From the NCBI RefSeq assembly GCF_024734405.1, contig NZ_CP059556.1, forward strand, positions 1,674,001 to 1,738,000: 64,000 nt of DNA, in the 5' to 3' direction. The translations under genes were made by a program, and so were the position numbers. This document shows, one piece after another, positions 1-64,000 of the stretch. The notes beneath the pieces are model-generated. The model was not told where the DNA came from, did not search any database, and saw only the letters and a program-made list of their open reading frames with translations. The first letter of the stretch is position 1, and each line of letters begins with the position of its first letter. This DNA comes from Saccharopolyspora gregorii (GTDB lineage Bacteria > Actinomycetota > Actinomycetes > Mycobacteriales > Pseudonocardiaceae).

Positions 1-2018
1 AGGTGCTCCGGCGGCAGCAGCACCGCGAGGGTGCCCTCGACGGCGGCGAGCTCGTCGCGCACCAGGCCCGGCAACGCCGCGGCCAGCTCCGCCTCCGGAA
101 CCCGCCGCGTCCACGGCTGGTGCCCGCTGGTGCGCACCGAGGTCGGCGCCTCCAGATCGGTGTCGAGCTCGTCGAGCACGTCGGCGGCGACCGCCATGAT
201 CTCGGCGGGCGTCCGGTAGTTGACGGTCAGCTCGGCGAGCTTCCACCGGTCCATCACGTACGGCGACAGCACCTCGTCCCACGACGCCGCGCCGCCGAGC
301 GCCCCGGTCTGGGCGATGTCGCCGACGAGCGTCATCGACCGGCTGGGGCAGCGGCGCATCAGCACCCGCCACGCCATCGTGGACAGCTCCTGGGCTTCGT
401 CGACGATGACGTGCCCGAAGGTCCAGGTGCGGTCCTCGGCGGCGCGTTCGGCGGCGGTGAGGTCGCTGCGGGTGCGGTGGCGCTGCGCGAGCAGTTCGGC
501 GTCGAGCACGTCGGAGACGCGGAGCCGTTCCTCGTCGGCGATCTCCTCGTCCTGCTCCATGATGTGCAGCACGCCCTGGGCGTAGGCGAGTTCCTCGCGC
601 TCCTGCCGCGCCTGCTCCTCGCGGGCCTTGGTGTCGTCCTCGCCGAGCAGTTCGGCCAGCTCGTCCAGCAGCGCGGCGTCCGCGGGCGTCCACGCCGACC
701 CCGGCGCGCGCAGCAGCAGTTGCCGCTCCTGGTCGGTGAGGTGCTTGCGGGCGGCGGTGGTGAGCCGCTTCGGCACGCTGAGCAGGTCGTCGAGGAGCTG
801 CTGCGGCGTCAGCTGCGGCCACAGCGAGTCGAGCACCTCGGTGACTGCGTCGTCGGCGCGCAGCTCGGCGCCGATGTCGTCCAGGTCGCGGCGGTCCAGC
901 AGGTCCCGGCCGAGCCGGTCGGCCACCTGCCTGGTCAGCCCGGAGACCATCTCCTTGCGGAAGATCTTGCGGGCGTGGTTGTGCGGCTTGCGGGACCGGC
1001 GCGCGCGGCTGCGGGCGTGCGAGACGAGGTTCTTGCCGATGGTCAGCGGCTCCCGGTCGAACAGCACCTCGATCGGTTCCCGCGGCACCCGCTGGCGGTC
1101 CCGCACGGCCGAGTTCAGCACCTGCACCATCGCGCCGCGGCCCTTGATCTCCGCGGCCTCCGCCGGTTCGAGGGCGGTGGCGTCGATGCCGGGGAACAGC
1201 TGCCCGGCGGTGGACAGCAGCACGCCGGTCTCGCCGAGCGACGGCAGCACCTGCCCGATGTAGCGCAGGAACGTCGAGTTCGGCCCGACCACGAGCACGC
1301 CGCGCTTGGTCAGCTGCTCGCGGTAGGTGTAGAGCAGGAACGCGGCGCGGTGCAGCGCGACCGCCGTCTTGCCGGTGCCCGGCCCGCCCTGCACCACCAG
1401 CACCCCGTTCATGGGGGCGCGGATGATGCGGTCCTGCTCGGCCTGGATGGTGGCGACGATGTCGCCCATCTGGCCGGTGCGGCGCGCGTCGAGCGCGGCC
1501 AGCAGCGTGGCCTCCCCGGCGAGGCCGAGGTCGCTGCCCTGCTCGCCGGCGTCCAGGTCGAGGATCTCGTCCTCGAGGTCCACCACGGTGCGCCACTTGC
1601 TGCGCAGGTGGCGGCGCCGCCACACGCCTTCGCGGGCGGCGGCGGTGGCCAGGTAGAACGGGCGTGCCGCCGGGGCGCGCCAGTCGATCAGCAGCGGCTC
1701 GTACTCCCGCTCCTCGTCGAACAGGCCGATCCGTCCGATGTGGAAGACCTCGTCGCTGTCCAGGTCCAGGCGCCCGAAGCACAACCCGTGCTCGACCGCG
1801 CTGAGCTGGGTCAGCTTGTCGGTGTACATGGTGGTGGAGATGTCGCGCTCGGTCCGGGCCTGCGGCGTCCCGCCGGTTTCGCGCAGCGTGTCGGTGAGCC
1901 GCTTCGTGGCGTCCCGGCGGAGTTCGTCGAGTTTGTCGTAGAGCGTCGAGACGTACTGCTGCTCGGCGGCTAGGTCGTCGGTGCGGTCGGGTCCCCGATC
2001 AGCTCGGGCATTGGACAA
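1..2018 (-). CDS. helR: HelR-type RNA polymerase-recycling helicase (3' end cut by window)
   Basis: Superfamily-1 ATPase of the HelD/HelR group, which binds RNA polymerase, removes it from stalled or rifamycin-blocked complexes and can give rifamycin tolerance. About 672 residues are visible; the C-terminus lies outside the window. Seen: an N-terminal helical arm (residues 10-60), the segment HIGRIGL...PLLIDWRAPAARPF typical of the family, Walker A GGPGTGKTAVALHR near residue 210, Walker B-like VDEAQELS and motif III GDIAQTGA. The start is a TTG at 2018 with GGTGGA upstream; an ATG a few bases further on is in the wrong frame. No rifamycin-associated element could be recognised upstream. A general UvrD-like helicase is the alternative, but the N-terminal arm argues for HelR. 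Activity on rifamycin is inferred from the family. Confidence 0.85.
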   Translation of the reverse strand, partial: MSNARADRGPDRTDDLAAEQQYVSTLYDKLDELRRDATKRLTDTLRETGGTPQARTERDISTTMYTDKLTQLSAVEHGLCFGRLDLDSDEVFHIGRIGLFDEEREYEPLLIDWRAPAARPFYLATAAAREGVWRRRHLRSKWRTVVDLEDEILDLDAGEQGSDLGLAGEATLLAALDARRTGQMGDIVATIQAEQDRIIRAPMNGVLVVQGGPGTGKTAVALHRAAFLLYTYREQLTKRGVLVVGPNSTFLRYIGQVLPSLGETGVLLSTAGQLFPGIDATALEPAEAAEIKGRGAMVQVLNSAVRDRQRVPREPIEVLFDREPLTIGKNLVSHARSRARRSRKPHNHARKIFRKEMVSGLTRQVADRLGRDLLDRRDLDDIGAELRADDAVTEVLDSLWPQLTPQQLLDDLLSVPKRLTTAARKHLTDQERQLLLRAPGSAWTPADAALLDELAELLGEDDTKAREEQARQEREELAYAQGVLHIMEQDEEIADEERLRVSDVLDAELLAQRHRTRSDLTAAERAAEDRTWTFGHVIVDEAQELSTMAWRVLMRRCPSRSMTLVGDIAQTGALGGAASWDEVLSPYVMDRWKLAELTVNYRTPAEIMAVAADVLDELDTDLEAPTSVRTSGHQPWTRRVPEAELAAALPGLVRDELAAVEGTLAVLLPPEH

Positions 2019-2044
2019 CTTGGTTCCACCTCGTGCTCAACCGT

Positions 2045-2070
2045 GATGTGCCGGACGGATGTGCCGGACG
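2045..2070. repeat. Perfect tandem duplication of a 13-bp unit
   Basis: The unit GATGTGCCGGACG occurs twice head to tail, just upstream of the helR-like gene. A third, degraded copy seems to begin directly after it. It may lie in the promoter region of that gene; no function is evident. Confidence 0.7.
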
Positions 2071-2136
2071 GGTGCGATGCGTCCCTGGCGAAAGTCCGAC
2101 CAACCATCATACCGGCCGCGGGAGCGGTCCCTCCGG

Positions 2137-3537
2137 CTACAGCAGCAGCTCCAGGAGGCAGATCACCGCGAACGAGACGACGGACAGGATGGTCTCCATC
2201 GCCGACCAGGTCTTGAGGGTCTGCCCGACGGTCATCCCGAAGTACTCCTTCACGAGCCAGAACCCGGCGTCGTTGAGGTGCGAGAAGAACACCGAACCGG
2301 AGCCGATGGCCAGCGCCACCAGCGCCCCGTGCACCGGGTCCAAGCCGGTGACCAGCGGCGCGACCATCCCGGCGGCGGAGATGGTGGCGACGGTCGCGGA
2401 ACCGGTGGCGACCCGGATGCCGACGGCGATCAGCCAGGCCAGCACCAGCGGCGACAGGTGGGCGCCCGCGGCCAGGTCGGTGATCATCGTGTTGACGCCG
2501 GATTCGACGAGGGTCTCCTTAAACCCGCCGCCCGCGCCGACGATGAGGATGATCCCGGCGACCGGCGGCAGCGAGGAGCCGACGATGCCGGAGAGCCGCT
2601 CGCGCCCGAGCCCGGAGCGCGGCCCGAGCGTGCCCATGGCCAGCAGCACGGTCAGCGCCAGCGCCACCACCGGCGTGCCGAGGGTGTCCAGCACCGCGTA
2701 GGCGCCCGTGCCCTCGGTCAGCGCCAGGTCGGCGACGGACTTGCCGAGCATCAGCAGCACCGGCAGCAGCAGCATCAGCACCGACAGCGCGAACCCGGGC
2801 CGCCTGCCCTCGCTGTCCGGGCCGGGTGCCTTGCCGAGCAGCGTGGCCGCGGCGGGCAGCTCGACCCGCTTCGCGATGAACGAGCCGAACACGGGTCCGG
2901 CGACGACGGCGGTGGGGATGGCCACCACGATGCCGAGCGCGAGCGTGGTGCCCAGGTCGACGCCGAGCGCGTCCACCGCGGCCAGCGGTCCCGGGTGCGG
3001 CGGTACCAGCCCGTGCAGGATGGACAGCCCGGCGAGCGCGGGGATCCCGATCCGCAGCATCGGCTGCTCGGAGCGGGCGGCGACCATGACCACGACCGGC
3101 ACCAGCAGCACGACGCCGACTTCGAAGAACATCGGCAGGCCGAGCAGCGCCGCGATGAACACCATCGCCCACGGCAGCGTGCGACGGGTGGTGCGCGCGA
3201 GCACGGTCTCCACGATCTGCTCGGCGCCGCCGGTGTCGGTGAGCAGCCTGCCGAGCATGGCGCCGAGCGCGACGAGCAGCCCCACGTCCCCGACGGTCGA
3301 GCCGAGCCCTTCGGTGAAGGTGTCGACGAGGTCGGCGAACGGCATCCCGGCGGTGACGCCGAGGGTGGTGGCGCCCAGCGCGAGCGCCAGGAACGGGTGC
3401 AGCTTCACCCAGCTGATCAGCACGACGATGACGGCGATGCCGGCGACCGCGGCGGCCAGCAGGCGGGTGTCGTGGCCGGTCCAGGCTGCGGGCGGGGCCT
3501 GCGCGAGCAGGGCTGCGGTCGGGTGCGGCAATGGCAT
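2137..3537 (-). CDS. Gluconate:H+ symporter, GntP family
   Basis: Polytopic membrane permease of 466 residues, the usual GntP length, hydrophobic nearly throughout with about 12-14 membrane segments. Recognised from the family blocks LPMFFEVGVVLLVPVV and HGLVPPHPGPLAAV (residues about 130-190) and the C-terminal VATGSATVATISAAGMVAPL. Imports gluconate or a related sugar acid with protons. The ATG at 3537 has GAGGAG six bases upstream. It is transcribed divergently from a GntR/FCD regulator, which very probably represses it. Exact substrate unknown: GntP members also carry idonate, fructuronate or glycerate, and no gluconate kinase is adjacent. Confidence 0.9.
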   Translation of the reverse strand: MPLPHPTAALLAQAPPAAWTGHDTRLLAAAVAGIAVIVVLISWVKLHPFLALALGATTLGVTAGMPFADLVDTFTEGLGSTVGDVGLLVALGAMLGRLLTDTGGAEQIVETVLARTTRRTLPWAMVFIAALLGLPMFFEVGVVLLVPVVVMVAARSEQPMLRIGIPALAGLSILHGLVPPHPGPLAAVDALGVDLGTTLALGIVVAIPTAVVAGPVFGSFIAKRVELPAAATLLGKAPGPDSEGRRPGFALSVLMLLLPVLLMLGKSVADLALTEGTGAYAVLDTLGTPVVALALTVLLAMGTLGPRSGLGRERLSGIVGSSLPPVAGIILIVGAGGGFKETLVESGVNTMITDLAAGAHLSPLVLAWLIAVGIRVATGSATVATISAAGMVAPLVTGLDPVHGALVALAIGSGSVFFSHLNDAGFWLVKEYFGMTVGQTLKTWSAMETILSVVSFAVICLLELLL

Positions 3538-3590
3538 GGGGGCTCCTCGCTGAGCTCGGTCGCGGCCCAGCCTAGGAGCAGATCCCCAAT

Positions 3591-3641
3591 AAGTATGACT
3601 TTTGGGCCGAGTGAACCGATTAAGTCGGCTCTGTTAGCCGA
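3591..3641. promoter_or_regulatory. Candidate GntR operators in gntP/gntR divergent promoter
   Basis: Two inverted repeats lie in an AT-richer patch between the permease and its regulator: AAGT-ATG-ACTT at 3591-3601 and TCGGCT-N5-AGCCGA at 3625-3641. The motif GCCGAGT also occurs twice (3607-3613 and 3637-3643). Position and symmetry fit a FadR-type GntR dimer site; binding is inferred. Confidence 0.5.
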
Positions 3642-3720
3642 GTCACCGGCATAGTGCGGTCAGGCGCCCGCGACCTCCGGGGCGTTGCTGGAAGAGTGGG
3701 CCGTCGACGGAAGGAGCCCG

Positions 3721-4440
3721 GTGAGCGGCGGATTGCACGGGCAGGTGGTCGACGTGCTCGGCCACGAGATCAGCGCGGGAGTGCACCCGCCGGGCAGCGT
3801 GCTGCGGATCGACGGGCTGGAGGAGCGGTTCGGCATCTCCCGCAGCGTCGCCCGCGAAGTGGTGCGCACCCTGGCCTCGATCCGGCTGGTGGTCAGCCGC
3901 AAGCGCGTCGGCGTGGTGGTGCGCCCGCGCGCCGAGTGGAACACCTTCGACCCGGCGCTGATCCGCTGGCTGCTGGCGGTGGACCGGTCCGCGCAGGTCC
4001 GCACGCTGGCCGAGCTGCGCACCGCGGTCGAACCGGTCGCCGCGGCCGCCGCGGCCCGCAACGCCGGTCACGAGCAGGCGGCCCGGCTGGTCGCGCTCGC
4101 CGAGCGGATGGTCGCCACCGCCCGCGCCGGCGACCTGGAGACCTTCCTGGAGGCCGACGTCGCCTTCCACGGCCTGGTGCTGGCCGCCTCCGGCAACGAG
4201 ATGTTCGCGCAGCTGGAGGACGTCTTCGGCGAGGTCCTGCGCTGGCGGACCGGCCGCGGTCTCATGCCGGAGCACCCGAAGCCGGTCGCGCTCCGGCTGC
4301 ACTGCGAGATCGCCGAGTGCGTCCGCGGCGGGGATCCGGCGCGCGCCGAAGCGGCGATGCGCGAACTGGTGGAGGAGGCGTTCGAAGGCACCCTGGAGAG
4401 CCTCGACGCCGAACGGCGCGCCACCGGAACCGCTCAGTAG
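3721..4440 (+). CDS. GntR-family (FadR/FCD) transcriptional regulator
   Basis: 239-residue regulator with an N-terminal winged helix (residues about 10-75, with GISRSVAREVVRTLASIRLV) and an all-helical FCD effector domain (about 90-225, with the metal-ligand-like FLEADVAFHGLVLAASGNEMF). GTG at 3721 is chosen because AAGGAG ends four bases before it; an in-frame TTG at 3685 has no such site. Divergent from the GntP permease, so most likely a gluconate-responsive repressor. Its last codons overlap the end of the convergent transglycosylase gene by a few bases. Confidence 0.85.
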   Translation: MSGGLHGQVVDVLGHEISAGVHPPGSVLRIDGLEERFGISRSVAREVVRTLASIRLVVSRKRVGVVVRPRAEWNTFDPALIRWLLAVDRSAQVRTLAELRTAVEPVAAAAAARNAGHEQAARLVALAERMVATARAGDLETFLEADVAFHGLVLAASGNEMFAQLEDVFGEVLRWRTGRGLMPEHPKPVALRLHCEIAECVRGGDPARAEAAMRELVEEAFEGTLESLDAERRATGTAQ

Positions 4441-4988
4441 CCCTCGTACGAGCCGCCGGAGCTCACGCCCTGCACGCCGGGCACGTTCGAGATCGAGCCG
4501 TACCGGTCGATGGAGTAGCGGGTGGCGGCGACGATGTTGTCCACCGGGTTCCAGATGTCCTGGTGCCCCGGCACCGCGTACGAGTGGAACGTCGGGTCGA
4601 TCGTCTGCATCAGGCCCTTCGACGGGGTGCCCGCCGCGGCGTTCGAGTCCCAGCCGTTGGCCGCGGCCGGGTCGCCACCGGACTCGTGCAGGATGATCGT
4701 GCGCAGCGCGGACGGGTCGATCTGCTCGCGGGGGACGCCGTTCGCTTCGAGGACCGCGGTGGCCTGGCTGATCCAGCCGTCGACGGGGTCGGTGGGCGCG
4801 CCGTCCAGCCCGGGACCGGTGTTCGGGGGACTCACCGGTCCGGGCTGGACGTGCCCGGCAGCCGCTTCGGGAGCGGCGCGGACCTGGGGGGCGTGCTCGA
4901 CCGCGGGGTCCTCGGCGGGGGATCCGCCGAGGACGGTGCTGAGCACGCCGGTGGCGACGATCGCGGCACCGATCTGGGCCGTCCGCAT
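4434..4988 (-). CDS. Secreted lytic transglycosylase (SLT domain), N-terminus probably frameshifted
   Basis: Peptidoglycan lytic transglycosylase. From ATG 4988 it reads 184 residues: a signal-peptide-like start (MRTAQIGAAIVATGVL), a Pro/Ala linker, then the SLT core with catalytic Glu in ILHESGG, followed by SKGLMQT and the conserved NIVAATRYSIDRYG end. No ribosome site precedes 4988. Directly upstream, another frame (GTG 5143) encodes a basic, gene-like segment ending ...LWNVGTAIGPHRLTP that would join smoothly to MRTAQIG with one base change at a C5 run (4991-4995). I therefore suspect one gene of about 236 residues, 4434-5143, interrupted by a frameshift or sequencing error. Confidence 0.75.
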   Translation of the reverse strand: MRTAQIGAAIVATGVLSTVLGGSPAEDPAVEHAPQVRAAPEAAAGHVQPGPVSPPNTGPGLDGAPTDPVDGWISQATAVLEANGVPREQIDPSALRTIILHESGGDPAAANGWDSNAAAGTPSKGLMQTIDPTFHSYAVPGHQDIWNPVDNIVAATRYSIDRYGSISNVPGVQGVSSGGSYEGY

Positions 4989-5143
4989 CCGGGGGTGAGG
5001 CGGTGCGGGCCGATGGCGGTGCCGACGTTCCACAACTCGCGCAGCTGCGGGACCGTCTTCTCCTGCAGGCGCCGCAGCGTCGCCGGAGTCTTGCGCTCGG
5101 GGGTGGGCAGGGCTTCGGGGAAGGTGTGGTCGGGGGAACTCAC
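4989..5143 (-). other. Out-of-frame N-terminal segment of the transglycosylase
   Basis: GTG 5143, preceded by GGTGGG, opens a frame of about 50 plausible residues including TLRRLQEKTVPQLRELWNVG, then runs into nonsense past 4990. Composition and position suggest it is the cytoplasmic N-terminus of the downstream SLT protein in another frame. Confidence 0.5.
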
Positions 5144-5509
5144 GAGAACCCACCGTCCATCACCGGCCGTGTACCTGCATCGCGGTTTCCACGTAGGCGG
5201 GTACCTACTTTGGTAGATCGGAGCGACCGATTCGCGGGGTCGTCGTCACTCCGCGTGCACCAAAGCCCGGCATTCCCTGAGTTCGACTCAGCACCGGCGT
5301 GATCCGTCCCGACCCTGCCGACCACCCGCCGCTCCCGTCAAGGACCCGCTCGTCTCGGCTGAAGCCCACAGCTGCGGCGAGCACGAGACGGATCACGTCG
5401 CCCCGCCCGCTTCCGTTCGCCCGCCGGCGGAGCCGCTGAGCCGACGATCACCAGCGCGGCAGGACCCCAGCCGAGGCTCCACCACCCCGCCGCGGCAGGA
5501 GCGGAGCCC
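5144..5509. other. Intergenic region upstream of transglycosylase
   Basis: No gene seen. It holds two short inverted repeats: GTAGG-N6-CCTAC at 5193-5208 and CTGAGT-TCG-ACTCAG at 5277-5291. I looked for the c-di-AMP (ydaO) riboswitch that often precedes actinobacterial wall hydrolases and could not find its conserved blocks. Confidence 0.5.
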
Positions 5510-7840
5510 TCAGGCCCGGCGCCCCGCCAGCCAGCCCGCGATCTGGGCCCGCGACGAGAAGTCCAGCTTCGTCAGGATGTGCTGCACGTGGCCTTCCACG
5601 GTGCGCTGCGCGATCACTAGCGACTCCGCGATCTCCTTGTTCGTCCGGCCCTGCGCGACGAGCTCGGCGATCTCCCGCTCCCGCTTGGTCAGCGTCGTCG
5701 CCGACAGCTCGTCCGGCGCCACGCTGCGGGTGGCCCGCTTGAGCTCCAGCGCGTAGTCCACCGCGGCCTCCGGCGACATCTGGTAGCCGCGGTCGTAGGC
5801 CTCCCGGAAGGCGCGGTCGCCGAGGGCCTGCCGGGTCCCGCGCTCGTGCTCGTCGTGCGCGTTGCGGAAGCTCGCGTAGAACTCGGGCGCCGCGCGGACC
5901 GCGTCCCACACCGCCGAGGCCGCCCCGAACAGCCGCGCCGCCCGCTCGTCGCGGCCGAGGCCGTGCGCGATCCACGCCAGGATGTCCATGGTGAAGGCGC
6001 TGGAGAGCCGGTTGTCCAGCCTGCGCTGCAACCGCAGCGCCTCCTTCGCCGCGGTCTCGGCGCGGGCCGAGGCGCCGCGCAGGATCTCGATGTGCGCGCT
6101 CGCCCACAGCGCAGTGGAGCGCCAGAACAGCTCGCCGCGCCCGGTGGTGGCCTCGATGCACTCCCGCAGCAGCGCGATCCCGCCGTCGTGGTCGCCGCGC
6201 ACCCCCTTGACCAGTCCCAGCGCGAACGACCCGAACCACTCGCCGTGCGGCGCGGCCAGGTCCTGGAACCGGGCGAGCGCGTCGGTGAGCAGCCGTTCCG
6301 CCTCGCCGAGGTCGTTGTGGAAGAACGCGGCCATGCCGCGGATCTGGGTGACGTAGGCGACCTCGAACTCGTCGTCGTGCTCGGCGGCGAGGTCGGCGGC
6401 CTCGGCCAGCAGCGGTTCCGCGGTGGCCGCGTCGCCCTGCACCAGCGCGAACCAGGCGTTCGCCCGCAGCCCCTCGGACCGCTCCGGGGAGTCCGCCGGG
6501 ACGTGCGCGAGCGCGGTCTCCAACCAGTGCCGGGCCTCCCCGTTGAGCCCCCGGATGCCCCAGAACGGGGTGAGCCGCGCCGCCAGCCGCAGCGCCTGCG
6601 GAGCGGTCTCCTCCCGGTGCGCGGCCGTGTCCAGCGCGAGCCGCACGTTGTCCAGGTCCAGCCGCAGCTCCCGCACCCACGACACCTGGTCGGGGCCGAG
6701 CCATTCGGCGGCGAACCGCTCGGCGACCTCCGCGTACCAGTCGCGGTGGCGGCCCAGCACCCGCTGCCGCTCGCCCGCGGCGTCCAGGCGTTCCTGCCCG
6801 TAGTCGCGCAGCGCGTGCAGCAGCCGGAACCGCACCTCGTCGCCCTCCTGCTCGCGCACCAGGACCGACTGGTCCACCAGCGAGTGCATCGCGCCGAGCA
6901 CGTCGACGCGGCTCAACCCGTCGCTGGCGACGTGCTCGGCCGCGGCGAGGCCGAAGCTGCCCGCGAACACCGACACCCGCGCCCACGCGACCCGGTCCTG
7001 CTCGGAACACAGCTCGTAGCTCCAGTCGATCAGCGCGCGCAGGCTCTGCTGCCGGGTGGGCGCGCCGCGGCGGCCTTCGCTGAGCAGCTGGTACCGCTCC
7101 ACCAGCCGCTCCTCCAGCTGGTGCAGGGACAGCGACCGCAGCCGCACCGCGGCGAGCTCGATGGCCAGCGGGTTCCCGTCCAGCCGCGCGCACAGCCGCA
7201 TCAGCACCGCGCCGTCCTCCTCGGTGACCTCGAAGTCCGGCACGGTGGCGCGGGCGCGGTCGAGGAACAGCCGCACCGAGGAGAACTGCTCGTAGGACTC
7301 GGGAGGCGGCGGGTCGTCCAGGTCGGGGACCTGCAGCGGCGGCACGACGACGGTCGCCTCCCCGGCCACGCCGAGGGACTGCCTGCTGGTGGCCAGCACC
7401 CGCACCCCCGGGCACCAGCGCAGCACCGAGTCGACGAACAGCGCGGCGTCCTCGATGACGTGCTCGCAGTTGTCGACGACGAGCAGCATCTCGCGGTGCT
7501 TGAGGTGTTCGACGACGGCGTCCACGTCGGTGCCGGAGGACGGCCCGCCGAGGCTGAGCTGCTCGATGGCGGCTTCGGCGATCAGCGTTCCGTCGCGGAG
7601 CTCTTCCAGGCTGACGCACCACGCCTTGTCCCGGAAGATCCGCCGCATGCCGGAGGCCACCCGCAACGCCAGCCGCGTCTTGCCGACTCCGCCGTGGCCG
7701 GTGAGGGTCACCAGCCGGGATTCGGCGAGCAACCGCTTCGTCCGGGTGATCTCGTGCCGCCGGCCGACGAAGCTGGTGACGTCGACCGGTAGGTTGCCCG
7801 CCGACTCGCGGACGCGGGCCGAGCGCGCACTGGAGACCAC
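5510..7840 (-). CDS. NB-ARC/STAND ATPase regulator with C-terminal LuxR helix-turn-helix
   Basis: 776-residue signal-transducing ATPase. Seen in order: Walker A GHGGVGKTRLAL (residues 48-59), Walker B LLVVDN around residue 123, sensor ATSRQSLGV, the GNPLAIELAA motif, a long TPR-like helical region (about 350-690), and a LuxR-type HTH at the C-terminus (LTKREREIAELVAQGRTNKEIA, about 712-735). Such proteins bind ATP, oligomerise on a ligand or partner signal and activate nearby promoters. Start GTG/ATG region at 7840 is followed by a short basic tail before the P-loop. No obvious target operon is adjacent; the macrolide phosphotransferase-like gene lies just upstream on the same strand. Confidence 0.85.
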   Translation of the reverse strand: MVSSARSARVRESAGNLPVDVTSFVGRRHEITRTKRLLAESRLVTLTGHGGVGKTRLALRVASGMRRIFRDKAWCVSLEELRDGTLIAEAAIEQLSLGGPSSGTDVDAVVEHLKHREMLLVVDNCEHVIEDAALFVDSVLRWCPGVRVLATSRQSLGVAGEATVVVPPLQVPDLDDPPPPESYEQFSSVRLFLDRARATVPDFEVTEEDGAVLMRLCARLDGNPLAIELAAVRLRSLSLHQLEERLVERYQLLSEGRRGAPTRQQSLRALIDWSYELCSEQDRVAWARVSVFAGSFGLAAAEHVASDGLSRVDVLGAMHSLVDQSVLVREQEGDEVRFRLLHALRDYGQERLDAAGERQRVLGRHRDWYAEVAERFAAEWLGPDQVSWVRELRLDLDNVRLALDTAAHREETAPQALRLAARLTPFWGIRGLNGEARHWLETALAHVPADSPERSEGLRANAWFALVQGDAATAEPLLAEAADLAAEHDDEFEVAYVTQIRGMAAFFHNDLGEAERLLTDALARFQDLAAPHGEWFGSFALGLVKGVRGDHDGGIALLRECIEATTGRGELFWRSTALWASAHIEILRGASARAETAAKEALRLQRRLDNRLSSAFTMDILAWIAHGLGRDERAARLFGAASAVWDAVRAAPEFYASFRNAHDEHERGTRQALGDRAFREAYDRGYQMSPEAAVDYALELKRATRSVAPDELSATTLTKREREIAELVAQGRTNKEIAESLVIAQRTVEGHVQHILTKLDFSSRAQIAGWLAGRRA

Positions 7841-7889
7841 ACCCCGAGCCTAACCCGGCTCGCCCCCGCAGTCGGGGCGATCTTGCAGG

Positions 7890-8762
7890 TCAGCGGCCCG
7901 CGCAGGTGAGGCGCTCGCGCGCGAGATCGACGAATCGCCGTTGCCCGGTGCGCAGTCCGTGCAAACCCAGCGAGACGGTCCGACGGAACGTGGTGAGCGC
8001 CGCGACGTGCTCTCGTCGTGGCCGTTCCGGGTCCCCGCCTGCCGCGCGGTAGGCGGCCAGCAGCCGGTCCAGCGCTCTCGGGCCGAACGCGGCGAGCGGG
8101 GCGACGAAGTCGCTCACCGGGTCGTCGACGCCGGCATCCGCCCAGTCGAGCAGGCCGGTGAGGACTCCCGAACCGTCCACCAGCGTGTGGTTGGGGCTGA
8201 GATCGTGGTGCACCGGTACGCCCTCGCCCCGCCAGCACCGGTCGTCGTCGAGCCACCGCCGCCACCGGTCCGCGCAGCGCTCCGGTACGGCCAGCTCGGC
8301 GACCCCCTCGGCGAGCCGGTCGGCGACGTCGGTGCGCAGCGCTTCCGGTCCGGCGATCTCGATGCCGGTGGGTGCGACCTCGGCGCTCGGGGTGCTGTGG
8401 AGCGCGGCGATCACCGCGCCGAGCCGCACCAGGTGCCCCTCGCTCGCCGTGATCAGCGGCATCGCCACCGCGATCGGATCGTCGGAGGCCAGCGGTTCCC
8501 CGGCCAGGCGTCGATAGGCGACCAGATCCGGGGCGGTGATCTTCCACTCGGGCAGCTCCACCGGCAGCCGCGGGCGCAGCACGGCCAACATCCGGGCCTC
8601 CACCGGGATGCGTTCGGCCACCTCCGGGCGGCGAGGTTCGCGCAGCACCCAGCGGCTGCCGTCGCCATCGGTGGCGAAGTGCACCCGGAAGTCCCACCCG
8701 GTCTCGTCGACCCCGTCGATCCGCACGTCGAGACCGTGCGCGCGGGCGACCTCGTCGATCAT
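7890..8762 (-). CDS. Macrolide 2'-phosphotransferase-like kinase (APH fold)
   Basis: 290-residue aminoglycoside/macrolide phosphotransferase-fold protein. It follows MphA-type enzymes through GWDFRVHFATDGDGSRWVL (residues 22-40), RWRRWLDDDRCW, the catalytic loop VPVHHDLSPNH (183-192, catalytic Asp187) and the Mg-binding LLDWADAGVDDP (Asp206). These enzymes inactivate 14- and 16-membered macrolides with GTP or ATP. Oddity: the usual HGD of the catalytic loop is HHD here. Start ATG 8762 gives MIDEVARAHGL, matching family N-termini; no ribosome site is evident. Drug resistance is inferred and might be weak in an ancestral chromosomal enzyme. Confidence 0.8.
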   Translation of the reverse strand: MIDEVARAHGLDVRIDGVDETGWDFRVHFATDGDGSRWVLREPRRPEVAERIPVEARMLAVLRPRLPVELPEWKITAPDLVAYRRLAGEPLASDDPIAVAMPLITASEGHLVRLGAVIAALHSTPSAEVAPTGIEIAGPEALRTDVADRLAEGVAELAVPERCADRWRRWLDDDRCWRGEGVPVHHDLSPNHTLVDGSGVLTGLLDWADAGVDDPVSDFVAPLAAFGPRALDRLLAAYRAAGGDPERPRREHVAALTTFRRTVSLGLHGLRTGQRRFVDLARERLTCAGR

Positions 8763-8894
8763 GCCTGCACGGTAGCCCGGTGGCGTGCACCACGTCTCTC
8801 GGATTTCGCCCGCCACGACCAGCGAGAACCGTGCCGGGCGCGGCCCTACCGTGGGAGGTGGCCGTCGTCCGCGCCGATGCGCAGGGGGTGCCCG

Positions 8895-9311
8895 ATGCGG
8901 GGGAACGATGCGAGCAGGGGAGCCGCGGCGCTGCTGGGAACGGCGGCGCTGGTCGCGGGGCTGTGCGGCGGGGCGTCCGCGGCCGCCGCGGCACCGGCCG
9001 CGCCACCACCGGCGCCCGCCGCGGCCGAGCAGCCGGCCCGGCACGTGCTGGTGACGATGGTCGACTACCGGCTGCTGCTGCCCGCGCACCTCCCGCCGGG
9101 GCGCTACACCTTCCGCGCGGTGAACCGGGGGATCGCGCCGCACGCGCTGGAGATCAAGGGCCCGGGGGTGGCGGACGAGCGCACGATCACGGTCCGGACG
9201 GGTGCCTCCGCCGATCTCACCGTCACGCTGACCCGCGGCACCTACGACTTCTGGTGCCCGGTCGGCAACCACCGCCAGGTCGGTATGCAGCGGTACGTCC
9301 ACGTCGGCTGA
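8895..9311 (+). CDS. Small secreted cupredoxin
   Basis: 138 residues: signal peptide (about 1-30, AALLGTAALVAGLCGG then Ala-rich), a Pro/Ala linker, and a plastocyanin-like beta domain. Type-1 copper ligands are visible as His83 (IAPHALEI), Cys121, His126 and Met131 (WCPVGNHRQVGM). It should be an exported electron carrier or copper-binding protein. ATG 8895 has a GGGGG-type ribosome site upstream. Single gene; no oxidase or copper transporter is adjacent, so its redox partner is unknown. Confidence 0.8.
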   Translation: MRGNDASRGAAALLGTAALVAGLCGGASAAAAAPAAPPPAPAAAEQPARHVLVTMVDYRLLLPAHLPPGRYTFRAVNRGIAPHALEIKGPGVADERTITVRTGASADLTVTLTRGTYDFWCPVGNHRQVGMQRYVHVG

Positions 9312-9403
9312 CCGGCTCGCGGGCCCACCAGCCCGCGGGACGGAACGCCCACCGACCGGGAATTCACGCGCGCTCCGTCGGTGCCCGGTGCCACGCTGCG
9401 CGC

Positions 9404-9982
9404 ATGACCGACCACAAGGACGACCTGCACCAGTACCTGCGCGACGCCCGCGACGCGTTGCTGTGGAAGCTCGACGGGCTCTCCGACCAGGACGTGCGGC
9501 GGCCGCTGACGCCGACCGGCACGAACCTGCTGGGGCTGCTCAAGCACGTGGCGAGCGTGGCGGTGGGCTACTTCGGCGAGGTGTACGACCGCCCGTTCCC
9601 CGAGCCGATGCCGTGGATCGAGGACGGCGGCGAGCGCAACGAGGACATGTACGCCACCGCCGACGAGTCCCGCGAGCAGATCATCGGCTTCTGGCACCGC
9701 GCCTGGGCGCACGCGGACGCGACCATCGCGGCGCTGCCGCTGGACGCCGCCGGCCGGGTGCCGTGGTGGCCGCCGGAGCGCGGCGAGATCACCCTGCACC
9801 GGCTGCTGTGCCACATGCTGGAGGAGACCGCCCGCCACACCGGTCACGCCGACGTGGTCCGCGAGCTCATCGACGGTGCGGTGGGCAGGCGCGCGAACGC
9901 GGGCAACCTGCCGCAGCAGGACGAGCGCTGGTGGGCGGACTACCGCGACCACCTGGAGGAGATCGCCCGCACCGCCCGCTAG
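9404..9982 (+). CDS. DinB-family four-helix protein
   Basis: 192-residue DinB/DUF664-type protein, a putative metal-binding four-helix bundle. Metal-ligand histidines fit the pattern: LLKHVASV near residue 48, and RLLCHMLEETARHTGHADVVREL near 130-150. Related proteins include mycothiol- or bacillithiol-dependent transferases; this one may use mycothiol in an actinomycete, but that is inference. ATG 9404 follows a short leader. Stand-alone gene. Confidence 0.8.
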   Translation: MTDHKDDLHQYLRDARDALLWKLDGLSDQDVRRPLTPTGTNLLGLLKHVASVAVGYFGEVYDRPFPEPMPWIEDGGERNEDMYATADESREQIIGFWHRAWAHADATIAALPLDAAGRVPWWPPERGEITLHRLLCHMLEETARHTGHADVVRELIDGAVGRRANAGNLPQQDERWWADYRDHLEEIARTAR

Positions 9983-10101
9983 CCGGCGCCGCGACCGGGT
10001 TCGACGTCGAACGCGACCGCGCTCGGCCCGAACCCGGGTTCGTCGACGCGCTCGACGCCCGGGCCCCGATGGCGCGATCGGCGGTCTCCTAAGCTGACCG
10101 G

Positions 10102-10779
10102 ATGCGGTTCGAGGGGTTCGGGGACGGGGCGGTCGAGTTCTACGAGGGCTTGGCGGCCGACAACTCCAAGGCCTACTGGAGCGACCACCTGGCCGTGTAC
10201 CGGGAGCAGGTGCGCGCCCCGATGGAGGCGCTGCTCGCCGAGCTGGAACCCGAGTTCGCCGCCGAGGTCGACTCCGGCGGGGCGACCGGCAAGGGCAAGG
10301 TGTTCCGCCCGCACCGGGAGGTGCGCTTCAGCAAGGACAAGTCGCCGTACAAGACCCACTGCGGCGCCGTCGTGGAGGCGGGGCGCGGCGGTGGCGCCTA
10401 CTACGCGGAGATCAGCGCGGACGGGCTGCTCGTCGCGGGCGGCTGCTTCCACGCCGAACCCGACCAGCTGGCCCGCTACCGGGCGGCGGTGGACGAACCG
10501 CTGCACGGGAAGGCGCTGGAGGAGATCTTGGCCGCGCTGGGGAAGCGCTGGGAGCTCGGCGGCGACGTGCTCGCCACCCGCCCGCGCGGCGTGGCCGCCG
10601 ACCACCCGCGGCTGGAGCTGCTGCGGCACCGCTCGCTGCACGTGGCTCGCCGCTGGGCGCCGGACGACGTGCTGCACGAGCGCGGCTGCCTCACCCGGGT
10701 CCGCACGGCGTGGCGGGAGCTGCGCGAGCTCAACCGGTGGTGCGCCGACCACGTGGGACCCAGCGACCGGCGGCGCTGA
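10102..10779 (+). CDS. DUF2461 (TIGR02453) protein
   Basis: 225-residue conserved protein of unknown function. Recognised from the N-terminal GFGDGAVEFYEGLAADNSKAYW, the central VFRPHREVRFSKDKSPYKTH and the YYAEISADGLLVAGG blocks. A -10-like TAAGCT at 10090-10095 lies seven bases before the ATG, which has no ribosome site, so the mRNA may be leaderless. The last 50 bases overlap the end of the convergent VanZ gene. Confidence 0.85.
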   Translation: MRFEGFGDGAVEFYEGLAADNSKAYWSDHLAVYREQVRAPMEALLAELEPEFAAEVDSGGATGKGKVFRPHREVRFSKDKSPYKTHCGAVVEAGRGGGAYYAEISADGLLVAGGCFHAEPDQLARYRAAVDEPLHGKALEEILAALGKRWELGGDVLATRPRGVAADHPRLELLRHRSLHVARRWAPDDVLHERGCLTRVRTAWRELRELNRWCADHVGPSDRRR

Positions 10780-11098
10780 CCAGCAGGCCGAGCAGCGCGC
10801 CGAGCACGTCCACCAGCGCGTCCAGCACGTCGCCGCTGCGCCCCAGCGGCAGCACCGCCTGCAGCACTTCCGAGAGCCCCGCGTACGCCACGAGACCGGC
10901 GGCCAGCGGCAGCAGCGGCAGGCGCGCGAGGCGACCGGACCACGCCAGCGCCGCGAACAGCACCAGGTGCACGACCTTGTCGGTGCCGGCCGGCGCCGAG
11001 GGCACCCCGGACTCGGGGGTGAACAGGATGATCAGGCTGCCTCCGATGATCATTCCGAAGAGCAGCTGACCGGGCCGTGGCCTGTAATGATTCAGCAC
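10730..11098 (-). CDS. VanZ-family membrane protein
   Basis: 122 residues with about three to four membrane segments. Shows the VanZ pattern: a charged DKVVHLVLFAALAW segment (residues 39-52), then GLVAYAGLSEVLQAVLPLGRSGDVLDALVDVLGALLG near the end. VanZ proteins give low-level teicoplanin resistance in some hosts, but most chromosomal members have no known role. Convergent with, and overlapping, the DUF2461 gene. Confidence 0.8.
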   Translation of the reverse strand: MLNHYRPRPGQLLFGMIIGGSLIILFTPESGVPSAPAGTDKVVHLVLFAALAWSGRLARLPLLPLAAGLVAYAGLSEVLQAVLPLGRSGDVLDALVDVLGALLGLLVSAAGRWVPRGRRTTG

Positions 11099-11137
11099 CG
11101 CAAGATCCCGATCGGTTCGTTTCCAGGTGGCTGCGTA

Positions 11138-11165
11138 TTCGACGCGCGCCCGGAGAGACTAGGCT
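11138..11165 (+). promoter_or_regulatory. Housekeeping-type promoter for pyruvate kinase
   Basis: TTCGAC at 11138-11143 and TAGGCT at 11160-11165 are separated by 16 bases. The predicted start of transcription falls at or next to the GTG start at 11174, and no ribosome site precedes the GTG. This predicts a leaderless mRNA. Confidence 0.5.
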
Positions 11166-11173
11166 GACCCAAC

Positions 11174-12595
11174 GTGAGTCGACGAGCCAAGATCGTTTGT
11201 ACCATGGGCCCCGCCACCGCCTCGCCGGAGAAGGTGGCCGAGCTCGTCAGCAGCGGAATGGACGTCGCCCGGTTGAACTTCAGCCACGGCAGCCACGGCG
11301 ACCACCAGCAGGTCTACGACCTGGTGCGTACCGCCGCCAAGGAAAGTGGCCGTGCCGTCGGCATCCTCGCCGACCTGCAAGGACCTAAGATCCGCCTCGG
11401 CAAGTTCGCGGAAGGTCCGGTCGAGTGGAACACCGGCGACGTCGTGCGAATCACGATCGACGACGTGCAAGGCACCCACGATCGTGTTTCCACCACCTAC
11501 AAGGGGTTGGCGGCCGACGCCAAGGTCGGTGACCGAGTCCTGGTCGACGACGGCAAGGTGGGTCTGACCGTCTCCGCCGTCGAGGGCAACGACGTCGTCT
11601 GCGACGTCGTCGAGGGCGGCCCCGTCTCCGACCACAAGGGACTGTCCATGCCGGGCATGGACGTGTCGGTGCCCGCGATGTCCGAGAAGGACGTCGCGGA
11701 CCTCGAGTTCGCCCTCCAGCTCGGCGTGGACTTCATCGCGCTGTCCTTCGTGCGCAGCCCCGCCGACATCGACCTGGTGCACCAGGTGATGGACCGGGTG
11801 GGCCACCGGCTCCCGGTGATCGCGAAGCTGGAGAAGCCGGAGGCGGTGGACAACCTGGAGGCCATCGTGCTGGCCTTCGACGGCGTCATGGTCGCCCGCG
11901 GTGACCTCGGCGTGGAACTCCCCCTCGAGCACGTGCCGTTGGTCCAGAAGAAGGCGATCCGGATCGCCCGGGAGAACGCGAAGCCGGTCATCGTGGCCAC
12001 CCAGATGCTGGACTCGATGATCCACAACTCGCGGCCGACCCGCGCCGAGACCTCCGACGTCGCCAACGCCGTCCTGGACGGCACCGACGCGGTGATGCTC
12101 TCCGGCGAGACCAGCGTCGGCGACTACCCGATCGAGACGGTGCAGACGATGGCCCGCATCGTCGAAGCCGTCGAGGACGGATCGCCCACGCCGCCGCCGC
12201 TGAGCCACGTGCCGCGCACCAAGCGGGGCGTCATCTCCTACGCGGCCCGCGACATCGGGGAGCGGCTCAGCGCGAAGGCGCTGGTCGCGTTCAGCCAGTC
12301 CGGCGACACCGTGCGGCGGCTCGCCCGGCTGCACACCCGGTTGCCGCTGCTGGCGTTCACCCCCGAGGAATCGGTGCGCAGTCAGCTCGCTCTCACTTGG
12401 GGGACGGAGACGTTCCTCGTGCCTAAAGTGGACACGACCGACCAAATGGTCCGGCAGGTGGACCAGGCGATGCTGTCGCTCGGCCGATCGCAGCGCGGTG
12501 ACATGGTGGTCGTGGTCGCCGGTTCCCCGCCGGGCACCGTGGGTTCGACGAACCTGATCCGGGTGCACCGCCTCGGCGAGGAAGACCACGTCTGA
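11174..12595 (+). CDS. pyk: Pyruvate kinase
   Basis: Converts phosphoenolpyruvate and ADP to pyruvate and ATP in glycolysis. 473 residues, the usual bacterial length. Seen: N-terminal RRAKIVCTMGPAT with LNFSHGSHGDH, the catalytic-lysine region VIAKLEKPEAVDNL, MVARGDLGVELP, the signature ATQMLDSMIHNSRPTRAETSD and the GTDAVMLSGETSVGDYP block, followed by a C-terminal regulatory domain. GTG 11174 is the only start that keeps the conserved N-terminus. A hairpin follows the stop, and a thioesterase gene lies 104 bases on. Confidence 0.97.
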   Translation: MSRRAKIVCTMGPATASPEKVAELVSSGMDVARLNFSHGSHGDHQQVYDLVRTAAKESGRAVGILADLQGPKIRLGKFAEGPVEWNTGDVVRITIDDVQGTHDRVSTTYKGLAADAKVGDRVLVDDGKVGLTVSAVEGNDVVCDVVEGGPVSDHKGLSMPGMDVSVPAMSEKDVADLEFALQLGVDFIALSFVRSPADIDLVHQVMDRVGHRLPVIAKLEKPEAVDNLEAIVLAFDGVMVARGDLGVELPLEHVPLVQKKAIRIARENAKPVIVATQMLDSMIHNSRPTRAETSDVANAVLDGTDAVMLSGETSVGDYPIETVQTMARIVEAVEDGSPTPPPLSHVPRTKRGVISYAARDIGERLSAKALVAFSQSGDTVRRLARLHTRLPLLAFTPEESVRSQLALTWGTETFLVPKVDTTDQMVRQVDQAMLSLGRSQRGDMVVVVAGSPPGTVGSTNLIRVHRLGEEDHV

Positions 12596-12640
12596 TCCGC
12601 GCTGCGCGCGGAGGTGGGGTCGGTCGACGTTGACCGGCAG

Positions 12641-12665
12641 GGCGGGAACCACCGGAGTTCCCGCC
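12641..12665 (+). terminator. Hairpin downstream of pyk
   Basis: Perfect 9-bp stem GGCGGGAAC / GTTCCCGCC with a 7-base loop, between pyk and the thioesterase gene. No U-tract follows, as is common in actinomycetes. Confidence 0.55.
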
Positions 12666-12699
12666 CGGTGAACCACCCGACATCGCCCGAGGAGCAGAA

Positions 12700-13644
12700 G
12701 TGACCGAAGCGGCACGAGCCGCGGCCGCCGACCCGGCGGGCCTGCACATCGACAGCTCGGTCCCGCTGGACGTGAACGGGGTGCCGCACGGGCAACCTGT
12801 GCTGGACCGGCTGATCGCACTGCTCGACCTGGAGCGGATCGAGGAGAACATCTTCCGCGGGGTCAGCCCCGCCGAATCACCGGTGCGGGTCTTCGGCGGC
12901 CAGGTCGCCGGGCAGGCGCTGGTCGCCGCCGGGCGCACCGTGCCGGAGGACCGCCCGGTGCACTCGCTGCACGCCTACTTCATCCGGCCCGGCGACCCGA
13001 GCGTGCCGATCGTCTACGAGGTGGACCGCACCCGCGACGGCCGGTCGTTCACCACCCGCCGGGTCGTGGCGGTGCAGCACGGCAAGCCGATCTTCTCGCT
13101 GTCGGCCTCGTTCCAGCTGGTCGAGGACGGCATCGACCACGCCGAGCAGATGCCCGACGTGCCCGACCCCGAAACGCTGCCCACCTACGGGGAGCAGGTC
13201 GGCGGGCTGCTCGGCGAGATGGGCGGCACGCCGTACCAGCCGCGGCCCATCGACGTCCGCTACGTCACCGACCCGCCGTGGGTCCGCAAGGAGAACGGCG
13301 AGCGGGAGGCGCGCAGCCAGGTCTGGATGAAGGCCGACGGCGTGCTGCCGGACGACAAGCTGCTGCACGTGTGCATGGCGGCGTTCGCGTCCGACCTGAC
13401 CTTGTTGGATTCGGTGCTGGTGCGCCACGGCGTGTACTGGATGCTGGACAAGGTGTCCGGGGCGAGCCTGGACCACGCCATGTGGTTCCACCGGCCGTTC
13501 CGCGCCGACGAGTGGCTGCTCTACGACTGCGCCTCGCCCAGCGCCTCCGGCGCCCGCGGGCTGGCCACCGGCCGCTTCTTCTCCCGCGACGGCCGACTGG
13601 TCGCCACGGTCGTCCAAGAAGGTCTCCTCCGGGTCCTGGACTGA
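12700..13644 (+). CDS. tesB: Acyl-CoA thioesterase II
   Basis: 314-residue double-hotdog thioesterase that hydrolyses medium- and long-chain acyl-CoA. Recognised from VFGGQVAGQALVAAGRTVP (residues about 67-85), HSLHAYFIRPGDPSVPI, and a C-terminal half with SLDHAMWFHRPFRADEWLLYD, the catalytic-Asp/Gln region. GTG 12700 is preceded by GAGGAG. It follows pyk on the same strand but is probably a separate unit because of the hairpin between them. Confidence 0.93.
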   Translation: MTEAARAAAADPAGLHIDSSVPLDVNGVPHGQPVLDRLIALLDLERIEENIFRGVSPAESPVRVFGGQVAGQALVAAGRTVPEDRPVHSLHAYFIRPGDPSVPIVYEVDRTRDGRSFTTRRVVAVQHGKPIFSLSASFQLVEDGIDHAEQMPDVPDPETLPTYGEQVGGLLGEMGGTPYQPRPIDVRYVTDPPWVRKENGEREARSQVWMKADGVLPDDKLLHVCMAAFASDLTLLDSVLVRHGVYWMLDKVSGASLDHAMWFHRPFRADEWLLYDCASPSASGARGLATGRFFSRDGRLVATVVQEGLLRVLD

Positions 13645-13716
13645 ACTGCGTACCCGCTGCTTCTGCTGCTCAGTACTGGGGTGGCGGGTGGTCACCTTGC
13701 TCTGGTGGTCGCTGCT

Positions 13717-13733
13717 CAGCGGCTTCGCCGCTG
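13717..13733. terminator. Hairpin between convergent tesB and XRE genes
   Basis: CAGCGGC-TTC-GCCGCTG forms a perfect 7-bp stem with a 3-base loop. A second GC-rich hairpin with a TTC loop follows at about 13745-13765. They are placed to terminate both converging genes. Confidence 0.5.
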
Positions 13734-13797
13734 ACAGGCGAAAGGCGCCGCTTCGCGGTGTTCGCGGGTTGATGTGTCAGGTGCGGGGGCGGGGTGC

Positions 13798-14616
13798 TCA
13801 GCCCGCGGTGGTGAGCTCGGTCAGGCGGGTGTGGTCGGGGGTGCCGGGGGCGGCGGTGAAGACGAGGGCGCGCAGGTCGCCGTCGCGGATGTCCACCACG
13901 TCGCAGTCCAGCGCGATCGGGCCCGCCACCGGGTCGTGCAGCACGAACCGGAGGTCGCGGCGGGCCGCCTCGGCGGTGCCCGTCCACATCGACTCGAACT
14001 GCTCCCCGGTGCCGCGCAGCGCGGTGACGAGTTCGGACAGCTCCCGGTCGGCGGGGTAGCGGCGCGCGGCGGCGCGCAGTTCGGCGACCAGCAGCCTGCG
14101 GAACGCCAGCTCGTCCGCCTCCGCCCGCGCGACCCGGCTCGGGGCCGCGCCGAACACCCGCCAGGCGACGTTCTCGTCCCACCGGTCGTCGGTGGGGTCG
14201 CCGCAGCGCAGCGCCCGCCACGCCGGGGTCCCGCCGACCACCGACCAGGTCGCGTCGCAGACGCACACCGCGGTGTCCGCGAGCCGGTCCAGCAGCCGCC
14301 GCGCGGCGGGCACCAGCTCCCGCGGCACCCACCCGGCCGCGGGGCTGTACCCGGCGAGCGCGCACAGGTGCTCGTACACCGCCTGGTCGGCGCGCAGTGC
14401 GCGGGCCAGCGCGTTGAGCACGGCGGGGGACGGGTGCCTGCGGCCCTGCTCCACGCGCTTGAGGTGGTCGGCGGACATCCCGGCCAGCTCGGCGAGCTCC
14501 TCGCGGCGCAGGCCGCGGGTGCGGCGCCGCCCGAAGCCGCGCACGCCCACGTCCTCCGGCGCGGTGCGCTCCCGCTGTTCCCGCAGGGCGGCGCCCAAGC
14601 CGTCGAGATCTGCCAC
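13798..14616 (-). CDS. XRE-family regulator with MmyB-like ligand-binding domain
   Basis: 272 residues. An N-terminal HTH (residues about 10-75, RGLRREELAELAGMSADHLKRVEQGRR) is followed by an MmyB-like PAS-fold domain (about 100-265, with VVGGTPAWRAL and WRVFG) that binds fatty-acid-like ligands in family members. GTG 14616 gives a start close to the HTH, as usual. Target unknown. A divergent NADP-binding protein starts 178 bases away and is a reasonable candidate target. Confidence 0.85.
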   Translation of the reverse strand: MADLDGLGAALREQRERTAPEDVGVRGFGRRRTRGLRREELAELAGMSADHLKRVEQGRRHPSPAVLNALARALRADQAVYEHLCALAGYSPAAGWVPRELVPAARRLLDRLADTAVCVCDATWSVVGGTPAWRALRCGDPTDDRWDENVAWRVFGAAPSRVARAEADELAFRRLLVAELRAAARRYPADRELSELVTALRGTGEQFESMWTGTAEAARRDLRFVLHDPVAGPIALDCDVVDIRDGDLRALVFTAAPGTPDHTRLTELTTAG

Positions 14617-14794
14617 GGCACCGAGTATGCCCGCCCGCGGTGATCCCCCGGCGCCGTCGACGGGGGGACAACTCGGCCCAGGCTCCGCCGCTGCTCGGCT
14701 GGAACCGTCGGGGGTGGCGGCGCACCACCGGGGTGCGCCCCGACGAGGCGGGAGCGCGTCCGATGGGACTGGAACTCGACGCGGGCGGCGCGCG

Positions 14795-15424
14795 ATGAGC
14801 GCGGCGGGGGTGGGCGTGCTGGGCACCGGTCCGGTGGCCCGGCTGTTCGCGGGACGGTTGACCGAGCTCGGCCGTCCGGTGGTGCTCGGCTCGCGCGATC
14901 CGGCGGCGCACGCCGGAACCGGGTTCCGGGTCGTGCGGCTCGCGGAGGCGGTGGCGGACAACCCGGTGCTGATCAACGCGACGCCGGGCGCGTCGTCGGT
15001 GGCGGCGCTGACCGCGGTCGGCCCGGCGGCGTTCGCCGGGAAGGTGCTGATCGACGTGGCGAACGCGGTGACCCCCGAGTTCGACCTGGCGTATCCGAAC
15101 GCCAGCCTCGGCGCGGCGCTGCAGGCGGCGCTGCCGGACGCGCGGGTGGTGAAGGCGATGAACACCGCGCCGATCGAGGACGTCGTGCGTCCCGGCGAGC
15201 TGGCGGCAGCCGACCTGTTCCTGTCCGGCGACGACGCCGCGGCGAAGGAGTCGGTGGCGGAGCTGCTGGTGTCCTTCGGCTGGCCGCGGGAGCGGCTGCT
15301 GGACCTGGGCGGCATCCGCACCGCCCGCGGCCCGGAGCACTTCTTCCTGCTGGCCCCGGCGCTGGCGGGCGCGGTCGGCACGCCGCACTTGACGCTGCGG
15401 GTGGTGCACCGCGAGCCGGCGTGA
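14795..15424 (+). CDS. NADPH:F420 oxidoreductase-like dinucleotide-binding protein
   Basis: 209 residues with an N-terminal Rossmann motif VGVLGTGPVARLFAGRLTELG (residues 5-25) and an NADP-type loop VVLGSRDP. The rest follows the F420-dependent NADP reductase/6-phosphogluconate-dehydrogenase-like fold (VLINATPG, VLIDVANAV, KAMNTAPIEDVV). It may reduce a substrate with NADPH or exchange hydride with F420. ATG 14795 chosen as the first start before the Rossmann strand. Divergent from the MmyB-type regulator. Confidence 0.8.
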   Translation: MSAAGVGVLGTGPVARLFAGRLTELGRPVVLGSRDPAAHAGTGFRVVRLAEAVADNPVLINATPGASSVAALTAVGPAAFAGKVLIDVANAVTPEFDLAYPNASLGAALQAALPDARVVKAMNTAPIEDVVRPGELAAADLFLSGDDAAAKESVAELLVSFGWPRERLLDLGGIRTARGPEHFFLLAPALAGAVGTPHLTLRVVHREPA

Positions 15425-15552
15425 CGGACGCCGACAGGACGGGGCACCGGCCCGAGCGTGACGGGCGCGGCCCGGCCCCGGTCGGTCTGCGACCGGAGCC
15501 GGACCGCTCTCGGAGCGGGTTCCCGGCGCGAGGTGACCCGCCCGGCCCGAGT

Positions 15553-16209
15553 TCAGGCGGCGATCGCGTCCGCGATCGCGGTGGTTCCGCTGGTGAGGTC
15601 GAAACCCCGGCACCGGCTGGACGGTTCGTCGAGCACGGCGGCGGTGACGGCGGCGACGTCCGCCCGCGGGATGGTGCGCGGGATGCCCGGCGCGATCGTG
15701 AGCCGGTCCGCGATCCGCACCAGCCCGGTGCCGGGGTCGTCGGTGAGACCGCCGGGGCGCACGATCGTCCAGGCCAGCGCGGACTCGGCCAGTGCCAGGT
15801 CGGAGGCCTGCTTGGCGCGCAGCACCCGGTGCAGGAACTCGGGCCCTTCGTCCGGCCGGTCGGCGAACAGCGAGGAGACCTGCACGAACCGGTCCGCACC
15901 CGCCTTCTCGGCGGCCTTGACGGCGTTGATCGCACCGTCGCGGTCGACGGCTTCGGCGAGCCCGGGCTGCGGGTCGCTCGCGGCCGCCGCGTTGATCACG
16001 ACGTCCGATCCGGCGAGCGCGGCGGCCAGCGCCCCCGTGTCGGACCGGAGGTCGGCGAGCACGGCCTCGGCGCCGCGCGCCCGCAACTCGTCGGCGGCTT
16101 CGGGGCGGCGCACCGCGCCGCGCACCGGAAATCCGCGCGCGAGCAGTTCCGCCACGATCAGCGAACCGGTCTTCCCGGTCGCGCCGAGCACGGTCACCAG
16201 CATCGTCAT
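15553..16209 (-). CDS. NmrA-like NAD(P)-binding reductase (atypical SDR)
   Basis: 218 residues. N-terminal MTMLVTVLGATGKTGSLIV is the NAD(P)-binding GxxGxxG-type motif (residues 8-16); AVRRPEA, DVVINAAAA and WTIVRPGGLTDDPG are typical of atypical SDR/NmrA proteins. Lies eight bases after the FAD monooxygenase gene on the same strand, so the two are co-transcribed. ATG 16209 has AAGGAG just upstream. Substrate unknown; together with the monooxygenase it could modify an aromatic or xenobiotic compound. Confidence 0.8.
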   Translation of the reverse strand: MTMLVTVLGATGKTGSLIVAELLARGFPVRGAVRRPEAADELRARGAEAVLADLRSDTGALAAALAGSDVVINAAAASDPQPGLAEAVDRDGAINAVKAAEKAGADRFVQVSSLFADRPDEGPEFLHRVLRAKQASDLALAESALAWTIVRPGGLTDDPGTGLVRIADRLTIAPGIPRTIPRADVAAVTAAVLDEPSSRCRGFDLTSGTTAIADAIAA

Positions 16210-16217
16210 CGGCTCCT

Positions 16218-17483
16218 TCACATCGGCCCGGTGGCCGCATCGAGGTGCGGGTCCAGCAGGGACAGGTCGAGTTCGGGCGGGAACGGCCCGTAGGCGTTGG
16301 CGCGGGCGGCGCGGTGGCGCACGGCGGGGATCCGCAGCACGGCGCGCAAGAGCCGGTTCGGCCGGAAGTCGCCGTCCCCGGCGAGGGCGGCGGCCACCCG
16401 CTGCTCGGTGCGCACCTGCTGGCGCTGCACCTGCTCGACGGCCGGTTCGCGGCGCCGCTGCACCTCGGCCAGCACCTCCTCCTCGGGAGTCCCGGTGCGC
16501 CGGAACGCGGGGACGAGCACGTTGGCGGCGGTGACGGCGTCCTGGACCGCCATCAGGATCCCGTTGCCGCCGACCGGGGAGATCACGTGCGCGGCGTCGC
16601 CGATGAGCAGCACCCCGGGCCGGTGCCAGCGCTGCGCGCGGGAGATCTCCACCGACAGCAGGGTGATCTGGTCGAACCCGGTGAGCTTGCCGACCCGGTC
16701 GGCGAGCCACGGCACCCGCGCGGTGAGGAAGTCCCGGATGGGACCGGCCCCGGCCCGCTTCGCCTCCGGGTAACCGCCCTTCGGGATCGTGTAGCCGACC
16801 TGCCAGCCGTGGTCCTGGCCGAGGGTGGACACGTAGTGCCCCGGCCCGAAGTAGAGCTCGGCGTCGGCGGCGGGCGGGTCCTGGTGGTGCCGGGGCAACC
16901 GGAACCACAGGATGTCCGAGCCCGAGCCGAGCGGTCGGGTGGGCAGGTCGGCGAGCCGCCGCAGCCGGGAGTACCTGCCGTCGGCGCCCACCACCAGGTC
17001 GGCGTCCAGCCGGTGCTCCCCGTCGTCGTCGCGGTAGCGGACGCCGGTGACCCGGCCGGATTCCGCCACGAGCCCGGTGACCTTGGAACCGAGCAGCAGC
17101 CGGAAGCCCGGCAGTTCCGCGGCCCGCTCGGCGAGGAAGTCGAGGAACCGCGCCTGCGGCATCAGCGCCACGTAGGGGTAGGGGCCGCGCAGCCCGCGGT
17201 ACTCGGCGGTGGTGACGACCCCCGAGCTGGTGTGGAAGCGGAACGTGGTGGCGCGGTTGTGCTCCAGTCGCAGCAGGTCGTCGGCGAGCCCCAGCCGCCG
17301 CATGAGCTCCAGCGTGTACGGGTGCAGCGAGTCGCCGCGGAAGTCGCGCTGGAAGTCCCGCTGCGACTCCAGCAGCGTCACGCGCACACCGGCTCGGGCC
17401 AGCAGGTAGGCGAGCAGCACGCCTCCCGGCCCGCCGCCCGCGATCGCGCAGTGCGGCCGCGTCTCGTGCGGCATGGGATTCAC
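16218..17483 (-). CDS. FAD-dependent aromatic monooxygenase
   Basis: 421-residue flavoprotein monooxygenase of the p-hydroxybenzoate hydroxylase class. Seen: GGGPGGVLLAYLLARAG (residues 15-31), the DSLHPYTLELM substrate/FAD segment, VVGADGRYSRLRR (DG motif, about 175) and GVLLIGDAAHVISPVGGNG (about 290-308). GTG 17483 opens eight codons ahead of the flavin motif. First gene of a two-gene unit with the NmrA-like reductase, divergent from a MarR regulator. Hydroxylates an unknown aromatic or polyketide-like substrate. Confidence 0.88.
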   Translation of the reverse strand: MNPMPHETRPHCAIAGGGPGGVLLAYLLARAGVRVTLLESQRDFQRDFRGDSLHPYTLELMRRLGLADDLLRLEHNRATTFRFHTSSGVVTTAEYRGLRGPYPYVALMPQARFLDFLAERAAELPGFRLLLGSKVTGLVAESGRVTGVRYRDDDGEHRLDADLVVGADGRYSRLRRLADLPTRPLGSGSDILWFRLPRHHQDPPAADAELYFGPGHYVSTLGQDHGWQVGYTIPKGGYPEAKRAGAGPIRDFLTARVPWLADRVGKLTGFDQITLLSVEISRAQRWHRPGVLLIGDAAHVISPVGGNGILMAVQDAVTAANVLVPAFRRTGTPEEEVLAEVQRRREPAVEQVQRQQVRTEQRVAAALAGDGDFRPNRLLRAVLRIPAVRHRAARANAYGPFPPELDLSLLDPHLDAATGPM

Positions 17484-17636
17484 CTTCGTCTCACCGTCCG
17501 CCCGGCCCTAGGAGCGGGACCGGGGTTCCCGGAACGTCTCACTTCAAACTAATGACGGTCGTCGACTGTGTCAATCGTTGAGATAATAGACCATTGGTAT
17601 GATCCGACTACGGCGCGTTCCGGGGGGAGGCGAGCG
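17484..17636. promoter_or_regulatory. Divergent promoter region, monooxygenase operon / marR
   Basis: 153 bp; 17540-17605 is markedly AT-richer than its surroundings and should contain both promoters. A weak symmetry TGAC-N13-GTCA lies at 17553-17573. A MarR site is expected here but cannot be placed with confidence. Confidence 0.4.
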
Positions 17637-18131
17637 GTGGAACCACCGATCGAGAGCCAGGTGCTGGAGCTGCTGCACCAGCAGGGGGTCGAAGGGGAGC
17701 GGATCTCGCAGGCCTTCGCGGCCAGGCACGGCATGCACCCCACGGACGTGCGCGCCCTGATCCTGATCATCGACGCGGAGCAGCGCGGCACTCCCGCCAC
17801 GCCGCGCGCGCTGCGCCAGGACCTGGTGCTCACCTCCGGGGCGGTCACCGCCATCGTCGACCGGCTCGAAGCGCGGCGGCACGTGCGGCGCAGCCGCGAA
17901 GGCAGCGATCGCAGGCAGGTCCAGCTGCACCCGACCGAGTCGGCTCGCGCGATCGCCGGGGAGTACTTCGGCGCGCTGGCCGGCCGCGGCCGCGAGGTGC
18001 TGTCCGAGTTCGACGCCGCGGAGCTCGCCGTGGTGCACCGGTTCCTGCACCGGATGCAGCAGGCGATGCGGGACTTCGCCGCCGGATCCGCCACCGAGCC
18101 CGTCCCCGAGGAGCCCGCCGGTTCCGTCTGA
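17637..18131 (+). CDS. MarR-family regulator
   Basis: 164 residues with a winged helix: RISQAFAARHGMHPTDVRALILI, then LRQDLVLTSGAVTAIVDRLEARRHVRRSREGSDRRQVQLHPT (residues about 60-105), the recognition helix and wing of MarR proteins. GTG 17637 has GGGGGAGG seven bases upstream, so it is preferred over an in-frame ATG at 17568. Divergent from the FAD monooxygenase/NmrA pair and likely its ligand-responsive repressor. Confidence 0.88.
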   Translation: MEPPIESQVLELLHQQGVEGERISQAFAARHGMHPTDVRALILIIDAEQRGTPATPRALRQDLVLTSGAVTAIVDRLEARRHVRRSREGSDRRQVQLHPTESARAIAGEYFGALAGRGREVLSEFDAAELAVVHRFLHRMQQAMRDFAAGSATEPVPEEPAGSV

Positions 18132-18228
18132 TGGTCGTTGACCCCGCCCGGCCGGTCGCCTAGGTTTCGCCTGGTGCGGGCGGGTGCGTCCTCGTCCGGA
18201 CCATCCCTTCCCGCCGCTAGGGGGCGCG

Positions 18229-19785
18229 ATGCGTCGCTGGGTCCCGGTCCTCGTGCTGATTCTCTTCGGCGTGCTCGCCGGCCCGCTCGCCGCCGCCCCG
18301 CCGAGCGCGGCGCCCACCGGGTCCGACGCGCTGCGGGCGGACCTCGACCGGATCCTCGCCGACCCGCGGCTGGCCGGATCGCACGCCGGGGTCGTGGTGC
18401 GGGACCCGGACACCGACGAGGTGCTCTACAGCAGGCAGCCCGCCGCGCGCGCCACCCCCGCGTCCACCGCGAAGCTGTTCACCGCAGCGGCCGCGCTCGA
18501 CGAGCTGGGGCCCGGCCACCGGTTCCGCACCGAGGTGCGCACCGCCGCGCCGCGAGATGGGTCGCTGCTGCTCGGCGACCTGCACCTGCGCGGCACCGGG
18601 GACCCCACGATGCTGGCCACCGACTACGACCGGCTGGCCGCGCAGGTCGCGGACAGCGGGGTGCGGGTCGTGCGGGGTGCGGTGCGCGCCGACGCGACCT
18701 GGTTCGACGACGTGCCGCTGGGCACCGGCTGGGCCTGGGACGACGAGCCCTACTACTACTCGGCGCCGGTGTCCGCGCTGACCGTCGCGCCCACCGAGGA
18801 CTACGACGCGGGCACCGTGCTGCTGCGGGTGTCCCCGTCCGCGCCCGGCCGGCCGGTGCGCGTCGAGGCGCGGCCCGCAACCGGCGCGATCCGGGTGGAC
18901 GTGCGGGCCACCACCGGCGATCCCGGCTCCGAACCGGCGCTGTCGGTCACCCGCGAGCACGGCGGGGACCGGGTCGTGGTGTCGGGCTCGCTGCCCGCGG
19001 ACGCCGAGCCCGTCGAGGAGTACACCAGCGTGCGCGACCCCGCCGCGTACGCCGCCGACGTGTTCACCCGGGCGCTGCGCGCGCACGGCGTGCGGGTCGA
19101 CCGCACCGGGACCGGTGCGACCCCGGACGGAGCGCGGCTGCTCGCCGAACGCGAGTCGATGCCGCTGCGCGAGCTGCTGGTGCCGTTCCTGAAGCTGAGC
19201 AACAACGGGCACGCCGAAGTGCTGGTGAAGGAGATGGGCAGGCACGCCCGCGGCACCGGCTCGTGGCCCGCGGGGCTCGACGTGCTCACCGGGCGGCTCG
19301 CCGAGCTCGGCGTCGACCCGGCGCGGCTGCGGCTGGTGGACGGGTCGGGGCTCTCCGCGGTCGACGGCATCCCGCCCGACCAGCAGGCGCTGCTGCTGGA
19401 CCAGGTCCGGAGCAGGTCGTGGTTCCCGGATTTCAAGGCGGCGCTGCCGCTGGCGGGGGTGCCGGACCGCATGGTCGGCGGCACGTTGCGCAACCGGATG
19501 GCCGGCACTCCCGCCGAGCGGAACGTGGCCGCGAAGACCGGTTCGCTGTCCGGGGTGAGCTCGCTGGCCGGGTACGTGACGGCGGCCGACGGTCGCGAAC
19601 TGGTGTTCTCCGTGCTGTTCAACGATTTCCTCGGCGGCGCGCCGACCGATCTCGAGGACGCGATCGCGGTCCGGTTGGCGCAATACCCGGGTACCGCGCA
19701 GCGGGCCCCCGCCGTGGCCAGGAAGGACACCGGCGGATCGGGTGCGGAATCGGGCGCGGAGTGTTCTTGGACGAAGTCCTGCTGA
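18229..19785 (+). CDS. dacB: D-alanyl-D-alanine carboxypeptidase/endopeptidase (PBP4 type)
   Basis: 518-residue secreted class-C penicillin-binding protein that trims or cleaves peptidoglycan cross-links. Signal peptide at residues 1-23 (RRWVPVLVLILFGVLAGPLAAA). The three active-site motifs are present: S79-T-A-K82, S324-N-N and K436-T-G. The long insert between the first two motifs is typical of DacB. ATG 18229 has AGGGGG upstream; an earlier in-frame start at 18184 would precede the signal peptide. Stand-alone gene. Confidence 0.93.
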   Translation: MRRWVPVLVLILFGVLAGPLAAAPPSAAPTGSDALRADLDRILADPRLAGSHAGVVVRDPDTDEVLYSRQPAARATPASTAKLFTAAAALDELGPGHRFRTEVRTAAPRDGSLLLGDLHLRGTGDPTMLATDYDRLAAQVADSGVRVVRGAVRADATWFDDVPLGTGWAWDDEPYYYSAPVSALTVAPTEDYDAGTVLLRVSPSAPGRPVRVEARPATGAIRVDVRATTGDPGSEPALSVTREHGGDRVVVSGSLPADAEPVEEYTSVRDPAAYAADVFTRALRAHGVRVDRTGTGATPDGARLLAERESMPLRELLVPFLKLSNNGHAEVLVKEMGRHARGTGSWPAGLDVLTGRLAELGVDPARLRLVDGSGLSAVDGIPPDQQALLLDQVRSRSWFPDFKAALPLAGVPDRMVGGTLRNRMAGTPAERNVAAKTGSLSGVSSLAGYVTAADGRELVFSVLFNDFLGGAPTDLEDAIAVRLAQYPGTAQRAPAVARKDTGGSGAESGAECSWTKSC

Positions 19786-19995
19786 GCCTGATCGCCATTG
19801 CCGGATTTGTGCGGAAGACCGCGGAAAGGTCGTCTCTTCGCGTTGTCACCGGAACCGGGGGTTATCCCGATTCGGTCTCGGGAACGGCTCAGGGGGCGAC
19901 CCGGGTCACGCCGGGGTTGCCGTAGGGTCGAGGAAGCTAACGTGGCATCCGTTGGTCGACCATCCCGCCCGAACCGGTGAACTGGGGAGTTCCAC

Positions 19996-20673
19996 GTGTC
20001 CTTCGTCAGCGAATTCCTGGCCATGGTCGCCGGGCTGCCGCGCCCGCTGCTGATCCTGGTCACGGGTGCTCTGGTGCTCGGCGAGTGCACGATCGGACTG
20101 GGCTTCCTGGTGCCGGGGGAGAGCGGTCTGCTGGTCGCTTCGGCCGCGGTGACCGATATCGGATTCTTCTTCGGCCTGTCACTGACCGTGGCGGCGTGCG
20201 CGGTGGTCGGTGACAACATCGGCTATTTCCTGGGGCGTCGATACGGTGCGCGGGTCCGGGAAACCCGAATGGTCGCGAAGCTGGGCGTCCGGCATTGGGA
20301 CCGGGCGTGCCGGATGTTGCGGAAGTACGGCATCGGGGCGGTGTTCGTCGCGCGTTTCCTGCCGGTCGTGCGCACGTTGGTGCCGGTCTCGGCGGGAACC
20401 AGCGGACTGGGGTATTGGCGTTTCCTGGCCACGTCGGTCGTGGGGGCCACGACGTGGTCGATGCTGCACGTGGGCATCGGCTGGGCGGCCGGGACCTCGG
20501 CGAAGTACATCGAGCACCTGCTGGGCCGCGCGAGCGGCATCGTGCTGGGGGCGCTGGTGCTGATCGGCGTCGGCGCGTGGCTGTGGCGCCGCCGGTCCAA
20601 GAAGCTGAAGGCCGCCTCCGCGCAGCCCACCGACGTCGCCGAAGAACCCGTCGACGCCGAACGCGCCGCCTGA
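19996..20673 (+). CDS. DedA-family membrane protein
   Basis: 225 residues with about five membrane segments and a basic cytoplasmic tail. DedA/SNARE-associated signatures: FLVPGESGLLVASAAV (residues 37-52), GDNIGYFLGRRYG and ARFLPVVRTLVPVSAGTSG (about 120-138), the conserved arginine motif. Members flip undecaprenyl phosphate or phosphatidylethanolamine in bacteria; which lipid applies here is not known. GTG 19996 is preceded by GGGGAG. The 210 bp upstream holds no other gene. Confidence 0.88.
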   Translation: MSFVSEFLAMVAGLPRPLLILVTGALVLGECTIGLGFLVPGESGLLVASAAVTDIGFFFGLSLTVAACAVVGDNIGYFLGRRYGARVRETRMVAKLGVRHWDRACRMLRKYGIGAVFVARFLPVVRTLVPVSAGTSGLGYWRFLATSVVGATTWSMLHVGIGWAAGTSAKYIEHLLGRASGIVLGALVLIGVGAWLWRRRSKKLKAASAQPTDVAEEPVDAERAA

Positions 20674-20711
20674 CCCGCGCCGCTTGACCGCTCCGGCCGG
20701 CCGAGCGGCGG

Positions 20712-21629
20712 TCAGCGGCGGGCGTCGAGCCGGTACCGGCCGGGAGCCCGGCCGCGGACCCGGCTGAAGGCGCGGCTGAACGCGTGCACCGAGGTGTAGC
20801 CGACCGATCGCGCGATCGCCTCCAGGGTGTCGTCGCCGTCGCGCAGCCGCGCCGCCGCCAGGTCCATCCGCCACCGCGTGAGGTAACCGCCGGGCGGTTC
20901 GCCCGCGGCGTGCAGGAACCTCCTGGTCAGCGTGGCGCGGGATACCGCGACGCGGGACGCGAGCAGGTCGGTGGTCCAGGGCCGCGCGGGGTCCTCGTGC
21001 AGCGCGGTGATGGCGTCCCGCACCACGGGGTCGCAGAGCAGGCCGAGCCAGCTGCCCGCCGCTTCGGCCGGGGACCCCGCGATCCAGTCCCGCAGCAGCT
21101 GGATGAGCAGGACGTCGATGAGCCGGTCGAGCAGCACGCTGGAGGCCATTCCGGGCCGTTCGAGCTCCCGGCCGAGCAGCCGCAGCGCGTCGTCGAGCCC
21201 GCCGCCGCGTTCGGCGTGCACGTGGACGGCGCCGGGCAGCGCGGAGAGCACCTGGGTGGAGGCGGCGGTGTCGGAGCTGAAGGTCGCGGACAGCAGGTGG
21301 GTCTGCGCGGCGCCCCGCCCGAGGTGCACTTCCGCCCCCGCCTCCTGCGCCCGCCGGGCGTTGGCGCAGTCGTGAGTGTCGATCGTGGCGTCCGGCGAGC
21401 CGAGCAGGGTGTGCGCGGTGCTGTCGGCCAGCAGCAGCACGTCGCCCGGGACGAGCTGGCGCGGTCCGTCACCGGGCACGCCGACCCAGGCGGTGCCCGC
21501 GGTGAGCGCGTACAGCGCGGGTCCGTCGGGGCCGGCCCAGGACACGCCCCAGTCCTGTCCGGCGCTGATCCGCGCGCCCGCGCTGCCGCGGACTCCGGTG
21601 CGGGCGAGTACGTCGGCGAGCAGGTCCAC
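20712..21629 (-). CDS. AraC-family regulator (cupin_6 N-terminus)
   Basis: 305 residues: N-terminal cupin-like sensing domain (about 20-190) and two AraC helix-turn-helix motifs at the C-terminus (WTTDLLASRVAVSRATLTRRF and LEAIARSVGYTSVHAFSRAFSRVRG). These often control a neighbouring oxidoreductase. The divergently transcribed deazaflavin-type oxidoreductase, 147 bases away, is the likely target. Start 21629 (ATG) places MDLLADVLA at the N-terminus, typical of the family. Confidence 0.88.
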   Translation of the reverse strand: MDLLADVLARTGVRGSAGARISAGQDWGVSWAGPDGPALYALTAGTAWVGVPGDGPRQLVPGDVLLLADSTAHTLLGSPDATIDTHDCANARRAQEAGAEVHLGRGAAQTHLLSATFSSDTAASTQVLSALPGAVHVHAERGGGLDDALRLLGRELERPGMASSVLLDRLIDVLLIQLLRDWIAGSPAEAAGSWLGLLCDPVVRDAITALHEDPARPWTTDLLASRVAVSRATLTRRFLHAAGEPPGGYLTRWRMDLAAARLRDGDDTLEAIARSVGYTSVHAFSRAFSRVRGRAPGRYRLDARR

Positions 21630-21775
21630 CCGCCCGAGATTACTCGGCGGTCCGGGCGCCCGTGCAACGATCGGACAATTCCTTGCGCTCGTCAGGCATC
21701 GTTCGAATCACCCGCTGCGCCATACGCTCGTCGCAGGGCCGCCCGTCGGGGGCGGCGGAGCGGGAGGAGCGCGCG

Positions 21776-22282
21776 ATGGCGCGGCAGAGCGACGAAGCCG
21801 ACTTGGACCGGCGGATGGCCGGCGAGCAGACCGAGCAGACCGAGCAGGACCGGCAGGCCCTCGCCGAGTTCGGCAGCGCGGCCGAGATGAACCGCCGGGT
21901 CATCGCCGAGTTCCGCGAGCGCGGCGGCGTGGTCGGCGGCATGTTCGAGGGCCTCCCGCTGGTCCTGGTGCACCACGTGGGCGCCAAGTCCGGTGCGCCT
22001 CGGGTGTCGCCGTTGGCGCCGCTGATCGAGGGCGATCGGATCTTCATCTTCGCCAGCAAGGGCGGCACCCCGGAGCACCCGGCCTGGTACCACAACCTGG
22101 TGGCGAACCCGCGGACCGAGGTCGAGCTCGGCTCCGAGGTGATCGACGTGGAGGCGACGGTGCTGACCGGTGCGGAGCGCGACGAGGTGTACGCGCGGCA
22201 GGTCGCGGTGGCTCCCCAGTTCGGTGCGTACGAGCGCCGCACGGACCGGGTCATCCCGGTGGTGGAGTTGCGGCGCGTCTAG
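21776..22282 (+). CDS. Deazaflavin (F420)-dependent nitroreductase-family protein
   Basis: 168 residues. An N-terminal acidic helix (ADLDRRMAGEQTEQTEQ) precedes the split beta-barrel of Ddn-type proteins: LVLVHHVGAKSGAPRVSPLAPL (residues about 60-80) and FIFASKGGTPEHPAWYHNLVANP (about 88-110), which form the F420-binding groove. Probably reduces quinones or nitroaromatics with F420H2. ATG 21776 has GGGAGGAG seven bases before. Divergent from an AraC regulator; its stop lies two bases from the end of a convergent membrane-protein gene. Confidence 0.85.
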   Translation: MARQSDEADLDRRMAGEQTEQTEQDRQALAEFGSAAEMNRRVIAEFRERGGVVGGMFEGLPLVLVHHVGAKSGAPRVSPLAPLIEGDRIFIFASKGGTPEHPAWYHNLVANPRTEVELGSEVIDVEATVLTGAERDEVYARQVAVAPQFGAYERRTDRVIPVVELRRV

Positions 22283-22283
22283 T

Positions 22284-22847
22284 TCAGCGCCGCTCGGCCG
22301 CCTCGGGGCGCCCGGTGCCTGCGAAGGCGGGTCCGGCCAGGAACCACACCGCGGTGACGATGCCGAGCAGCGCGGGCACGCTCCAGTACGGGTGGCGCGC
22401 GAGCTCGTCGAGGGACCGGGGGAGGGCGACCCCGCCGACGGCGGCGAGCGCCAGCAGCACGACGCCCGCGATCACGTCCGCGAGCAGCACCCGCAGCCAT
22501 TCCCGCCACAGCGCGACCACCTCGGCCCGCGAGCCCTTCGCCGGTGTCGCCGGGCGCGGGCCACCGGCGAACCGGTGGTGGAACCAGGCGTCGGCCCAGG
22601 CGATCGTGGCGCGGCCGAAGGCGACGGTGAAGCCGAGGTAGACGGCGGCGAACGCGTGCGCGCGGGAGGGTTCGGCGCCGCCGGCGAGGTCGGCGGCGAC
22701 CAGCACGACGAGCGCGAGGTCGACGAGCGGCACTGCGCGCAGCAGCAAGGTGCCCAGCCGGTCCTGCCGGGCCGGGTAGCGGGCGGCGAGGCCGGCGGCG
22801 AGCACCGCCCAGAACGCGATCTCGGCGGCGAAGATGGCGGTGACCAC
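22284..22847 (-). CDS. Uncharacterised membrane protein
   Basis: 187 residues, about four to five membrane segments (near residues 3-22, 35-53, 66-85, 120-140, 155-172) and a short basic loop containing a WREWLR motif. I do not recognise the family. It starts 15 bases after a TetR gene on the same strand, with GGAGGA just before the start, so it is co-transcribed with that regulator and may be its target. Confidence 0.6.
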   Translation of the reverse strand: MVTAIFAAEIAFWAVLAAGLAARYPARQDRLGTLLLRAVPLVDLALVVLVAADLAGGAEPSRAHAFAAVYLGFTVAFGRATIAWADAWFHHRFAGGPRPATPAKGSRAEVVALWREWLRVLLADVIAGVVLLALAAVGGVALPRSLDELARHPYWSVPALLGIVTAVWFLAGPAFAGTGRPEAAERR

Positions 22848-22862
22848 GGGGTTCTCCTCCGG

Positions 22863-23459
22863 TCAGCGGGGTGTCGTGCCGAACAGCCGCTCCTCCAGCA
22901 GCGCGGCGGCCTGCTCGCGGTCGAGGAGACCGGGCGCGGTGAGCAGCTGGAAGGTGAGCCCGTCCACGAGCGCGCCCAGCCCGGCGGCGGTCCGCTCGGG
23001 GTCGGTCCCGGCGGGCAGCTGCCCGAGCTCGACGAGTCCGCGCACCACGTGCAGCAGGAACCCCCGCACTTCGCGCGCCTGGTCGCCGATGATCTCGGCG
23101 AGCGCGGGGTCGTGCCGGGAGCGGTGCACGAACTCCAGCCAGATGCCGAGTTCGCGAGTGGTCTCGTCGCGCAGCGGCAGCAGCTCGCCGAGCATCGCCA
23201 GCGCCCGGCGGCGCACGTCGGGCTCGGCTTCGGCCCGGCGCACGCGTTCGCCGACCCGCTCGGACAGCGAGCGCAGCGCGAAGGCGTGCAGTTCGGCCTG
23301 GGTGCCGAAGAAGTGGCGCACGGAGCCGGTGGCGAGCCCGGCTTCGGCCGCGACCTTGCGGACGGAGGCCTCGGCGAGCCCGCCGCGTTCGAGGGTCCGC
23401 CACGTGGCGGCGACGATGTCCCGCCGCCGCGCCTCCTGATCGATCCGCCGCACCACCAA
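22863..23459 (-). CDS. TetR-family regulator
   Basis: 198 residues. HTH at residues about 10-55 (RRRDIVAATWRTLERGGL...VRKVAAEAGLATGSVRHFF), with the SVRHFFGTQAEL turn seen in BetI-like TetR proteins, then an all-helical ligand domain. Lies directly upstream of, and in an operon with, an unknown membrane protein. Probably autoregulated. Confidence 0.88.
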   Translation of the reverse strand: MVVRRIDQEARRRDIVAATWRTLERGGLAEASVRKVAAEAGLATGSVRHFFGTQAELHAFALRSLSERVGERVRRAEAEPDVRRRALAMLGELLPLRDETTRELGIWLEFVHRSRHDPALAEIIGDQAREVRGFLLHVVRGLVELGQLPAGTDPERTAAGLGALVDGLTFQLLTAPGLLDREQAAALLEERLFGTTPR

Positions 23460-23536
23460 CCCAAACTAACACACCTGTGCTAGTGGGAGGGCGCGGCTGA
23501 GCGGCCCGTTCGAGCCGCGAGTTCGGACGGTCGGGG

Positions 23537-24070
23537 TCAGTTGCGGGTGGTGACCTGGCCGCCGCTGAGCTGGTGCACCGCGCGGCTCACCTCCCGCGGC
23601 CGCAGCCCGGTGCCGGTGAGGGTCAGCGCCAGCCGGTCGGTCCCGGCGCACTCGCTGAGCGGGCCGCCCCAGCCGTCCACGTCGATCACCACGTACGGGG
23701 ACCGGGCGCGGTGGGTGCGCAACCGCACCTGCCGCACCGCCGACCACGGCGCCGAGTACGTCCCGGCGGCGGAGGCGTAGGTGACGCCGGCGTCGGTCAA
23801 CGCCACCTGCAGGTGGAACATGTCCCGGTTGATCCGCCGCCAGCGCAGCTGCGCCCGCGCCACGTAGCAGCTGCACGCGACCGCCACGACCGGCACCGCC
23901 ACCAGCCAGCGCGACGGGCCCGGCGTCCACGTCCACCACAGCACCGCGGCCCCGGAGCACATGACGGCGTTGGCGATCTGGGTGAGCACCACGAGCAGGC
24001 CGTCCCGCTGGATGCTGCGTTCTTGCTGCGCGCTCCGGCTGATCACCAGCACGCGGGAGGCCGGGTGCAT
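23537..24070 (-). CDS. Uncharacterised protein with two membrane helices
   Basis: 177 residues. Two membrane segments (about 28-48 and 56-72) are followed by a cytoplasmic beta-rich domain with TYSAPWSAVRQVRLRTHRARSPYVVIDVDGW (about 103-135). This resembles YcxB-/PH-like domains by pattern only. ATG 24070 is the first start. No operon partner. Function not assignable. Confidence 0.6.
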   Translation of the reverse strand: MHPASRVLVISRSAQQERSIQRDGLLVVLTQIANAVMCSGAAVLWWTWTPGPSRWLVAVPVVAVACSCYVARAQLRWRRINRDMFHLQVALTDAGVTYASAAGTYSAPWSAVRQVRLRTHRARSPYVVIDVDGWGGPLSECAGTDRLALTLTGTGLRPREVSRAVHQLSGGQVTTRN

Positions 24071-24199
24071 GGCGACGATCTTCCCCCGGGCGGCCCACCC
24101 GGTGAACCCGGCGGAAGCACCAATTTCACCCGGCGGAACGGCGACGGCGGAGGTGCCCCGCGTCGAGGGGGCGCCTCCGCCGTCGAGGAGCGGGCCGGC

Positions 24200-25594
24200 T
24201 CAGGTGCGGGCGACGGTCTCCCGATCGCCGGTGCCGCTGCCGCGCCGCCGGGACACGGCGTAGCCGATGGCGAGCGCGATGACCAGCGGCGGCGTGATGT
24301 ACAGCGCGATCCGGGTCTCCGAGTCGAACGCCAGCAGCACCACGACCATCGCCAGGAACGCCAGCACCACGTAGTTCGAGTACGGCGCCAGCGGCATCCG
24401 GAACGTGGTCGACTCGATCTCGCCGCGCGCGATCCGGCGGCGGAACCCGAGGTGCGCGATCACGATCATGCCCCAGGTGAACAGGGCGCCGACGGTGCTG
24501 GCGCTGGTGATGTAGGTGAACGCCTGCTCCGGCGCCACGTAGTTGAGCACTACGCCGATGAGCATCGAACCGAAGGTGATCGCGATGGCCCGCGACGGCA
24601 CCGCCCGCGAGGACAGCTTGCCGACGGCGCGCGGCGCGTGCCCGTCCTCGGACAGGGTGCGCAGCATGCGGCCGGTGGAGAAGATACCGCTGTTGCAGGA
24701 GGACAGCGCCGCGGTGGTCACCACGAAGTTGATGACCCCGGCGGCCGCCGGGATGCCGATCAGCGTGAAGGCCTGCACGAACGGGCTGGTGTCCGCGTTG
24801 AACCTGGTCCACGGCACGAGCGCGGTCAGCGCGGCCAGCGCGCCCACGTAGAAGATCAGGATCCGCAGCATCACCGCGTTGATGGCCTTCGGCAGCACCG
24901 TCTTCGGGTTGGCGCTCTCGCTGGCGGTCTGGCCGACCATCTCGACGCCGATGAACGCGAACATGACGATCTGGAACGCCAGCAGCGCCGAGACCGGGCT
25001 GGTGGGGAAGAAGCCGCCGTGCGACCAGATGTTGCTCACCGCGGCGGTGTCGCCCGCGTCGCTGAAGCCGAACACCAGGATGAGCGCGACCAGCACGATC
25101 ATGCCGACGATGGCCACGACCTTGATCAGCGCGAACCAGAACTCGAACTCGCCGAACAGCTTCACCGCGATCAGGTTGACGCCGCTGAGCACGATGAGCG
25201 CGCCGAGGGCGGGGATCCACTGCGGCAGCTCCGGGAACCAGAACTGGAAGTACTTGCCGACGGCGGTGATCTCGGCCATGCCGGTCACGATCCACACCAG
25301 CCAGTAGCCCCAGCCGGTGGCGAACTTGGCCCAAGGACCGATGAACTCGCCCGCGTACTCGGCGAAGGAACCGCTGACCGGCCGGTACATCAGGAGTTCG
25401 CCGAGGGCCCGCATCACGAAGAAGATCATCACGCCGGCGATGGCGTAGATCAGCATCAGGCCGGGACCGACCTGGCTCAGCGCCTTGCCGGACCCGAGGA
25501 ACAGGCCCACGCCGATCGCCCCGCCGATGGCGATCATGTTGATGTGCCGGTTGCTCAGGTCCTTGCGGTATTCCTCGGGGACGGGTTCGCTCAT
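24200..25594 (-). CDS. cycA: D-serine/D-alanine/glycine-type permease (CycA-like)
   Basis: 464-residue APC-superfamily (AAT) permease with 12 membrane segments. Follows CycA closely: LSNRHINMIAIGGAIGVGLF (residues about 13-32), FFVMRALGELL, FATGWGYWLVWIVTGMAEI, AGVINFVVTTAALSSCNSGIFSTGRML and FRMPLAPYSNYVVLAF. Likely imports glycine, alanine and serine. ATG 25594 has AGGAG upstream; an upstream in-frame start would add a non-conserved tail. It lies downstream of glyA, separated by a strong terminator, so it is probably its own transcript, though linked in substrate. Confidence 0.88.
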   Translation of the reverse strand: MSEPVPEEYRKDLSNRHINMIAIGGAIGVGLFLGSGKALSQVGPGLMLIYAIAGVMIFFVMRALGELLMYRPVSGSFAEYAGEFIGPWAKFATGWGYWLVWIVTGMAEITAVGKYFQFWFPELPQWIPALGALIVLSGVNLIAVKLFGEFEFWFALIKVVAIVGMIVLVALILVFGFSDAGDTAAVSNIWSHGGFFPTSPVSALLAFQIVMFAFIGVEMVGQTASESANPKTVLPKAINAVMLRILIFYVGALAALTALVPWTRFNADTSPFVQAFTLIGIPAAAGVINFVVTTAALSSCNSGIFSTGRMLRTLSEDGHAPRAVGKLSSRAVPSRAIAITFGSMLIGVVLNYVAPEQAFTYITSASTVGALFTWGMIVIAHLGFRRRIARGEIESTTFRMPLAPYSNYVVLAFLAMVVVLLAFDSETRIALYITPPLVIALAIGYAVSRRRGSGTGDRETVART

Positions 25595-25803
25595 CGCCGT
25601 GCTCCTGCGGAGGGAAGGAGGATTCATTCTTGTGGACCGGTACTGTGCCACGTTCGGTCCTGCTCTTCCCGACAGGGGCTGGAATCGTGATCGATTCTTC
25701 CAGCGGTGGCGATCTGCGAGCTTTGTCCGTTGATATTCGCCTGTGACCTGCCGTTACGGCGGAGATGAATCGTTTTTTGCTCCGACTGGTGGTACCGGGA
25801 ACG

Positions 25804-25840
25804 GCGAACGCCGCATTTCCGGAGGAAATGCGGCGTTCGC
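25804..25840 (-). terminator. Strong terminator downstream of glyA
   Basis: Two perfect 17-base arms (25804-25820 and 25824-25840) separated by three bases, 45 bases past the glyA stop. One of the longest perfect hairpins in the window. No U-run. It should end the gcvT-glyA transcript before cycA. Confidence 0.85.
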
Positions 25841-25884
25841 GTCGGGCCGATCAATGCGGAGGACATCTCCGCGAAACGGTTCGC

Positions 25885-27165
25885 TTACAGATCGGCGTAG
25901 AGCGGGAACTTCTCGGCGAGTGCGCGGACGCGGCCGGCGAGCGCGGTCGTCGTCTCCTCGTCGATGGTGGGTTGGAGTGCTGTGGCGATGATGTCGGCGA
26001 CTTCGGTGAATTCGGTGGTGGTGAAGCCGCGGGTGGCCAGGGCGGGGGTGCCGATGCGCAGGCCGCTGGTGGTCATGGGGGGTCGGGGGTCGTTCGGGAC
26101 GGCGTTGCGGTTGACGGTGATGCCGATGGTGTGGAGGCGGTCTTCGGCCTGCTTGCCGTCGAGTTCGGAGTGGCGCAGGTCGACCAGCACGAGGTGGACG
26201 TCGGTGCCGCCGGAGACCAGCGACACCCCCGCGGCGCGGGCGTCGTCTTGCAGGAGGCGCTCGGCGATGATGCGGGCGCCGTCGAGGGTGCGCTGCTGGC
26301 GGTCGGCGAACTCCGGGGTGGCGGCGAGTTTGAACAGCACGGCCTTGCCCGCGATGACGTGTTCCAGCGGGCCGCCCTGCTGGCCGGGGAAGACCGCGGA
26401 GTTGAACTTCTTCGCGAACTCCTCGCTCGCGGAGAGGATCACCCCGCCCCGGGGCCCGCCGAGGGTCTTGTGGGTGGTCGTGGTGACCACATCGGCATAG
26501 GGCAGCGGGCTCGGGTGCAACCCGGCGGCGACCAGACCCGCGAAGTGGGCCATGTCGACCATCAGATAGGCGCCGACCTCGTCGGCGATCTCGCGGAACC
26601 GCGCGAAGTCCAGCTGCCGCGGATACGCCGACCAGCCCGCCACGATCAGCTTCGGCCGGTTCTCCCGCGCCAGGCGGGCCACCTCGTCCATGTCGACCCG
26701 GTGGTCGTCCTCGCGCACGTGGTAGGGGACGACGTTGTAGAGCTTGCCGGAGAAGTTGATGCGCATCCCGTGCGTCAAATGCCCGCCGTGGGCCAGGTCC
26801 AAGCCCATGATCGTGTCACCCGGCGACAACAACGCGTGCATCGCCGCGGCGTTGGCCTGCGCACCCGAATGCGGCTGCACGTTCGCGAACGACGCCCCGA
26901 ACAACGCCTTCACCCGATCGATCGCCAACTGCTCGACCACGTCCACGTGCTCGCACCCACCGTAATACCGGCGGCCCGGGTACCCCTCGGCGTACTTGTT
27001 CGTCAACACCGAACCCTGCGCCTGCAACACCGCCTGCGGCGCGAAGTTCTCCGACGCGATCATCTCCAACGTGTTCTGCTGACGACCCAGCTCCGCCCCC
27101 ACAGCAGCGGCCACCTCCGGATCCACCACCGCAAGCCGGTCGTTGAACAGGTCCGGTGTCGACAT
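25885..27165 (-). CDS. glyA: Serine hydroxymethyltransferase
   Basis: PLP enzyme interconverting serine and glycine with tetrahydrofolate. 426 residues, full length. Seen: [76 protein letters not shown] and the PLP-lysine motif [17 protein letters not shown] 27165 (MSTPDLFN) has a perfect AGGAGG; earlier in-frame starts lack one. Second gene after gcvT, 91 bases away, under the same glycine riboswitch. Confidence 0.97.
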
Positions 27166-27256
27166 GAGCAATTGCCTCCTGGTGTTCGATCTGGGCTGCG
27201 CCGGACGGGTCCGGCGCGGTCCGGTCAAGGTTTCGAGAGCCCGTTGCGGGCGTTCG

Positions 27257-28369
<1,113 letters not shown>

Positions 28370-28485
28370 GGTGCGGAACTCCTCCTGGTGGGCACCGATC
28401 ACGTCCGAGGGGGACCGGTTGCGGCCACTTCCAGCAGAAACCATATCCGGGGTCCTCCGACGGCGATGGGCGCGGGCGTGCGCTG

Positions 28486-28706
28486 CCGGTCTCCCCGGAG
28501 TCATTGGCCTGAGAGTTTCACCGCGCACGAGGGCGGCTTGCACCGTGGGCGAGGGACACGGGTCCCTGCTTTTCTCCGTGATCGCCTGCTGTCGCGCGGT
28601 AGCGGGGCCTGAGAGTTTGGTGGGGAGGATTGCTCCTTCGGCGCTGCACCCAGGAATCGCATCCTGCACGGACCAGGGGCTCCTGGCGGGGCGCAGACTC
28701 TCCCGC
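28486..28706 (-). ncRNA. Tandem glycine riboswitch
   Basis: Two consecutive glycine aptamers in the gcvT leader, read on the minus strand. Aptamer 1 opens with GCGGGAGAGTCTG and contains GCGCCGAAGGAGCAATCCTCCC followed by AACTCTCAGGC; aptamer 2 contains GCGGTGAAACTCTCAGGCC and closes with CCGGGGAGACCGG. These are the conserved glycine-riboswitch cores. In family members glycine binding turns on gcv genes. The aptamers end about 115 bases before the gcvT start, leaving room for an expression platform. Confidence 0.93.
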
Positions 28707-28751
28707 ACGACGTCGTCGGCGTTGTAGTCCGGTGTTGTGTTGTGCTCCGGA

Positions 28752-28780
28752 ACGCTACGGAGATCACACAGCGCAGTCAA
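28752..28780 (-). promoter_or_regulatory. Promoter of the gcvT-glyA transcript
   Basis: On the minus strand TTGACT and TAGCGT are separated by exactly 17 bases, a good housekeeping-sigma match. Transcription should begin around 28745, about 40 bases before the first riboswitch aptamer. Confidence 0.7.
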
Positions 28781-28817
28781 CCGAACGTGAGCGTGATCCC
28801 GTCGCCGCGCGCGGAGT

Positions 28818-29450
28818 TCAGCGCTGCGGGAACAGCCGGGCGTGCTGGGCGCGGAGGCCGTCGACCAGCGCCCGCAGCGCCAGTTCGAAGCTGTCGTCGT
28901 CGATCTCGGCGGCGTGCTCGCGCAGCAGGTGGGCGCCGTGCAGGTGCGGGAACCGCTCGTCGTAGACCTCGGCGTCGTCGACGAACCCGCCCGCGAACGA
29001 GCCCATCGCCGCACCGAGCACCAGGAACTTGGTGGAGGCGCCGATCATCGTGGCGTACCGCTGCGGCCAGCCCGCGCTGGTCAGCCCGCCGTGCACGGCG
29101 TCGGCGCGGCGCAGCGAGGTCTCCCGGCGGGCCGGTCCGGACGCCATGAACGGCACCAGGTTGGGGTGGGCGGCGAGCGCGGCCCGGTAGGAGCGGGCCC
29201 AGCGGGTGAGGCCGGTGGGCCAGTCGATGTCGAACCCGCTGGTGTCGACGGTGCCCATCACGCCGTCGGCGACGTCGTGCAGCAGCGCTTCCTTGGTGGC
29301 CACGTGGTTGTAGAGCGAGGCGGCGCGGACGCCGAGGGAGTCGGCGAGCCTGCGCATGGACAGCGCTTCGAGGCCCTGGTCGTCGATGATCGCCAGCGCG
29401 TGTTCGCGGATGCGTTCGCGGGTGAGTTGGGGGCTCTTGGGTCTGCCCAT
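28818..29450 (-). CDS. TetR-family regulator (TetR_C_1 type)
   Basis: 210 residues. HTH at about 10-58 (RERIREHALAIIDDQGLEALSMRRLADSLGVRAASLYNHVATKEALL) and a TetR-class C-terminal domain. ATG 29450 (MGRPKSPQL) has GGAG upstream. Divergent from fadD/acyl-CoA dehydrogenase, with a perfect palindrome in between, so likely a repressor of that fatty-acid unit. Confidence 0.88.
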   Translation of the reverse strand: MGRPKSPQLTRERIREHALAIIDDQGLEALSMRRLADSLGVRAASLYNHVATKEALLHDVADGVMGTVDTSGFDIDWPTGLTRWARSYRAALAAHPNLVPFMASGPARRETSLRRADAVHGGLTSAGWPQRYATMIGASTKFLVLGAAMGSFAGGFVDDAEVYDERFPHLHGAHLLREHAAEIDDDSFELALRALVDGLRAQHARLFPQR

Positions 29451-29592
29451 GCCGCGCTCCTGCCTGCTGCCCGCTGCCGGTCGGCGCCCCCTCGGTGGGC
29501 GCCGTGCCCGTCCGCGTCCGCTGCGGATCGTGTCGATCAGTGTCCGGTGCGCGGCTCTTGCCGCGGTGCGCGGGGTGGTCCTAGAGTCCAAA

Positions 29593-29607
29593 ACTAACGA
29601 CGTTAGT
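29593..29607. promoter_or_regulatory. Palindromic operator between tetR and fadD
   Basis: ACTAACG-A-CGTTAGT: two perfect 7-base arms around a single central base, in the divergent promoter. Its AT content stands out from the surrounding DNA. Best candidate site for the adjacent TetR regulator. Confidence 0.7.
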
Positions 29608-29672
29608 CGTCAGGTGTCCAACGGCGGACGACCGTGCCGCCCGCACCGGCGGCATCCTCACGGAGGTGGACG

Positions 29673-31262
<1,590 letters not shown>

Positions 31263-31267
31263 CCCCC

Positions 31268-31309
31268 GACCTCGCCACACCGACCTCGCCACACCGACCT
31301 CGCCACACC
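31268..31309. repeat. 14-bp tandem repeat, three copies plus a partial fourth
   Basis: GACCTCGCCACACC is repeated three times exactly, followed by a partial copy with one change (to about 31319). It fills the gap between the fadD stop and the acyl-CoA dehydrogenase ribosome site. It probably arose by slippage. Confidence 0.85.
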
Positions 31310-31335
31310 GGCCTCGCCGAAAGGACCCGCCACCG

Positions 31336-32514
31336 ATGGTCGACTTCTCCCTGTCCGAGACCGAACGCGACATCCGCGACTGGGTGCGCACGTTCGTGCA
31401 GCGCGAGCTGGTGCCGCTGGAGCCGGAGGTGCTGCGCCGCGAGCGCGACCACGAACGCGGCCTCACCCGCGAGGAGCTGGCCGAACTGCGCAAGAAGGCG
31501 CGCGACGCCGGGTTCTGGGGCGTGCAGACCCCCGAGGAGTACGGCGGGATGAACCTCTCCGCCGTGCTCACCGCGCTGATCGAGATCGAGCTGGGCCGCA
31601 CCTTCGTGCCGTTCAGCTTCGGCGGCTACGCGGACAACATCCTCTACCACGCCAACGAGGAGCAGAAGCAGCGCTACCTGGTGCCCACCATCGAGGGCGA
31701 GCGCAAGTCCTGCTTCGCCATCACCGAGCCGGGCGCGGGTTCGGACGCCAAGAACCTCCGCACCACGGCCCGCAAGGACGGCGCGGAGTGGGTGATCGAC
31801 GGGGAGAAGACGTTCATCACCGGCGGCATCGACGCCGACTTCACCATGGTCTTCGCCGTCACCGACAAGGAGAAGGGCGCCGACGGCGGCGTCACCTGCT
31901 TCCTCGCGGACCGGGACGCCGGCTGGAAGTCGGAACCCATCGAGATCATGGGCGAGTGGGACCGCCAGCCCGCCGCGCTGGTCTTCGACGGCGTCCGGGT
32001 GCCGGAGGAGAACGTGCTCGGCGAGGTCGGCGGCGGGTTCAAGCTGGCCATGCAGTGGATCGGCCGCGGCCGTTACCTGCTGCCCGCCCGCGCCCTCGGC
32101 GGCTGCGAGCGGATGATGGAGATGTCGATGGACTACGCCCGCACCCGGCAGACGTTCGGGGCGCCCATCGCCGACCGGCAGGCCATCCAGTGGATGATCG
32201 CGGACTCGGCGGTGGAGATCGAGGCGCTGCGCTGGCTGGTGCTGCAGGCCGCGTGGCAGGTCGACCAGGGCGCCGACTCCCGGCACGCGCAGTCCATCGC
32301 GAAGCTCTACGGCGGCACCAGGGCGAACGAGATCGTGGACCGGATGCTGCAGATCCACGGCGGCATGGGTTACACCCGCGAGCTGCCCATCGAGCGCTGG
32401 TACCGGGACATCCGGCTGCTGCGCATCTTCGAGGGCACCGACGAAATCCAGCGCCGCACCATCGCCCGCAACCTGCTCAAGGGGCACGCCCAGGTCGGCG
32501 GGGTGCTCGGCTGA
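31336..32514 (+). CDS. Acyl-CoA dehydrogenase
   Basis: 392-residue flavoenzyme introducing the alpha-beta double bond in acyl-CoA. Seen: GFWGVQTPEEYGGMNLS, CFAITEPGAGSDAKNL, WVIDGEKTFITGG, the C-terminal QTFGAPIADRQAIQWMIAD and GGMGYTRELPIERWYRDIR, and the catalytic Glu in RIFEGTDEIQRRTIARNLL. ATG 31336 lies 73 bases after fadD, across the tandem repeat. Likely co-transcribed with fadD and controlled by the divergent TetR protein. Confidence 0.95.
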   Translation: MVDFSLSETERDIRDWVRTFVQRELVPLEPEVLRRERDHERGLTREELAELRKKARDAGFWGVQTPEEYGGMNLSAVLTALIEIELGRTFVPFSFGGYADNILYHANEEQKQRYLVPTIEGERKSCFAITEPGAGSDAKNLRTTARKDGAEWVIDGEKTFITGGIDADFTMVFAVTDKEKGADGGVTCFLADRDAGWKSEPIEIMGEWDRQPAALVFDGVRVPEENVLGEVGGGFKLAMQWIGRGRYLLPARALGGCERMMEMSMDYARTRQTFGAPIADRQAIQWMIADSAVEIEALRWLVLQAAWQVDQGADSRHAQSIAKLYGGTRANEIVDRMLQIHGGMGYTRELPIERWYRDIRLLRIFEGTDEIQRRTIARNLLKGHAQVGGVLG

Positions 32515-32616
32515 TCCGGCGACGCGGCGGATCGGCCCGGTCACACCCTCGATCGGATGTCCGATTCGCCGGTAACCTGGGTGCAGCGTGATCGACCGGC
32601 CCGACTGGGAGCTGCT

Positions 32617-32769
32617 ATGTCGTTGTTCAAGAAGGTGACCGACTTCGCCAAGAGCCCGCAGGGCAAGAAGGCGATCGACCAGGCCAAGCGGTACGCGAGC
32701 GACCCGAAGAACAAGGCCAAGATCGAGCAGGTGAAGAACCGCTTCCTCGGCGGTGGCAAGAGCAAGTGA
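32617..32769 (+). CDS. Small basic protein (50 residues)
   Basis: MSLFKKVTDFAKSPQGKK...: lysine-rich, amphipathic, ending GGGKSK. ATG 32617 has GGGAG about seven bases upstream and codon use looks genuine. Short proteins of this pattern are widespread in actinomycetes but have no known function; some resemble the helical MT0933-type antitoxin-like family, which I cannot confirm. Followed by a strong hairpin. Confidence 0.7.
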   Translation: MSLFKKVTDFAKSPQGKKAIDQAKRYASDPKNKAKIEQVKNRFLGGGKSK

Positions 32770-32773
32770 CGCA

Positions 32774-32824
32774 CCCCCACGACGGCCCCCGGCGCAGCAC
32801 CGGCCCGGGGGTCGTCGTGCGGGG
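32774..32824 (+). terminator. Terminator after the small basic protein
   Basis: Long GC-rich inverted repeat: arms at 32774-32792 and 32804-32824 pair almost completely (one mismatch, one bulge) around an 11-base loop. It starts five bases after the stop codon. Confidence 0.75.
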
Positions 32825-32950
32825 ACCCGGTGCTCGGATCGTGCCGCGCCGGTGGCGGACCAGGCCGGTGAACCGTGATCAACGGGCTGTGCCGGGGCCG
32901 GATCGGCAGTAGGGTTCTCGCGGGCTGATTCCGGGAGCAGGGGCGGTGCG

Positions 32951-34162
32951 ATGGGCCGGGCTTACGTGGTGGGCACGTTCGACACGAAGGCCGCCGAGCT
33001 GCGCTACGTCGCCGGGCTCGTCGCCGACGCGGGCGTCGAGGTGATCACCGTCGACGTGGGCACGTCCGGCGCGGAGTCCGCCGATGCCCCCGACGTGTCC
33101 GCCGCCGAGGTGGCCGCCGCGCACCCGCGCGGGGCCGCGGCGGTGTTCACCGGTGATCGCGGCACGGCCGTGGTGGCGATGGCGCTGGCGTTCGAGCGGT
33201 GGCTCGGCGCGCGGCGCGGTGTGGGCGGGGTGCTGGGCCTGGGCGGTTCCGGCGGCACCGCGCTGATCACCCCGGCGCTGCGGGCGCTGCCGGTCGGGGT
33301 GCCGAAGCTGGTGGTCTCGACGGTGGCCTCCGGTGACATCTCGTCCTACGTGGACGCGTCGGACATCGCGATGTTCCCGGCGGTCACCGACGTCGCCGGG
33401 CTCAACCGGATCTCCCGCCAGGTGCTCGGCAACGCCGCGCACGCGCTGGCCGGGGCCGTGCGCAACACCGTGCCGGCCGTGGAGCAGCTGCCCGCGGTGG
33501 CGCTGACGATGTTCGGGGTGACCACGCCCTGCGTCACCGAGGCCGCGAACCGGCTCGCCACCGACCACGACCCGCTGGTGTTCCACGCGACCGGCACCGG
33601 CGGCCGCGCCATGGAGAAGCTCGTCGCCGACGGGCTCGTCGAAGCGGTCCTGGACATCACCCCCACCGAGGTGTGCGACCTGATCGCCGGGGGAGTGATG
33701 AGCGCGGGCGAGACCCGGCTGGACGCGATCGCGCGCAGCGGCGTGCCCTACGTCGGCTCCTGCGGCGCGCTCGACATGGTCAACTTCGGGGCGCCGGACA
33801 CCGTGCCGGAGCGGTACCGGAACCGGTTGTTCTACGAGCACAACCCGCAGGTCACGCTGATGCGCACCACGGCGGACGAATGCCGCGAGATCGCCCGGTT
33901 CCTGGCCGCGAAGCTCAACGCCTGCACCGGCCCGGTGCGGTTCCTGCTGCCCGAGGGCGGCGTCTCGCTGCTGGACGTCCCGGGGCAGCCCTTCCACGAC
34001 CCGGCCGCCGACCGGGCCCTGTTCGAGACCCTGGAGGCGGAGGTGCACCAGACCGAGCAGCGGCGCCTGGTGCGCGTCCCGCACGACATCAACGACGACC
34101 GCTTCGTCGAAGCGCTGCTCGGCGCCTTCGACGAGGTCCGCGCGCGAGGAGGACGGGCATGA
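32951..34162 (+). CDS. Tm-1-like ATP-binding protein (UPF0261)
   Basis: 403 residues. Corresponds to the N-terminal half of tomato Tm-1 and to bacterial UPF0261 proteins: [17 protein letters not shown] at the start, [38 protein letters not shown] (about 95-130), [25 protein letters not shown] and a C-terminal [14 protein letters not shown]...LPEGGVS. ATP binding is known for Tm-1; the bacterial reaction is not. Its stop overlaps the start of the next gene (ATGA), so the two are translationally coupled. Confidence 0.9.
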
Positions 34163-34989
34163 CGCGGTTCGACCGGGAGACCCTGGTGCGCCGGTTCCGG
34201 GGCATGGCCGATCGGGGCGAACCGATCATCGGCGGCGGCGCGGGCACCGGGCTGTCCGCCAAGTGCGAGGAATCCGGCGGCATCGACCTGATCGTGCTGT
34301 ACAACTCGGGCCGCTACCGGATGGCGGGGCGTGGTTCGCTCGCCGGGCTGCTGGCCTACGGCAACGCCAACGAGATCGTCGTGGAGATGGCGAGCGAGGT
34401 GCTGCCGGTGGTGCACCGCACCCCGGTGCTCGCCGGGGTCAACGGCACCGACCCGTTCCTGCTCACCGGGCCGTTCCTGGCGCGGCTGCGGGAACTCGGC
34501 TTCGCCGGGGTGCAGAACTTCCCGACCGTCGGGCTCATCGACGGCACCTTCCGGGAGAACCTGGAGGAGACCGGCATGAGCTACCGGCTGGAGGTCGACC
34601 TGGTCGCCGCGGCCCGGGAAGCGGATCTGCTCACCACGCCGTACGTGTTCTCCGCCGAGGACGCCCGCGCCATGACGGCCGCCGGAGCCGACATCGTGGT
34701 GTGCCACCTCGGCCTCACCACCGGCGGATCGATCGGCGCGGAGACCGCGAAGGACCTCGACGACTGCGTGGCGCTGATCGACGAGTGGTCCGTGGCCGCC
34801 GCCGACGTGCGGGAGGACGTGCTGGTGCTGTGCCACGGCGGTCCCATCGCCACCCCGGCCGACGCGGCCTACGTGCTGGGCCGCACCAAACGCTGCCACG
34901 GCTTCTACGGGGCCAGCAGCATGGAACGGCTCCCGGTCGAGCAGGCGCTGACCGAACGCACCAGGGAGTTCAAGAACCTCAAGCGCTGA
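34159..34989 (+). CDS. TIM-barrel 'phosphoenolpyruvate hydrolase family' protein (Tm-1 C-terminal-like)
   Basis: 276 residues, pfam09370-type barrel. Seen: [17 protein letters not shown] (residues about 22-38), [54 protein letters not shown] and [13 protein letters not shown]. This is the domain that follows the UPF0261 domain in plant Tm-1; here it is a separate gene overlapping the first by four bases. Catalytic role not known, despite the database-style name. Confidence 0.88.
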
Positions 34990-35015
34990 CGGCGCACGAC
35001 GACGAGGAGGACGTG

Positions 35016-35453
35016 ATGGCGCGGTCCTACGCGAGCAGGGTGGTCCCGGCGGCGGCCGACGAGGTGTGGGCGCTGGTGCGGGACTTCGGCGGGCTGCCCC
35101 GCTGGCACCCCGGCATCGGTTCCAGCGAGGTGGAGAGCGGCGCGTCTCCGGCGGAGCTCGGCGCCGTGCGCAGGCTCGTCGTCGGGGACGGCGGAGTGGT
35201 GCGGGAACGGCTCGTGGGCCTCGACGACGCCGCCCGCTCCTGCACCTACGAGATCACCGAGGGCCCGTTCCCGGTGCGCTCGTACCGCAGCACCATCCGG
35301 GTGCTGCCGATCACGGCGACCGGCGAGTCGTTCGTGGAGTGGTACGCCGACTACGACGCCGAGGCGGCGCACGAGGCGCAGCTGGACGAGATCTTCGGCG
35401 GTGGGGTCTTCGGCGCGGGCCTCAAGGCGCTGGCCGACCACTACGCCGGCTGA
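35016..35453 (+). CDS. SRPBCC (polyketide cyclase/dehydrase-like) protein
   Basis: 145 residues with the START-like helix-grip pattern: ASRVVPAAADEVWALVRDFGGLPRWHPGI at the N-terminus, a central beta sheet (GAVRRLVVGDGGVVRERLVGLDD) and a long C-terminal helix. Such proteins bind a hydrophobic small molecule. GAGGAGG sits just before ATG 35016. Third gene of the Tm-1-like operon, 26 bases after the barrel gene; it suggests the system handles a small hydrophobic or aromatic ligand. Confidence 0.85.
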   Translation: MARSYASRVVPAAADEVWALVRDFGGLPRWHPGIGSSEVESGASPAELGAVRRLVVGDGGVVRERLVGLDDAARSCTYEITEGPFPVRSYRSTIRVLPITATGESFVEWYADYDAEAAHEAQLDEIFGGGVFGAGLKALADHYAG

Positions 35454-35565
35454 CCGCCCGGCGCCGGACCGCGGCGCTCCCGCTGCGCACGGACGGGCGT
35501 CGCGCAAGCTGCCATTCGGTGGACGACCGGTGTGGGCTAGCCGACAGCTCTCGGCGGCGGCCCGT

Positions 35566-35571
35566 TAGAGT
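35566..35571 (+). promoter_or_regulatory. -10 element implying a leaderless epimerase mRNA
   Basis: TAGAGT lies six bases before the GTG start at 35578 and no ribosome site is present. The expected transcription start coincides with the start codon. Confidence 0.4.
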
Positions 35572-35577
35572 TCAGCC

Positions 35578-36555
35578 GTGCCAAGCGAGGAGACAACCCC
35601 CGAACGAGCGACGGCCCCCGAGATTTCCGGGACGCAGAGTAACGGCAGGGTGGTGGTCACCGGCGGCTCCGGCTTCGTCGGCCGCGCCGTCGTCCGCGCG
35701 CTGACCGGACGCGGCACCCCGGTCACGATCGTCGACGTCCAGGAACCCGCGGAACCCGGCGAGCTCATCACCCACGTGGCGGGCGACCTCACCGACCCCG
35801 CGGTCCGGGACGCCGCCGTCACCGAGGGCACCACCGCGATCGTGCACCTCGCCGCGATCACCTCGGTGCTGCGCTCCGTGGACCAGCCCGCCGAGACCTA
35901 CCGGGCCAACGTCGAGGTCACCCAGGAACTGCTGGAACTCGCGCGGCGGCGCGGCGTCGGCCGGTTCGTGCTCGCCTCCACCAACGCCGTCGTCGGCGAC
36001 ATCGGGCACGGCACCATCTCCGAGGACCTCCCGCTGCGCCCGCTCACGCCGTACGGGGCGACGAAGGCCGCCTGCGAGATGCTGCTGTCCGGTTACGCGG
36101 GTTCCTACGGCATCGCCACCACCGCGCTGCGGTTCACCAACATCTACGGGCCCGGCATGGGGCGCAAGGACAGCTTCATCCCGCGGCTGATGCGCGCCGC
36201 GCTGGCCGGCGAGGGCGTCGAGGTCTACGGCGACGGTGCGCAGAGCCGCGACTTCGTGCACGTCGACGACGTGGTGCAGGGCATCCTCGCCGCCTGCGAC
36301 GAGGAGTGCGCCGGGACGGCGATCATCGGCTCGGGGCGCTCCATCTCGGTGCTGGAGCTGATCGACGCCGTGCGCGCCGCCACCGGCGCACCGCTGCCCG
36401 TCACGCACGTGCCCGCCAAGAACGGCGAGATGCCCGCGGTGATCGTGGACATCGCCAAGGCGGGCCGCGAACTCGGCTACGCGCCCGCGGTGGACCTGAC
36501 CGACGGGCTGCGGACCGTGTGGGACGACTTCCGCGCGGCCACCGGGGCGCCGTGA
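35578..36555 (+). CDS. NDP-sugar epimerase/dehydratase (extended SDR)
   Basis: 325 residues. Rossmann motif TGGSGFVG (residues 28-35), catalytic YGATK near 158-162, and the family end blocks FIPRLMRAAL and YGDGAQSRDFVHVDDVV. Related to UDP-glucose 4-epimerases. Substrate not predictable. Its stop overlaps the GTG start of the next gene, so it heads a three-gene glycan unit with a membrane glycosyltransferase and a GT2 enzyme. Confidence 0.9.
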   Translation: MPSEETTPERATAPEISGTQSNGRVVVTGGSGFVGRAVVRALTGRGTPVTIVDVQEPAEPGELITHVAGDLTDPAVRDAAVTEGTTAIVHLAAITSVLRSVDQPAETYRANVEVTQELLELARRRGVGRFVLASTNAVVGDIGHGTISEDLPLRPLTPYGATKAACEMLLSGYAGSYGIATTALRFTNIYGPGMGRKDSFIPRLMRAALAGEGVEVYGDGAQSRDFVHVDDVVQGILAACDEECAGTAIIGSGRSISVLELIDAVRAATGAPLPVTHVPAKNGEMPAVIVDIAKAGRELGYAPAVDLTDGLRTVWDDFRAATGAP

Positions 36556-37982
36556 CCGCCGCGCCGGCGCGGCACCTCCGCGCGCACTGGCTGCTCGCGC
36601 TGCTGCTGCTGCTCGGCGGCGTGGTGCTGCGCGTGCTCGCGCAGCTGGCCTACCGCCCGGCGCTGCTCTACATCGACTCGTTCCGCTACCTCGACGACCT
36701 CGGGGTGTTCTACCCGGGCGGCATCAACCCGATCGGCTACGAAGTCCTGCTGCTCGGGCCGCTGCTGCTGATGGGGAACCTGGCGCTGGTGGTCGCGGTG
36801 CAGCACCTGCTGGGGCTGGCGCTGGGCGTGGCGATCTACGTGCTGCTGCTGCGGTTCGGGGCCCGGCGCTGGATCGCGGCGCTCGCCACCGCGCCGGTGC
36901 TGCTGGACGCCTACCAGGTGCAGATCGAGCACAACATCATGTCGGACCTGCTGTTCCAGGTCCTGCTGCTGGCCGTGATCTTCGTGCTCGCCTGGCGCGG
37001 CGTGCCCGGCCCGCGCACCGCCGCGGTCGCCGGGCTGCTGCTGGCCGCCTCGGTGCTGGTGCGGCTGGTGGGGCTCACGCTGGTGGTCCCGGCCGTGGCG
37101 TTCGTGCTGCTGGCCGCCGGGCTGCGGCCGCGGGACGGCTGGCGGCCGCGGCTGCGCGCCGCCGGAGCCCTCGCCGGGGTCTTCGCCGGAGTGCTGTTCG
37201 GCTACGCGATGTACCACCTGGCGTGGACCGGGAGCCCCGCGCTGGGCGGCTCCACCGGCAGCGTCGTCTTCGGGCGCACCGCCGCCGTCGCCGACTGCGA
37301 CGCGCTCGGGCTCACCCCGGAGGAAGCGGTGGTGTGCCCGAAGGAGCCGGTGTCGGCGCGGGCCGCGAACGGCATCGACTTCTACATCCACTTCTGGCAC
37401 GTGCCCGCCAACACGCGCACCCTGCCGGACGCCTTCGACCTCAACGCCGCGCAGAGCGGGATGGCGCGCAAGGTGCTGCTGCACCAGCCGTTCGACGTGC
37501 TCGGCGGCTTCGTGCACGACTTCCTCAAGGGCTTCGCGCCTACCCGCACCCAGTCCCCGGGCGACGTGCCGCTGCACCGCTGGCAGTTCAAGACCGAGTA
37601 CCCGATGTACGCCGACCCCTGGTACGTCACCGAGTGGGCCGAGCTGCACGGCGACGGCACGCTGCGCGCCGATCCCGGGATCGCCGGGTTCCTGCGCGCC
37701 TACCAGCTCGGCGGTGGCTACACCCCGGGCATCGTGCTCGGCGGCTGCCTGCTGCTGTCCGCGGCGGCCGTGCTCGGGGCGGGCCGCGCCCGCCGCAGCG
37801 GGCTGCGCGCCGTGGTGCTGCTGCCCGCGGGGCTGGCCGCGACGGTGCTGGCCACCGCCGCGGCGATGGAGTTCTCGTGGCGCTACCAGCTGCCCGGCCT
37901 CGTCCTGCTGCCGCTGGCGGCCGGGCTCGCCCTCACCGCGATCACCGGCCCGACCCGCTCGTCCGACTCGACGAACACCTGA
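36552..37982 (+). CDS. Polytopic membrane protein, probable GT-C-type glycosyltransferase
   Basis: 476 residues with about ten membrane segments. An acidic motif lies in the first extracytoplasmic loop (LYIDSFRYLDDLGVFYPGG, about residues 37-55), as in lipid-carrier-dependent GT-C transferases. A large extracellular loop (about 230-375) includes two Cys and the aromatic stretch FYIHFWHVP. Such enzymes move a sugar from polyprenyl phosphate to an outer acceptor. Start GTG 36552 overlaps the upstream stop. The class call rests on topology and the acidic loop, not on a clear family match. Confidence 0.65.
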   Translation: MTAAPARHLRAHWLLALLLLLGGVVLRVLAQLAYRPALLYIDSFRYLDDLGVFYPGGINPIGYEVLLLGPLLLMGNLALVVAVQHLLGLALGVAIYVLLLRFGARRWIAALATAPVLLDAYQVQIEHNIMSDLLFQVLLLAVIFVLAWRGVPGPRTAAVAGLLLAASVLVRLVGLTLVVPAVAFVLLAAGLRPRDGWRPRLRAAGALAGVFAGVLFGYAMYHLAWTGSPALGGSTGSVVFGRTAAVADCDALGLTPEEAVVCPKEPVSARAANGIDFYIHFWHVPANTRTLPDAFDLNAAQSGMARKVLLHQPFDVLGGFVHDFLKGFAPTRTQSPGDVPLHRWQFKTEYPMYADPWYVTEWAELHGDGTLRADPGIAGFLRAYQLGGGYTPGIVLGGCLLLSAAAVLGAGRARRSGLRAVVLLPAGLAATVLATAAAMEFSWRYQLPGLVLLPLAAGLALTAITGPTRSSDSTNT

Positions 37983-38798
37983 AGGAGATCACCATGTCCA
38001 CGACCTTCCCCGACGAGGTCGACCGGGCCGCCCTCGACGGCTTCGCCGAGCGCTACGGCGACCGCCGGTTCGCCACGGTGGTCGTGCTCATCGCCGCCTA
38101 CGACGAGCAGGACGCGCTCGGCGCCGTGCTCGACGGGATGCCCGCCGAGAGCTGCGGGCTGGACGTGGACACCCTCGTCGTCGTGGACGGCGCCACCGAC
38201 GACACCGCCGAGGTCGCGCTGCGCCACGGCGCGCTGACCTGCGTGGCCCCCCGCAACCGCGGGCAGGGCGCGGCGCTGCGGCTGGGCTACCGGCTCGCCG
38301 CCGAACGCGGCGCCCGCTACCTGGTCACCACCGACGCCGACGGCCAGTACGACATCGCCGAGCTGCCCGAGCTGCTGCAGCCGCTGATCGACGACGAGGC
38401 CGACTTCGTCACCGGCTCCCGCACCCTCGGCCGCACCGAGAGCACCGACCTGGTGCGCCGCGCCGGAACCCACGTGTTCGCCTGGCTGGTCAGCGCCCTG
38501 ACCCGGCAGAAGATCACCGACACCTCGTTCGGCTTCCGGGCCATGAAGATCGAGGTGCCGAACTCGGTGCGCCTGGAACAGCGGCAGTACCAGTCCTCGG
38601 AGCTGCTGGTCGGCGTCCTCGCCCGCGGCTACCGGGTGCTGGAGAAGCCGATGACGATGCTGGTCCGCGCCGCCGGGCAGAGCAAGAAGGGCGGCAACCT
38701 GCTCTACGGCTACAGCTACGCCAAGGTCGTGCTGGGCACCTGGCTGCGCGAGCGCCGCTCCGCTCCGCAGCCGCAGGACCGCCCGGCCGCCGAGCGGA

Positions 38799-40731
<1,933 letters not shown>

Positions 40732-41205
40732 GCGGGCGGAGCCGTCACGGTGACGGAGGCGCGCGGGGCCGCCGTCCCCCGGTTCGTAGCCCAACTGTGC
40801 ACTGAAAGGCCTGGAATATTCCAAGTTTCGCGTGCACACTGAAGCCACGCGTCGTTGATGCTTCATCGGTGGTGCCGGTCGCCCGCCGATGGGGGTTCAA
40901 CCGGCCGTTCCCCCGGTTCCCGGGTGGAGATGACGCGGCCATGTCGGTGGCCGCAGGTACGGGGAGCGGCGTCCCGGGCGCGGGAATGCACGGCACTCTC
41001 GCACCCGGGGCGCCTACCGCGTGTCGGGGGGCTTCCACACGGCCTACCGAACCGTAGCCCTTTCGTATGACTCACGCGATACGACACGTGGGTAAAGCTG
41101 ACGCTCCGTGTGTCACCGGTAGCCGCACAACCTCTGGTCGAGAGCCCCGCATGACGACGCCCGCCCGCGAACCCCTGTCGCGGACGGGCGTCGTGCTGCG
41201 CGCGC
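40732..41205. other. Intergenic region between sqdB and tauE-like gene
   Basis: 474 bp without a convincing gene. Contains a perfect palindrome CCGTCAC-G-GTGACGG (40742-40756) just after the sqdB stop, a 12-bp palindrome TGGAATATTCCA (40812-40823) in an AT-rich patch, and the terminator of the convergent exporter gene. Confidence 0.6.
41154..41194 (-). terminator. Terminator of the TauE/SafE gene
   Basis: 17-base arms at 41154-41170 and 41178-41194, pairing 16 of 17, around a 7-base loop; starts 11 bases past the stop at 41206. Confidence 0.8.
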
Positions 41206-42102
41206 TCAGCTGCCGACCGGCTCGCTCGCCTCTTCCTCCGGCAGCTCCTCCCGCCGGTCGCGCACGATCTGCGCCACCGTGAACGCCAGCGCGGCGACCC
41301 AGGCCACCACGATCACCGCGTAGATCACCGCGGGCGCGGGCAGCTCGAACGCCTTGATCAGGGTGCGGGCGTTGGTGAGCACGATCAGCCCGCCCGCGCC
41401 CACGCCGATCAGCCGCATCGGCACGATCCGCACCAGGTAGGCCGCCAGCGGCGCGGCGATCACGCCGCCGATCAGCAGCGCGCCCACCGTCGCCCAGGAC
41501 AGCGGCTCGTCGGCCAGCGAGATGATGAAACCGAGGCTGGCCGCCACCGCGATGAGGAACTCGCTGGTGTCGACCGAGCCCACGACCTTGCGCGGTTCGA
41601 CCTTGCCGGTGCTCAACAGCGTGGGGGTCGCCACCGGACCCCAGCCACCGCCGCCGGTCGCGTCGACGAAGCCCGCGACCAGCCCGAGCGGCGCGAGCAG
41701 CTTCGAGCTCACCCCGGTGAGCTGCTTGCGGCGCAGCGGGCGCAGCGCGAAGCGCAGCAGCACGTACAAGCCCAGCACGAGCAGGATGGTGGACATCCAC
41801 GGCTCGGCCGCCTCGGTGGACAGGTTGCTCAGCGCGGTCGCGCCGAGGAACGCGCCGACGGCCCCGGGCACGCCGAGGATGAGCACGACCCGCCAGTCGA
41901 CGTTGCCGAACTTCCAGTGCGAGAGGCCGGAGACGGCGGAGGTGCCGATCTCGGCCAGGTGCACCGAGGCGGAGGCCACGGCGGGCGTGAGCCCGGCCGT
42001 GAGCAGGATGGTCGTGGAAGTCACCCCGTAGGCCATGCCGAGGGAACCATCGACGAGCTGGGCGATGAATCCGCCGAGCGCGAAGATCAAGAAGGTCTGC
42101 AC
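41206..42102 (-). CDS. TauE/SafE-family sulfite/sulfonate exporter
   Basis: About 298 residues, eight membrane segments. TauE/SafE features: GGFIAQLVDGSLGMAYGVTSTTILL at the N-terminus, HLAEIGTSAVSGLSHWKFGN, and the second-half repeat GLVAGFVDATGGGGWGPVATPTLL with GSVDTSEFLIA. Members export sulfite, sulfoacetate or other small anions. GTG 42102 follows GGAGAG; GTG 42132 is an alternative giving 308 residues. Convergent with sqdB, whose substrate is sulfite, so a link through sulfur handling is plausible but unproved. Confidence 0.88.
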   Translation of the reverse strand: MQTFLIFALGGFIAQLVDGSLGMAYGVTSTTILLTAGLTPAVASASVHLAEIGTSAVSGLSHWKFGNVDWRVVLILGVPGAVGAFLGATALSNLSTEAAEPWMSTILLVLGLYVLLRFALRPLRRKQLTGVSSKLLAPLGLVAGFVDATGGGGWGPVATPTLLSTGKVEPRKVVGSVDTSEFLIAVAASLGFIISLADEPLSWATVGALLIGGVIAAPLAAYLVRIVPMRLIGVGAGGLIVLTNARTLIKAFELPAPAVIYAVIVVAWVAALAFTVAQIVRDRREELPEEEASEPVGS

Positions 42103-43001
42103 GATCTCTCCGTGGGTGGCGTGCGCGAGCACCCCGTTCTTCGCGCGCGGGCGCCGGGGTGGTGCGGTGGGTCGGTTCGGGCGCGGGCGGACGCGTCGGG
42201 AGGCCCGCGGGCAGGGGAGACGCCGTCGCCGGGGCTCAGCGCGCCCGGATGCGGGCGGCGGCCGTGCGGGTGTTCAGCTGCGGGGTCGACATCCCGCGGA
42301 GCTGACGCGCAGCAGGTCGACGTGCAGGCGCTGGACAAGCAGGCCCCACTGGTCACCACGCGTCATGCAGTCAGTGAATCAGATCAAACCTTCGTGCGAT
42401 ACGAGCTTCCCAGAGTGCGGGAGGTTCCGGGCTCGTGGTTACTCGCCGGTTACTTGAGGTCGACAGCCGGGTGAGGGGCCCTGGTGGCGGTGCTTGTGCG
42501 CAAGACCACTTTCGGGGCTTCGCGGTCTTGGTCGGTGACCCACCGGGCCTTCGGTGCCGGGGTCGGTGCGCCCTTCTCGCTGCTGGGTCGCGGGGCGCCC
42601 GCGGTTCCGGGCGGTCCGCGGCGGACCTCCGTGACCGATGGGCTGCGCTGCGTGGTCGCCGGCTCCGTGCCCAGGGGGAATCACCGATCGCGCGGACGTG
42701 ATCGCGGCGAGTCGTCGATCTTCTGCCGCCGGTGCCTCGCCGGAGTCGGTGATCGGCCCCGGAAGATCACGGACGTTATCGGATGGTCATCTATTTCAGT
42801 CACGCAAAGTGTGCGACTTGCGGCTGATTGCGAGCTGTACATCCACCTAAAGGGCTATCGCTTGATGCTGCCGATGACCCGCAGCTACCTTTTTCGCTGA
42901 GAACGTCACGGTTCGATCACGAACAGGACTCGCCCCCGAAGAGTCCACCCGCACCCCCGGCGGGAGTGATCGGACCACCCCCCGAAGACGGAAAGGCGAC
43001 C
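42103..43001. other. Long intergenic leader of the M23 peptidase gene
   Basis: About 900 bp with no gene I can support; open frames here lack ribosome sites and gene-like composition. The section 42770-42930 is AT-richer. Contains GTGATC-N10-GATCAC (42748-42769) and direct repeats described separately. A long 5' UTR is likely, but no known riboswitch could be recognised. Confidence 0.55.
42438..42453. promoter_or_regulatory. Direct repeat GTTAC-N6-GTTAC (MtrA/GlnR-like box)
   Basis: Two GTTAC motifs spaced 11 bases start to start, on one face of the helix. A weaker pair (GTCACG / ATCACG, again 11 apart) lies at 42905-42921, near the M23 gene. MtrA, which controls cell-wall hydrolase genes in actinobacteria, binds tandem GTnAC-type repeats; assignment is inference. 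Confidence 0.4.
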
Positions 43002-43904
43002 ATGGCCAAGCACCGGCAGGAGAGCGGCCACACCCCGAAGCCCGCTCTCCGGGAGTCCTTGCTGAACTCCTTCCGGCCGCGTTCCGAGCGCGGCAACTCC
43101 CGGGTCCCCGCCCGGAACAAGATCGCCGCGGCCGTCGTCGCGGCAGGCGCGTTCGCCGCCGTCGGCCAGCCGCTGGCCGCCAACGCGGACAAGAGCGACG
43201 AGAACCAGGCCGTCCGCCCGGTCGCCGAACAGCACGCCGCCGCGCAGCAGCAGCTCGCGGCCGCCGTGAACGGCACCCCCGAGACCGAGGCCGCGGTCCG
43301 GCTGCTCCCGCAGCAGTCCCCCGAGCCCGCGCAGGACGAGGCGCAGAAGGTGGCCAAGGGCCGCGAGATCGCCCAGCAGCGCGCCCAGGCCGCCGCCGAC
43401 CAGAAGGCGGCGAAGGAGGCCGCGGACGCGAAGGCCGCCGCGGCGAAGAAGGCCGAGCTGGCGAAGGAGGCCGAGGTCCCGGCGAAGCCGGCCGCGGCTC
43501 AGCCCGCCAAGGCGGGCGGTGGCTACGTCAAGCCCGCCGACGGCACCTTCACCTCCGGTTTCGGCTCCCGCTGGGGCAGCACCCACAAGGGCATCGACAT
43601 CGCCAACAGCATCGGCACCCCGATCGTCAGCGTCAGCGACGGCGAGGTCATCAACGCGGGCCCCGCCAGCGGCTTCGGCCAGTGGGTGCGGGTGCAGCAC
43701 AACGACGGCACGATCACCGTCTACGGCCACGTGAACACGATCGACGTGAGCGTCGGCGAGCAGGTCAAGGCCGGCGACAAGATCGCCACGATCGGCAACA
43801 AGGGCCAGTCCACCGGCCCGCACCTGCACTTCGAGGTCATCCAGAGCGGAAGCAAGATCAACCCGCTGCCGTGGCTGCAGCAGCACGGGATCTCCGTGAA
43901 GTGA
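43002..43904 (+). CDS. Secreted M23-family peptidoglycan endopeptidase
   Basis: 300 residues. A long basic N-terminus leads to a signal/anchor helix (about 44-66, IAAAVVAAGAFAAVGQPLAANA). An Ala/Lys/Glu-rich coiled region follows (about 75-175), then the LytM zinc peptidase core: GFGSRWGSTHKGIDIAN (metal His and Asp) and GPHLHFEV (catalytic HxH). ATG 43002 has GGAAAGG. Cuts peptide cross-links in the wall. Followed by a perfect terminator; preceded by a long leader with MtrA-like repeats. Confidence 0.93.
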   Translation: MAKHRQESGHTPKPALRESLLNSFRPRSERGNSRVPARNKIAAAVVAAGAFAAVGQPLAANADKSDENQAVRPVAEQHAAAQQQLAAAVNGTPETEAAVRLLPQQSPEPAQDEAQKVAKGREIAQQRAQAAADQKAAKEAADAKAAAAKKAELAKEAEVPAKPAAAQPAKAGGGYVKPADGTFTSGFGSRWGSTHKGIDIANSIGTPIVSVSDGEVINAGPASGFGQWVRVQHNDGTITVYGHVNTIDVSVGEQVKAGDKIATIGNKGQSTGPHLHFEVIQSGSKINPLPWLQQHGISVK

Positions 43905-43910
43905 GCCCCG

Positions 43911-43940
43911 GGGCCGGGCGGCACCACCGCCGCCCGGCCC
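43911..43940 (+). terminator. Terminator of the M23 peptidase gene
   Basis: Perfect 11-bp stem GGGCCGGGCGG / CCGCCCGGCCC with an 8-base loop, six bases past the stop codon. Confidence 0.85.
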
Positions 43941-44026
43941 GCCGGGCACCAGACCGGCCGCCCGAGGTTCGGAGTCACCCCCGACCGTGCCTCGGGTGGC
44001 CTTCCCACCGGGAAGACCGGCCCCCG

Positions 44027-44845
44027 TCAGTCCGTCGTGGACTCGGCGGGGGTTTCGGCGTTCTCCAGCCGTTCGCGCAGCCAGCCGAGGGTGCGCGAGA
44101 GCAGCCGGGACACGTGCATCTGGGAGATGCCGATCTGCTCGGCGATCTGCGTCTGGGTCATCGAGCGGAAGAACCGCATCACCAGGATCCGCCGTTCCCG
44201 TTCGTCGAGCTCGGCCAGCAGCGGCCGGATCGTCTCCCGGTTCTCCACTTCGGCCAGTTCGGCGTCATCGGACCCGATGGCCGCGCCCAGCGGGATCTCG
44301 TCGGTCGCGGTGAGCAGTTCGTCCAGCGAGGCGCTGCGGTAGGCGTTGCCCGCCTCCAGCCCGCGGAACACGTCGTCCCGGCTGATGCCGAGGTGCTCGG
44401 CGAGCTCGCTGGGCGTGGGCGCCCGCCCGAGCTCCTGGGACTGCCGGGCGATGGCCGAGGACACCGACAGGTGCAGCTCCTGGAGCCTGCGCGGCATCCG
44501 CACCGCCCAGCCGGTGTCGCGGAAGTGCCTGCGGACCTCGCCCATGATCGTGGGCACCGCGAAGGACAGGAAGTCGACGCCGCGGTCCGGGTCGAACCGG
44601 TCCACGGCGTTGATCAGTCCGAGGGTGGCGACCTGGGTGAGGTCCTCCTGCGCCTCGCCGCGATGGCTGAAGCGGCGAGCGATGTGCTCGGCCACCGGCA
44701 GGTGCTCGGTGACCAGCCGGTCCCGCAACCGGTCCCGGCGCGGGTCGTCCTTCCCCACACCCGCGAGTTCGGCGAACAGGGGCGCCAGTTCGTCGTAGCG
44801 TTGATGTCGCGAGTGGGAGGCGTGATCGGAATCCGCCTGCTTCAC
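44027..44845 (-). CDS. sigF: RNA polymerase sigma factor, SigB/SigF group
   Basis: 272 residues with regions 2, 3 and 4: HIARRFSHRGEAQEDLTQVATLGLINAVDRFDPDRGVDFLSFAVPTIMGEVRRHFRD (region 2), PSELAEHLGISRDDV (region 3) and RILVMRFFRSMTQTQIAEQIGISQMHVSRLL (region 4 HTH). This is the stress/development group-3 sigma class. GTG 44845 overlaps the stop of the upstream RsbW-like gene (GTGA), so the two are translationally coupled, as in rsbW-sigF loci. Confidence 0.93.
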   Translation of the reverse strand: MKQADSDHASHSRHQRYDELAPLFAELAGVGKDDPRRDRLRDRLVTEHLPVAEHIARRFSHRGEAQEDLTQVATLGLINAVDRFDPDRGVDFLSFAVPTIMGEVRRHFRDTGWAVRMPRRLQELHLSVSSAIARQSQELGRAPTPSELAEHLGISRDDVFRGLEAGNAYRSASLDELLTATDEIPLGAAIGSDDAELAEVENRETIRPLLAELDERERRILVMRFFRSMTQTQIAEQIGISQMHVSRLLSRTLGWLRERLENAETPAESTTD

Positions 44846-45300
44846 TCGTGGGCCCGTCCCTTGGTCAGATCGATGCGGACCAAGTGGCCGGTGCCGGAGT
44901 CCGCGTCGGATTCCACCGAGGTTGACACACTGTCGGTCAGCGCGCTGAGCACGCGCCAGCTGAAGGTGTCCTCGCGGGCGCCTTGCGCGCGGTCGCTGAC
45001 CACGGAGGCGGACAGGCTCAGCCCGAGCTCGTCGGTCTGGAACCGGCACACCAGCTGCCTGCCGTCCGAGGCGAGCCGGATCAGCGAGGAGCACGCCTCG
45101 TCCACGGCCAGCCGCAGGTCCGCGATCGAGTCGACGTCGAAGTCGGCACGCATCGCCAGGTCCCCGGTCACCGCCCGCAGGACCGACAGCTGGGACGCGT
45201 CCGCGGCCACCCGCACTTCGACGACGGATTCGGCCGGGGCGGAGTCGGATCGCGGCGGCGGAGCGGTCCGCTCACCGCGGGCGGGCTGTGGTGCTGACAC
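44842..45300 (-). CDS. rsbW: RsbW-like anti-sigma factor (HATPase)
   Basis: 152 residues with a GHKL/HATPase_c_2 fold: VEVRVAADASQLSVLRAVTGDLA, then the N-box DLRLAVDEACSSLIRLA (residues about 68-84) and a C-terminal glycine-containing segment. Kinase anti-sigma factors of this class hold SigF/SigB-type factors and phosphorylate an STAS antagonist. GTG 45300 has GAGG eight bases before. Coupled to sigF. The usual STAS anti-anti-sigma gene is not next to it. Confidence 0.88.
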   Translation of the reverse strand: MSAPQPARGERTAPPPRSDSAPAESVVEVRVAADASQLSVLRAVTGDLAMRADFDVDSIADLRLAVDEACSSLIRLASDGRQLVCRFQTDELGLSLSASVVSDRAQGAREDTFSWRVLSALTDSVSTSVESDADSGTGHLVRIDLTKGRAHE

Positions 45301-45571
45301 TGATACACCTCGCTTTGCGCTGGGAGATCTCGTTCCGGGATCGGAGCCCGGCACTGCCTGCCGCACTCCCGATCCCGTTCGCGCACCGGGTTCTGATCGC
45401 ATCACGCGCCCCCGCGCTCGGGTGCGGCCGGTGCCGCCGCGCGGCGCAGCCGCCTCGCGAACGCCGCCGGCCGCCCGGTCGGGTGCTTGCGATTACCACT
45501 ACTCACCGTCACCTCATACCCGGTGCGGTGGCCGGGCAAACGGGTGTTCCAGCCCGCCGCCCGTGCAGCGG

Positions 45572-46195
45572 TTAGACCAGGCTGATCCAGTAGGACCAGA
45601 ACGCCTGCAGCACGAGTACCACGATCACCAGATACCACACCAGCAGCGCGAAGCTGTGGAACTTGGCCAGCGCCGCGCCCAGCGCCCGCCCGCCACCGAG
45701 GTGGCCGGAGCGCAGCACGTGCAGCGTGGTGTACCAGAAGATCGGGATGGTGACGGCCCACACGACCATGCAGTACGGGCACAGCGCGCCGATCTCGTAC
45801 AGGCTCTGCACGATCAGCCAGTGCACGAACACGACGCCGAGCGTGCTGCCCAGCTGGAGGCCCAGCCAGAACCAGCGCGGAGCGGTCAGCCCGGCCAGCA
45901 GCGCCGCACCGGCGGCCATCAGCGCCGGGAACGCGGCCACCCCGATCAGCGGGTTGGGGAAGCCGAACAGCGCGGCCTGCGCGCTGTCCATCACCGAGCC
46001 GCAGGAGATGATCGGGTTCAGGCTGCACGACGGGACGTAGTTCGGGTCGCCCAGCTTGTTGATCTTCTCGATGGTGAGCGCGAACGCGCTGACCAGACCG
46101 ATCGCGCCGCCGATCACGTACAGCCAGCCGAGCCCGCGCGCGGGGGCGGGCGCGGGAGCGGGGGCGGCGGCGCGGGCCTGCTCGGTGGCGGTCAC
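45572..46195 (-). CDS. Vitamin K epoxide reductase-family (VKOR) protein
   Basis: 207 residues, about five membrane helices. Conserved cysteine pairs: CSLNPIISC (loop pair) and the active CPYC (in GALCPYCMVVW, about residues 130-136). Reoxidises a DsbA-type partner with menaquinone. A disordered Pro/Ala N-terminus precedes the first helix. GTG 46195 overlaps the stop of the DsbA-like gene, so the pair is translationally coupled and forms a disulfide-forming system. Confidence 0.93.
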   Translation of the reverse strand: MTATEQARAAAPAPAPAPARGLGWLYVIGGAIGLVSAFALTIEKINKLGDPNYVPSCSLNPIISCGSVMDSAQAALFGFPNPLIGVAAFPALMAAGAALLAGLTAPRWFWLGLQLGSTLGVVFVHWLIVQSLYEIGALCPYCMVVWAVTIPIFWYTTLHVLRSGHLGGGRALGAALAKFHSFALLVWYLVIVVLVLQAFWSYWISLV

Positions 46196-46953
46196 TTCGC
46201 CAGCTCCTGGTTCAGCTTGTCCCGCAGCTGGTTGACCACGTCGGCGTAGGTGGTCCCCTTGTCCGTGGTGGGCTCCCACTTCTGGCCGTTGATGAAGAAG
46301 CTGGGCGTGCCCTCGACCCCGGCGGTCTTGGCGTCGGCCTGGTCCTTCTTGATCCGGTCGGCGACCTGCTGGGAGTCCTGGTCGGCCTTGAACTTCGCGA
46401 CGTCGAGCCCGATCTGCTGGGCGTGCTGGTCGAAGACCTTCTCCGCGCGGGCTTCGTCGTCGCTCACGTTCTGCCCGTCGGGCGCGACGGCCCAGGCGGA
46501 GTAGTCGTCGTAGAGGGCGTGGTACATCTCCTTGTACTTGCCCTGCACGCCCGCCGCTTCGGCGGCCTTCGCGGCGGATTCCGCGAGCGGGTGCGCCTTG
46601 GCGATCGGGAAGTGCCGGTTCACGAAGGTGATGCGGCCCGCGAACTCCTCCTCGATCTGCTTCGTCACGCCCGTGTAGTACTGCCAGCAGGCGGGGCACT
46701 GGAAGTCGAGGAACTCGGCGACGGTGACCTTGCCGTCGGGGGATTCGGAGAGCTTGTTGCTGTCGGGGTGCGCGACGACGGTGCTGAGGTCGGGCGCGCC
46801 GTTGCCGCCCTGGCTCGCGTCGTCCTTCTGGCCCGCGGAGTAGAGCAGGATCCCGCCCACGACGAGCAGCGCGGCCACCACGACCACGATGCTCAAGATC
46901 ATGTTGGTGGAGGGGCCGCTCTTCTTCAGCAGCGGGTTCGTTGTCTTCGGCAT
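46192..46953 (-). CDS. DsbA-like membrane-anchored thiol oxidoreductase
   Basis: 253 residues: one membrane helix (about 18-39), a short linker, then a thioredoxin/DsbA domain with C86-P-A-C89 (DFQCPACW), a cis-Pro in GVEGTPSFFING and the helical insert. Oxidises thiols of exported proteins; functional partner of the overlapping VKOR gene. ATG 46953 has GAAG upstream; an in-frame start at 47034 would add a non-conserved tail. Confidence 0.92.
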   Translation of the reverse strand: MPKTTNPLLKKSGPSTNMILSIVVVVAALLVVGGILLYSAGQKDDASQGGNGAPDLSTVVAHPDSNKLSESPDGKVTVAEFLDFQCPACWQYYTGVTKQIEEEFAGRITFVNRHFPIAKAHPLAESAAKAAEAAGVQGKYKEMYHALYDDYSAWAVAPDGQNVSDDEARAEKVFDQHAQQIGLDVAKFKADQDSQQVADRIKKDQADAKTAGVEGTPSFFINGQKWEPTTDKGTTYADVVNQLRDKLNQELAK

Positions 46954-47095
46954 CGCTTCGTGCACCTTCGGCGGTCGGCTCGCGCGGGTGTTCCCGCACC
47001 TGCGGCAGAGAGATCCAGTTTCCCCCACCAACACGAAAGTGTGAGAGAGCGGGTGGTCACGGGACCGCCCTGCCCACTACGGGTATACCGCATCG

Positions 47096-48091
47096 GTGAC
47101 GGAGTCCGATGTGCTCGACCTGGTGGACGCGGGACTGCGCCCGCTGCTGCGGCGGTGGACGGGGGACTGGCTGGCTCCCGCGTTGGCCACCCGCACCGCG
47201 ACCCGCTTCTCCGATCCGGACTGGCTGTTCGAGCGCAAGCTCGACGGGGTGCGCGTCGTCGCGGCCCGCACCGGCGGCGCCCCCGTGCTGTGGTCGCGCA
47301 ACCACAACCGGGTCGACACGGCCTACCCGGAGCTGCTGGACGCGTTGCGGTCCCAGCCGGACCGGTTCGTGGTGGACGGTGAGGTGGTGGCCTTCGACGG
47401 CGGCCGCACCAGCTTCGCCAGGCTGCAGCACCGGATGCACGTGTCCGACCCGCGGGCCGCCCGGCGCAGCGGGGTGGCGGTGCACTACTACCTGTTCGAC
47501 CTGATGGCGATCGGCGACGTGGACGTCACCCGGCTGCCGCTGCGGATCCGCAAGCGGCTGCTGGCGGAGTGCTTCGAGTTCGCCGAACCGCTGCGGCTCA
47601 CCGAGCACCGGCGCGGCGACGGCGAGGAGTTCTACCGGCAGGCCTGCGCCCGCGGCTGGGAGGGGTTGATCGCGAAGCGGGCGGACCGGCCGTACCGCAG
47701 CGGCCGCACCCGGGATTGGCTGAAGCTCCCGTGCACCTCGCAGCAGGAGTTCGTCGTCGGCGGGTTCACCGAGCCGAAGGGCTCGCGGTCCGGCTTCGGC
47801 GCGCTGCTCGTCGGCTACTTCGAGCAGGGCGAGCTGCGGTACGCGGGCAAGGTCGGCACCGGGTACGACGAGGCGACGCTGCGGGAGCTGCGGGGGAGGC
47901 TGGACGCGCTGGCCCGGCGGGAACCGCCGTTCGCCGACCGCATCCCGGAACGGGAGGCGCGGTGGGCGGAACCGGAGCTCGTCGCCGAGGTGGGGTTCAC
48001 CGAGTGGACGGCGGACGGACGGCTGCGGCACCCGAGGTTCCTGGGGCTGCGCAACGACAAGGCGGCGTCGGAGGTGGTGCGGGAGGGCTGA
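47096..48091 (+). CDS. ATP-dependent DNA ligase (LigD/LigC ligase-domain type)
   Basis: 331 residues. Nucleotidyltransferase domain with active lysine K48 in ERKLDGVRVV, then RFVVDGEVVAFD, GWEGLIAKRAD and DWLKLPC, followed by an OB domain (QQEFVVGGFTEPKG...YAGKVGTGYD...). This matches the stand-alone ligase domain of NHEJ-type LigD/LigC, without the polymerase or nuclease domains. No ku gene is adjacent. GTG 47096. Likely joins breaks during repair in stationary phase or spores. Confidence 0.92.
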   Translation: MTESDVLDLVDAGLRPLLRRWTGDWLAPALATRTATRFSDPDWLFERKLDGVRVVAARTGGAPVLWSRNHNRVDTAYPELLDALRSQPDRFVVDGEVVAFDGGRTSFARLQHRMHVSDPRAARRSGVAVHYYLFDLMAIGDVDVTRLPLRIRKRLLAECFEFAEPLRLTEHRRGDGEEFYRQACARGWEGLIAKRADRPYRSGRTRDWLKLPCTSQQEFVVGGFTEPKGSRSGFGALLVGYFEQGELRYAGKVGTGYDEATLRELRGRLDALARREPPFADRIPEREARWAEPELVAEVGFTEWTADGRLRHPRFLGLRNDKAASEVVREG

Positions 48092-48152
48092 CGCCTGCCT
48101 CCGGAGATCCCGGTGTTCCGGGCTCGCCCGAGGCAGGCCGCCGCGGTCCCCG

Positions 48153-48287
48153 TCACCTCAGGACGCTGACCACCGCGCTGTTCTGCGGTACGGGCTGAGG
48201 TTGGGACCATGCGGCGAGCACGACGGTCGCCAGGACCATCATCACCGTTCCGACAACCGACACGATGGTGCGGCTGCTGATCTGCAT
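48153..48287 (-). CDS. Possible small membrane peptide (44 residues)
   Basis: ATG 48287, weak purine-rich ribosome site, one membrane helix (SVVGTVMMVLATVVLAAW, about residues 9-26), then a short Pro/Gln tail. No family recognised. The hydrophobic segment and its placement between two well-supported genes make it plausible, but the call is not certain. Confidence 0.4.
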   Translation of the reverse strand: MQISSRTIVSVVGTVMMVLATVVLAAWSQPQPVPQNSAVVSVLR

Positions 48288-48580
48288 GGTTCGCGCCCCG
48301 CTTTTCTGGAGGAGTGGATCTGCTGCTGGTTTCGGCGCCGAGTCCCGGAGACGCGCGGTCCGCCTGATCCGTTCTCCACCGCCTCGGGACCTGCTGGGGT
48401 GACCCCGGTTCCGGTGGAGGAGACGTCGCCGCGAACTCGACTGCCACAGGGCATGTCGCCGCACTCCGACAATACGTTACGTGGCCGAAATATTCCCTGG
48501 TGGCGTCCGTCTCGCCCACGTGAGGGAAGGCTCGGTGCGGGGTCGTGGCGGAGCGCCGACGGACCACCGCGCAACGGCGG

Positions 48581-49258
48581 TCACCGCTCCCAGAACCCCT
48601 GCTGGTCCAGCCGCCGGATCACGACCTGGCCGTGGTGCGCGAGGTGCTCGTGCATCGCCCGCCGCGCCGCCTCCGGATCGCGGTTGTGCAGCGCGCGCAG
48701 GATCGCCCGGTGCTCCGACCCGGTCGTCTCCGCGTGGTCCTCGGTGGCCGCCAGCAGCTCGCGCGGCACGTACCGGGACGTCAGCTGCACGAACCAGGCG
48801 AGCTTCGCCGAATCGGCGATGTCGTAGATGGCGTGGTGGAACCGCAGGTCCAGTTCCGCCGCGTCACCGATCCCGAACCGCCCGGCGTGCTCCAGCTCGG
48901 CCTGCACCTCCTCCAGCCCGGCGAGTTGCCCGACGCTGATCAGCGCGGCGGTCCGCGCGGCCAGCTCACCGGCGATGGCGGCCTGCACGCGGCTGGTGTC
49001 CTCGATGTCCTTGCGGTTCAGCGGCAGCACGGTGAACCCGCGGCGCGGTTCCAGCTCGACGAAGCCCTCGCCGCGCAGCGCCAGCAGCGCCTCGCGCACG
49101 GGGGTGACGCTGACGCCGATCTCCTCGGCGAGCCGCTCCAGGTGCAGGTGCTCGCCCTTGCGCAGCAGGCCGGTCACTATCCGGTCGCGGATCCGGGAGG
49201 CCACCTCGTCGGAGAGCTGGGGGCGGGGTCGTCGGTGGGGCAGTCCTGCTCCGGGCAT
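48581..49258 (-). CDS. GntR-family (FCD) regulator
   Basis: 225 residues. Winged helix at about 15-75 (LSDEVASRIRDRIVTGLLRKGEHL...SVTPVREALLALRGEGFVEL) and FCD domain (about 88-215, with ELDLRFHHAIYDIADS and SEHRAILRAL, whose His/Asp residues are metal-ligand-like). ATG 49258. Divergent from a PucR regulator 129 bases away; target operon not identifiable here. Confidence 0.88.
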   Translation of the reverse strand: MPGAGLPHRRPRPQLSDEVASRIRDRIVTGLLRKGEHLHLERLAEEIGVSVTPVREALLALRGEGFVELEPRRGFTVLPLNRKDIEDTSRVQAAIAGELAARTAALISVGQLAGLEEVQAELEHAGRFGIGDAAELDLRFHHAIYDIADSAKLAWFVQLTSRYVPRELLAATEDHAETTGSEHRAILRALHNRDPEAARRAMHEHLAHHGQVVIRRLDQQGFWER

Positions 49259-49386
49259 CGCTCTCTCGATCGTCGCCTGATTTCGATCGTCCCCGCTCGA
49301 TCGTGCTGGGGGTGCGCCGCCCGTCGCGCGCGGCGTTGCTGCTGCGAACTTGATACCAGGCGGGCGGTACGACCGGATCGCTGCTC

Positions 49387-50634
49387 GTGGTCCGGCGGGT
49401 ATCGTCGCAGGACGTGGCCGCCGATCCCGCTCGTCCGGTGCCCGATCCGGGGCACGCGATCACGCATTCGCTGGCGGCGGCCCGGCTCGGGGACGCCGAG
49501 GCGCTCGCCGGCCGGTTGATGGGCGCGATCTTCACCGACAATCCGGAGTGGACCGACTACCGCCCGGTGCCCCGCGAGGACCTCTACGACGGCTGCCGCC
49601 GCTACCTGCAACGGGTCCTGGAGATCCTCAGCGGTGCCGCGGGCGACCCGGACGGCGACGACGTGGCCGCGGAGATCGGCCGCCGCCGCGCCGAACAGGG
49701 CGTGCCGCTGGAGGTCATGCTGCGCACCTTCCGGCTCGGCGGCCGGATCGTGTGGGAGGCCATCGTCGAGCAGGCGCACGCCGATCGCGCCGATCCGGAC
49801 GTGGTGCTGGGCGCGGCGACGTCGATGTGGACGGTGATCGACGGGCTGTCCTCGACGCTGTCCACCTCGTACCGCAACACCGAGCTGGAGCGGCTGCGCC
49901 GCGACGACCAGCGCAGGCACGCGCTGGTGGAGGACCTGCTCAGCGGCCGCGCCCGGGACGCCGCCTTCGCGCAGCGGACCGCGAAGGAGCTGGACCTGCC
50001 CACCGGCGGCCGCTACCTGGTCGTGGTCGCCGAGATGCGCGCCGACGGCAGCTTCGCGCTCAGCGGCCAGCACGATGCGTTGGGCGGGGTGCACATCCGA
50101 TCGGTGTGGCAAGTGCGCGCGGACACACTGGTGGGGCTGGTGGCGCTGGAGCAGCGGGACCCGGCGGGTGCCTTGGACGTGCTGCGGCCGCTGGCGCGCG
50201 GCCGGGTCGCGGCCTCGCCGGAGGTGCGCGGGCTGGCCGAGGTGGGGCTGGCCCACCAGCTCGCGGTCACCGCGATGGGCACCGTCCCGCACGGGGCGGC
50301 GCAGCTGGTGTCGCTGGACCGGCACTACCCGGAGGCGCTGCTGGTGCAGTCCCCTGAGCTGGCACGACGCCTGCTGGACTCGCAGCTGGGGCCGTTGCTG
50401 GAGCTGCCGGTCAAGGAGCGGGACATGCTGCTGGAGACGCTGACCGCGTGGCTGGAGGAGAACTGCTCCACGGCGAACGCGGCGCTGCGGCTGCACTGCC
50501 ACCGCAACACGGTGCTCAACCGGCTGCACCGGATCAGCACCTTGATCGGGCGGTCGCTGCAGGGCCGGGCCGCGTACGTGTCGCTGTCGCTGGCGCTGTC
50601 GGCACTACACCTGCGGGACGGGCTGCGCGACTGA
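49387..50634 (+). CDS. PucR-family (CdaR-type) transcriptional regulator
   Basis: 415 residues: N-terminal RsbRD-like helical domain (ALAGRLMGAIFTDNPEW, PLEVMLRTFRLGGRIVWEAIV), a GGDEF-like middle (about 175-300) and the C-terminal HTH_30 motif MLLETLTAWLEENCSTANAALRLHCHRNTVLNRLHRIS (about 350-390). GTG 49387 used; GTG 49414 is also possible. It lies upstream of the pyruvate dehydrogenase operon on the same strand, nearly 300 bases away, and could regulate it. Confidence 0.85.
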   Translation: MVRRVSSQDVAADPARPVPDPGHAITHSLAAARLGDAEALAGRLMGAIFTDNPEWTDYRPVPREDLYDGCRRYLQRVLEILSGAAGDPDGDDVAAEIGRRRAEQGVPLEVMLRTFRLGGRIVWEAIVEQAHADRADPDVVLGAATSMWTVIDGLSSTLSTSYRNTELERLRRDDQRRHALVEDLLSGRARDAAFAQRTAKELDLPTGGRYLVVVAEMRADGSFALSGQHDALGGVHIRSVWQVRADTLVGLVALEQRDPAGALDVLRPLARGRVAASPEVRGLAEVGLAHQLAVTAMGTVPHGAAQLVSLDRHYPEALLVQSPELARRLLDSQLGPLLELPVKERDMLLETLTAWLEENCSTANAALRLHCHRNTVLNRLHRISTLIGRSLQGRAAYVSLSLALSALHLRDGLRD

Positions 50635-50708
50635 GCCGCGGAACGAATTTTTCGCGTTTTTCCGCTATCCGCGAGGGGCACGGGTTTTCCGGGGTCGCGC
50701 GCGCTAGG

Positions 50709-50844
50709 ATCTCACCGACCGTGAGATTCGATCACCTGGAGTGCTGACCGAGGCCGAGATTGTGCGGAGTGCACAGCGACCGTCGTCGAAGTCTGGGCGG
50801 TCGCGCATAGCGCCGAAGTGGCAGCGCTCACGACACTCTGAGTG
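50709..50844. promoter_or_regulatory. Inverted repeats upstream of the pyruvate dehydrogenase operon
   Basis: Three symmetrical sites precede lpdA: ATCTCAC-N5-GTGAGAT (50709-50727), TGTGC-N5-GCACA (50761-50775) and CACTC-T-GAGTG (50834-50844). The first two share a 5-base spacer and are likely protein-binding sites. The protein is not known; candidates are the nearby PucR and FCD-type GntR regulators or a Crp-type protein. Confidence 0.5.
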
Positions 50845-50930
50845 AGAATCACCCGATATTCACCCGGCTGCGAACCCGCCCGATGGCGCGGTGTCGTCAG
50901 GGCCGGCGCGGCTCGAAGGAGCACATCGAA

Positions 50931-52397
50931 GTGCAGGAATACGACCTCCTCGTAGTGGGCGGCGGCCCCGGCGGTTACGTCGCCGCGATCCGGGCCGCGC
51001 AGCGCGGCCTCAAGGTGGCCGTGGTCGAGAAGGAACGGCCCGGTGGCGTCTGCCTGAACTGGGGCTGCATCCCGACCAAGGCGATGCTGCGTTCCGCCGA
51101 GGTCTACGAGACGGTGCTGCACGCCGCGGACTTCGGCATCCGCGCGGAGAACGTGGGCCTGGACTACGACGCCATCACCCGCCGCAAGGACGGCGTGGTG
51201 AAGGGCCTGACCGACGGCGTCGCGGGCCTGCTCAAGGCGAACGGCGTCACCGTCGTCAACGGCCACGCCAAGTTCACCGGCCCGACCACCGTCGACGTGT
51301 ACGCGGTCGGCGAGTCTGCGCTCGGCGCGAACGGCCCGCGCTACGCCGCCGAGCCCGCGGGCGACGAGCCCGTCGACCGGATCAGCGCGCGCGACGTCGT
51401 CGTCGCGACCGGTTCGGTCCCGGTCCAGCTGCCGCTGCCCGGCGCGGAGCTGCCCGGCGTGATCACCTCCGACGGCGCGTTCGGCCTCACCGAGGTGCCC
51501 GGCAAGCTCGCCGTCATCGGCGGCAGCGCGGTCGGCGCCGAGTGGGCGAGCCTGTTCAACGCCCTCGGCAGCGAGGTCACCATCATCGAGATGCAGCCGA
51601 CGCTGGTGCCCGCCGAGGACGCCGAGATCGGCAAGGCCCTCGGCCGCTCCTTCTCCAAGCGCGGCGTGCAGGTGCTCACCGGCGCCACCGTCTCCAAGAT
51701 CGAGGAGGGCGGGAAGGACGCCGCCCTGAAGGTCTCGGTGGACGGCGCGAAGGTCTCCGAGGTCGACGCGGACGTGGTGCTGGTCGGCGTGGGCCGCAAG
51801 CCCAACACCGCATCCCTGGACCTGGCCGCCGCCGGCGTCGAGGTCGACGGCCGCGGGTTCGTGCAGGTCGACGAGAAGCTGCGCACCAACGTCGAGCACG
51901 TCTACGCGATCGGCGACGTCACCGGCAAGGCGCTGCTCGCGCACGTCGCCTCGCACCAGGGCGTCGTGGCCGCCGAGACCATCGCGGGCCACCACGCCTC
52001 GATCGACTACAACGTGATCCCGGCCGCGACGTTCACCCACCCGGAGATCGCCAGCGTCGGGCTGACCGAGAAGCAGGCCACCGAGGCCGGTCACCAGGTG
52101 GTGGCCGCGAAGTTCCCGTTCGCCGCGCTGGGCCGCGCCCAGACCTTCGGCGACACCGAGGGCTTCATGAAGATCGTGGCGGGGGAGCAGTACGGCGAGG
52201 TCCTCGGCGTGCACGTGTTCGGCCCGTCCGCCAGCGACCTGATCACCGAGGGCGCGCTCGCGATCACCTTGGAGGCGACGCTCGACGAGCTCGCCGAGAC
52301 GATCCACGCGCACCCGACGCTCGGCGAGATCGGCATGGAGGCGGCGATGACCGCCCTCGGCCTGCCGGTGCACACCGCCCCGCCGAAGAAGCGTTGA
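50931..52397 (+). CDS. lpdA: Dihydrolipoyl dehydrogenase (E3)
   Basis: 488 residues. Reoxidises dihydrolipoyl-E2 with NAD. Seen: FAD motif LLVVGGGPGGYVAA (6-19), redox pair C41-x4-C46 (GGVCLNWGCIPTK), the NAD motif KLAVIGGSAVGAEWASLF, the second FAD block VEHVYAIGDVTG, and the C-terminal catalytic His in IHAHPTLGEIG. GTG 50931 with AAGGAG nine bases before is chosen over the ATG at 50883. First gene of the PDH operon. Confidence 0.95.
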   Translation: MQEYDLLVVGGGPGGYVAAIRAAQRGLKVAVVEKERPGGVCLNWGCIPTKAMLRSAEVYETVLHAADFGIRAENVGLDYDAITRRKDGVVKGLTDGVAGLLKANGVTVVNGHAKFTGPTTVDVYAVGESALGANGPRYAAEPAGDEPVDRISARDVVVATGSVPVQLPLPGAELPGVITSDGAFGLTEVPGKLAVIGGSAVGAEWASLFNALGSEVTIIEMQPTLVPAEDAEIGKALGRSFSKRGVQVLTGATVSKIEEGGKDAALKVSVDGAKVSEVDADVVLVGVGRKPNTASLDLAAAGVEVDGRGFVQVDEKLRTNVEHVYAIGDVTGKALLAHVASHQGVVAAETIAGHHASIDYNVIPAATFTHPEIASVGLTEKQATEAGHQVVAAKFPFAALGRAQTFGDTEGFMKIVAGEQYGEVLGVHVFGPSASDLITEGALAITLEATLDELAETIHAHPTLGEIGMEAAMTALGLPVHTAPPKKR

Positions 52398-52435
52398 TCC
52401 CCCCGTTCCGCTCCTCGCACCGAAAGGGTTCCGTG

Positions 52436-53533
52436 ATGGCTGAGACCGCGACCCGCACCAAGCCCGCCACCCGCGCGAAGTCGACCCGCCGCAGCACGGC
52501 GAAGTCGGCCAAGTCCGGCGCGTTCTCCGGCGAGTCGGCCGAGCTGCTGCGCGGCTACTTCCAGCAGATGACGCTGATCCGCCGCTTCGAGGAGCGGGCC
52601 GCGCAGGGCTACACCCAGGCCAAGATCGGTGGCTACTGCCACCTGAACCTGGGCGAGGAGGCCACCGTCGTCGGCCTGATGTCGGCGCTGCGCAAGACGG
52701 ACCTGCTGTTCACGAACTACCGCGAGCACGGCTACGCGCTGGCCAAGGGCATCGAGCCCGGCCGCGTGATGGCCGAGCTGTACGGCCGCACCACCGGCAC
52801 CTCCAAGGGCTGGGGCGGCTCGATGCACATGTTCGACGTGGAGGCCGGGCTGCTCGGCGGCTACGGCATCGTCGGCGGCCAGATCCCGCTGGCGACCGGC
52901 GCGGCGATGGCCATCGACTACCGCGGCGGCGACCAGGTCGTGATGTGCCAGATGGGCGACGGCACCACCAACATCGGTGCGTTCCACGAGGCGCTGAACA
53001 TCGCGGCGCTGTGGAACCTGCCGGTCGTGTTCGTCGTGGTGAACAACTTCCTGGGCATGGGCACCACGGTGGAGAAGTCCTCCGCGGAGTCCGAGCTGTA
53101 CAAGCGCGCGTCCGCGTACCGGATGCACGGCGAGCGCGTGGACGGCAACGACGTGCTGGCGGTCCGCGACGCGGCGACGCGCCTGGTGGAGCGGGCCCGC
53201 GAGTCGGGCGGCCCGGCGCTGCTGGAGGCGGTCAGCCACCGCCTCAAGGGCCACTCGGTGGTCGACCCGGCGAAGTACCGCAGCGAGGAGTCGGTGCAGG
53301 AGGCCCGCGAGCACGACCCGGTGGTGAACTTCCGGGCGCGGCTGGTCGAGGCCGGTGTGCTCGACGAGGACGGCGCGCAGGAGATCGAGCGGCTCGCGCA
53401 GGCCGACGCGGACGCGGCGGTGGCCTTCGCCGACGACAGCCCGCACCCCGAGGTCTCGACGCTGTTCGACTACACCTACGCCACCCCGGTCGCCAACGAC
53501 TCCCGCCGGCTGCCCGCCGACCCGGTGTTCTGA
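52436..53533 (+). CDS. pdhA: Pyruvate dehydrogenase E1 component, alpha subunit
   Basis: 365 residues. Thiamine-diphosphate motif GDGTTNIGAFHEALNIAALWNLPVVFVVVNN (about 178-208), YREHGYALAKG, WGGSMHMFDV, and HRLKGHSVVDPAKYR, the phosphorylation-loop equivalent. A disordered Lys/Thr/Ala N-terminus (1-30) is unusual but common in actinomycete homologues. Decarboxylates pyruvate together with PdhB. Starts 38 bases after lpdA. A branched-chain E1 alpha is the alternative; PDH is preferred from the E2 below. Confidence 0.9.
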   Translation: MAETATRTKPATRAKSTRRSTAKSAKSGAFSGESAELLRGYFQQMTLIRRFEERAAQGYTQAKIGGYCHLNLGEEATVVGLMSALRKTDLLFTNYREHGYALAKGIEPGRVMAELYGRTTGTSKGWGGSMHMFDVEAGLLGGYGIVGGQIPLATGAAMAIDYRGGDQVVMCQMGDGTTNIGAFHEALNIAALWNLPVVFVVVNNFLGMGTTVEKSSAESELYKRASAYRMHGERVDGNDVLAVRDAATRLVERARESGGPALLEAVSHRLKGHSVVDPAKYRSEESVQEAREHDPVVNFRARLVEAGVLDEDGAQEIERLAQADADAAVAFADDSPHPEVSTLFDYTYATPVANDSRRLPADPVF

Positions 53534-53626
53534 GGCGACCCACCCCTTCCTTCCGAGTCGCCGCGCGGCGCTCGGCGGTGACCCCGCCGGGTGCCGCCGG
53601 TGGCATGTCTTCTGGAGAAACGACTC

Positions 53627-54622
53627 TTGGCCGTCATCACCTACCGCCAGGCGCTGCACGACACCCTGCGCGACGAGATGCACCGCGACGACGACGTGTT
53701 CCTCATCGGTGAGGAGATCGGCGTCTTCGAGGGCTCCTACAAGATCACCGCCGGGCTGCTGCAGGAGTTCGGCGAGAAGCGGGTGCGCGACACCCCGATC
53801 GCGGAGGAGGGCTTCGTCGGTGCCGCGGTGGGCGCCGCGATGCTGGGGCTGCGCCCGGTCGTGGAGCTCATGACGATCAACTTCTCGCTGGTGGCGCTGG
53901 ACCAGATCGTCAACCACGCGGCGAAGATCTACGGCATGTTCGGCGGCCAGACCAGCGTGCCGATGGTGCTGCGCACGCCCGGTGGCGGCGGCCAGCAGCT
54001 GGGTGCGACGCACTCGCAGAACATCGAGCTGTACTACGCGTTCGTGCCGGGCCTGAAGGTCGTGGCGCCGAGCACGCCCGCGGATGCCAAGGCGCTGCTG
54101 CTGGCCTCCATCCGGGACGACGACCCGGTGCTGTTCCTGGAGAACCTGGCGCTCTACAACACCAAGGGCGAGGTCCCGGACCACGTGGAGCCCGCCGAGA
54201 TCGGCAAGGCCGCGGTGACCCGCGAGGGCAGCGACATCACGATCATCGGCTACTCGCGGATGGCGGGGGTGGCCACCCAGGTCGCGGAGAAGCTGCACGA
54301 CGAGGACGGCATCAACGCGGAGGTCGTGGACCTGCGCAGCCTGCGCCCGCTGGACCGGGAGACGATCGTGAACTCGGTGCGCAAGACCGGGTGCGCGGTG
54401 GTCGCCGAGGACGACTGGCTGACCTACGGGATCGGTGCGGAGATCGCCGCCTCCATCTCGGACGGCGCGTTCGACTACCTGGACGCCCCGGTGCGCCGCG
54501 TCGCGGCCGCGGAGGTGCCGCTGCCGTACGCGAAGCCGCTGGAGCGGGCCGCGCTGCCGTCCGCCGAGTCGCTCACGACGGCCGTGCGCGAGACTCTCGA
54601 CGCCGTCGGCCGCCGCCGCTGA
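53627..54622 (+). CDS. pdhB: Pyruvate dehydrogenase E1 component, beta subunit
   Basis: 331 residues, transketolase-like pyrimidine domain: ALHDTLRDEMHRDDDVFLIGEEIGVFEGSYKITAGL, RVRDTPIAEEGFVGAAVGAAMLGLRPVVE and PGGGGQQLGATHSQNIE, then DDPVLFLEN and the C-terminal transketolase domain. The start is a TTG at 53627, preceded by GGAGAAA; no ATG/GTG in frame is closer to the conserved N-terminus. Third gene of the operon; pairs with PdhA. Confidence 0.92.
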   Translation: MAVITYRQALHDTLRDEMHRDDDVFLIGEEIGVFEGSYKITAGLLQEFGEKRVRDTPIAEEGFVGAAVGAAMLGLRPVVELMTINFSLVALDQIVNHAAKIYGMFGGQTSVPMVLRTPGGGGQQLGATHSQNIELYYAFVPGLKVVAPSTPADAKALLLASIRDDDPVLFLENLALYNTKGEVPDHVEPAEIGKAAVTREGSDITIIGYSRMAGVATQVAEKLHDEDGINAEVVDLRSLRPLDRETIVNSVRKTGCAVVAEDDWLTYGIGAEIAASISDGAFDYLDAPVRRVAAAEVPLPYAKPLERAALPSAESLTTAVRETLDAVGRRR

Positions 54623-54714
54623 GCTCGACCTGGGTCGTGCGTTCGGGTCGGACCCCGGGAGCCACGACGAGCCGGTTCACCATGAAGTCTTGAGAGTTCC
54701 CGAGGAATGTGCAG

Positions 54715-55977
54715 ATGACTGAGATCCAGATGCCCCGCCTGTCCGACACCATGGAGGAAGGCGTCATCGCCGCCTGGCGCAAGAAGGTGGGCGATTCGAT
54801 CGAGCGCGGCGAGGTCGTCGCGGACATCGAGACCGACAAGGCCATCATGGAGCTGGAGGCCTTCGACGCAGGCGTGCTGGAGAAGCTGCTGGTCGAGGAG
54901 GGGCAGACGGTTCCGATCGGCACGCCGATCGCCGTGGTGGGCGACGGTTCGGGCGCTGCGGCGGAGTCGGCGGCCGCCCCGGCCCCGGCCGCGGAGAAGC
55001 CGGCCGAAGCTGCCCCGGCCGCTGCTCCGGCCGAGCCCGCCGAGCCCGCTGAACCGACGAACGGCAGCTCGGTCGCCGAGGGTTCCAAGCCGAAGGCGTC
55101 GCCGCTGGCGAAGGCCGTGGCGAAGGACCTGGGCGTGGATCTCGCCGCGGTGCGGGGTTCCGGTCCCGGTGGCCGGATCATCCGCGCCGACATCGAGGCC
55201 GCGGCGTCCTCCGCCCCGGCTCCGGCGGCCGCCCCGGCTCCGGCCGCGCCCGCTCCGGCTCCGGTCCAGCAGGTGGCGACTCCGGCGGACGCCGAGGAGG
55301 TGCCGCTGAGCAACATCCGCAAGGTCACCGCCAAGCGGCTCACCGAGAGCAAGCAGCAGGCCCCGCACTTCTACCTGACCAGCGCGATCGACGTGACCGA
55401 GCTGGTCGCGTTCCGCGCGCAGCTCAACGAGCGGCTGCAGGCGGCGGGCGGCCCGAAGGTCAGCATCAACGACCTGGTGGTGAAGGCGGTCGCCACGGCG
55501 CTGCGCGCGAACCCGTCGGTGAACGTGTCCTTCGGCGGCGACAAGCTGATCAAGCACAAGCGGATCAACCTGGGCGTCGCGGTGGCCATCGAGGACGGGC
55601 TGATCGTGCCGGTCATCCCGGACGCGGACCGCAAGAGCGTTTCGGAGATCGCCACCGAGGGCCGGGAGAAGGCCGGGCGCGCCCGCGAGGGCAAGCTGAA
55701 GCTGGACGAGATGTCCGGTGGCACCTTCACCATCTCGAACCTGGGCATGTTCGGCATCGAGCAGTTCTCCGCGGTGATCAACCCGCCGGAGGCGGGAATC
55801 CTCGCGGTGGGTGCGGCCAAGGACGAGCTGCAGCTGCGCGACGGCGAGGTGGTGGCCCGCAAGATCCTGCGGGTGACGCTGTCCGCCGACCACCGCGCGA
55901 TCGACGGTGCCGTGGGTGCCGCGTTCCTGCAGCAGTTCACCGCGCTGCTGGAGGACCCGCTGCGCATCATCGCCTGA
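54715..55977 (+). CDS. pdhC: Dihydrolipoamide acetyltransferase (E2)
   Basis: 420 residues: one lipoyl domain (about 1-78, lipoyl Lys42 in ETDKAIMEL), an Ala/Pro linker, the E1/E3-binding domain (SPLAKAVAKDLGVDLAAVRGSGPGGRII, about 125-155), a second linker and the catalytic domain with DHRAIDGAVG (His393, Asp397). ATG 54715 has GAGGAA seven bases before; GTG 54709 is also possible. Last gene of the operon, followed by a strong terminator. Confidence 0.93.
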   Translation: MTEIQMPRLSDTMEEGVIAAWRKKVGDSIERGEVVADIETDKAIMELEAFDAGVLEKLLVEEGQTVPIGTPIAVVGDGSGAAAESAAAPAPAAEKPAEAAPAAAPAEPAEPAEPTNGSSVAEGSKPKASPLAKAVAKDLGVDLAAVRGSGPGGRIIRADIEAAASSAPAPAAAPAPAAPAPAPVQQVATPADAEEVPLSNIRKVTAKRLTESKQQAPHFYLTSAIDVTELVAFRAQLNERLQAAGGPKVSINDLVVKAVATALRANPSVNVSFGGDKLIKHKRINLGVAVAIEDGLIVPVIPDADRKSVSEIATEGREKAGRAREGKLKLDEMSGGTFTISNLGMFGIEQFSAVINPPEAGILAVGAAKDELQLRDGEVVARKILRVTLSADHRAIDGAVGAAFLQQFTALLEDPLRIIA

Positions 55978-55988
55978 CGCGCGAACTC

Positions 55989-56031
55989 CGACGGCCCGCC
56001 CGCCCCGTGCTCCGGGGTGGGCGGGCCGTCG
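55989..56031 (+). terminator. Terminator of the pyruvate dehydrogenase operon
   Basis: Long GC-rich inverted repeat: left arm 55989-56007, right arm 56013-56031, paired almost throughout with a single bulge and a 5-base loop, 11 bases past the pdhC stop. Confidence 0.85.
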
Positions 56032-56112
56032 CTCGTTCCAGGTGAGTGGCCCACCAGCCCGGTCTCGTTGGTCGAGCGGGCCGCTCACCTGATCGGAGTT
56101 CCAGGGGTCCGG

Positions 56113-57198
56113 TCAGAGCTCCAGGGGCCAGCGGTGGCGGCCGGTGCTGATCCGGTGGGTGCCGTCGGGGTGGACGGTGAGCGTGCAGCGATCGGGGGTG
56201 GGACGACCGGCGTCCCGCCACCAGGCGTGCGCGGCTTCGACCTCGTTCCAGAGCTCGCGCGGCCCGAGCTGCAGCACCGGCCACGGGTGCTCGTCGCGGA
56301 TCATGCCGACGCGCGCCCACGATCCGGTGCGGCGGTCGTGCAGTTCGACGTCGCGGTGCCGCTCGTCGCGGTCCTCGACGGTGAGGTGGCAGTGCGGCAC
56401 CCGGAGCCCGATGGTGAAGGCGGCGCGGGAGAACTCGACCACCTCGTACAGCTCCGGCCCGCGCAGCGCGGTGCTGCTGCGCCGCGCCGCGCGGAGTTCG
56501 TCCTCGTCCGGTTCGAGGCGGTGCCTGCGCTGCTGCCGCAGCCGCATGAACGAGAGCCGCGTGCCGCAGCGCCCGGTGGCCGAGCCGTCCGGCCGCACTT
56601 CCAGTCTGGTGAGCGCGTCTTCGCCGTAGTCGGTTCCCCACGGCAGCAGCACCAGTCCGCCGACGCGGGTCTGCTCGATCCAGGCACGCGGGACGGTGCG
56701 CGCCGAGGCCGTGGCGATGACCCGGTCGTACGGCGCACCGGACGGGTGCCCGGCCGCGCCGTCGCCGGTGATCACGTCCACGTCGCGACCGGTGGCGGCG
56801 AGCACGTCCCGGGCTCGGGCGGCGAGTCCCGGGTCGATCTCCACCGAGGTCACCTGGCCGTGCGGGCCCACCCGGTCGCGCAGCAGCGCGGCGTTCCACC
56901 CGGTGCCGGTGCCGATCTCCAGGACGCGCAGGCCCGGTCGCAGGTCCAGCGCGTCGAGCATCTCGGCGACGAGCGAAGGCTTGCTGCACGAGCTCGTCGG
57001 CGTCCGCGCGTCGCCGCCGGGTTCGCCGTCCGCGACCTGCGTCACGACCGGTTCGTCGGCGTCGACCAGCGCGTGCCAGCGCGCGGGTTCCCGGTGGAGG
57101 GAGACCGGGGTGAAACCGTCCGATTCGGGGTCGTCGTCCCAGACCACCGGCGGGATGAATGCGCCGCGCGAGGCGGGGAGCGGAGCCTGTTCGCCCAC
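56113..57198 (-). CDS. PIMT-type O-methyltransferase, probable RiPP aspartimide-forming enzyme
   Basis: 361 residues. N-terminal two thirds match protein-L-isoaspartate O-methyltransferase: TSSCSKPSLVAEMLDAL (substrate loop, 68-84), SAM motif VLEIGTGTGWN (92-102), VTSVEIDPGLAARARDVL and ITGDGAAGHP...YDRVIAT. Canonical PIMTs are about 200-230 residues; this one has about 130 extra C-terminal residues, as in RiPP-associated PIMTs that bind a precursor peptide. It starts (GTG 57198) six bases after a 38-residue Asp-rich peptide gene. It would methylate one Asp of the peptide, which then cyclises to aspartimide. Simple protein repair is the alternative. Confidence 0.8.
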   Translation of the reverse strand: MGEQAPLPASRGAFIPPVVWDDDPESDGFTPVSLHREPARWHALVDADEPVVTQVADGEPGGDARTPTSSCSKPSLVAEMLDALDLRPGLRVLEIGTGTGWNAALLRDRVGPHGQVTSVEIDPGLAARARDVLAATGRDVDVITGDGAAGHPSGAPYDRVIATASARTVPRAWIEQTRVGGLVLLPWGTDYGEDALTRLEVRPDGSATGRCGTRLSFMRLRQQRRHRLEPDEDELRAARRSSTALRGPELYEVVEFSRAAFTIGLRVPHCHLTVEDRDERHRDVELHDRRTGSWARVGMIRDEHPWPVLQLGPRELWNEVEAAHAWWRDAGRPTPDRCTLTVHPDGTHRISTGRHRWPLEL

Positions 57199-57204
57199 TG
57201 CGGA

Positions 57205-57321
57205 CTACTTCTCGCTCTCCGGACCTTCGTGCTTATTTCCGTCGTCGTCCGTTCCCCACGTCTCCCACTTGTCCGGTTGCGGCGTGCCCTGCCCGTCCCG
57301 GTCGGCGTCCCGTCGGCCCAT
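57205..57321 (-). CDS. Short Asp-rich peptide, candidate imiditide-type RiPP precursor
   Basis: 38 codons from ATG 57321 to TAG 57205, with GGAAGGG about eight bases before the ATG. Reads MGRRDADRDGQGTP..., then a segment with two Trp (W19, W22), KWETWGTDDDGNKHEG (18-33), and an acidic end. Seven Asp; two are followed by Gly (D9-G10 and D27-G28), the most cyclisation-prone sequence, and D27-G28 sits in the TDDDGN stretch. No Cys, no signal peptide. Six bases upstream of the PIMT-type methyltransferase, so almost certainly co-translated. Substrate role is inferred from this arrangement. Confidence 0.65.
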   Translation of the reverse strand: MGRRDADRDGQGTPQPDKWETWGTDDDGNKHEGPESEK

Positions 57322-57459
57322 CGTTTCGCCCTTCCTGCGTCGGGAATGCGTCGAATTCCAGGGTGCCGGAGCCGTCGGGCGAGGTGGGAGGTGCTGCGGG
57401 GTGAACCGGTTGGCGAGATCGAGTGCGGTGAACTTCCTTGATCGGCGGGTGGGGGAGTG

Positions 57460-57744
57460 CTATGCCGCTTCGGCGGCGAGCTCGTGGGTGATCAGCGGGG
57501 TCACCTCGATGTCGGCCCAGGGCCAGATCGGCAGGGCGGACAGGATCGCGTGCAGCTGCTCGGCATCGTCGGCGACCCAGACGCCGACGTTGGCCCGCTT
57601 GCCGACGACCGTCCAGAAGTGCCGGATCACGCCGTCGGCGAGCAGTTCGCGGCCGCGCGCCTTCTCGCGGGTGATCACGTCCTCGCGTTCGGCGGCGGGG
57701 AGTTCGAAGACGCGGGCGACGTCGACCTGGACGAGGAATTCCAC
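57460..57744 (-). CDS. Muconolactone delta-isomerase-like protein
   Basis: 94 residues of the muconolactone isomerase (CatC-like) ferredoxin-fold family: MEFLVQVDVARVFELP (first codon GTG), ITREKARGRELLADGVIRHFWTVVGKRANVGVWVADDAEQLH and the C-terminal LPIWPWADIEVTPLITHE. GTG 57744 has AGGAGC upstream. No catA/catB neighbours, so the role is unclear; stand-alone members may act on other lactones. Divergent from an ArsR regulator over a palindrome. Confidence 0.85.
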   Translation of the reverse strand: MEFLVQVDVARVFELPAAEREDVITREKARGRELLADGVIRHFWTVVGKRANVGVWVADDAEQLHAILSALPIWPWADIEVTPLITHELAAEAA

Positions 57745-57804
57745 GGGTGCTCCTGGTTTTGCTGGGGGCCGGGCGGTGCGACGGCCGGGTGCCGCCACCA
57801 TACA

Positions 57805-57825
57805 TCGAAGTTCGACGAACTTCGA
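57805..57825. promoter_or_regulatory. 21-bp palindromic operator, isomerase/arsR
   Basis: Two perfect 10-base arms, TCGAAGTTCG and CGAACTTCGA, around one base, placed midway between the divergent isomerase (start 57744) and ArsR (start 57844) genes. Also 19 bases before the ArsR start, so autorepression is expected. Confidence 0.85.
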
Positions 57826-57843
57826 ACTAGTAGGCTGGAGCGC

Positions 57844-58158
57844 ATGGCGCGCAATCCCGACCATCCGGACCTGCGGGACGTCCGGCTCGACCGGATCTTC
57901 GCCGCGCTCGGCGACCAGGCGCGGCTGCGGATCGTCGCGGTGCTCGCCGACCGCGCCGAGCACCAGCGGGAGGACTTCGCGGTGGAGGTCGGGCCCTCGA
58001 CGCTCAGCCACCACATGAAGGTGCTGCGGGAGGCGGGCCTGGTGCGCTGCCGGTTCGAAGGCACCCGCTGCTTCGTGTCGCTGCGCGCCGACGTGCTCCA
58101 GCGCTACGACCTCGCGCTCGACGGGGTGCTGCGCTCGCTGGAAGAAGAACCGGCCTGA
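57844..58158 (+). CDS. ArsR-family regulator
   Basis: 104 residues, a winged helix throughout: LDRIFAALGDQARLRIVAVLAD, then HQREDFAVEVGPSTLSHHMKVLREAGLVRCRFEGTRCFVSLR, the recognition helix and wing. No metal-binding Cys, so it senses an organic ligand or redox state if anything. ATG 57844. Likely represses the divergent isomerase gene and itself through the 21-bp palindrome, and may also affect the following Ddn-like gene. Confidence 0.9.
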   Translation: MARNPDHPDLRDVRLDRIFAALGDQARLRIVAVLADRAEHQREDFAVEVGPSTLSHHMKVLREAGLVRCRFEGTRCFVSLRADVLQRYDLALDGVLRSLEEEPA

Positions 58159-58219
58159 CCGCGCGAATCCGCGTACGCTCGATCTTCGAACCGCTGGATC
58201 GAGGCGAGGGGGACGCGCC

Positions 58220-58567
58220 GTGAGCATCGTGTCCGCAGGCGGACGGTGGATCAACAAGGTCGTCGCGCCGCTGGTCCGGCGGTTCGCGAAGTGGCCGGAG
58301 GTCGGGCGCACGAGCATGGCGGTCGTGTCCTACGCGGGCCGCAGGTCCGGCCGCGAGTTCGCGCTCGTCGTCGCGATCCGCCGCACCGCGTCCGGCGCCA
58401 CCATCGCCGTCGAACTGCCCGACCAGAAGCGCTGGTGGCGGAACTTCCGGCAGCCCGGCCCGCTCACCATCGACATCGGCGGCGACCGCCGCACCGGCCA
58501 GGCCCACGCCGTCCGCGACGACGGCGGCAAGGTCCGGATCCACGTCGAGCTGACTGAGCTCCGGTAG
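58220..58567 (+). CDS. Ddn-like (deazaflavin-dependent nitroreductase family) protein
   Basis: 115 residues, split-barrel type: VVSYAGRRSGREFALVVAIRRTASGATIAVELPDQKRWWRNFRQPGPLTIDIGGDRRTG (about 34-93), with the WW-NF segment typical of the family. GTG 58220 has GAGG upstream. 61 bases after arsR on the same strand, so possibly one unit. Shorter than Ddn, and F420 binding cannot be confirmed by eye. Its stop is one base from the end of the convergent DUF397 gene. Confidence 0.75.
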   Translation: MSIVSAGGRWINKVVAPLVRRFAKWPEVGRTSMAVVSYAGRRSGREFALVVAIRRTASGATIAVELPDQKRWWRNFRQPGPLTIDIGGDRRTGQAHAVRDDGGKVRIHVELTELR

Positions 58568-58568
58568 C

Positions 58569-58751
58569 TCAGCCGTCGAACCGGCCGTGCTTGATCGCGG
58601 TGAGGAAATCGGTCCACTGGGTGTCGGTGGTCGTTAATCGAGCGGAATCCGGGGCCTTCGTGTCGCGTATCGCGGCGCGACCGCCGATCCGGCCGATCTC
58701 GACGCAGTTGTTCCCACCGCTGTAACTCGACTTCCGCCAGTTCTCCGGCAT
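58569..58751 (-). CDS. DUF397 protein
   Basis: 60 residues: MPENWRKSSYSGGNNCVEIG at the start and IRDTKAPDSARLTTTDTQWTDFLTAIKHG near the end are the standard DUF397 blocks. AGAGGAAG lies just before ATG 58751. Follows an XRE/DUF5753 regulator by 14 bases, the usual pairing in actinomycetes (WhiJ-type systems), where the small protein is thought to bind or oppose the regulator. Confidence 0.9.
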   Translation of the reverse strand: MPENWRKSSYSGGNNCVEIGRIGGRAAIRDTKAPDSARLTTTDTQWTDFLTAIKHGRFDG

Positions 58752-58765
58752 GCTTCCTCTTCCTG

Positions 58766-59590
58766 TCATGACAACGCGGCGATCAGATCCGCGGAATCGG
58801 CTGGGCTCAGCGCCGTTTTGCGCAAGGTCTCGACCGCTGCGCGATAGGTCTTGACCGCCTTCACGTCCGTGATGGTCGTGGAGGTGTCGAAGTGTTCGAG
58901 CTGCACCACCGGCTTGGCCTGCGCGAATTCGATCAAGGCCCAAGAACCGCTCAGCGCCGGCCCGCACGGTCGGTCGAGCGGGAGGACCTGGATCTCCACG
59001 TTGTCGCGCTGGCCCGCCCAAGTGAGTTCGTGGAGTTGTTCGCGCATGAGGTCCGGCGGACAGGCGGGGTAGCGGAGCCCCGCTTCGCCGATGATCGCGT
59101 GGAGCCGCTTCGGATGTTGTCCGGTGAGCACGTGCTGACGGCCGATGCGTTGCTGGGCGCGTTGTTCGGCTTCGCTGCGGCTGGACGCCCCGAACTCGGC
59201 GATGATGTGCCGCGCGTAGTCGTAGGTCTGCAACAGGCCCGGAATCATCAGCGGTTCCACGTTGATGATTTGCGTCGAGGTCCGTTCGTATTCGGTCAGA
59301 GCGGCTAGCTGCTTGTCGGTGCCGGGCGCGACCCAGTTCGGTTCGAGCGCGTCGCGAGCGAGTTCGAGGATGCGGTCTCGCTCGGTTCCGGTGACGCCGA
59401 GAACGGCGAGGATGGTCGCGGTATCGGCTTCGCTGGGAGTGAGTTTGCCGTTCTCCCAACGGGAAACGTGCGAGTTGCTGCGTCCCACCAGCTCGGCCAG
59501 GTCTCGGGAGGTCATCCCGGTGGCCCGCCTGGCTTGCCACAGCTCGACGCCAAGCGCGCGAGCCCGTGGGGTGTCTGCGCTGCTCGCCAT
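58766..59590 (-). CDS. XRE-family regulator with DUF5753 (WhiJ-like)
   Basis: 274 residues. HTH at about 12-65 (LGVELWQARRATGMTSRDLAELVGRSNSHVSRWENGKLTPSE) and the DUF5753 domain (about 85-270): IINVEPLMIPGLLQTYDYARHII, RIGRQHVLTG, EAGLRY, QVLPLDR and LEHFDTSTTITD. ATG 59590 or ATG 59599 could be the start; neither has a ribosome site. Operon with the DUF397 gene. Probably represses its own promoter through the palindrome at 59676. Confidence 0.9.
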   Translation of the reverse strand: MASSADTPRARALGVELWQARRATGMTSRDLAELVGRSNSHVSRWENGKLTPSEADTATILAVLGVTGTERDRILELARDALEPNWVAPGTDKQLAALTEYERTSTQIINVEPLMIPGLLQTYDYARHIIAEFGASSRSEAEQRAQQRIGRQHVLTGQHPKRLHAIIGEAGLRYPACPPDLMREQLHELTWAGQRDNVEIQVLPLDRPCGPALSGSWALIEFAQAKPVVQLEHFDTSTTITDVKAVKTYRAAVETLRKTALSPADSADLIAALS

Positions 59591-59675
59591 GTCGAACATC
59601 GTAAGTCGTGACCACGTGCGTTCCCCGCCATCACCCGAAGGTGGATCTTGTGCGATCCGACGCATGCACTCAAGA

Positions 59676-59691
59676 TTGATGCATGCATCAA
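59676..59691. promoter_or_regulatory. 16-bp perfect palindrome upstream of the XRE gene
   Basis: TTGATGCATGCATCAA, perfect and AT-rich, 85 bases upstream of the XRE start. A related copy GCATGCACTCAAG lies at 59662-59674, so the motif is partly duplicated. Candidate operator of the XRE/DUF5753 regulator. Confidence 0.65.
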
Positions 59692-59785
59692 GATGACGGT
59701 TCGCCACCTCCGCGGCAGCAGCGATCGATCGGTTCCGCCACCTCGTTCCCGGCGCGGGTCCGGTACCGGGCCGGGGCGGCGGGGG

Positions 59786-59986
59786 GTGCGGCGGGTCGTG
59801 CACATCGCGATGTCCACAGTGGAGGGTGACTGGCTCGCGCTCTGCGGGGTGCGGTTGCCCGCCGCGGACGCCGAGCAGATCTCCGACCTGCTCGGGATGC
59901 CGTGCATGGCCTGCACCCGGGTGCTCGCGGCCCGGTCCCAGGTGACGATCGGCGCCGACCCGCCGGTCGTGCTCGAAGCGGGGTAG
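59786..59986 (+). CDS. Small cysteine-containing protein of unknown function
   Basis: 66 residues from GTG 59786; longer in-frame starts exist at 59693 and 59648. The core VVHIAMSTVEGDWLALCG...LPAADAEQISDLLGMPCMACTRVL has C-x2-C plus an upstream Cys and His, so it may bind a metal. Composition is gene-like. Family not recognised. Divergent from the XRE gene across the palindrome. Confidence 0.5.
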   Translation: MRRVVHIAMSTVEGDWLALCGVRLPAADAEQISDLLGMPCMACTRVLAARSQVTIGADPPVVLEAG

Positions 59987-60326
59987 CCCCGCTCGACCGA
60001 AGATCCGGTTCGCCGCCACGCCTTCCGCCGGCGGTGGACCGAGCCCCGCCGGGCCGCTCCCGCCTCCCCGACCGCGAGCGCCCGGCGGGGCACCCGCATC
60101 CGCCTCCACTACCTCCCCCGGGTGGGCGCGGATGCTCCCGGGCGGTGCCGTGCCCCGAGCCGCCCGGCCGCGCCTTCCCCCGCGACCGCCTGGCGAACCG
60201 CGGGGGAAGGCGTGCGGAAGGGGCGTTGGTCCCGTTCTGACCTGGGATTTCGGTGTCCTTCGGCTGCTGCGTTCACCTCGTTCGCCCCGCAAGATGGGGA
60301 ACGGGCGAGACCGGGGGAGGGACGCG
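59987..60326. other. Intergenic region upstream of the DUF5996 gene
   Basis: 340 bp with no gene. Its main structure is a perfect 14-bp inverted repeat: arms 60171-60184 and 60199-60212 with a 14-base loop. This could be a terminator for the small gene upstream or an attenuator for the gene downstream. Confidence 0.55.
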
Positions 60327-61256
60327 ATGACGGGATTGCGGGAGGCCACGACCTGGCCCGCGCTGCGGGTCGAGGACTGGACGGGCACGCGGGACACGCT
60401 GCACCTGTGGACGCAGGTCGTTGGCAAGGTGCGGCTCGCGCTGGCGCCGATGGTCAACCACTGGTGGCAGTCCGCGCTGTACGTCTCGGCGCGCGGCCTC
60501 ACCACCTCCGCCGTCCCGCACGGCGGAGCGCTCTTCGACGCCGAATTCGACTTCTGCGCGCAGGTGCTGCGGATCCGCACCGCCGACGACGAGCGGATCG
60601 TCCGGCTCGAACCGAAGTCGGTGGCCGCGTTCCACCGGGAGGTGATGGGCGCGCTCGACGACCTCGGGCTGCGCACCGGCATCCACGCGGCGCCGAACGA
60701 GGTGCGCCACGCCATCCCGTTCCAGCAGGACACCGAGCACGCCACCTACGAGCCGGCCAGCGCGCACCTGTGGTGGCGCCAGCTGGTCGCCGCGCACCGC
60801 GTGTTCCAGGAGTTCCGCGCGGAATTCCTCGGCAAGGCCAGCCCGGTGCACTACTTCTGGGGCGCGATGGACCTCGCCGTCACCCGGTTCTCCGGCAGGC
60901 CTGCGCCGCCGCACCCCGGCGGGGCGCCGAACTGCCCGGACGAGGTGATGGTGGAGGGCTACTCGCACGAGCTCAGCAGCTGCGGGTTCTGGCCCGGCGG
61001 TGACGGCGAAGGGTTGTTCTACTCCTACGCCTACCCGGAACCGGCCGGATTCCGGGGCCACCCGGTGCCGCCCGAGGCGGCGTCCTACCGGGCGGACCTC
61101 GGCGAGTTCGTGCTCGACTACGCCGACGTGCGCGCCGCGGCGGACCCGGACCGCACGCTGCTCGACTTCCTGCGCGGCAGTTACGAAGCCGCCGCGCGCG
61201 CGGGCGACTGGGACCGCCCACTCCTGGAGACCGCGCCCCGCGCCCGCCTCAGGTGA
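60327..61256 (+). CDS. DUF5996 family protein
   Basis: 309 residues, soluble, Trp/His-rich. Recognised from WTGTRDTLHLWTQVVGKVRLALAPMVNHWWQSALYVSARGLTT (about 19-61) and HYFWGAMDLAVTRFSGRPAPPH (about 175-196). Function unknown. ATG 60327 has GGGGGAGG eight bases upstream. Single gene with a perfect terminator after it. Confidence 0.88.
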   Translation: MTGLREATTWPALRVEDWTGTRDTLHLWTQVVGKVRLALAPMVNHWWQSALYVSARGLTTSAVPHGGALFDAEFDFCAQVLRIRTADDERIVRLEPKSVAAFHREVMGALDDLGLRTGIHAAPNEVRHAIPFQQDTEHATYEPASAHLWWRQLVAAHRVFQEFRAEFLGKASPVHYFWGAMDLAVTRFSGRPAPPHPGGAPNCPDEVMVEGYSHELSSCGFWPGGDGEGLFYSYAYPEPAGFRGHPVPPEAASYRADLGEFVLDYADVRAAADPDRTLLDFLRGSYEAAARAGDWDRPLLETAPRARLR

Positions 61257-61262
61257 ACGGGT

Positions 61263-61295
61263 CCGCCCGCCCGGGGCGCCGCGGCGGGCGGGCGG
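61263..61295. terminator. Bidirectional terminator, DUF5996 / tetR
   Basis: Perfect 10-bp stem CCGCCCGCCC / GGGCGGGCGG with a 13-base loop, filling the gap between the two convergent stop codons. Confidence 0.8.
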
Positions 61296-61970
61296 TCACC
61301 CGGGCAGCTTCCGCTCGACGGCGGTGAGGACGAGGTCCAGGCCGTACTCGAACTCCGCTTCGTGGTCGCACACCGCGAGGTGCGGGGCGATGGCCGTCAG
61401 CGACGGCAGTTCCGCGGATTCCAGGGTCCGCCTGCGCTGCCCGCCCGCCGCCGGATCGGTGCCGAAAGACGGCCCCGCGTTCACCTCGCGCAGCAGGCTG
61501 CCGACCAGGAAGCCGAGCGCGGCGCGCAGCGCGTGCACCGCCTCCCGCGGCGGACAGCCCGCGTCCAGCAGGGGCGCGACGGCCGCGGCCAGCGGGGCCA
61601 GCCCGGCAGGTGAGGCGAGCTGCCGGGTCAGCACGGTCGGCGCGGCCTTCGGGTGCGCCAGCATCGCGGTGCGGAAACCGCGCGCCACCGCCTCCATCCG
61701 CTCCCGCGGGCTGCCGTCGGCGGGCGGCGCGGGGATGCCGGCGAGCAGCGCCTCCGCGATGCCGTCCAGCACGTCGTCCTTGTCGGCGACGTGGTTGTAG
61801 AGGCTCATCGGGTCGACGCGCAGCCGCTGCGCGATCTTGCGCATGCTGATCTGGTCGAGGCCCTCCTCGTCGACGAGCGCCAGCGCCGCCTCGACGACGC
61901 GCTCGCGGGACAGCGTCGCGCTGCCGCGGGGCGGTCTGCCGCGGCGGCCCTTCGGTCCGGTCGTGGTCAC
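61296..61970 (-). CDS. TetR-family regulator (TetR_C_1 type)
   Basis: 224 residues. HTH at about 20-70 (SRERVVEAALALVDEEGLDQISMRKIAQRLRVDPMSLYNHVADKDDVL) and a TetR-class ligand domain. GTG 61970 is used; GTG 61988 would add six residues. Divergent from the SCP2-VOC-CMD operon; two CTAC-type inverted repeats lie between them and are probable binding sites. Confidence 0.88.
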   Translation of the reverse strand: MTTTGPKGRRGRPPRGSATLSRERVVEAALALVDEEGLDQISMRKIAQRLRVDPMSLYNHVADKDDVLDGIAEALLAGIPAPPADGSPRERMEAVARGFRTAMLAHPKAAPTVLTRQLASPAGLAPLAAAVAPLLDAGCPPREAVHALRAALGFLVGSLLREVNAGPSFGTDPAAGGQRRRTLESAELPSLTAIAPHLAVCDHEAEFEYGLDLVLTAVERKLPG

Positions 61971-62000
61971 GGGGTCAGTGTGCCCCACCCTTGTCGATAT

Positions 62001-62045
62001 CTACAGCGTAGGTATAAGGTCACCACCGAAAGCCTACGGTGTAGG
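62001..62045. promoter_or_regulatory. Paired TetR operators
   Basis: CTAC-AGC-GTAG (62001-62011) and CCTAC-GGT-GTAGG (62033-62045): two copies of the same inverted repeat, each followed by GTA, in the divergent promoter between the TetR gene and the SCP2 operon. Confidence 0.75.
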
Positions 62046-62063
62046 TAAACGAACCGAGGAGGG

Positions 62064-62384
62064 ATGATGTCGACGCTCGACGTCATCAACAAGCTGCCCG
62101 CCGCCTTCGACCGCGAAGCCGCCGACGGGATCGCAGGCACCATCCAGCTCAACATCTCGACCCCCGTGCACGTGACCGTCGCCGACGGCGAACTCCGCGT
62201 CACCGAAGGCACCGCCGACGATCCCGACGCCACGCTCACCAGCTCCGACGAGGACCTGCTGGCGATCCTGCGCGGCGAAGCCGACGGCGTCGCCTCCTTC
62301 CTCGCCGGCAAGCTCCAGGTCGAAGGGGACCTGCAGCTCGCCAAGGAGTTCCCCGGCCTGCTCGACCCGGCCGCGCTCGCATGA
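62064..62384 (+). CDS. SCP2 sterol-binding-domain protein
   Basis: 106 residues with the SCP2 fold: FDREAADGIAGTIQLNISTPVHVTVADGELRVTEGTADDPDATLTSSDEDLLAILRGEADGVASFLAGKLQVEGDLQLA. Binds lipids or sterol-like molecules. ATG 62064 (or 62067) with GAGGAGGG directly upstream. First gene of a three-gene operon; its stop overlaps the VOC gene start (ATGA). Confidence 0.88.
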   Translation: MMSTLDVINKLPAAFDREAADGIAGTIQLNISTPVHVTVADGELRVTEGTADDPDATLTSSDEDLLAILRGEADGVASFLAGKLQVEGDLQLAKEFPGLLDPAALA

Positions 62385-62905
62385 GCCGGTTGTTCGGCGA
62401 GATCGCGCAGAACGGCTACGTCGTGCGCGACCTCGACACCGCCATCGCGAACTGGGTCGAGGTGCTGGAAGTCGGACCCTGGTTCTACTTCGAAGGTCTG
62501 AGCTTCGAGGACTTCCGCTACCGCGGCGAGCCGTCCGAAGCGCGCGTGGACCTCGCCCTCGCGAACTCCGGCGACCTGCAGATCGAGCTGATCCAGCCCG
62601 CCGACGATTCCCCGTCCATGTACCGGGACTTCCTCGCCGCCGGGAACGAAGGGCTCCAGCACGTCTGCTACTGGACCACCGAGTACCAGCGGCTCTACGA
62701 CACCGCCCTCGCCCGCGGCTACACCGTCGGGCAGGAAGGCGCGGTCGGTGGCGCCCAAGGCCGCTTCGCCTACCTGGAAACCGGATTCCACCCCGGCACC
62801 GTCGTCGAGATCTCCGACGTCAGCGGCCCCAAGCGGTCGGTGTTCGACTTCATCCGCAAGACCGCCGCCGAGTGGGACGGCAGCAAGCCGATCCGCCGGA
62901 TGTGA
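62381..62905 (+). CDS. VOC-superfamily (glyoxalase-type) protein
   Basis: 174 residues. Two beta-alpha-beta-beta-beta repeats: FGEIAQNGYVVRDLDTAIANWVEVLEVGPWFYF and GLQHVCYWTTEYQRLYDTALARGYTVGQEG, with likely metal ligands QxGYV, His in LQHVCYW and Glu in VVEISD. Such enzymes include isomerases and extradiol dioxygenases. ATG 62381 overlaps the SCP2 stop. Middle gene of the TetR-controlled operon. Confidence 0.85.
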   Translation: MSRLFGEIAQNGYVVRDLDTAIANWVEVLEVGPWFYFEGLSFEDFRYRGEPSEARVDLALANSGDLQIELIQPADDSPSMYRDFLAAGNEGLQHVCYWTTEYQRLYDTALARGYTVGQEGAVGGAQGRFAYLETGFHPGTVVEISDVSGPKRSVFDFIRKTAAEWDGSKPIRRM

Positions 62906-63021
62906 ACTACCCGGCGCTCCCCGAGCGCCGAGGGCCCGCCGCTCGGACGCGCACGGGCGCACCCGCGCCGCACCCGTCGCGTCCGAGCGGGCACGGGCAC
63001 CACCCCGACCAGGAGGACACC

Positions 63022-63540
63022 GTGAGCATCCCGCTGCCCGCCGACGACGAACTCTCCGACAAGAACCGCAGGCTGCTGCGCGGACTCCCGGACGCCAACA
63101 TCTTCCGGATGGTCGCCAACGCGCCGAACAGCCTCAAACCGTTTTTGGACCTGGCCGGCTCGCTGCTCATGCAGTCCGAGTTCGACAAACGCGCCAGGGA
63201 GATCGCCGTCCTGCGCATCGCGACCATCACCGGATCGCACTACGAGTGGGCGCAGCACGTCCGCATCGCCAAGCTCGTCGGCGTCACCGACGACGAGATC
63301 GAGCGCGTCGGGGTCGACGGCCCGGTCAGCGGATTCGACGCGAGCACCCGGCTGGTCATCGATGCCGCCGAGGACCTCACCCGCAACGTCCGCCTGGACG
63401 ACCGGCTGCTCGAAGCGCTGCTCGCCGAGCACGGCACGCGGCGCACCACCGAGTTCATCCTGTGCTGCAGCTACTTCAACATGGTCAGCAGGTTCCTGGA
63501 GTCCACCCGGGTCCCGCTGGAAGCAGCGCCGCTGATCTGA
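63022..63540 (+). CDS. Carboxymuconolactone decarboxylase family (AhpD-like) protein
   Basis: 172 residues. CMD-fold signature REIAVLRIATITGSHYEWAQHVRIAKLVGVTDDEIERV (about 57-95), with the E-x3-H pattern. No AhpD CxxC pair: the equivalent region reads GSHYEW. GTG 63022 with AGGAGG is preferred over the in-frame start at 62872. Third gene of the operon, 116 bases after the VOC gene. Likely a lactone- or hydroperoxide-processing enzyme in the same pathway. Confidence 0.88.
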   Translation: MSIPLPADDELSDKNRRLLRGLPDANIFRMVANAPNSLKPFLDLAGSLLMQSEFDKRAREIAVLRIATITGSHYEWAQHVRIAKLVGVTDDEIERVGVDGPVSGFDASTRLVIDAAEDLTRNVRLDDRLLEALLAEHGTRRTTEFILCCSYFNMVSRFLESTRVPLEAAPLI

Positions 63541-63547
63541 GCGCGAC

Positions 63548-63578
63548 CGCCCCGTTCGCCGCGTCGTCGAACGGGGCG
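63548..63578. terminator. Bidirectional terminator, CMD / binding-protein gene
   Basis: Perfect 11-bp stem CGCCCCGTTCG / CGAACGGGGCG with a 9-base loop between the convergent stops at 63540 and 63587. Confidence 0.85.
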
Positions 63579-63586
63579 CCGCGCCG

Positions 63587-64000
63587 TCACGCCTTCGCCA
63601 GCGCCTCGTCGATCTTCGGCACCAGGTTGTCCAAGGTGAACGGGATGCTCGACACCGTCGCCGAACCCAGCGCCATCGTCAGGTCGTAGTCGTCGAGCAC
63701 CACCAGCGCGCCGCGCTTGGCCGCGGGCAGGTTGTTCAGCAGCGGATCCGCGCGCACCGCCGCCACGTCCGTCGGCTTCGCCGTGGTGACGATGACGACG
63801 TCGGCGTCCAGCAGCGACACCTGCTCCTTGCTGACCTTCACGTTGAACTTGCCGCCGCTGTCCATGCCCTCGATGGACGGGGCGAGCTTCAAGCCCAGCT
63901 GCTCCAGCAGCGCGGTCCGCGCGTCCTGTTTCGTGTAGGCCGCGTAGTTGCCCGCCGAATCGGTGCGCACCGTGACGTGCGTGCGGCCCTCGAACTTCGG
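63587..64000 (-). CDS. Iron-siderophore ABC transporter substrate-binding protein (N-terminus outside window)
   Basis: The last 137 residues of a periplasmic-binding-protein-like lipoprotein. The visible part fits the FecB/FhuD C-terminal lobe: VTVRTDSAGNYAAYTKQDARTALLEQLGLKLAPSIEG, then SLLDADVVIVTTAK, LLNNLPAAKRGALVVLDDYDLTMALGSATVSSIPFTLDNLVPKIDEAL. The reading frame runs past the right edge, so start, signal peptide and ligand pocket are not seen. Substrate (siderophore, heme or cobalamin) cannot be told. Confidence 0.82.
   Translation of the reverse strand, partial: PKFEGRTHVTVRTDSAGNYAAYTKQDARTALLEQLGLKLAPSIEGMDSGGKFNVKVSKEQVSLLDADVVIVTTAKPTDVAAVRADPLLNNLPAAKRGALVVLDDYDLTMALGSATVSSIPFTLDNLVPKIDEALAKA

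Follow-up and report, generated by a model that had tools for sequence, protein, structure and literature searches.

A probable two-gene imiditide operon with a Trp-bearing precursor in Saccharopolyspora gregorii

INTRODUCTION

Imiditides and pamtides were named as a class in 2023. SpaA (a type I pamtide) and NmaA (an imiditide) are both linear when their enzyme methylates a single Asp, which becomes an aspartimide and then a mixture of isoAsp and Asp, as described in passages of two sources (PMC10787088, PMC13001092). According to the same passages, SpaA was no longer modified once its last five residues had been changed, while in NmaA the removal of the last ten residues affected it and the removal of the last five did not. 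Recognition of imiditide precursors is thought, in the published sections that deal with it, to be a charge-charge interaction between precursor and enzyme. Type I precursors are described as ca. 45 amino acids long, with averages of 17.3% Gly, 16.8% Pro, and 10.2% Asp (PMC10787088, in part), and the counts given in sections of these sources are more than 1,500 two-gene clusters (PMC10787088) and 1,414 type I members (PMC13001092). A 2026 review lists, in one of its sections, WxxxGxP as a motif of lassimiditide, graspimiditide, and imiditide enzymes (PMC13001092). What aspartimide and isoAsp peptides do is described as largely unknown (PMC10787088, in part).

Here, we analyzed a pair of genes within a stretch of 64,000 nucleotides (the window) of the 6.34-Mb genome of Saccharopolyspora gregorii. 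A sequence-only reading of the window had proposed that a 38-codon gene and the PIMT-type methyltransferase gene behind it form an imiditide-like locus, with D27 as the modified residue. Most of our sequence comparisons agree with the class and point to a different Asp.

RESULTS AND DISCUSSION

A small gene under purifying selection

Both genes are encoded on the minus strand (Table 1), an orientation that the sequence-only reading had not given. With a ribosome-binding site (AGGAAGGG) in front of its ATG and only 6 nt between its stop and the start of the methyltransferase gene, the peptide gene is arranged as that reading had described, and AGGAGG-like sites were seen at the equivalent position in several relatives. 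The upstream neighbor, on the same strand, encodes a muconolactone-isomerase-like protein and is followed by a divergent ArsR-type HTH regulator, while downstream there is a convergent E2 gene of a 2-oxoacid dehydrogenase complex. A consensus scan for promoters and terminators at the locus gave no match.

Table 1. Features of the locus, in window coordinates
Feature	Position	Strand	Basis
Precursor-like peptide gene, 38 aa, ATG to TAG (stop included)	57205..57321	-	Relatives carry homologues at the equivalent position; pN/pS 0.20
Ribosome-binding site, 7 nt 5' of the peptide ATG	57329..57336	-	Read directly
Codon for D9 (of D9-G10), predicted modified Asp	57295..57297	-	Conservation in close and related precursors
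Codon for D27, candidate of the sequence-only reading; now thought to be part of the C-terminal recognition region	57241..57243	-	Conservation pattern
PIMT-type peptide Asp methyltransferase (predicted) with C-terminal extension, 361 aa, GTG to TGA	56113..57198	-	PF01135 and TIGR04188 scores
SAM-binding GTGTG motif, residues 96-100	56899..56913	-	G96, G98, and G100 invariant in 52 aligned enzymes
WxxxGxP motif (WRDAGRP), residues 327-333, in the C-terminal extension	56200..56220	-	Motif described in a section of PMC13001092

The 38-mer (MGRRDADRDGQGTPQPDKWETWGTDDDGNKHEGPESEK) contains seven Asp (positions 5, 7, 9, 17, 25, 26, and 27), the two Asp-Gly sites D9-G10 and D27-G28, and two Trp (W19 and W22), as had been noticed from the sequence alone, together with six Gly, three Pro, and no Cys. 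Its net charge is -5, and that of its last 15 residues is -4. Set against the published type I averages, Gly and Asp of the 38-residue peptide fit, whereas Pro is low; the low Pro content (3/38) and the acidic character up to the C-terminal end count against the class. SpaA and NmaA are compared here by their published descriptions. Cysimiditides (type II pamtides such as FcaA, TceA, and NalA) also have two genes and an enzyme of the same superfamily but carry two CxxCxGxG motifs in the precursor, and a type II pamtide was ruled out by the absence of Cys in the 38-mer.

We measured the ratio of nonsynonymous to synonymous polymorphisms of the peptide gene across 17 pooled sequences, some of them nearly identical, and 32 codons. 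The ratio was 0.20 in frame versus 1.93 and 2.02 in the shifted frames, and variable columns at codon positions 1, 2, and 3 numbered 12, 11, and 27 of 32. Given this purifying selection in the same frame, and the strong profile matches upstream of homologous enzyme matches (see below), the small gene is more than a chance ORF: it is real and under purifying selection. Lack of conservation of the 38-mer had been named in the sequence-only reading as evidence that would speak against it; the peptide turned out to be conserved, both by its pN/pS value and by its profile matches in family genomes.

Pairing of peptide and enzyme across genomes

Among 390 genomes of the family, the methyltransferase had matches at an E value of ≤1e-60 in 61, and a profile built from 22 precursors (A2) matched in 33 at an E value of ≤0.01 in a six-frame search. 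The strong peptide matches (E < 1e-10) amounted to 29 places in 28 genomes, and each of them (29/29) was followed on its own strand by a homologous methyltransferase, the conserved pairing for which the sequence-only reading had suggested a search. The distance between match end and match start was 15 to 89 nt in 28 of these pairs; in the other (G052) it was 531 nt, with an enzyme match covering residues 170 to 349 only. Weaker peptide matches were six, one paired and five unpaired, and one of the latter (G007) falls within a 1.7-kb stretch that also contains an enzyme fragment. The comparison used 34 enzyme places from the listed methyltransferase matches. As the profile was built from ORFs beside methyltransferases, matches to the 22 rows that went into it are expected by construction; the independent evidence for the pairing is that no strong unpaired peptide copy was seen among the 390 genomes.

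Within the genus, four of the five other genomes had a close enzyme homologue (64 to 70% identity), always with the peptide upstream (4/4), and the fifth (G005) had only a distant enzyme match. When 394 genomes sampled evenly from the class were searched, the 38-mer type (E ≤ 1e-4) was found in the genome of the window alone, which hints, short of proof, at a restriction of the Trp-bearing type to this family.

No precursor-like ORF was recognized beside the homologous enzymes at L056/L096, L070, L085, L087, L101, L135, L153, L157, L160, and L173, although stretches L134 to L173 consist mainly of upstream DNA, where downstream partners would escape. Methyltransferases with no recognized small upstream ORF, which the sequence-only reading had considered damaging, occur among some homologues and in none of the Trp clade. 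Upstream ORFs of other kinds were present at L141, L150, L170, and L171, and the precursors of L038 and L008 escaped the ribosome-site filter and were recovered by other searches. Elsewhere, relatives of the pair carry precursor-like ORFs that match the published description, as given in a section of PMC10787088.

Additional, incomplete, or altered versions of the pair were seen at L164 (G056), L162 (G052), L172 (G007), L041, and L045. They include a second peptide that comes with a partial enzyme match, other partial enzyme matches, and small ORFs with changed frames, which suggests that the cassette duplicates and decays. The S. gregorii genome itself has, outside the window, a second PAMT-like gene (L002, G000:C1:3987747-3988784; 41%). 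It is accompanied by another type of precursor-like ORF, whose TGK...D(I/V)DPK.Y pattern is common to its relatives L011, L012, L169, and L221. In the Streptomyces sparsogenes genome (G390, L096 to L103), there were 12 PAMT-like matches, seven of them with an E value of <1e-30; L097, L098, and L099 had different precursor-like ORFs, two matches were beside ATP-grasp genes, and no precursor-like ORF was found at L056.

An enzyme tree made by a quick method (110 rows, 52 of them unlabelled and none known as SpaM or NmaM) grouped the 26 Trp-type rows and the unlabelled L045 in one fork with an SH-aLRT support of 94, within which 24 fork at 100. Rows of the same family with GKH-type precursors joined the Trp type in 13 of 14 cases, in a 44-row fork with a support of 99. 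Three cysimiditide-type enzymes from Nocardiopsis formed a separate group; the same search had recovered ORFs with the Cys motifs of type II pamtides at the Nocardiopsis loci L079, L080, and L082, a useful internal control. The graspetide-linked enzymes L100 and L102 fell elsewhere on long branches, their placement being unsure.

D9 as the predicted modified residue

The precursors chosen for alignment numbered 51 (not every locus): 25 close ones, among which are a second copy and two altered ORFs; 13 related ones, namely L144 and 12 that belong to the sister part of the tree; and 13 more distant ones, a block that aligns poorly. Position 9 was Asp in 24/25 close, 13/13 related, and 9/13 distant precursors, with Gly as the next residue in 23, 13, and 9. 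Among the exceptions were L045, which has neither D9 nor an ATG at the usual place and looks eroded, and L044, where the site is Asp-Asp. Position 27, the candidate of the sequence-only reading, was Asp in 22/25, 1/13, and 4/13, respectively. The residue after D27 was Gly in 14 of the close precursors, Gln in four, and Glu, Ala, Asp, and Pro (L031) in one each, and always Pro in the four distant ones. Asp-Pro cannot form an aspartimide, as Pro has no amide hydrogen. Therefore, D9 is favored over D27: D9-G10 is common to the related precursors, while D27 is mostly absent there and is followed by a variable residue, once Pro. If the locus belongs to the imiditide class, these alignments make D9 the likely modified residue.

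We give a small but real chance to the alternative that the class is right and D27, or another Asp, is modified instead. Of the 25 close precursors, 22 keep D27, with Gly next in more than half of them, and it is invariant in the 22-row alignment; it adjoins the C-terminal NKHE motif, and in the Streptosporangium precursors L060, L062, and L067, an Asp-Gly, an Asp-Gly, and an Asp-His, respectively, lie nearer to GKHEK, at places that do not align to D9. Nevertheless, the Pro of L031 rules out an aspartimide there, and D27 is missing in 12 of the 13 related precursors, all 13 of which keep D9-G10. D5 was Asp in 24/25 close and 5/13 related precursors. Since D5, D9, and D27 are all invariant among the 22 closest precursors, their conservation may stem from binding and not from modification.

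Two precursors, L158 (within the set of 51) and L143 (outside it), have Asn-Gly at the place of the conserved Asp-Gly. Asn-Gly gives the same succinimide spontaneously, without an enzyme.

Proposed reaction and recognition

In the reading that we favor, the peptide would be made without a classical leader, and the methyltransferase would recognize it as a linear peptide, mainly via the conserved downstream QPxKWxxW...DxxNKHE, a follower-like region. It would then methyl-esterify a single Asp, D9 being the most likely one. Attack of the G10 amide on the methyl ester would give an aspartimide, which would either persist or hydrolyze to a mixture of isoAsp and Asp. We infer recognition through the C-terminal part, the reaction, its site, and any biological role, taking the reaction by analogy with SpaA and NmaA.

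Charge complementarity, the published idea for recognition, was evaluated in 48 pairs with a null result: the charge of the precursor and that of the enzyme C-domain showed no correlation (Spearman 0.16, p 0.27). The 22 Trp-type precursors had a mean net charge of -5.0 and their enzyme C-domains one of -5.2, the C-domain of the window having +1. Judging from these sequences, charge pairing does not seem obviously transferable to the Trp-type pairs.

An extended PIMT-type enzyme

The methyltransferase matched Pfam PF01135 with 110.9 bits (cutoff, 20.3) and shows the SxP and GxGxG features of PIMTs by sequence. It is 126 to 153 residues longer than nine PIMTs of 208 to 235 amino acids in the PDB match list, in line with the ca. 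130 extra residues proposed in the sequence-only reading; the exception is the tenth PIMT of the list, 1DL5, with 317 amino acids and a C-terminal extension of its own. The alignment to repair PIMTs (e.g., PDB 1JG1) covers residues ca. 70 to 204, and the sequence profile of the family, when aligned to 1DL5, ends at profile position 213 and does not reach the C-terminal domain of 1DL5. WxxxGxP was present in 20/22 enzymes of the Trp clade, 8/13 related ones, and 12/13 more distant ones.

By sequence, the catalytic domain is that of a PIMT, and an enzyme that merely restores isoAsp formed spontaneously at the Asp-Gly of the peptide has to be considered; the two relatives with Asn-Gly at the site would fit such a role. 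In contrast to repair enzymes, this one has a long C-terminal extension with the motif of RiPP-modifying PIMTs and is paired with a single dedicated peptide. Tested relatives, moreover, methylate Asp and not isoAsp alone, as reported in passages of PMC10787088 and PMC13001092. We consider repair improbable.

Neighboring genes and other RiPP enzymes

When the window and six named loci with 6-kb flanks were compared (ORFs of at least 70 amino acids), no third gene accompanied the pair throughout the seven regions. The methyltransferase, with its overlapping shadow frames, was the sole item common to the seven, and one further group of short frames appeared in six. Such a setting would also suit a peptide that is not a substrate and instead acts as an adaptor or regulator, steering the methyltransferase to a host protein, and related enzymes lie beside FHA proteins according to a passage of PMC10787088. 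However, the tested two-gene relatives modify their own peptide (PMC10787088, PMC13001092, in the passages dealing with them), and we hold an adaptor to be as improbable as repair.

The search for other maturases covered the genome with ATP-grasp, LanC-like, and lasso-transglutaminase models and the nearest neighbors with Pfam. No gene for a graspetide ATP-grasp, LanC, or lasso transglutaminase was found within the window by these models, as the sequence-only reading had stated. The ATP-grasp model TIGR04187 had a single match in the genome, below the cutoff, and there were two LanC-like matches and one lasso-type transglutaminase match, all of them outside the window. Along similar lines, tblastn with two graspetide ATP-grasp proteins against loci up to L173 (1.5-kb flanks for most and 6 kb for named loci) found such genes only in the source S. 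sparsogenes loci L100 and L102. These two controls were confirmed as graspetide type, L100 with 385.6 bits (above the cutoff of 350) and L102, read from an internal start, with 297.8 bits (below it).

Graspimiditides (group 13 graspetides) resemble the locus in that their enzyme model, TIGR04188 (ATP-grasp-associated graspetide methyltransferase), is the closest curated one to the methyltransferase, and the best among the NCBIfam models (297.9 bits). The locus differs from them in having no ATP-grasp match in the window and an enzyme score below the cutoff (380). All 52 aligned relatives matched this model. The scores of individual enzymes taken as controls were as follows: the ATP-grasp-linked L102 and L100 with 393.8 and 326.8 bits, the two-gene types L097, L067, and phage L178 with 296.1, 294.7, and 337.2, the cysimiditide-type L080 with 278.8, and the paralogue of the same genome (L002) with 254.4. 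Given that L100, linked to an ATP-grasp, scores 326.8 and the two-gene phage enzyme 337.2, the score alone does not cleanly separate graspetide-linked from two-gene enzymes. A degenerate graspetide locus, in which the enzyme would be left over after an ATP-grasp cluster had lost the synthetase, is the least credible reading despite the shared model, since the window enzyme scores close to the two-gene L097 and L067 and well under L102, the examined stretches show no ATP-grasp beside the clade, and both graspetide controls fall in other parts of the tree, albeit on long branches.

Returning to the imiditide class, most sequence tests agree with a locus where a PIMT homologue is the sole modifying enzyme, as the sequence-only reading had suggested: the pairing, the extension with WxxxGxP, the absence of other maturases of three kinds in the window, and the ORFs of the relatives. 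We therefore regard a two-gene imiditide (type I pamtide) operon as likely. Like NmaA-NmaM and SpaA-SpaM, it has two genes with a short Asp/Gly-rich precursor and no other maturase found, a PIMT homologue with a C-terminal extension of >100 amino acids and WxxxGxP, and a conserved Asp near Gly and Pro, here D9-G10. It differs from them in the conserved KWE(N/T)W block, the low Pro content, the acidic C terminus, and a predicted target nine residues from the start.

Similar cassettes in Streptomyces phages

Full-length relatives of the enzyme (at least 80% coverage) were found in 8 of 50,697 phage records, which come from five named phages. In Streptomyces phages of the Austintatious group, a precursor-like ORF is followed by a full-length PAMT (L178:3741-5080, L179:3678-5080, L183, L184, and L185), a pair that, by sequence, appears comparable to an imiditide-type cassette. 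Two annotated records, PapayaSalad (L178) and Alderaan (L179), have the small ORF annotated 8 nt before the enzyme gene, and the same ORF, of 47 to 48 amino acids from a shared ATG, occurs in the IMG/VR contigs L183 to L185. In PapayaSalad, the endolysin side and a regulator plus integrase enclose the pair together with hypothetical genes and a tRNA. The phage enzymes were 42 to 44% identical to the enzyme of the window and 60 to 67% identical to the relatives L063, L073, and L072 from bacterial genomes. A tblastn search with the phage precursor against the phage collection gave no match, probably due to the low-complexity filter. A term search of the Alderaan genome paper (PMC7650747) gave no mention of a methyltransferase, and nothing on phage-borne imiditides appeared by title or abstract among the papers listed in literature searches.

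A probable Trp-bearing subfamily

Searches of the imiditide, aspartimide, pamtide, and Saccharopolyspora literature, in part among the best 40 of 193 and the best 20 of 3,460 records, returned no title or abstract that deals with this peptide. Members of the Trp clade may well be already in the published cluster lists, and the Trp-bearing pair is probably a definable subfamily of the known imiditide class.

More tentatively, the Trp-bearing precursors might constitute a distinct leaderless subfamily, modified at D9 under the KWxxW...NKHE follower, recognized otherwise than by charge pairing, and with a conserved intracellular or cell-surface function rather than that of an exported antibiotic. 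The non-antibiotic role is proposed because we found no common neighbor of the pair that would serve export, cleavage, or immunity.

Precursors that form a coherent clade and agree on a single predicted site would provide a clean test system for enzyme recognition on a linear peptide, and the case indicates that aligning several clades predicts a target site better than inspecting a single sequence. Should the phage cassettes prove active, phages or lysogens may also count aspartimide peptides among their traits, which would point to a role for these peptides.
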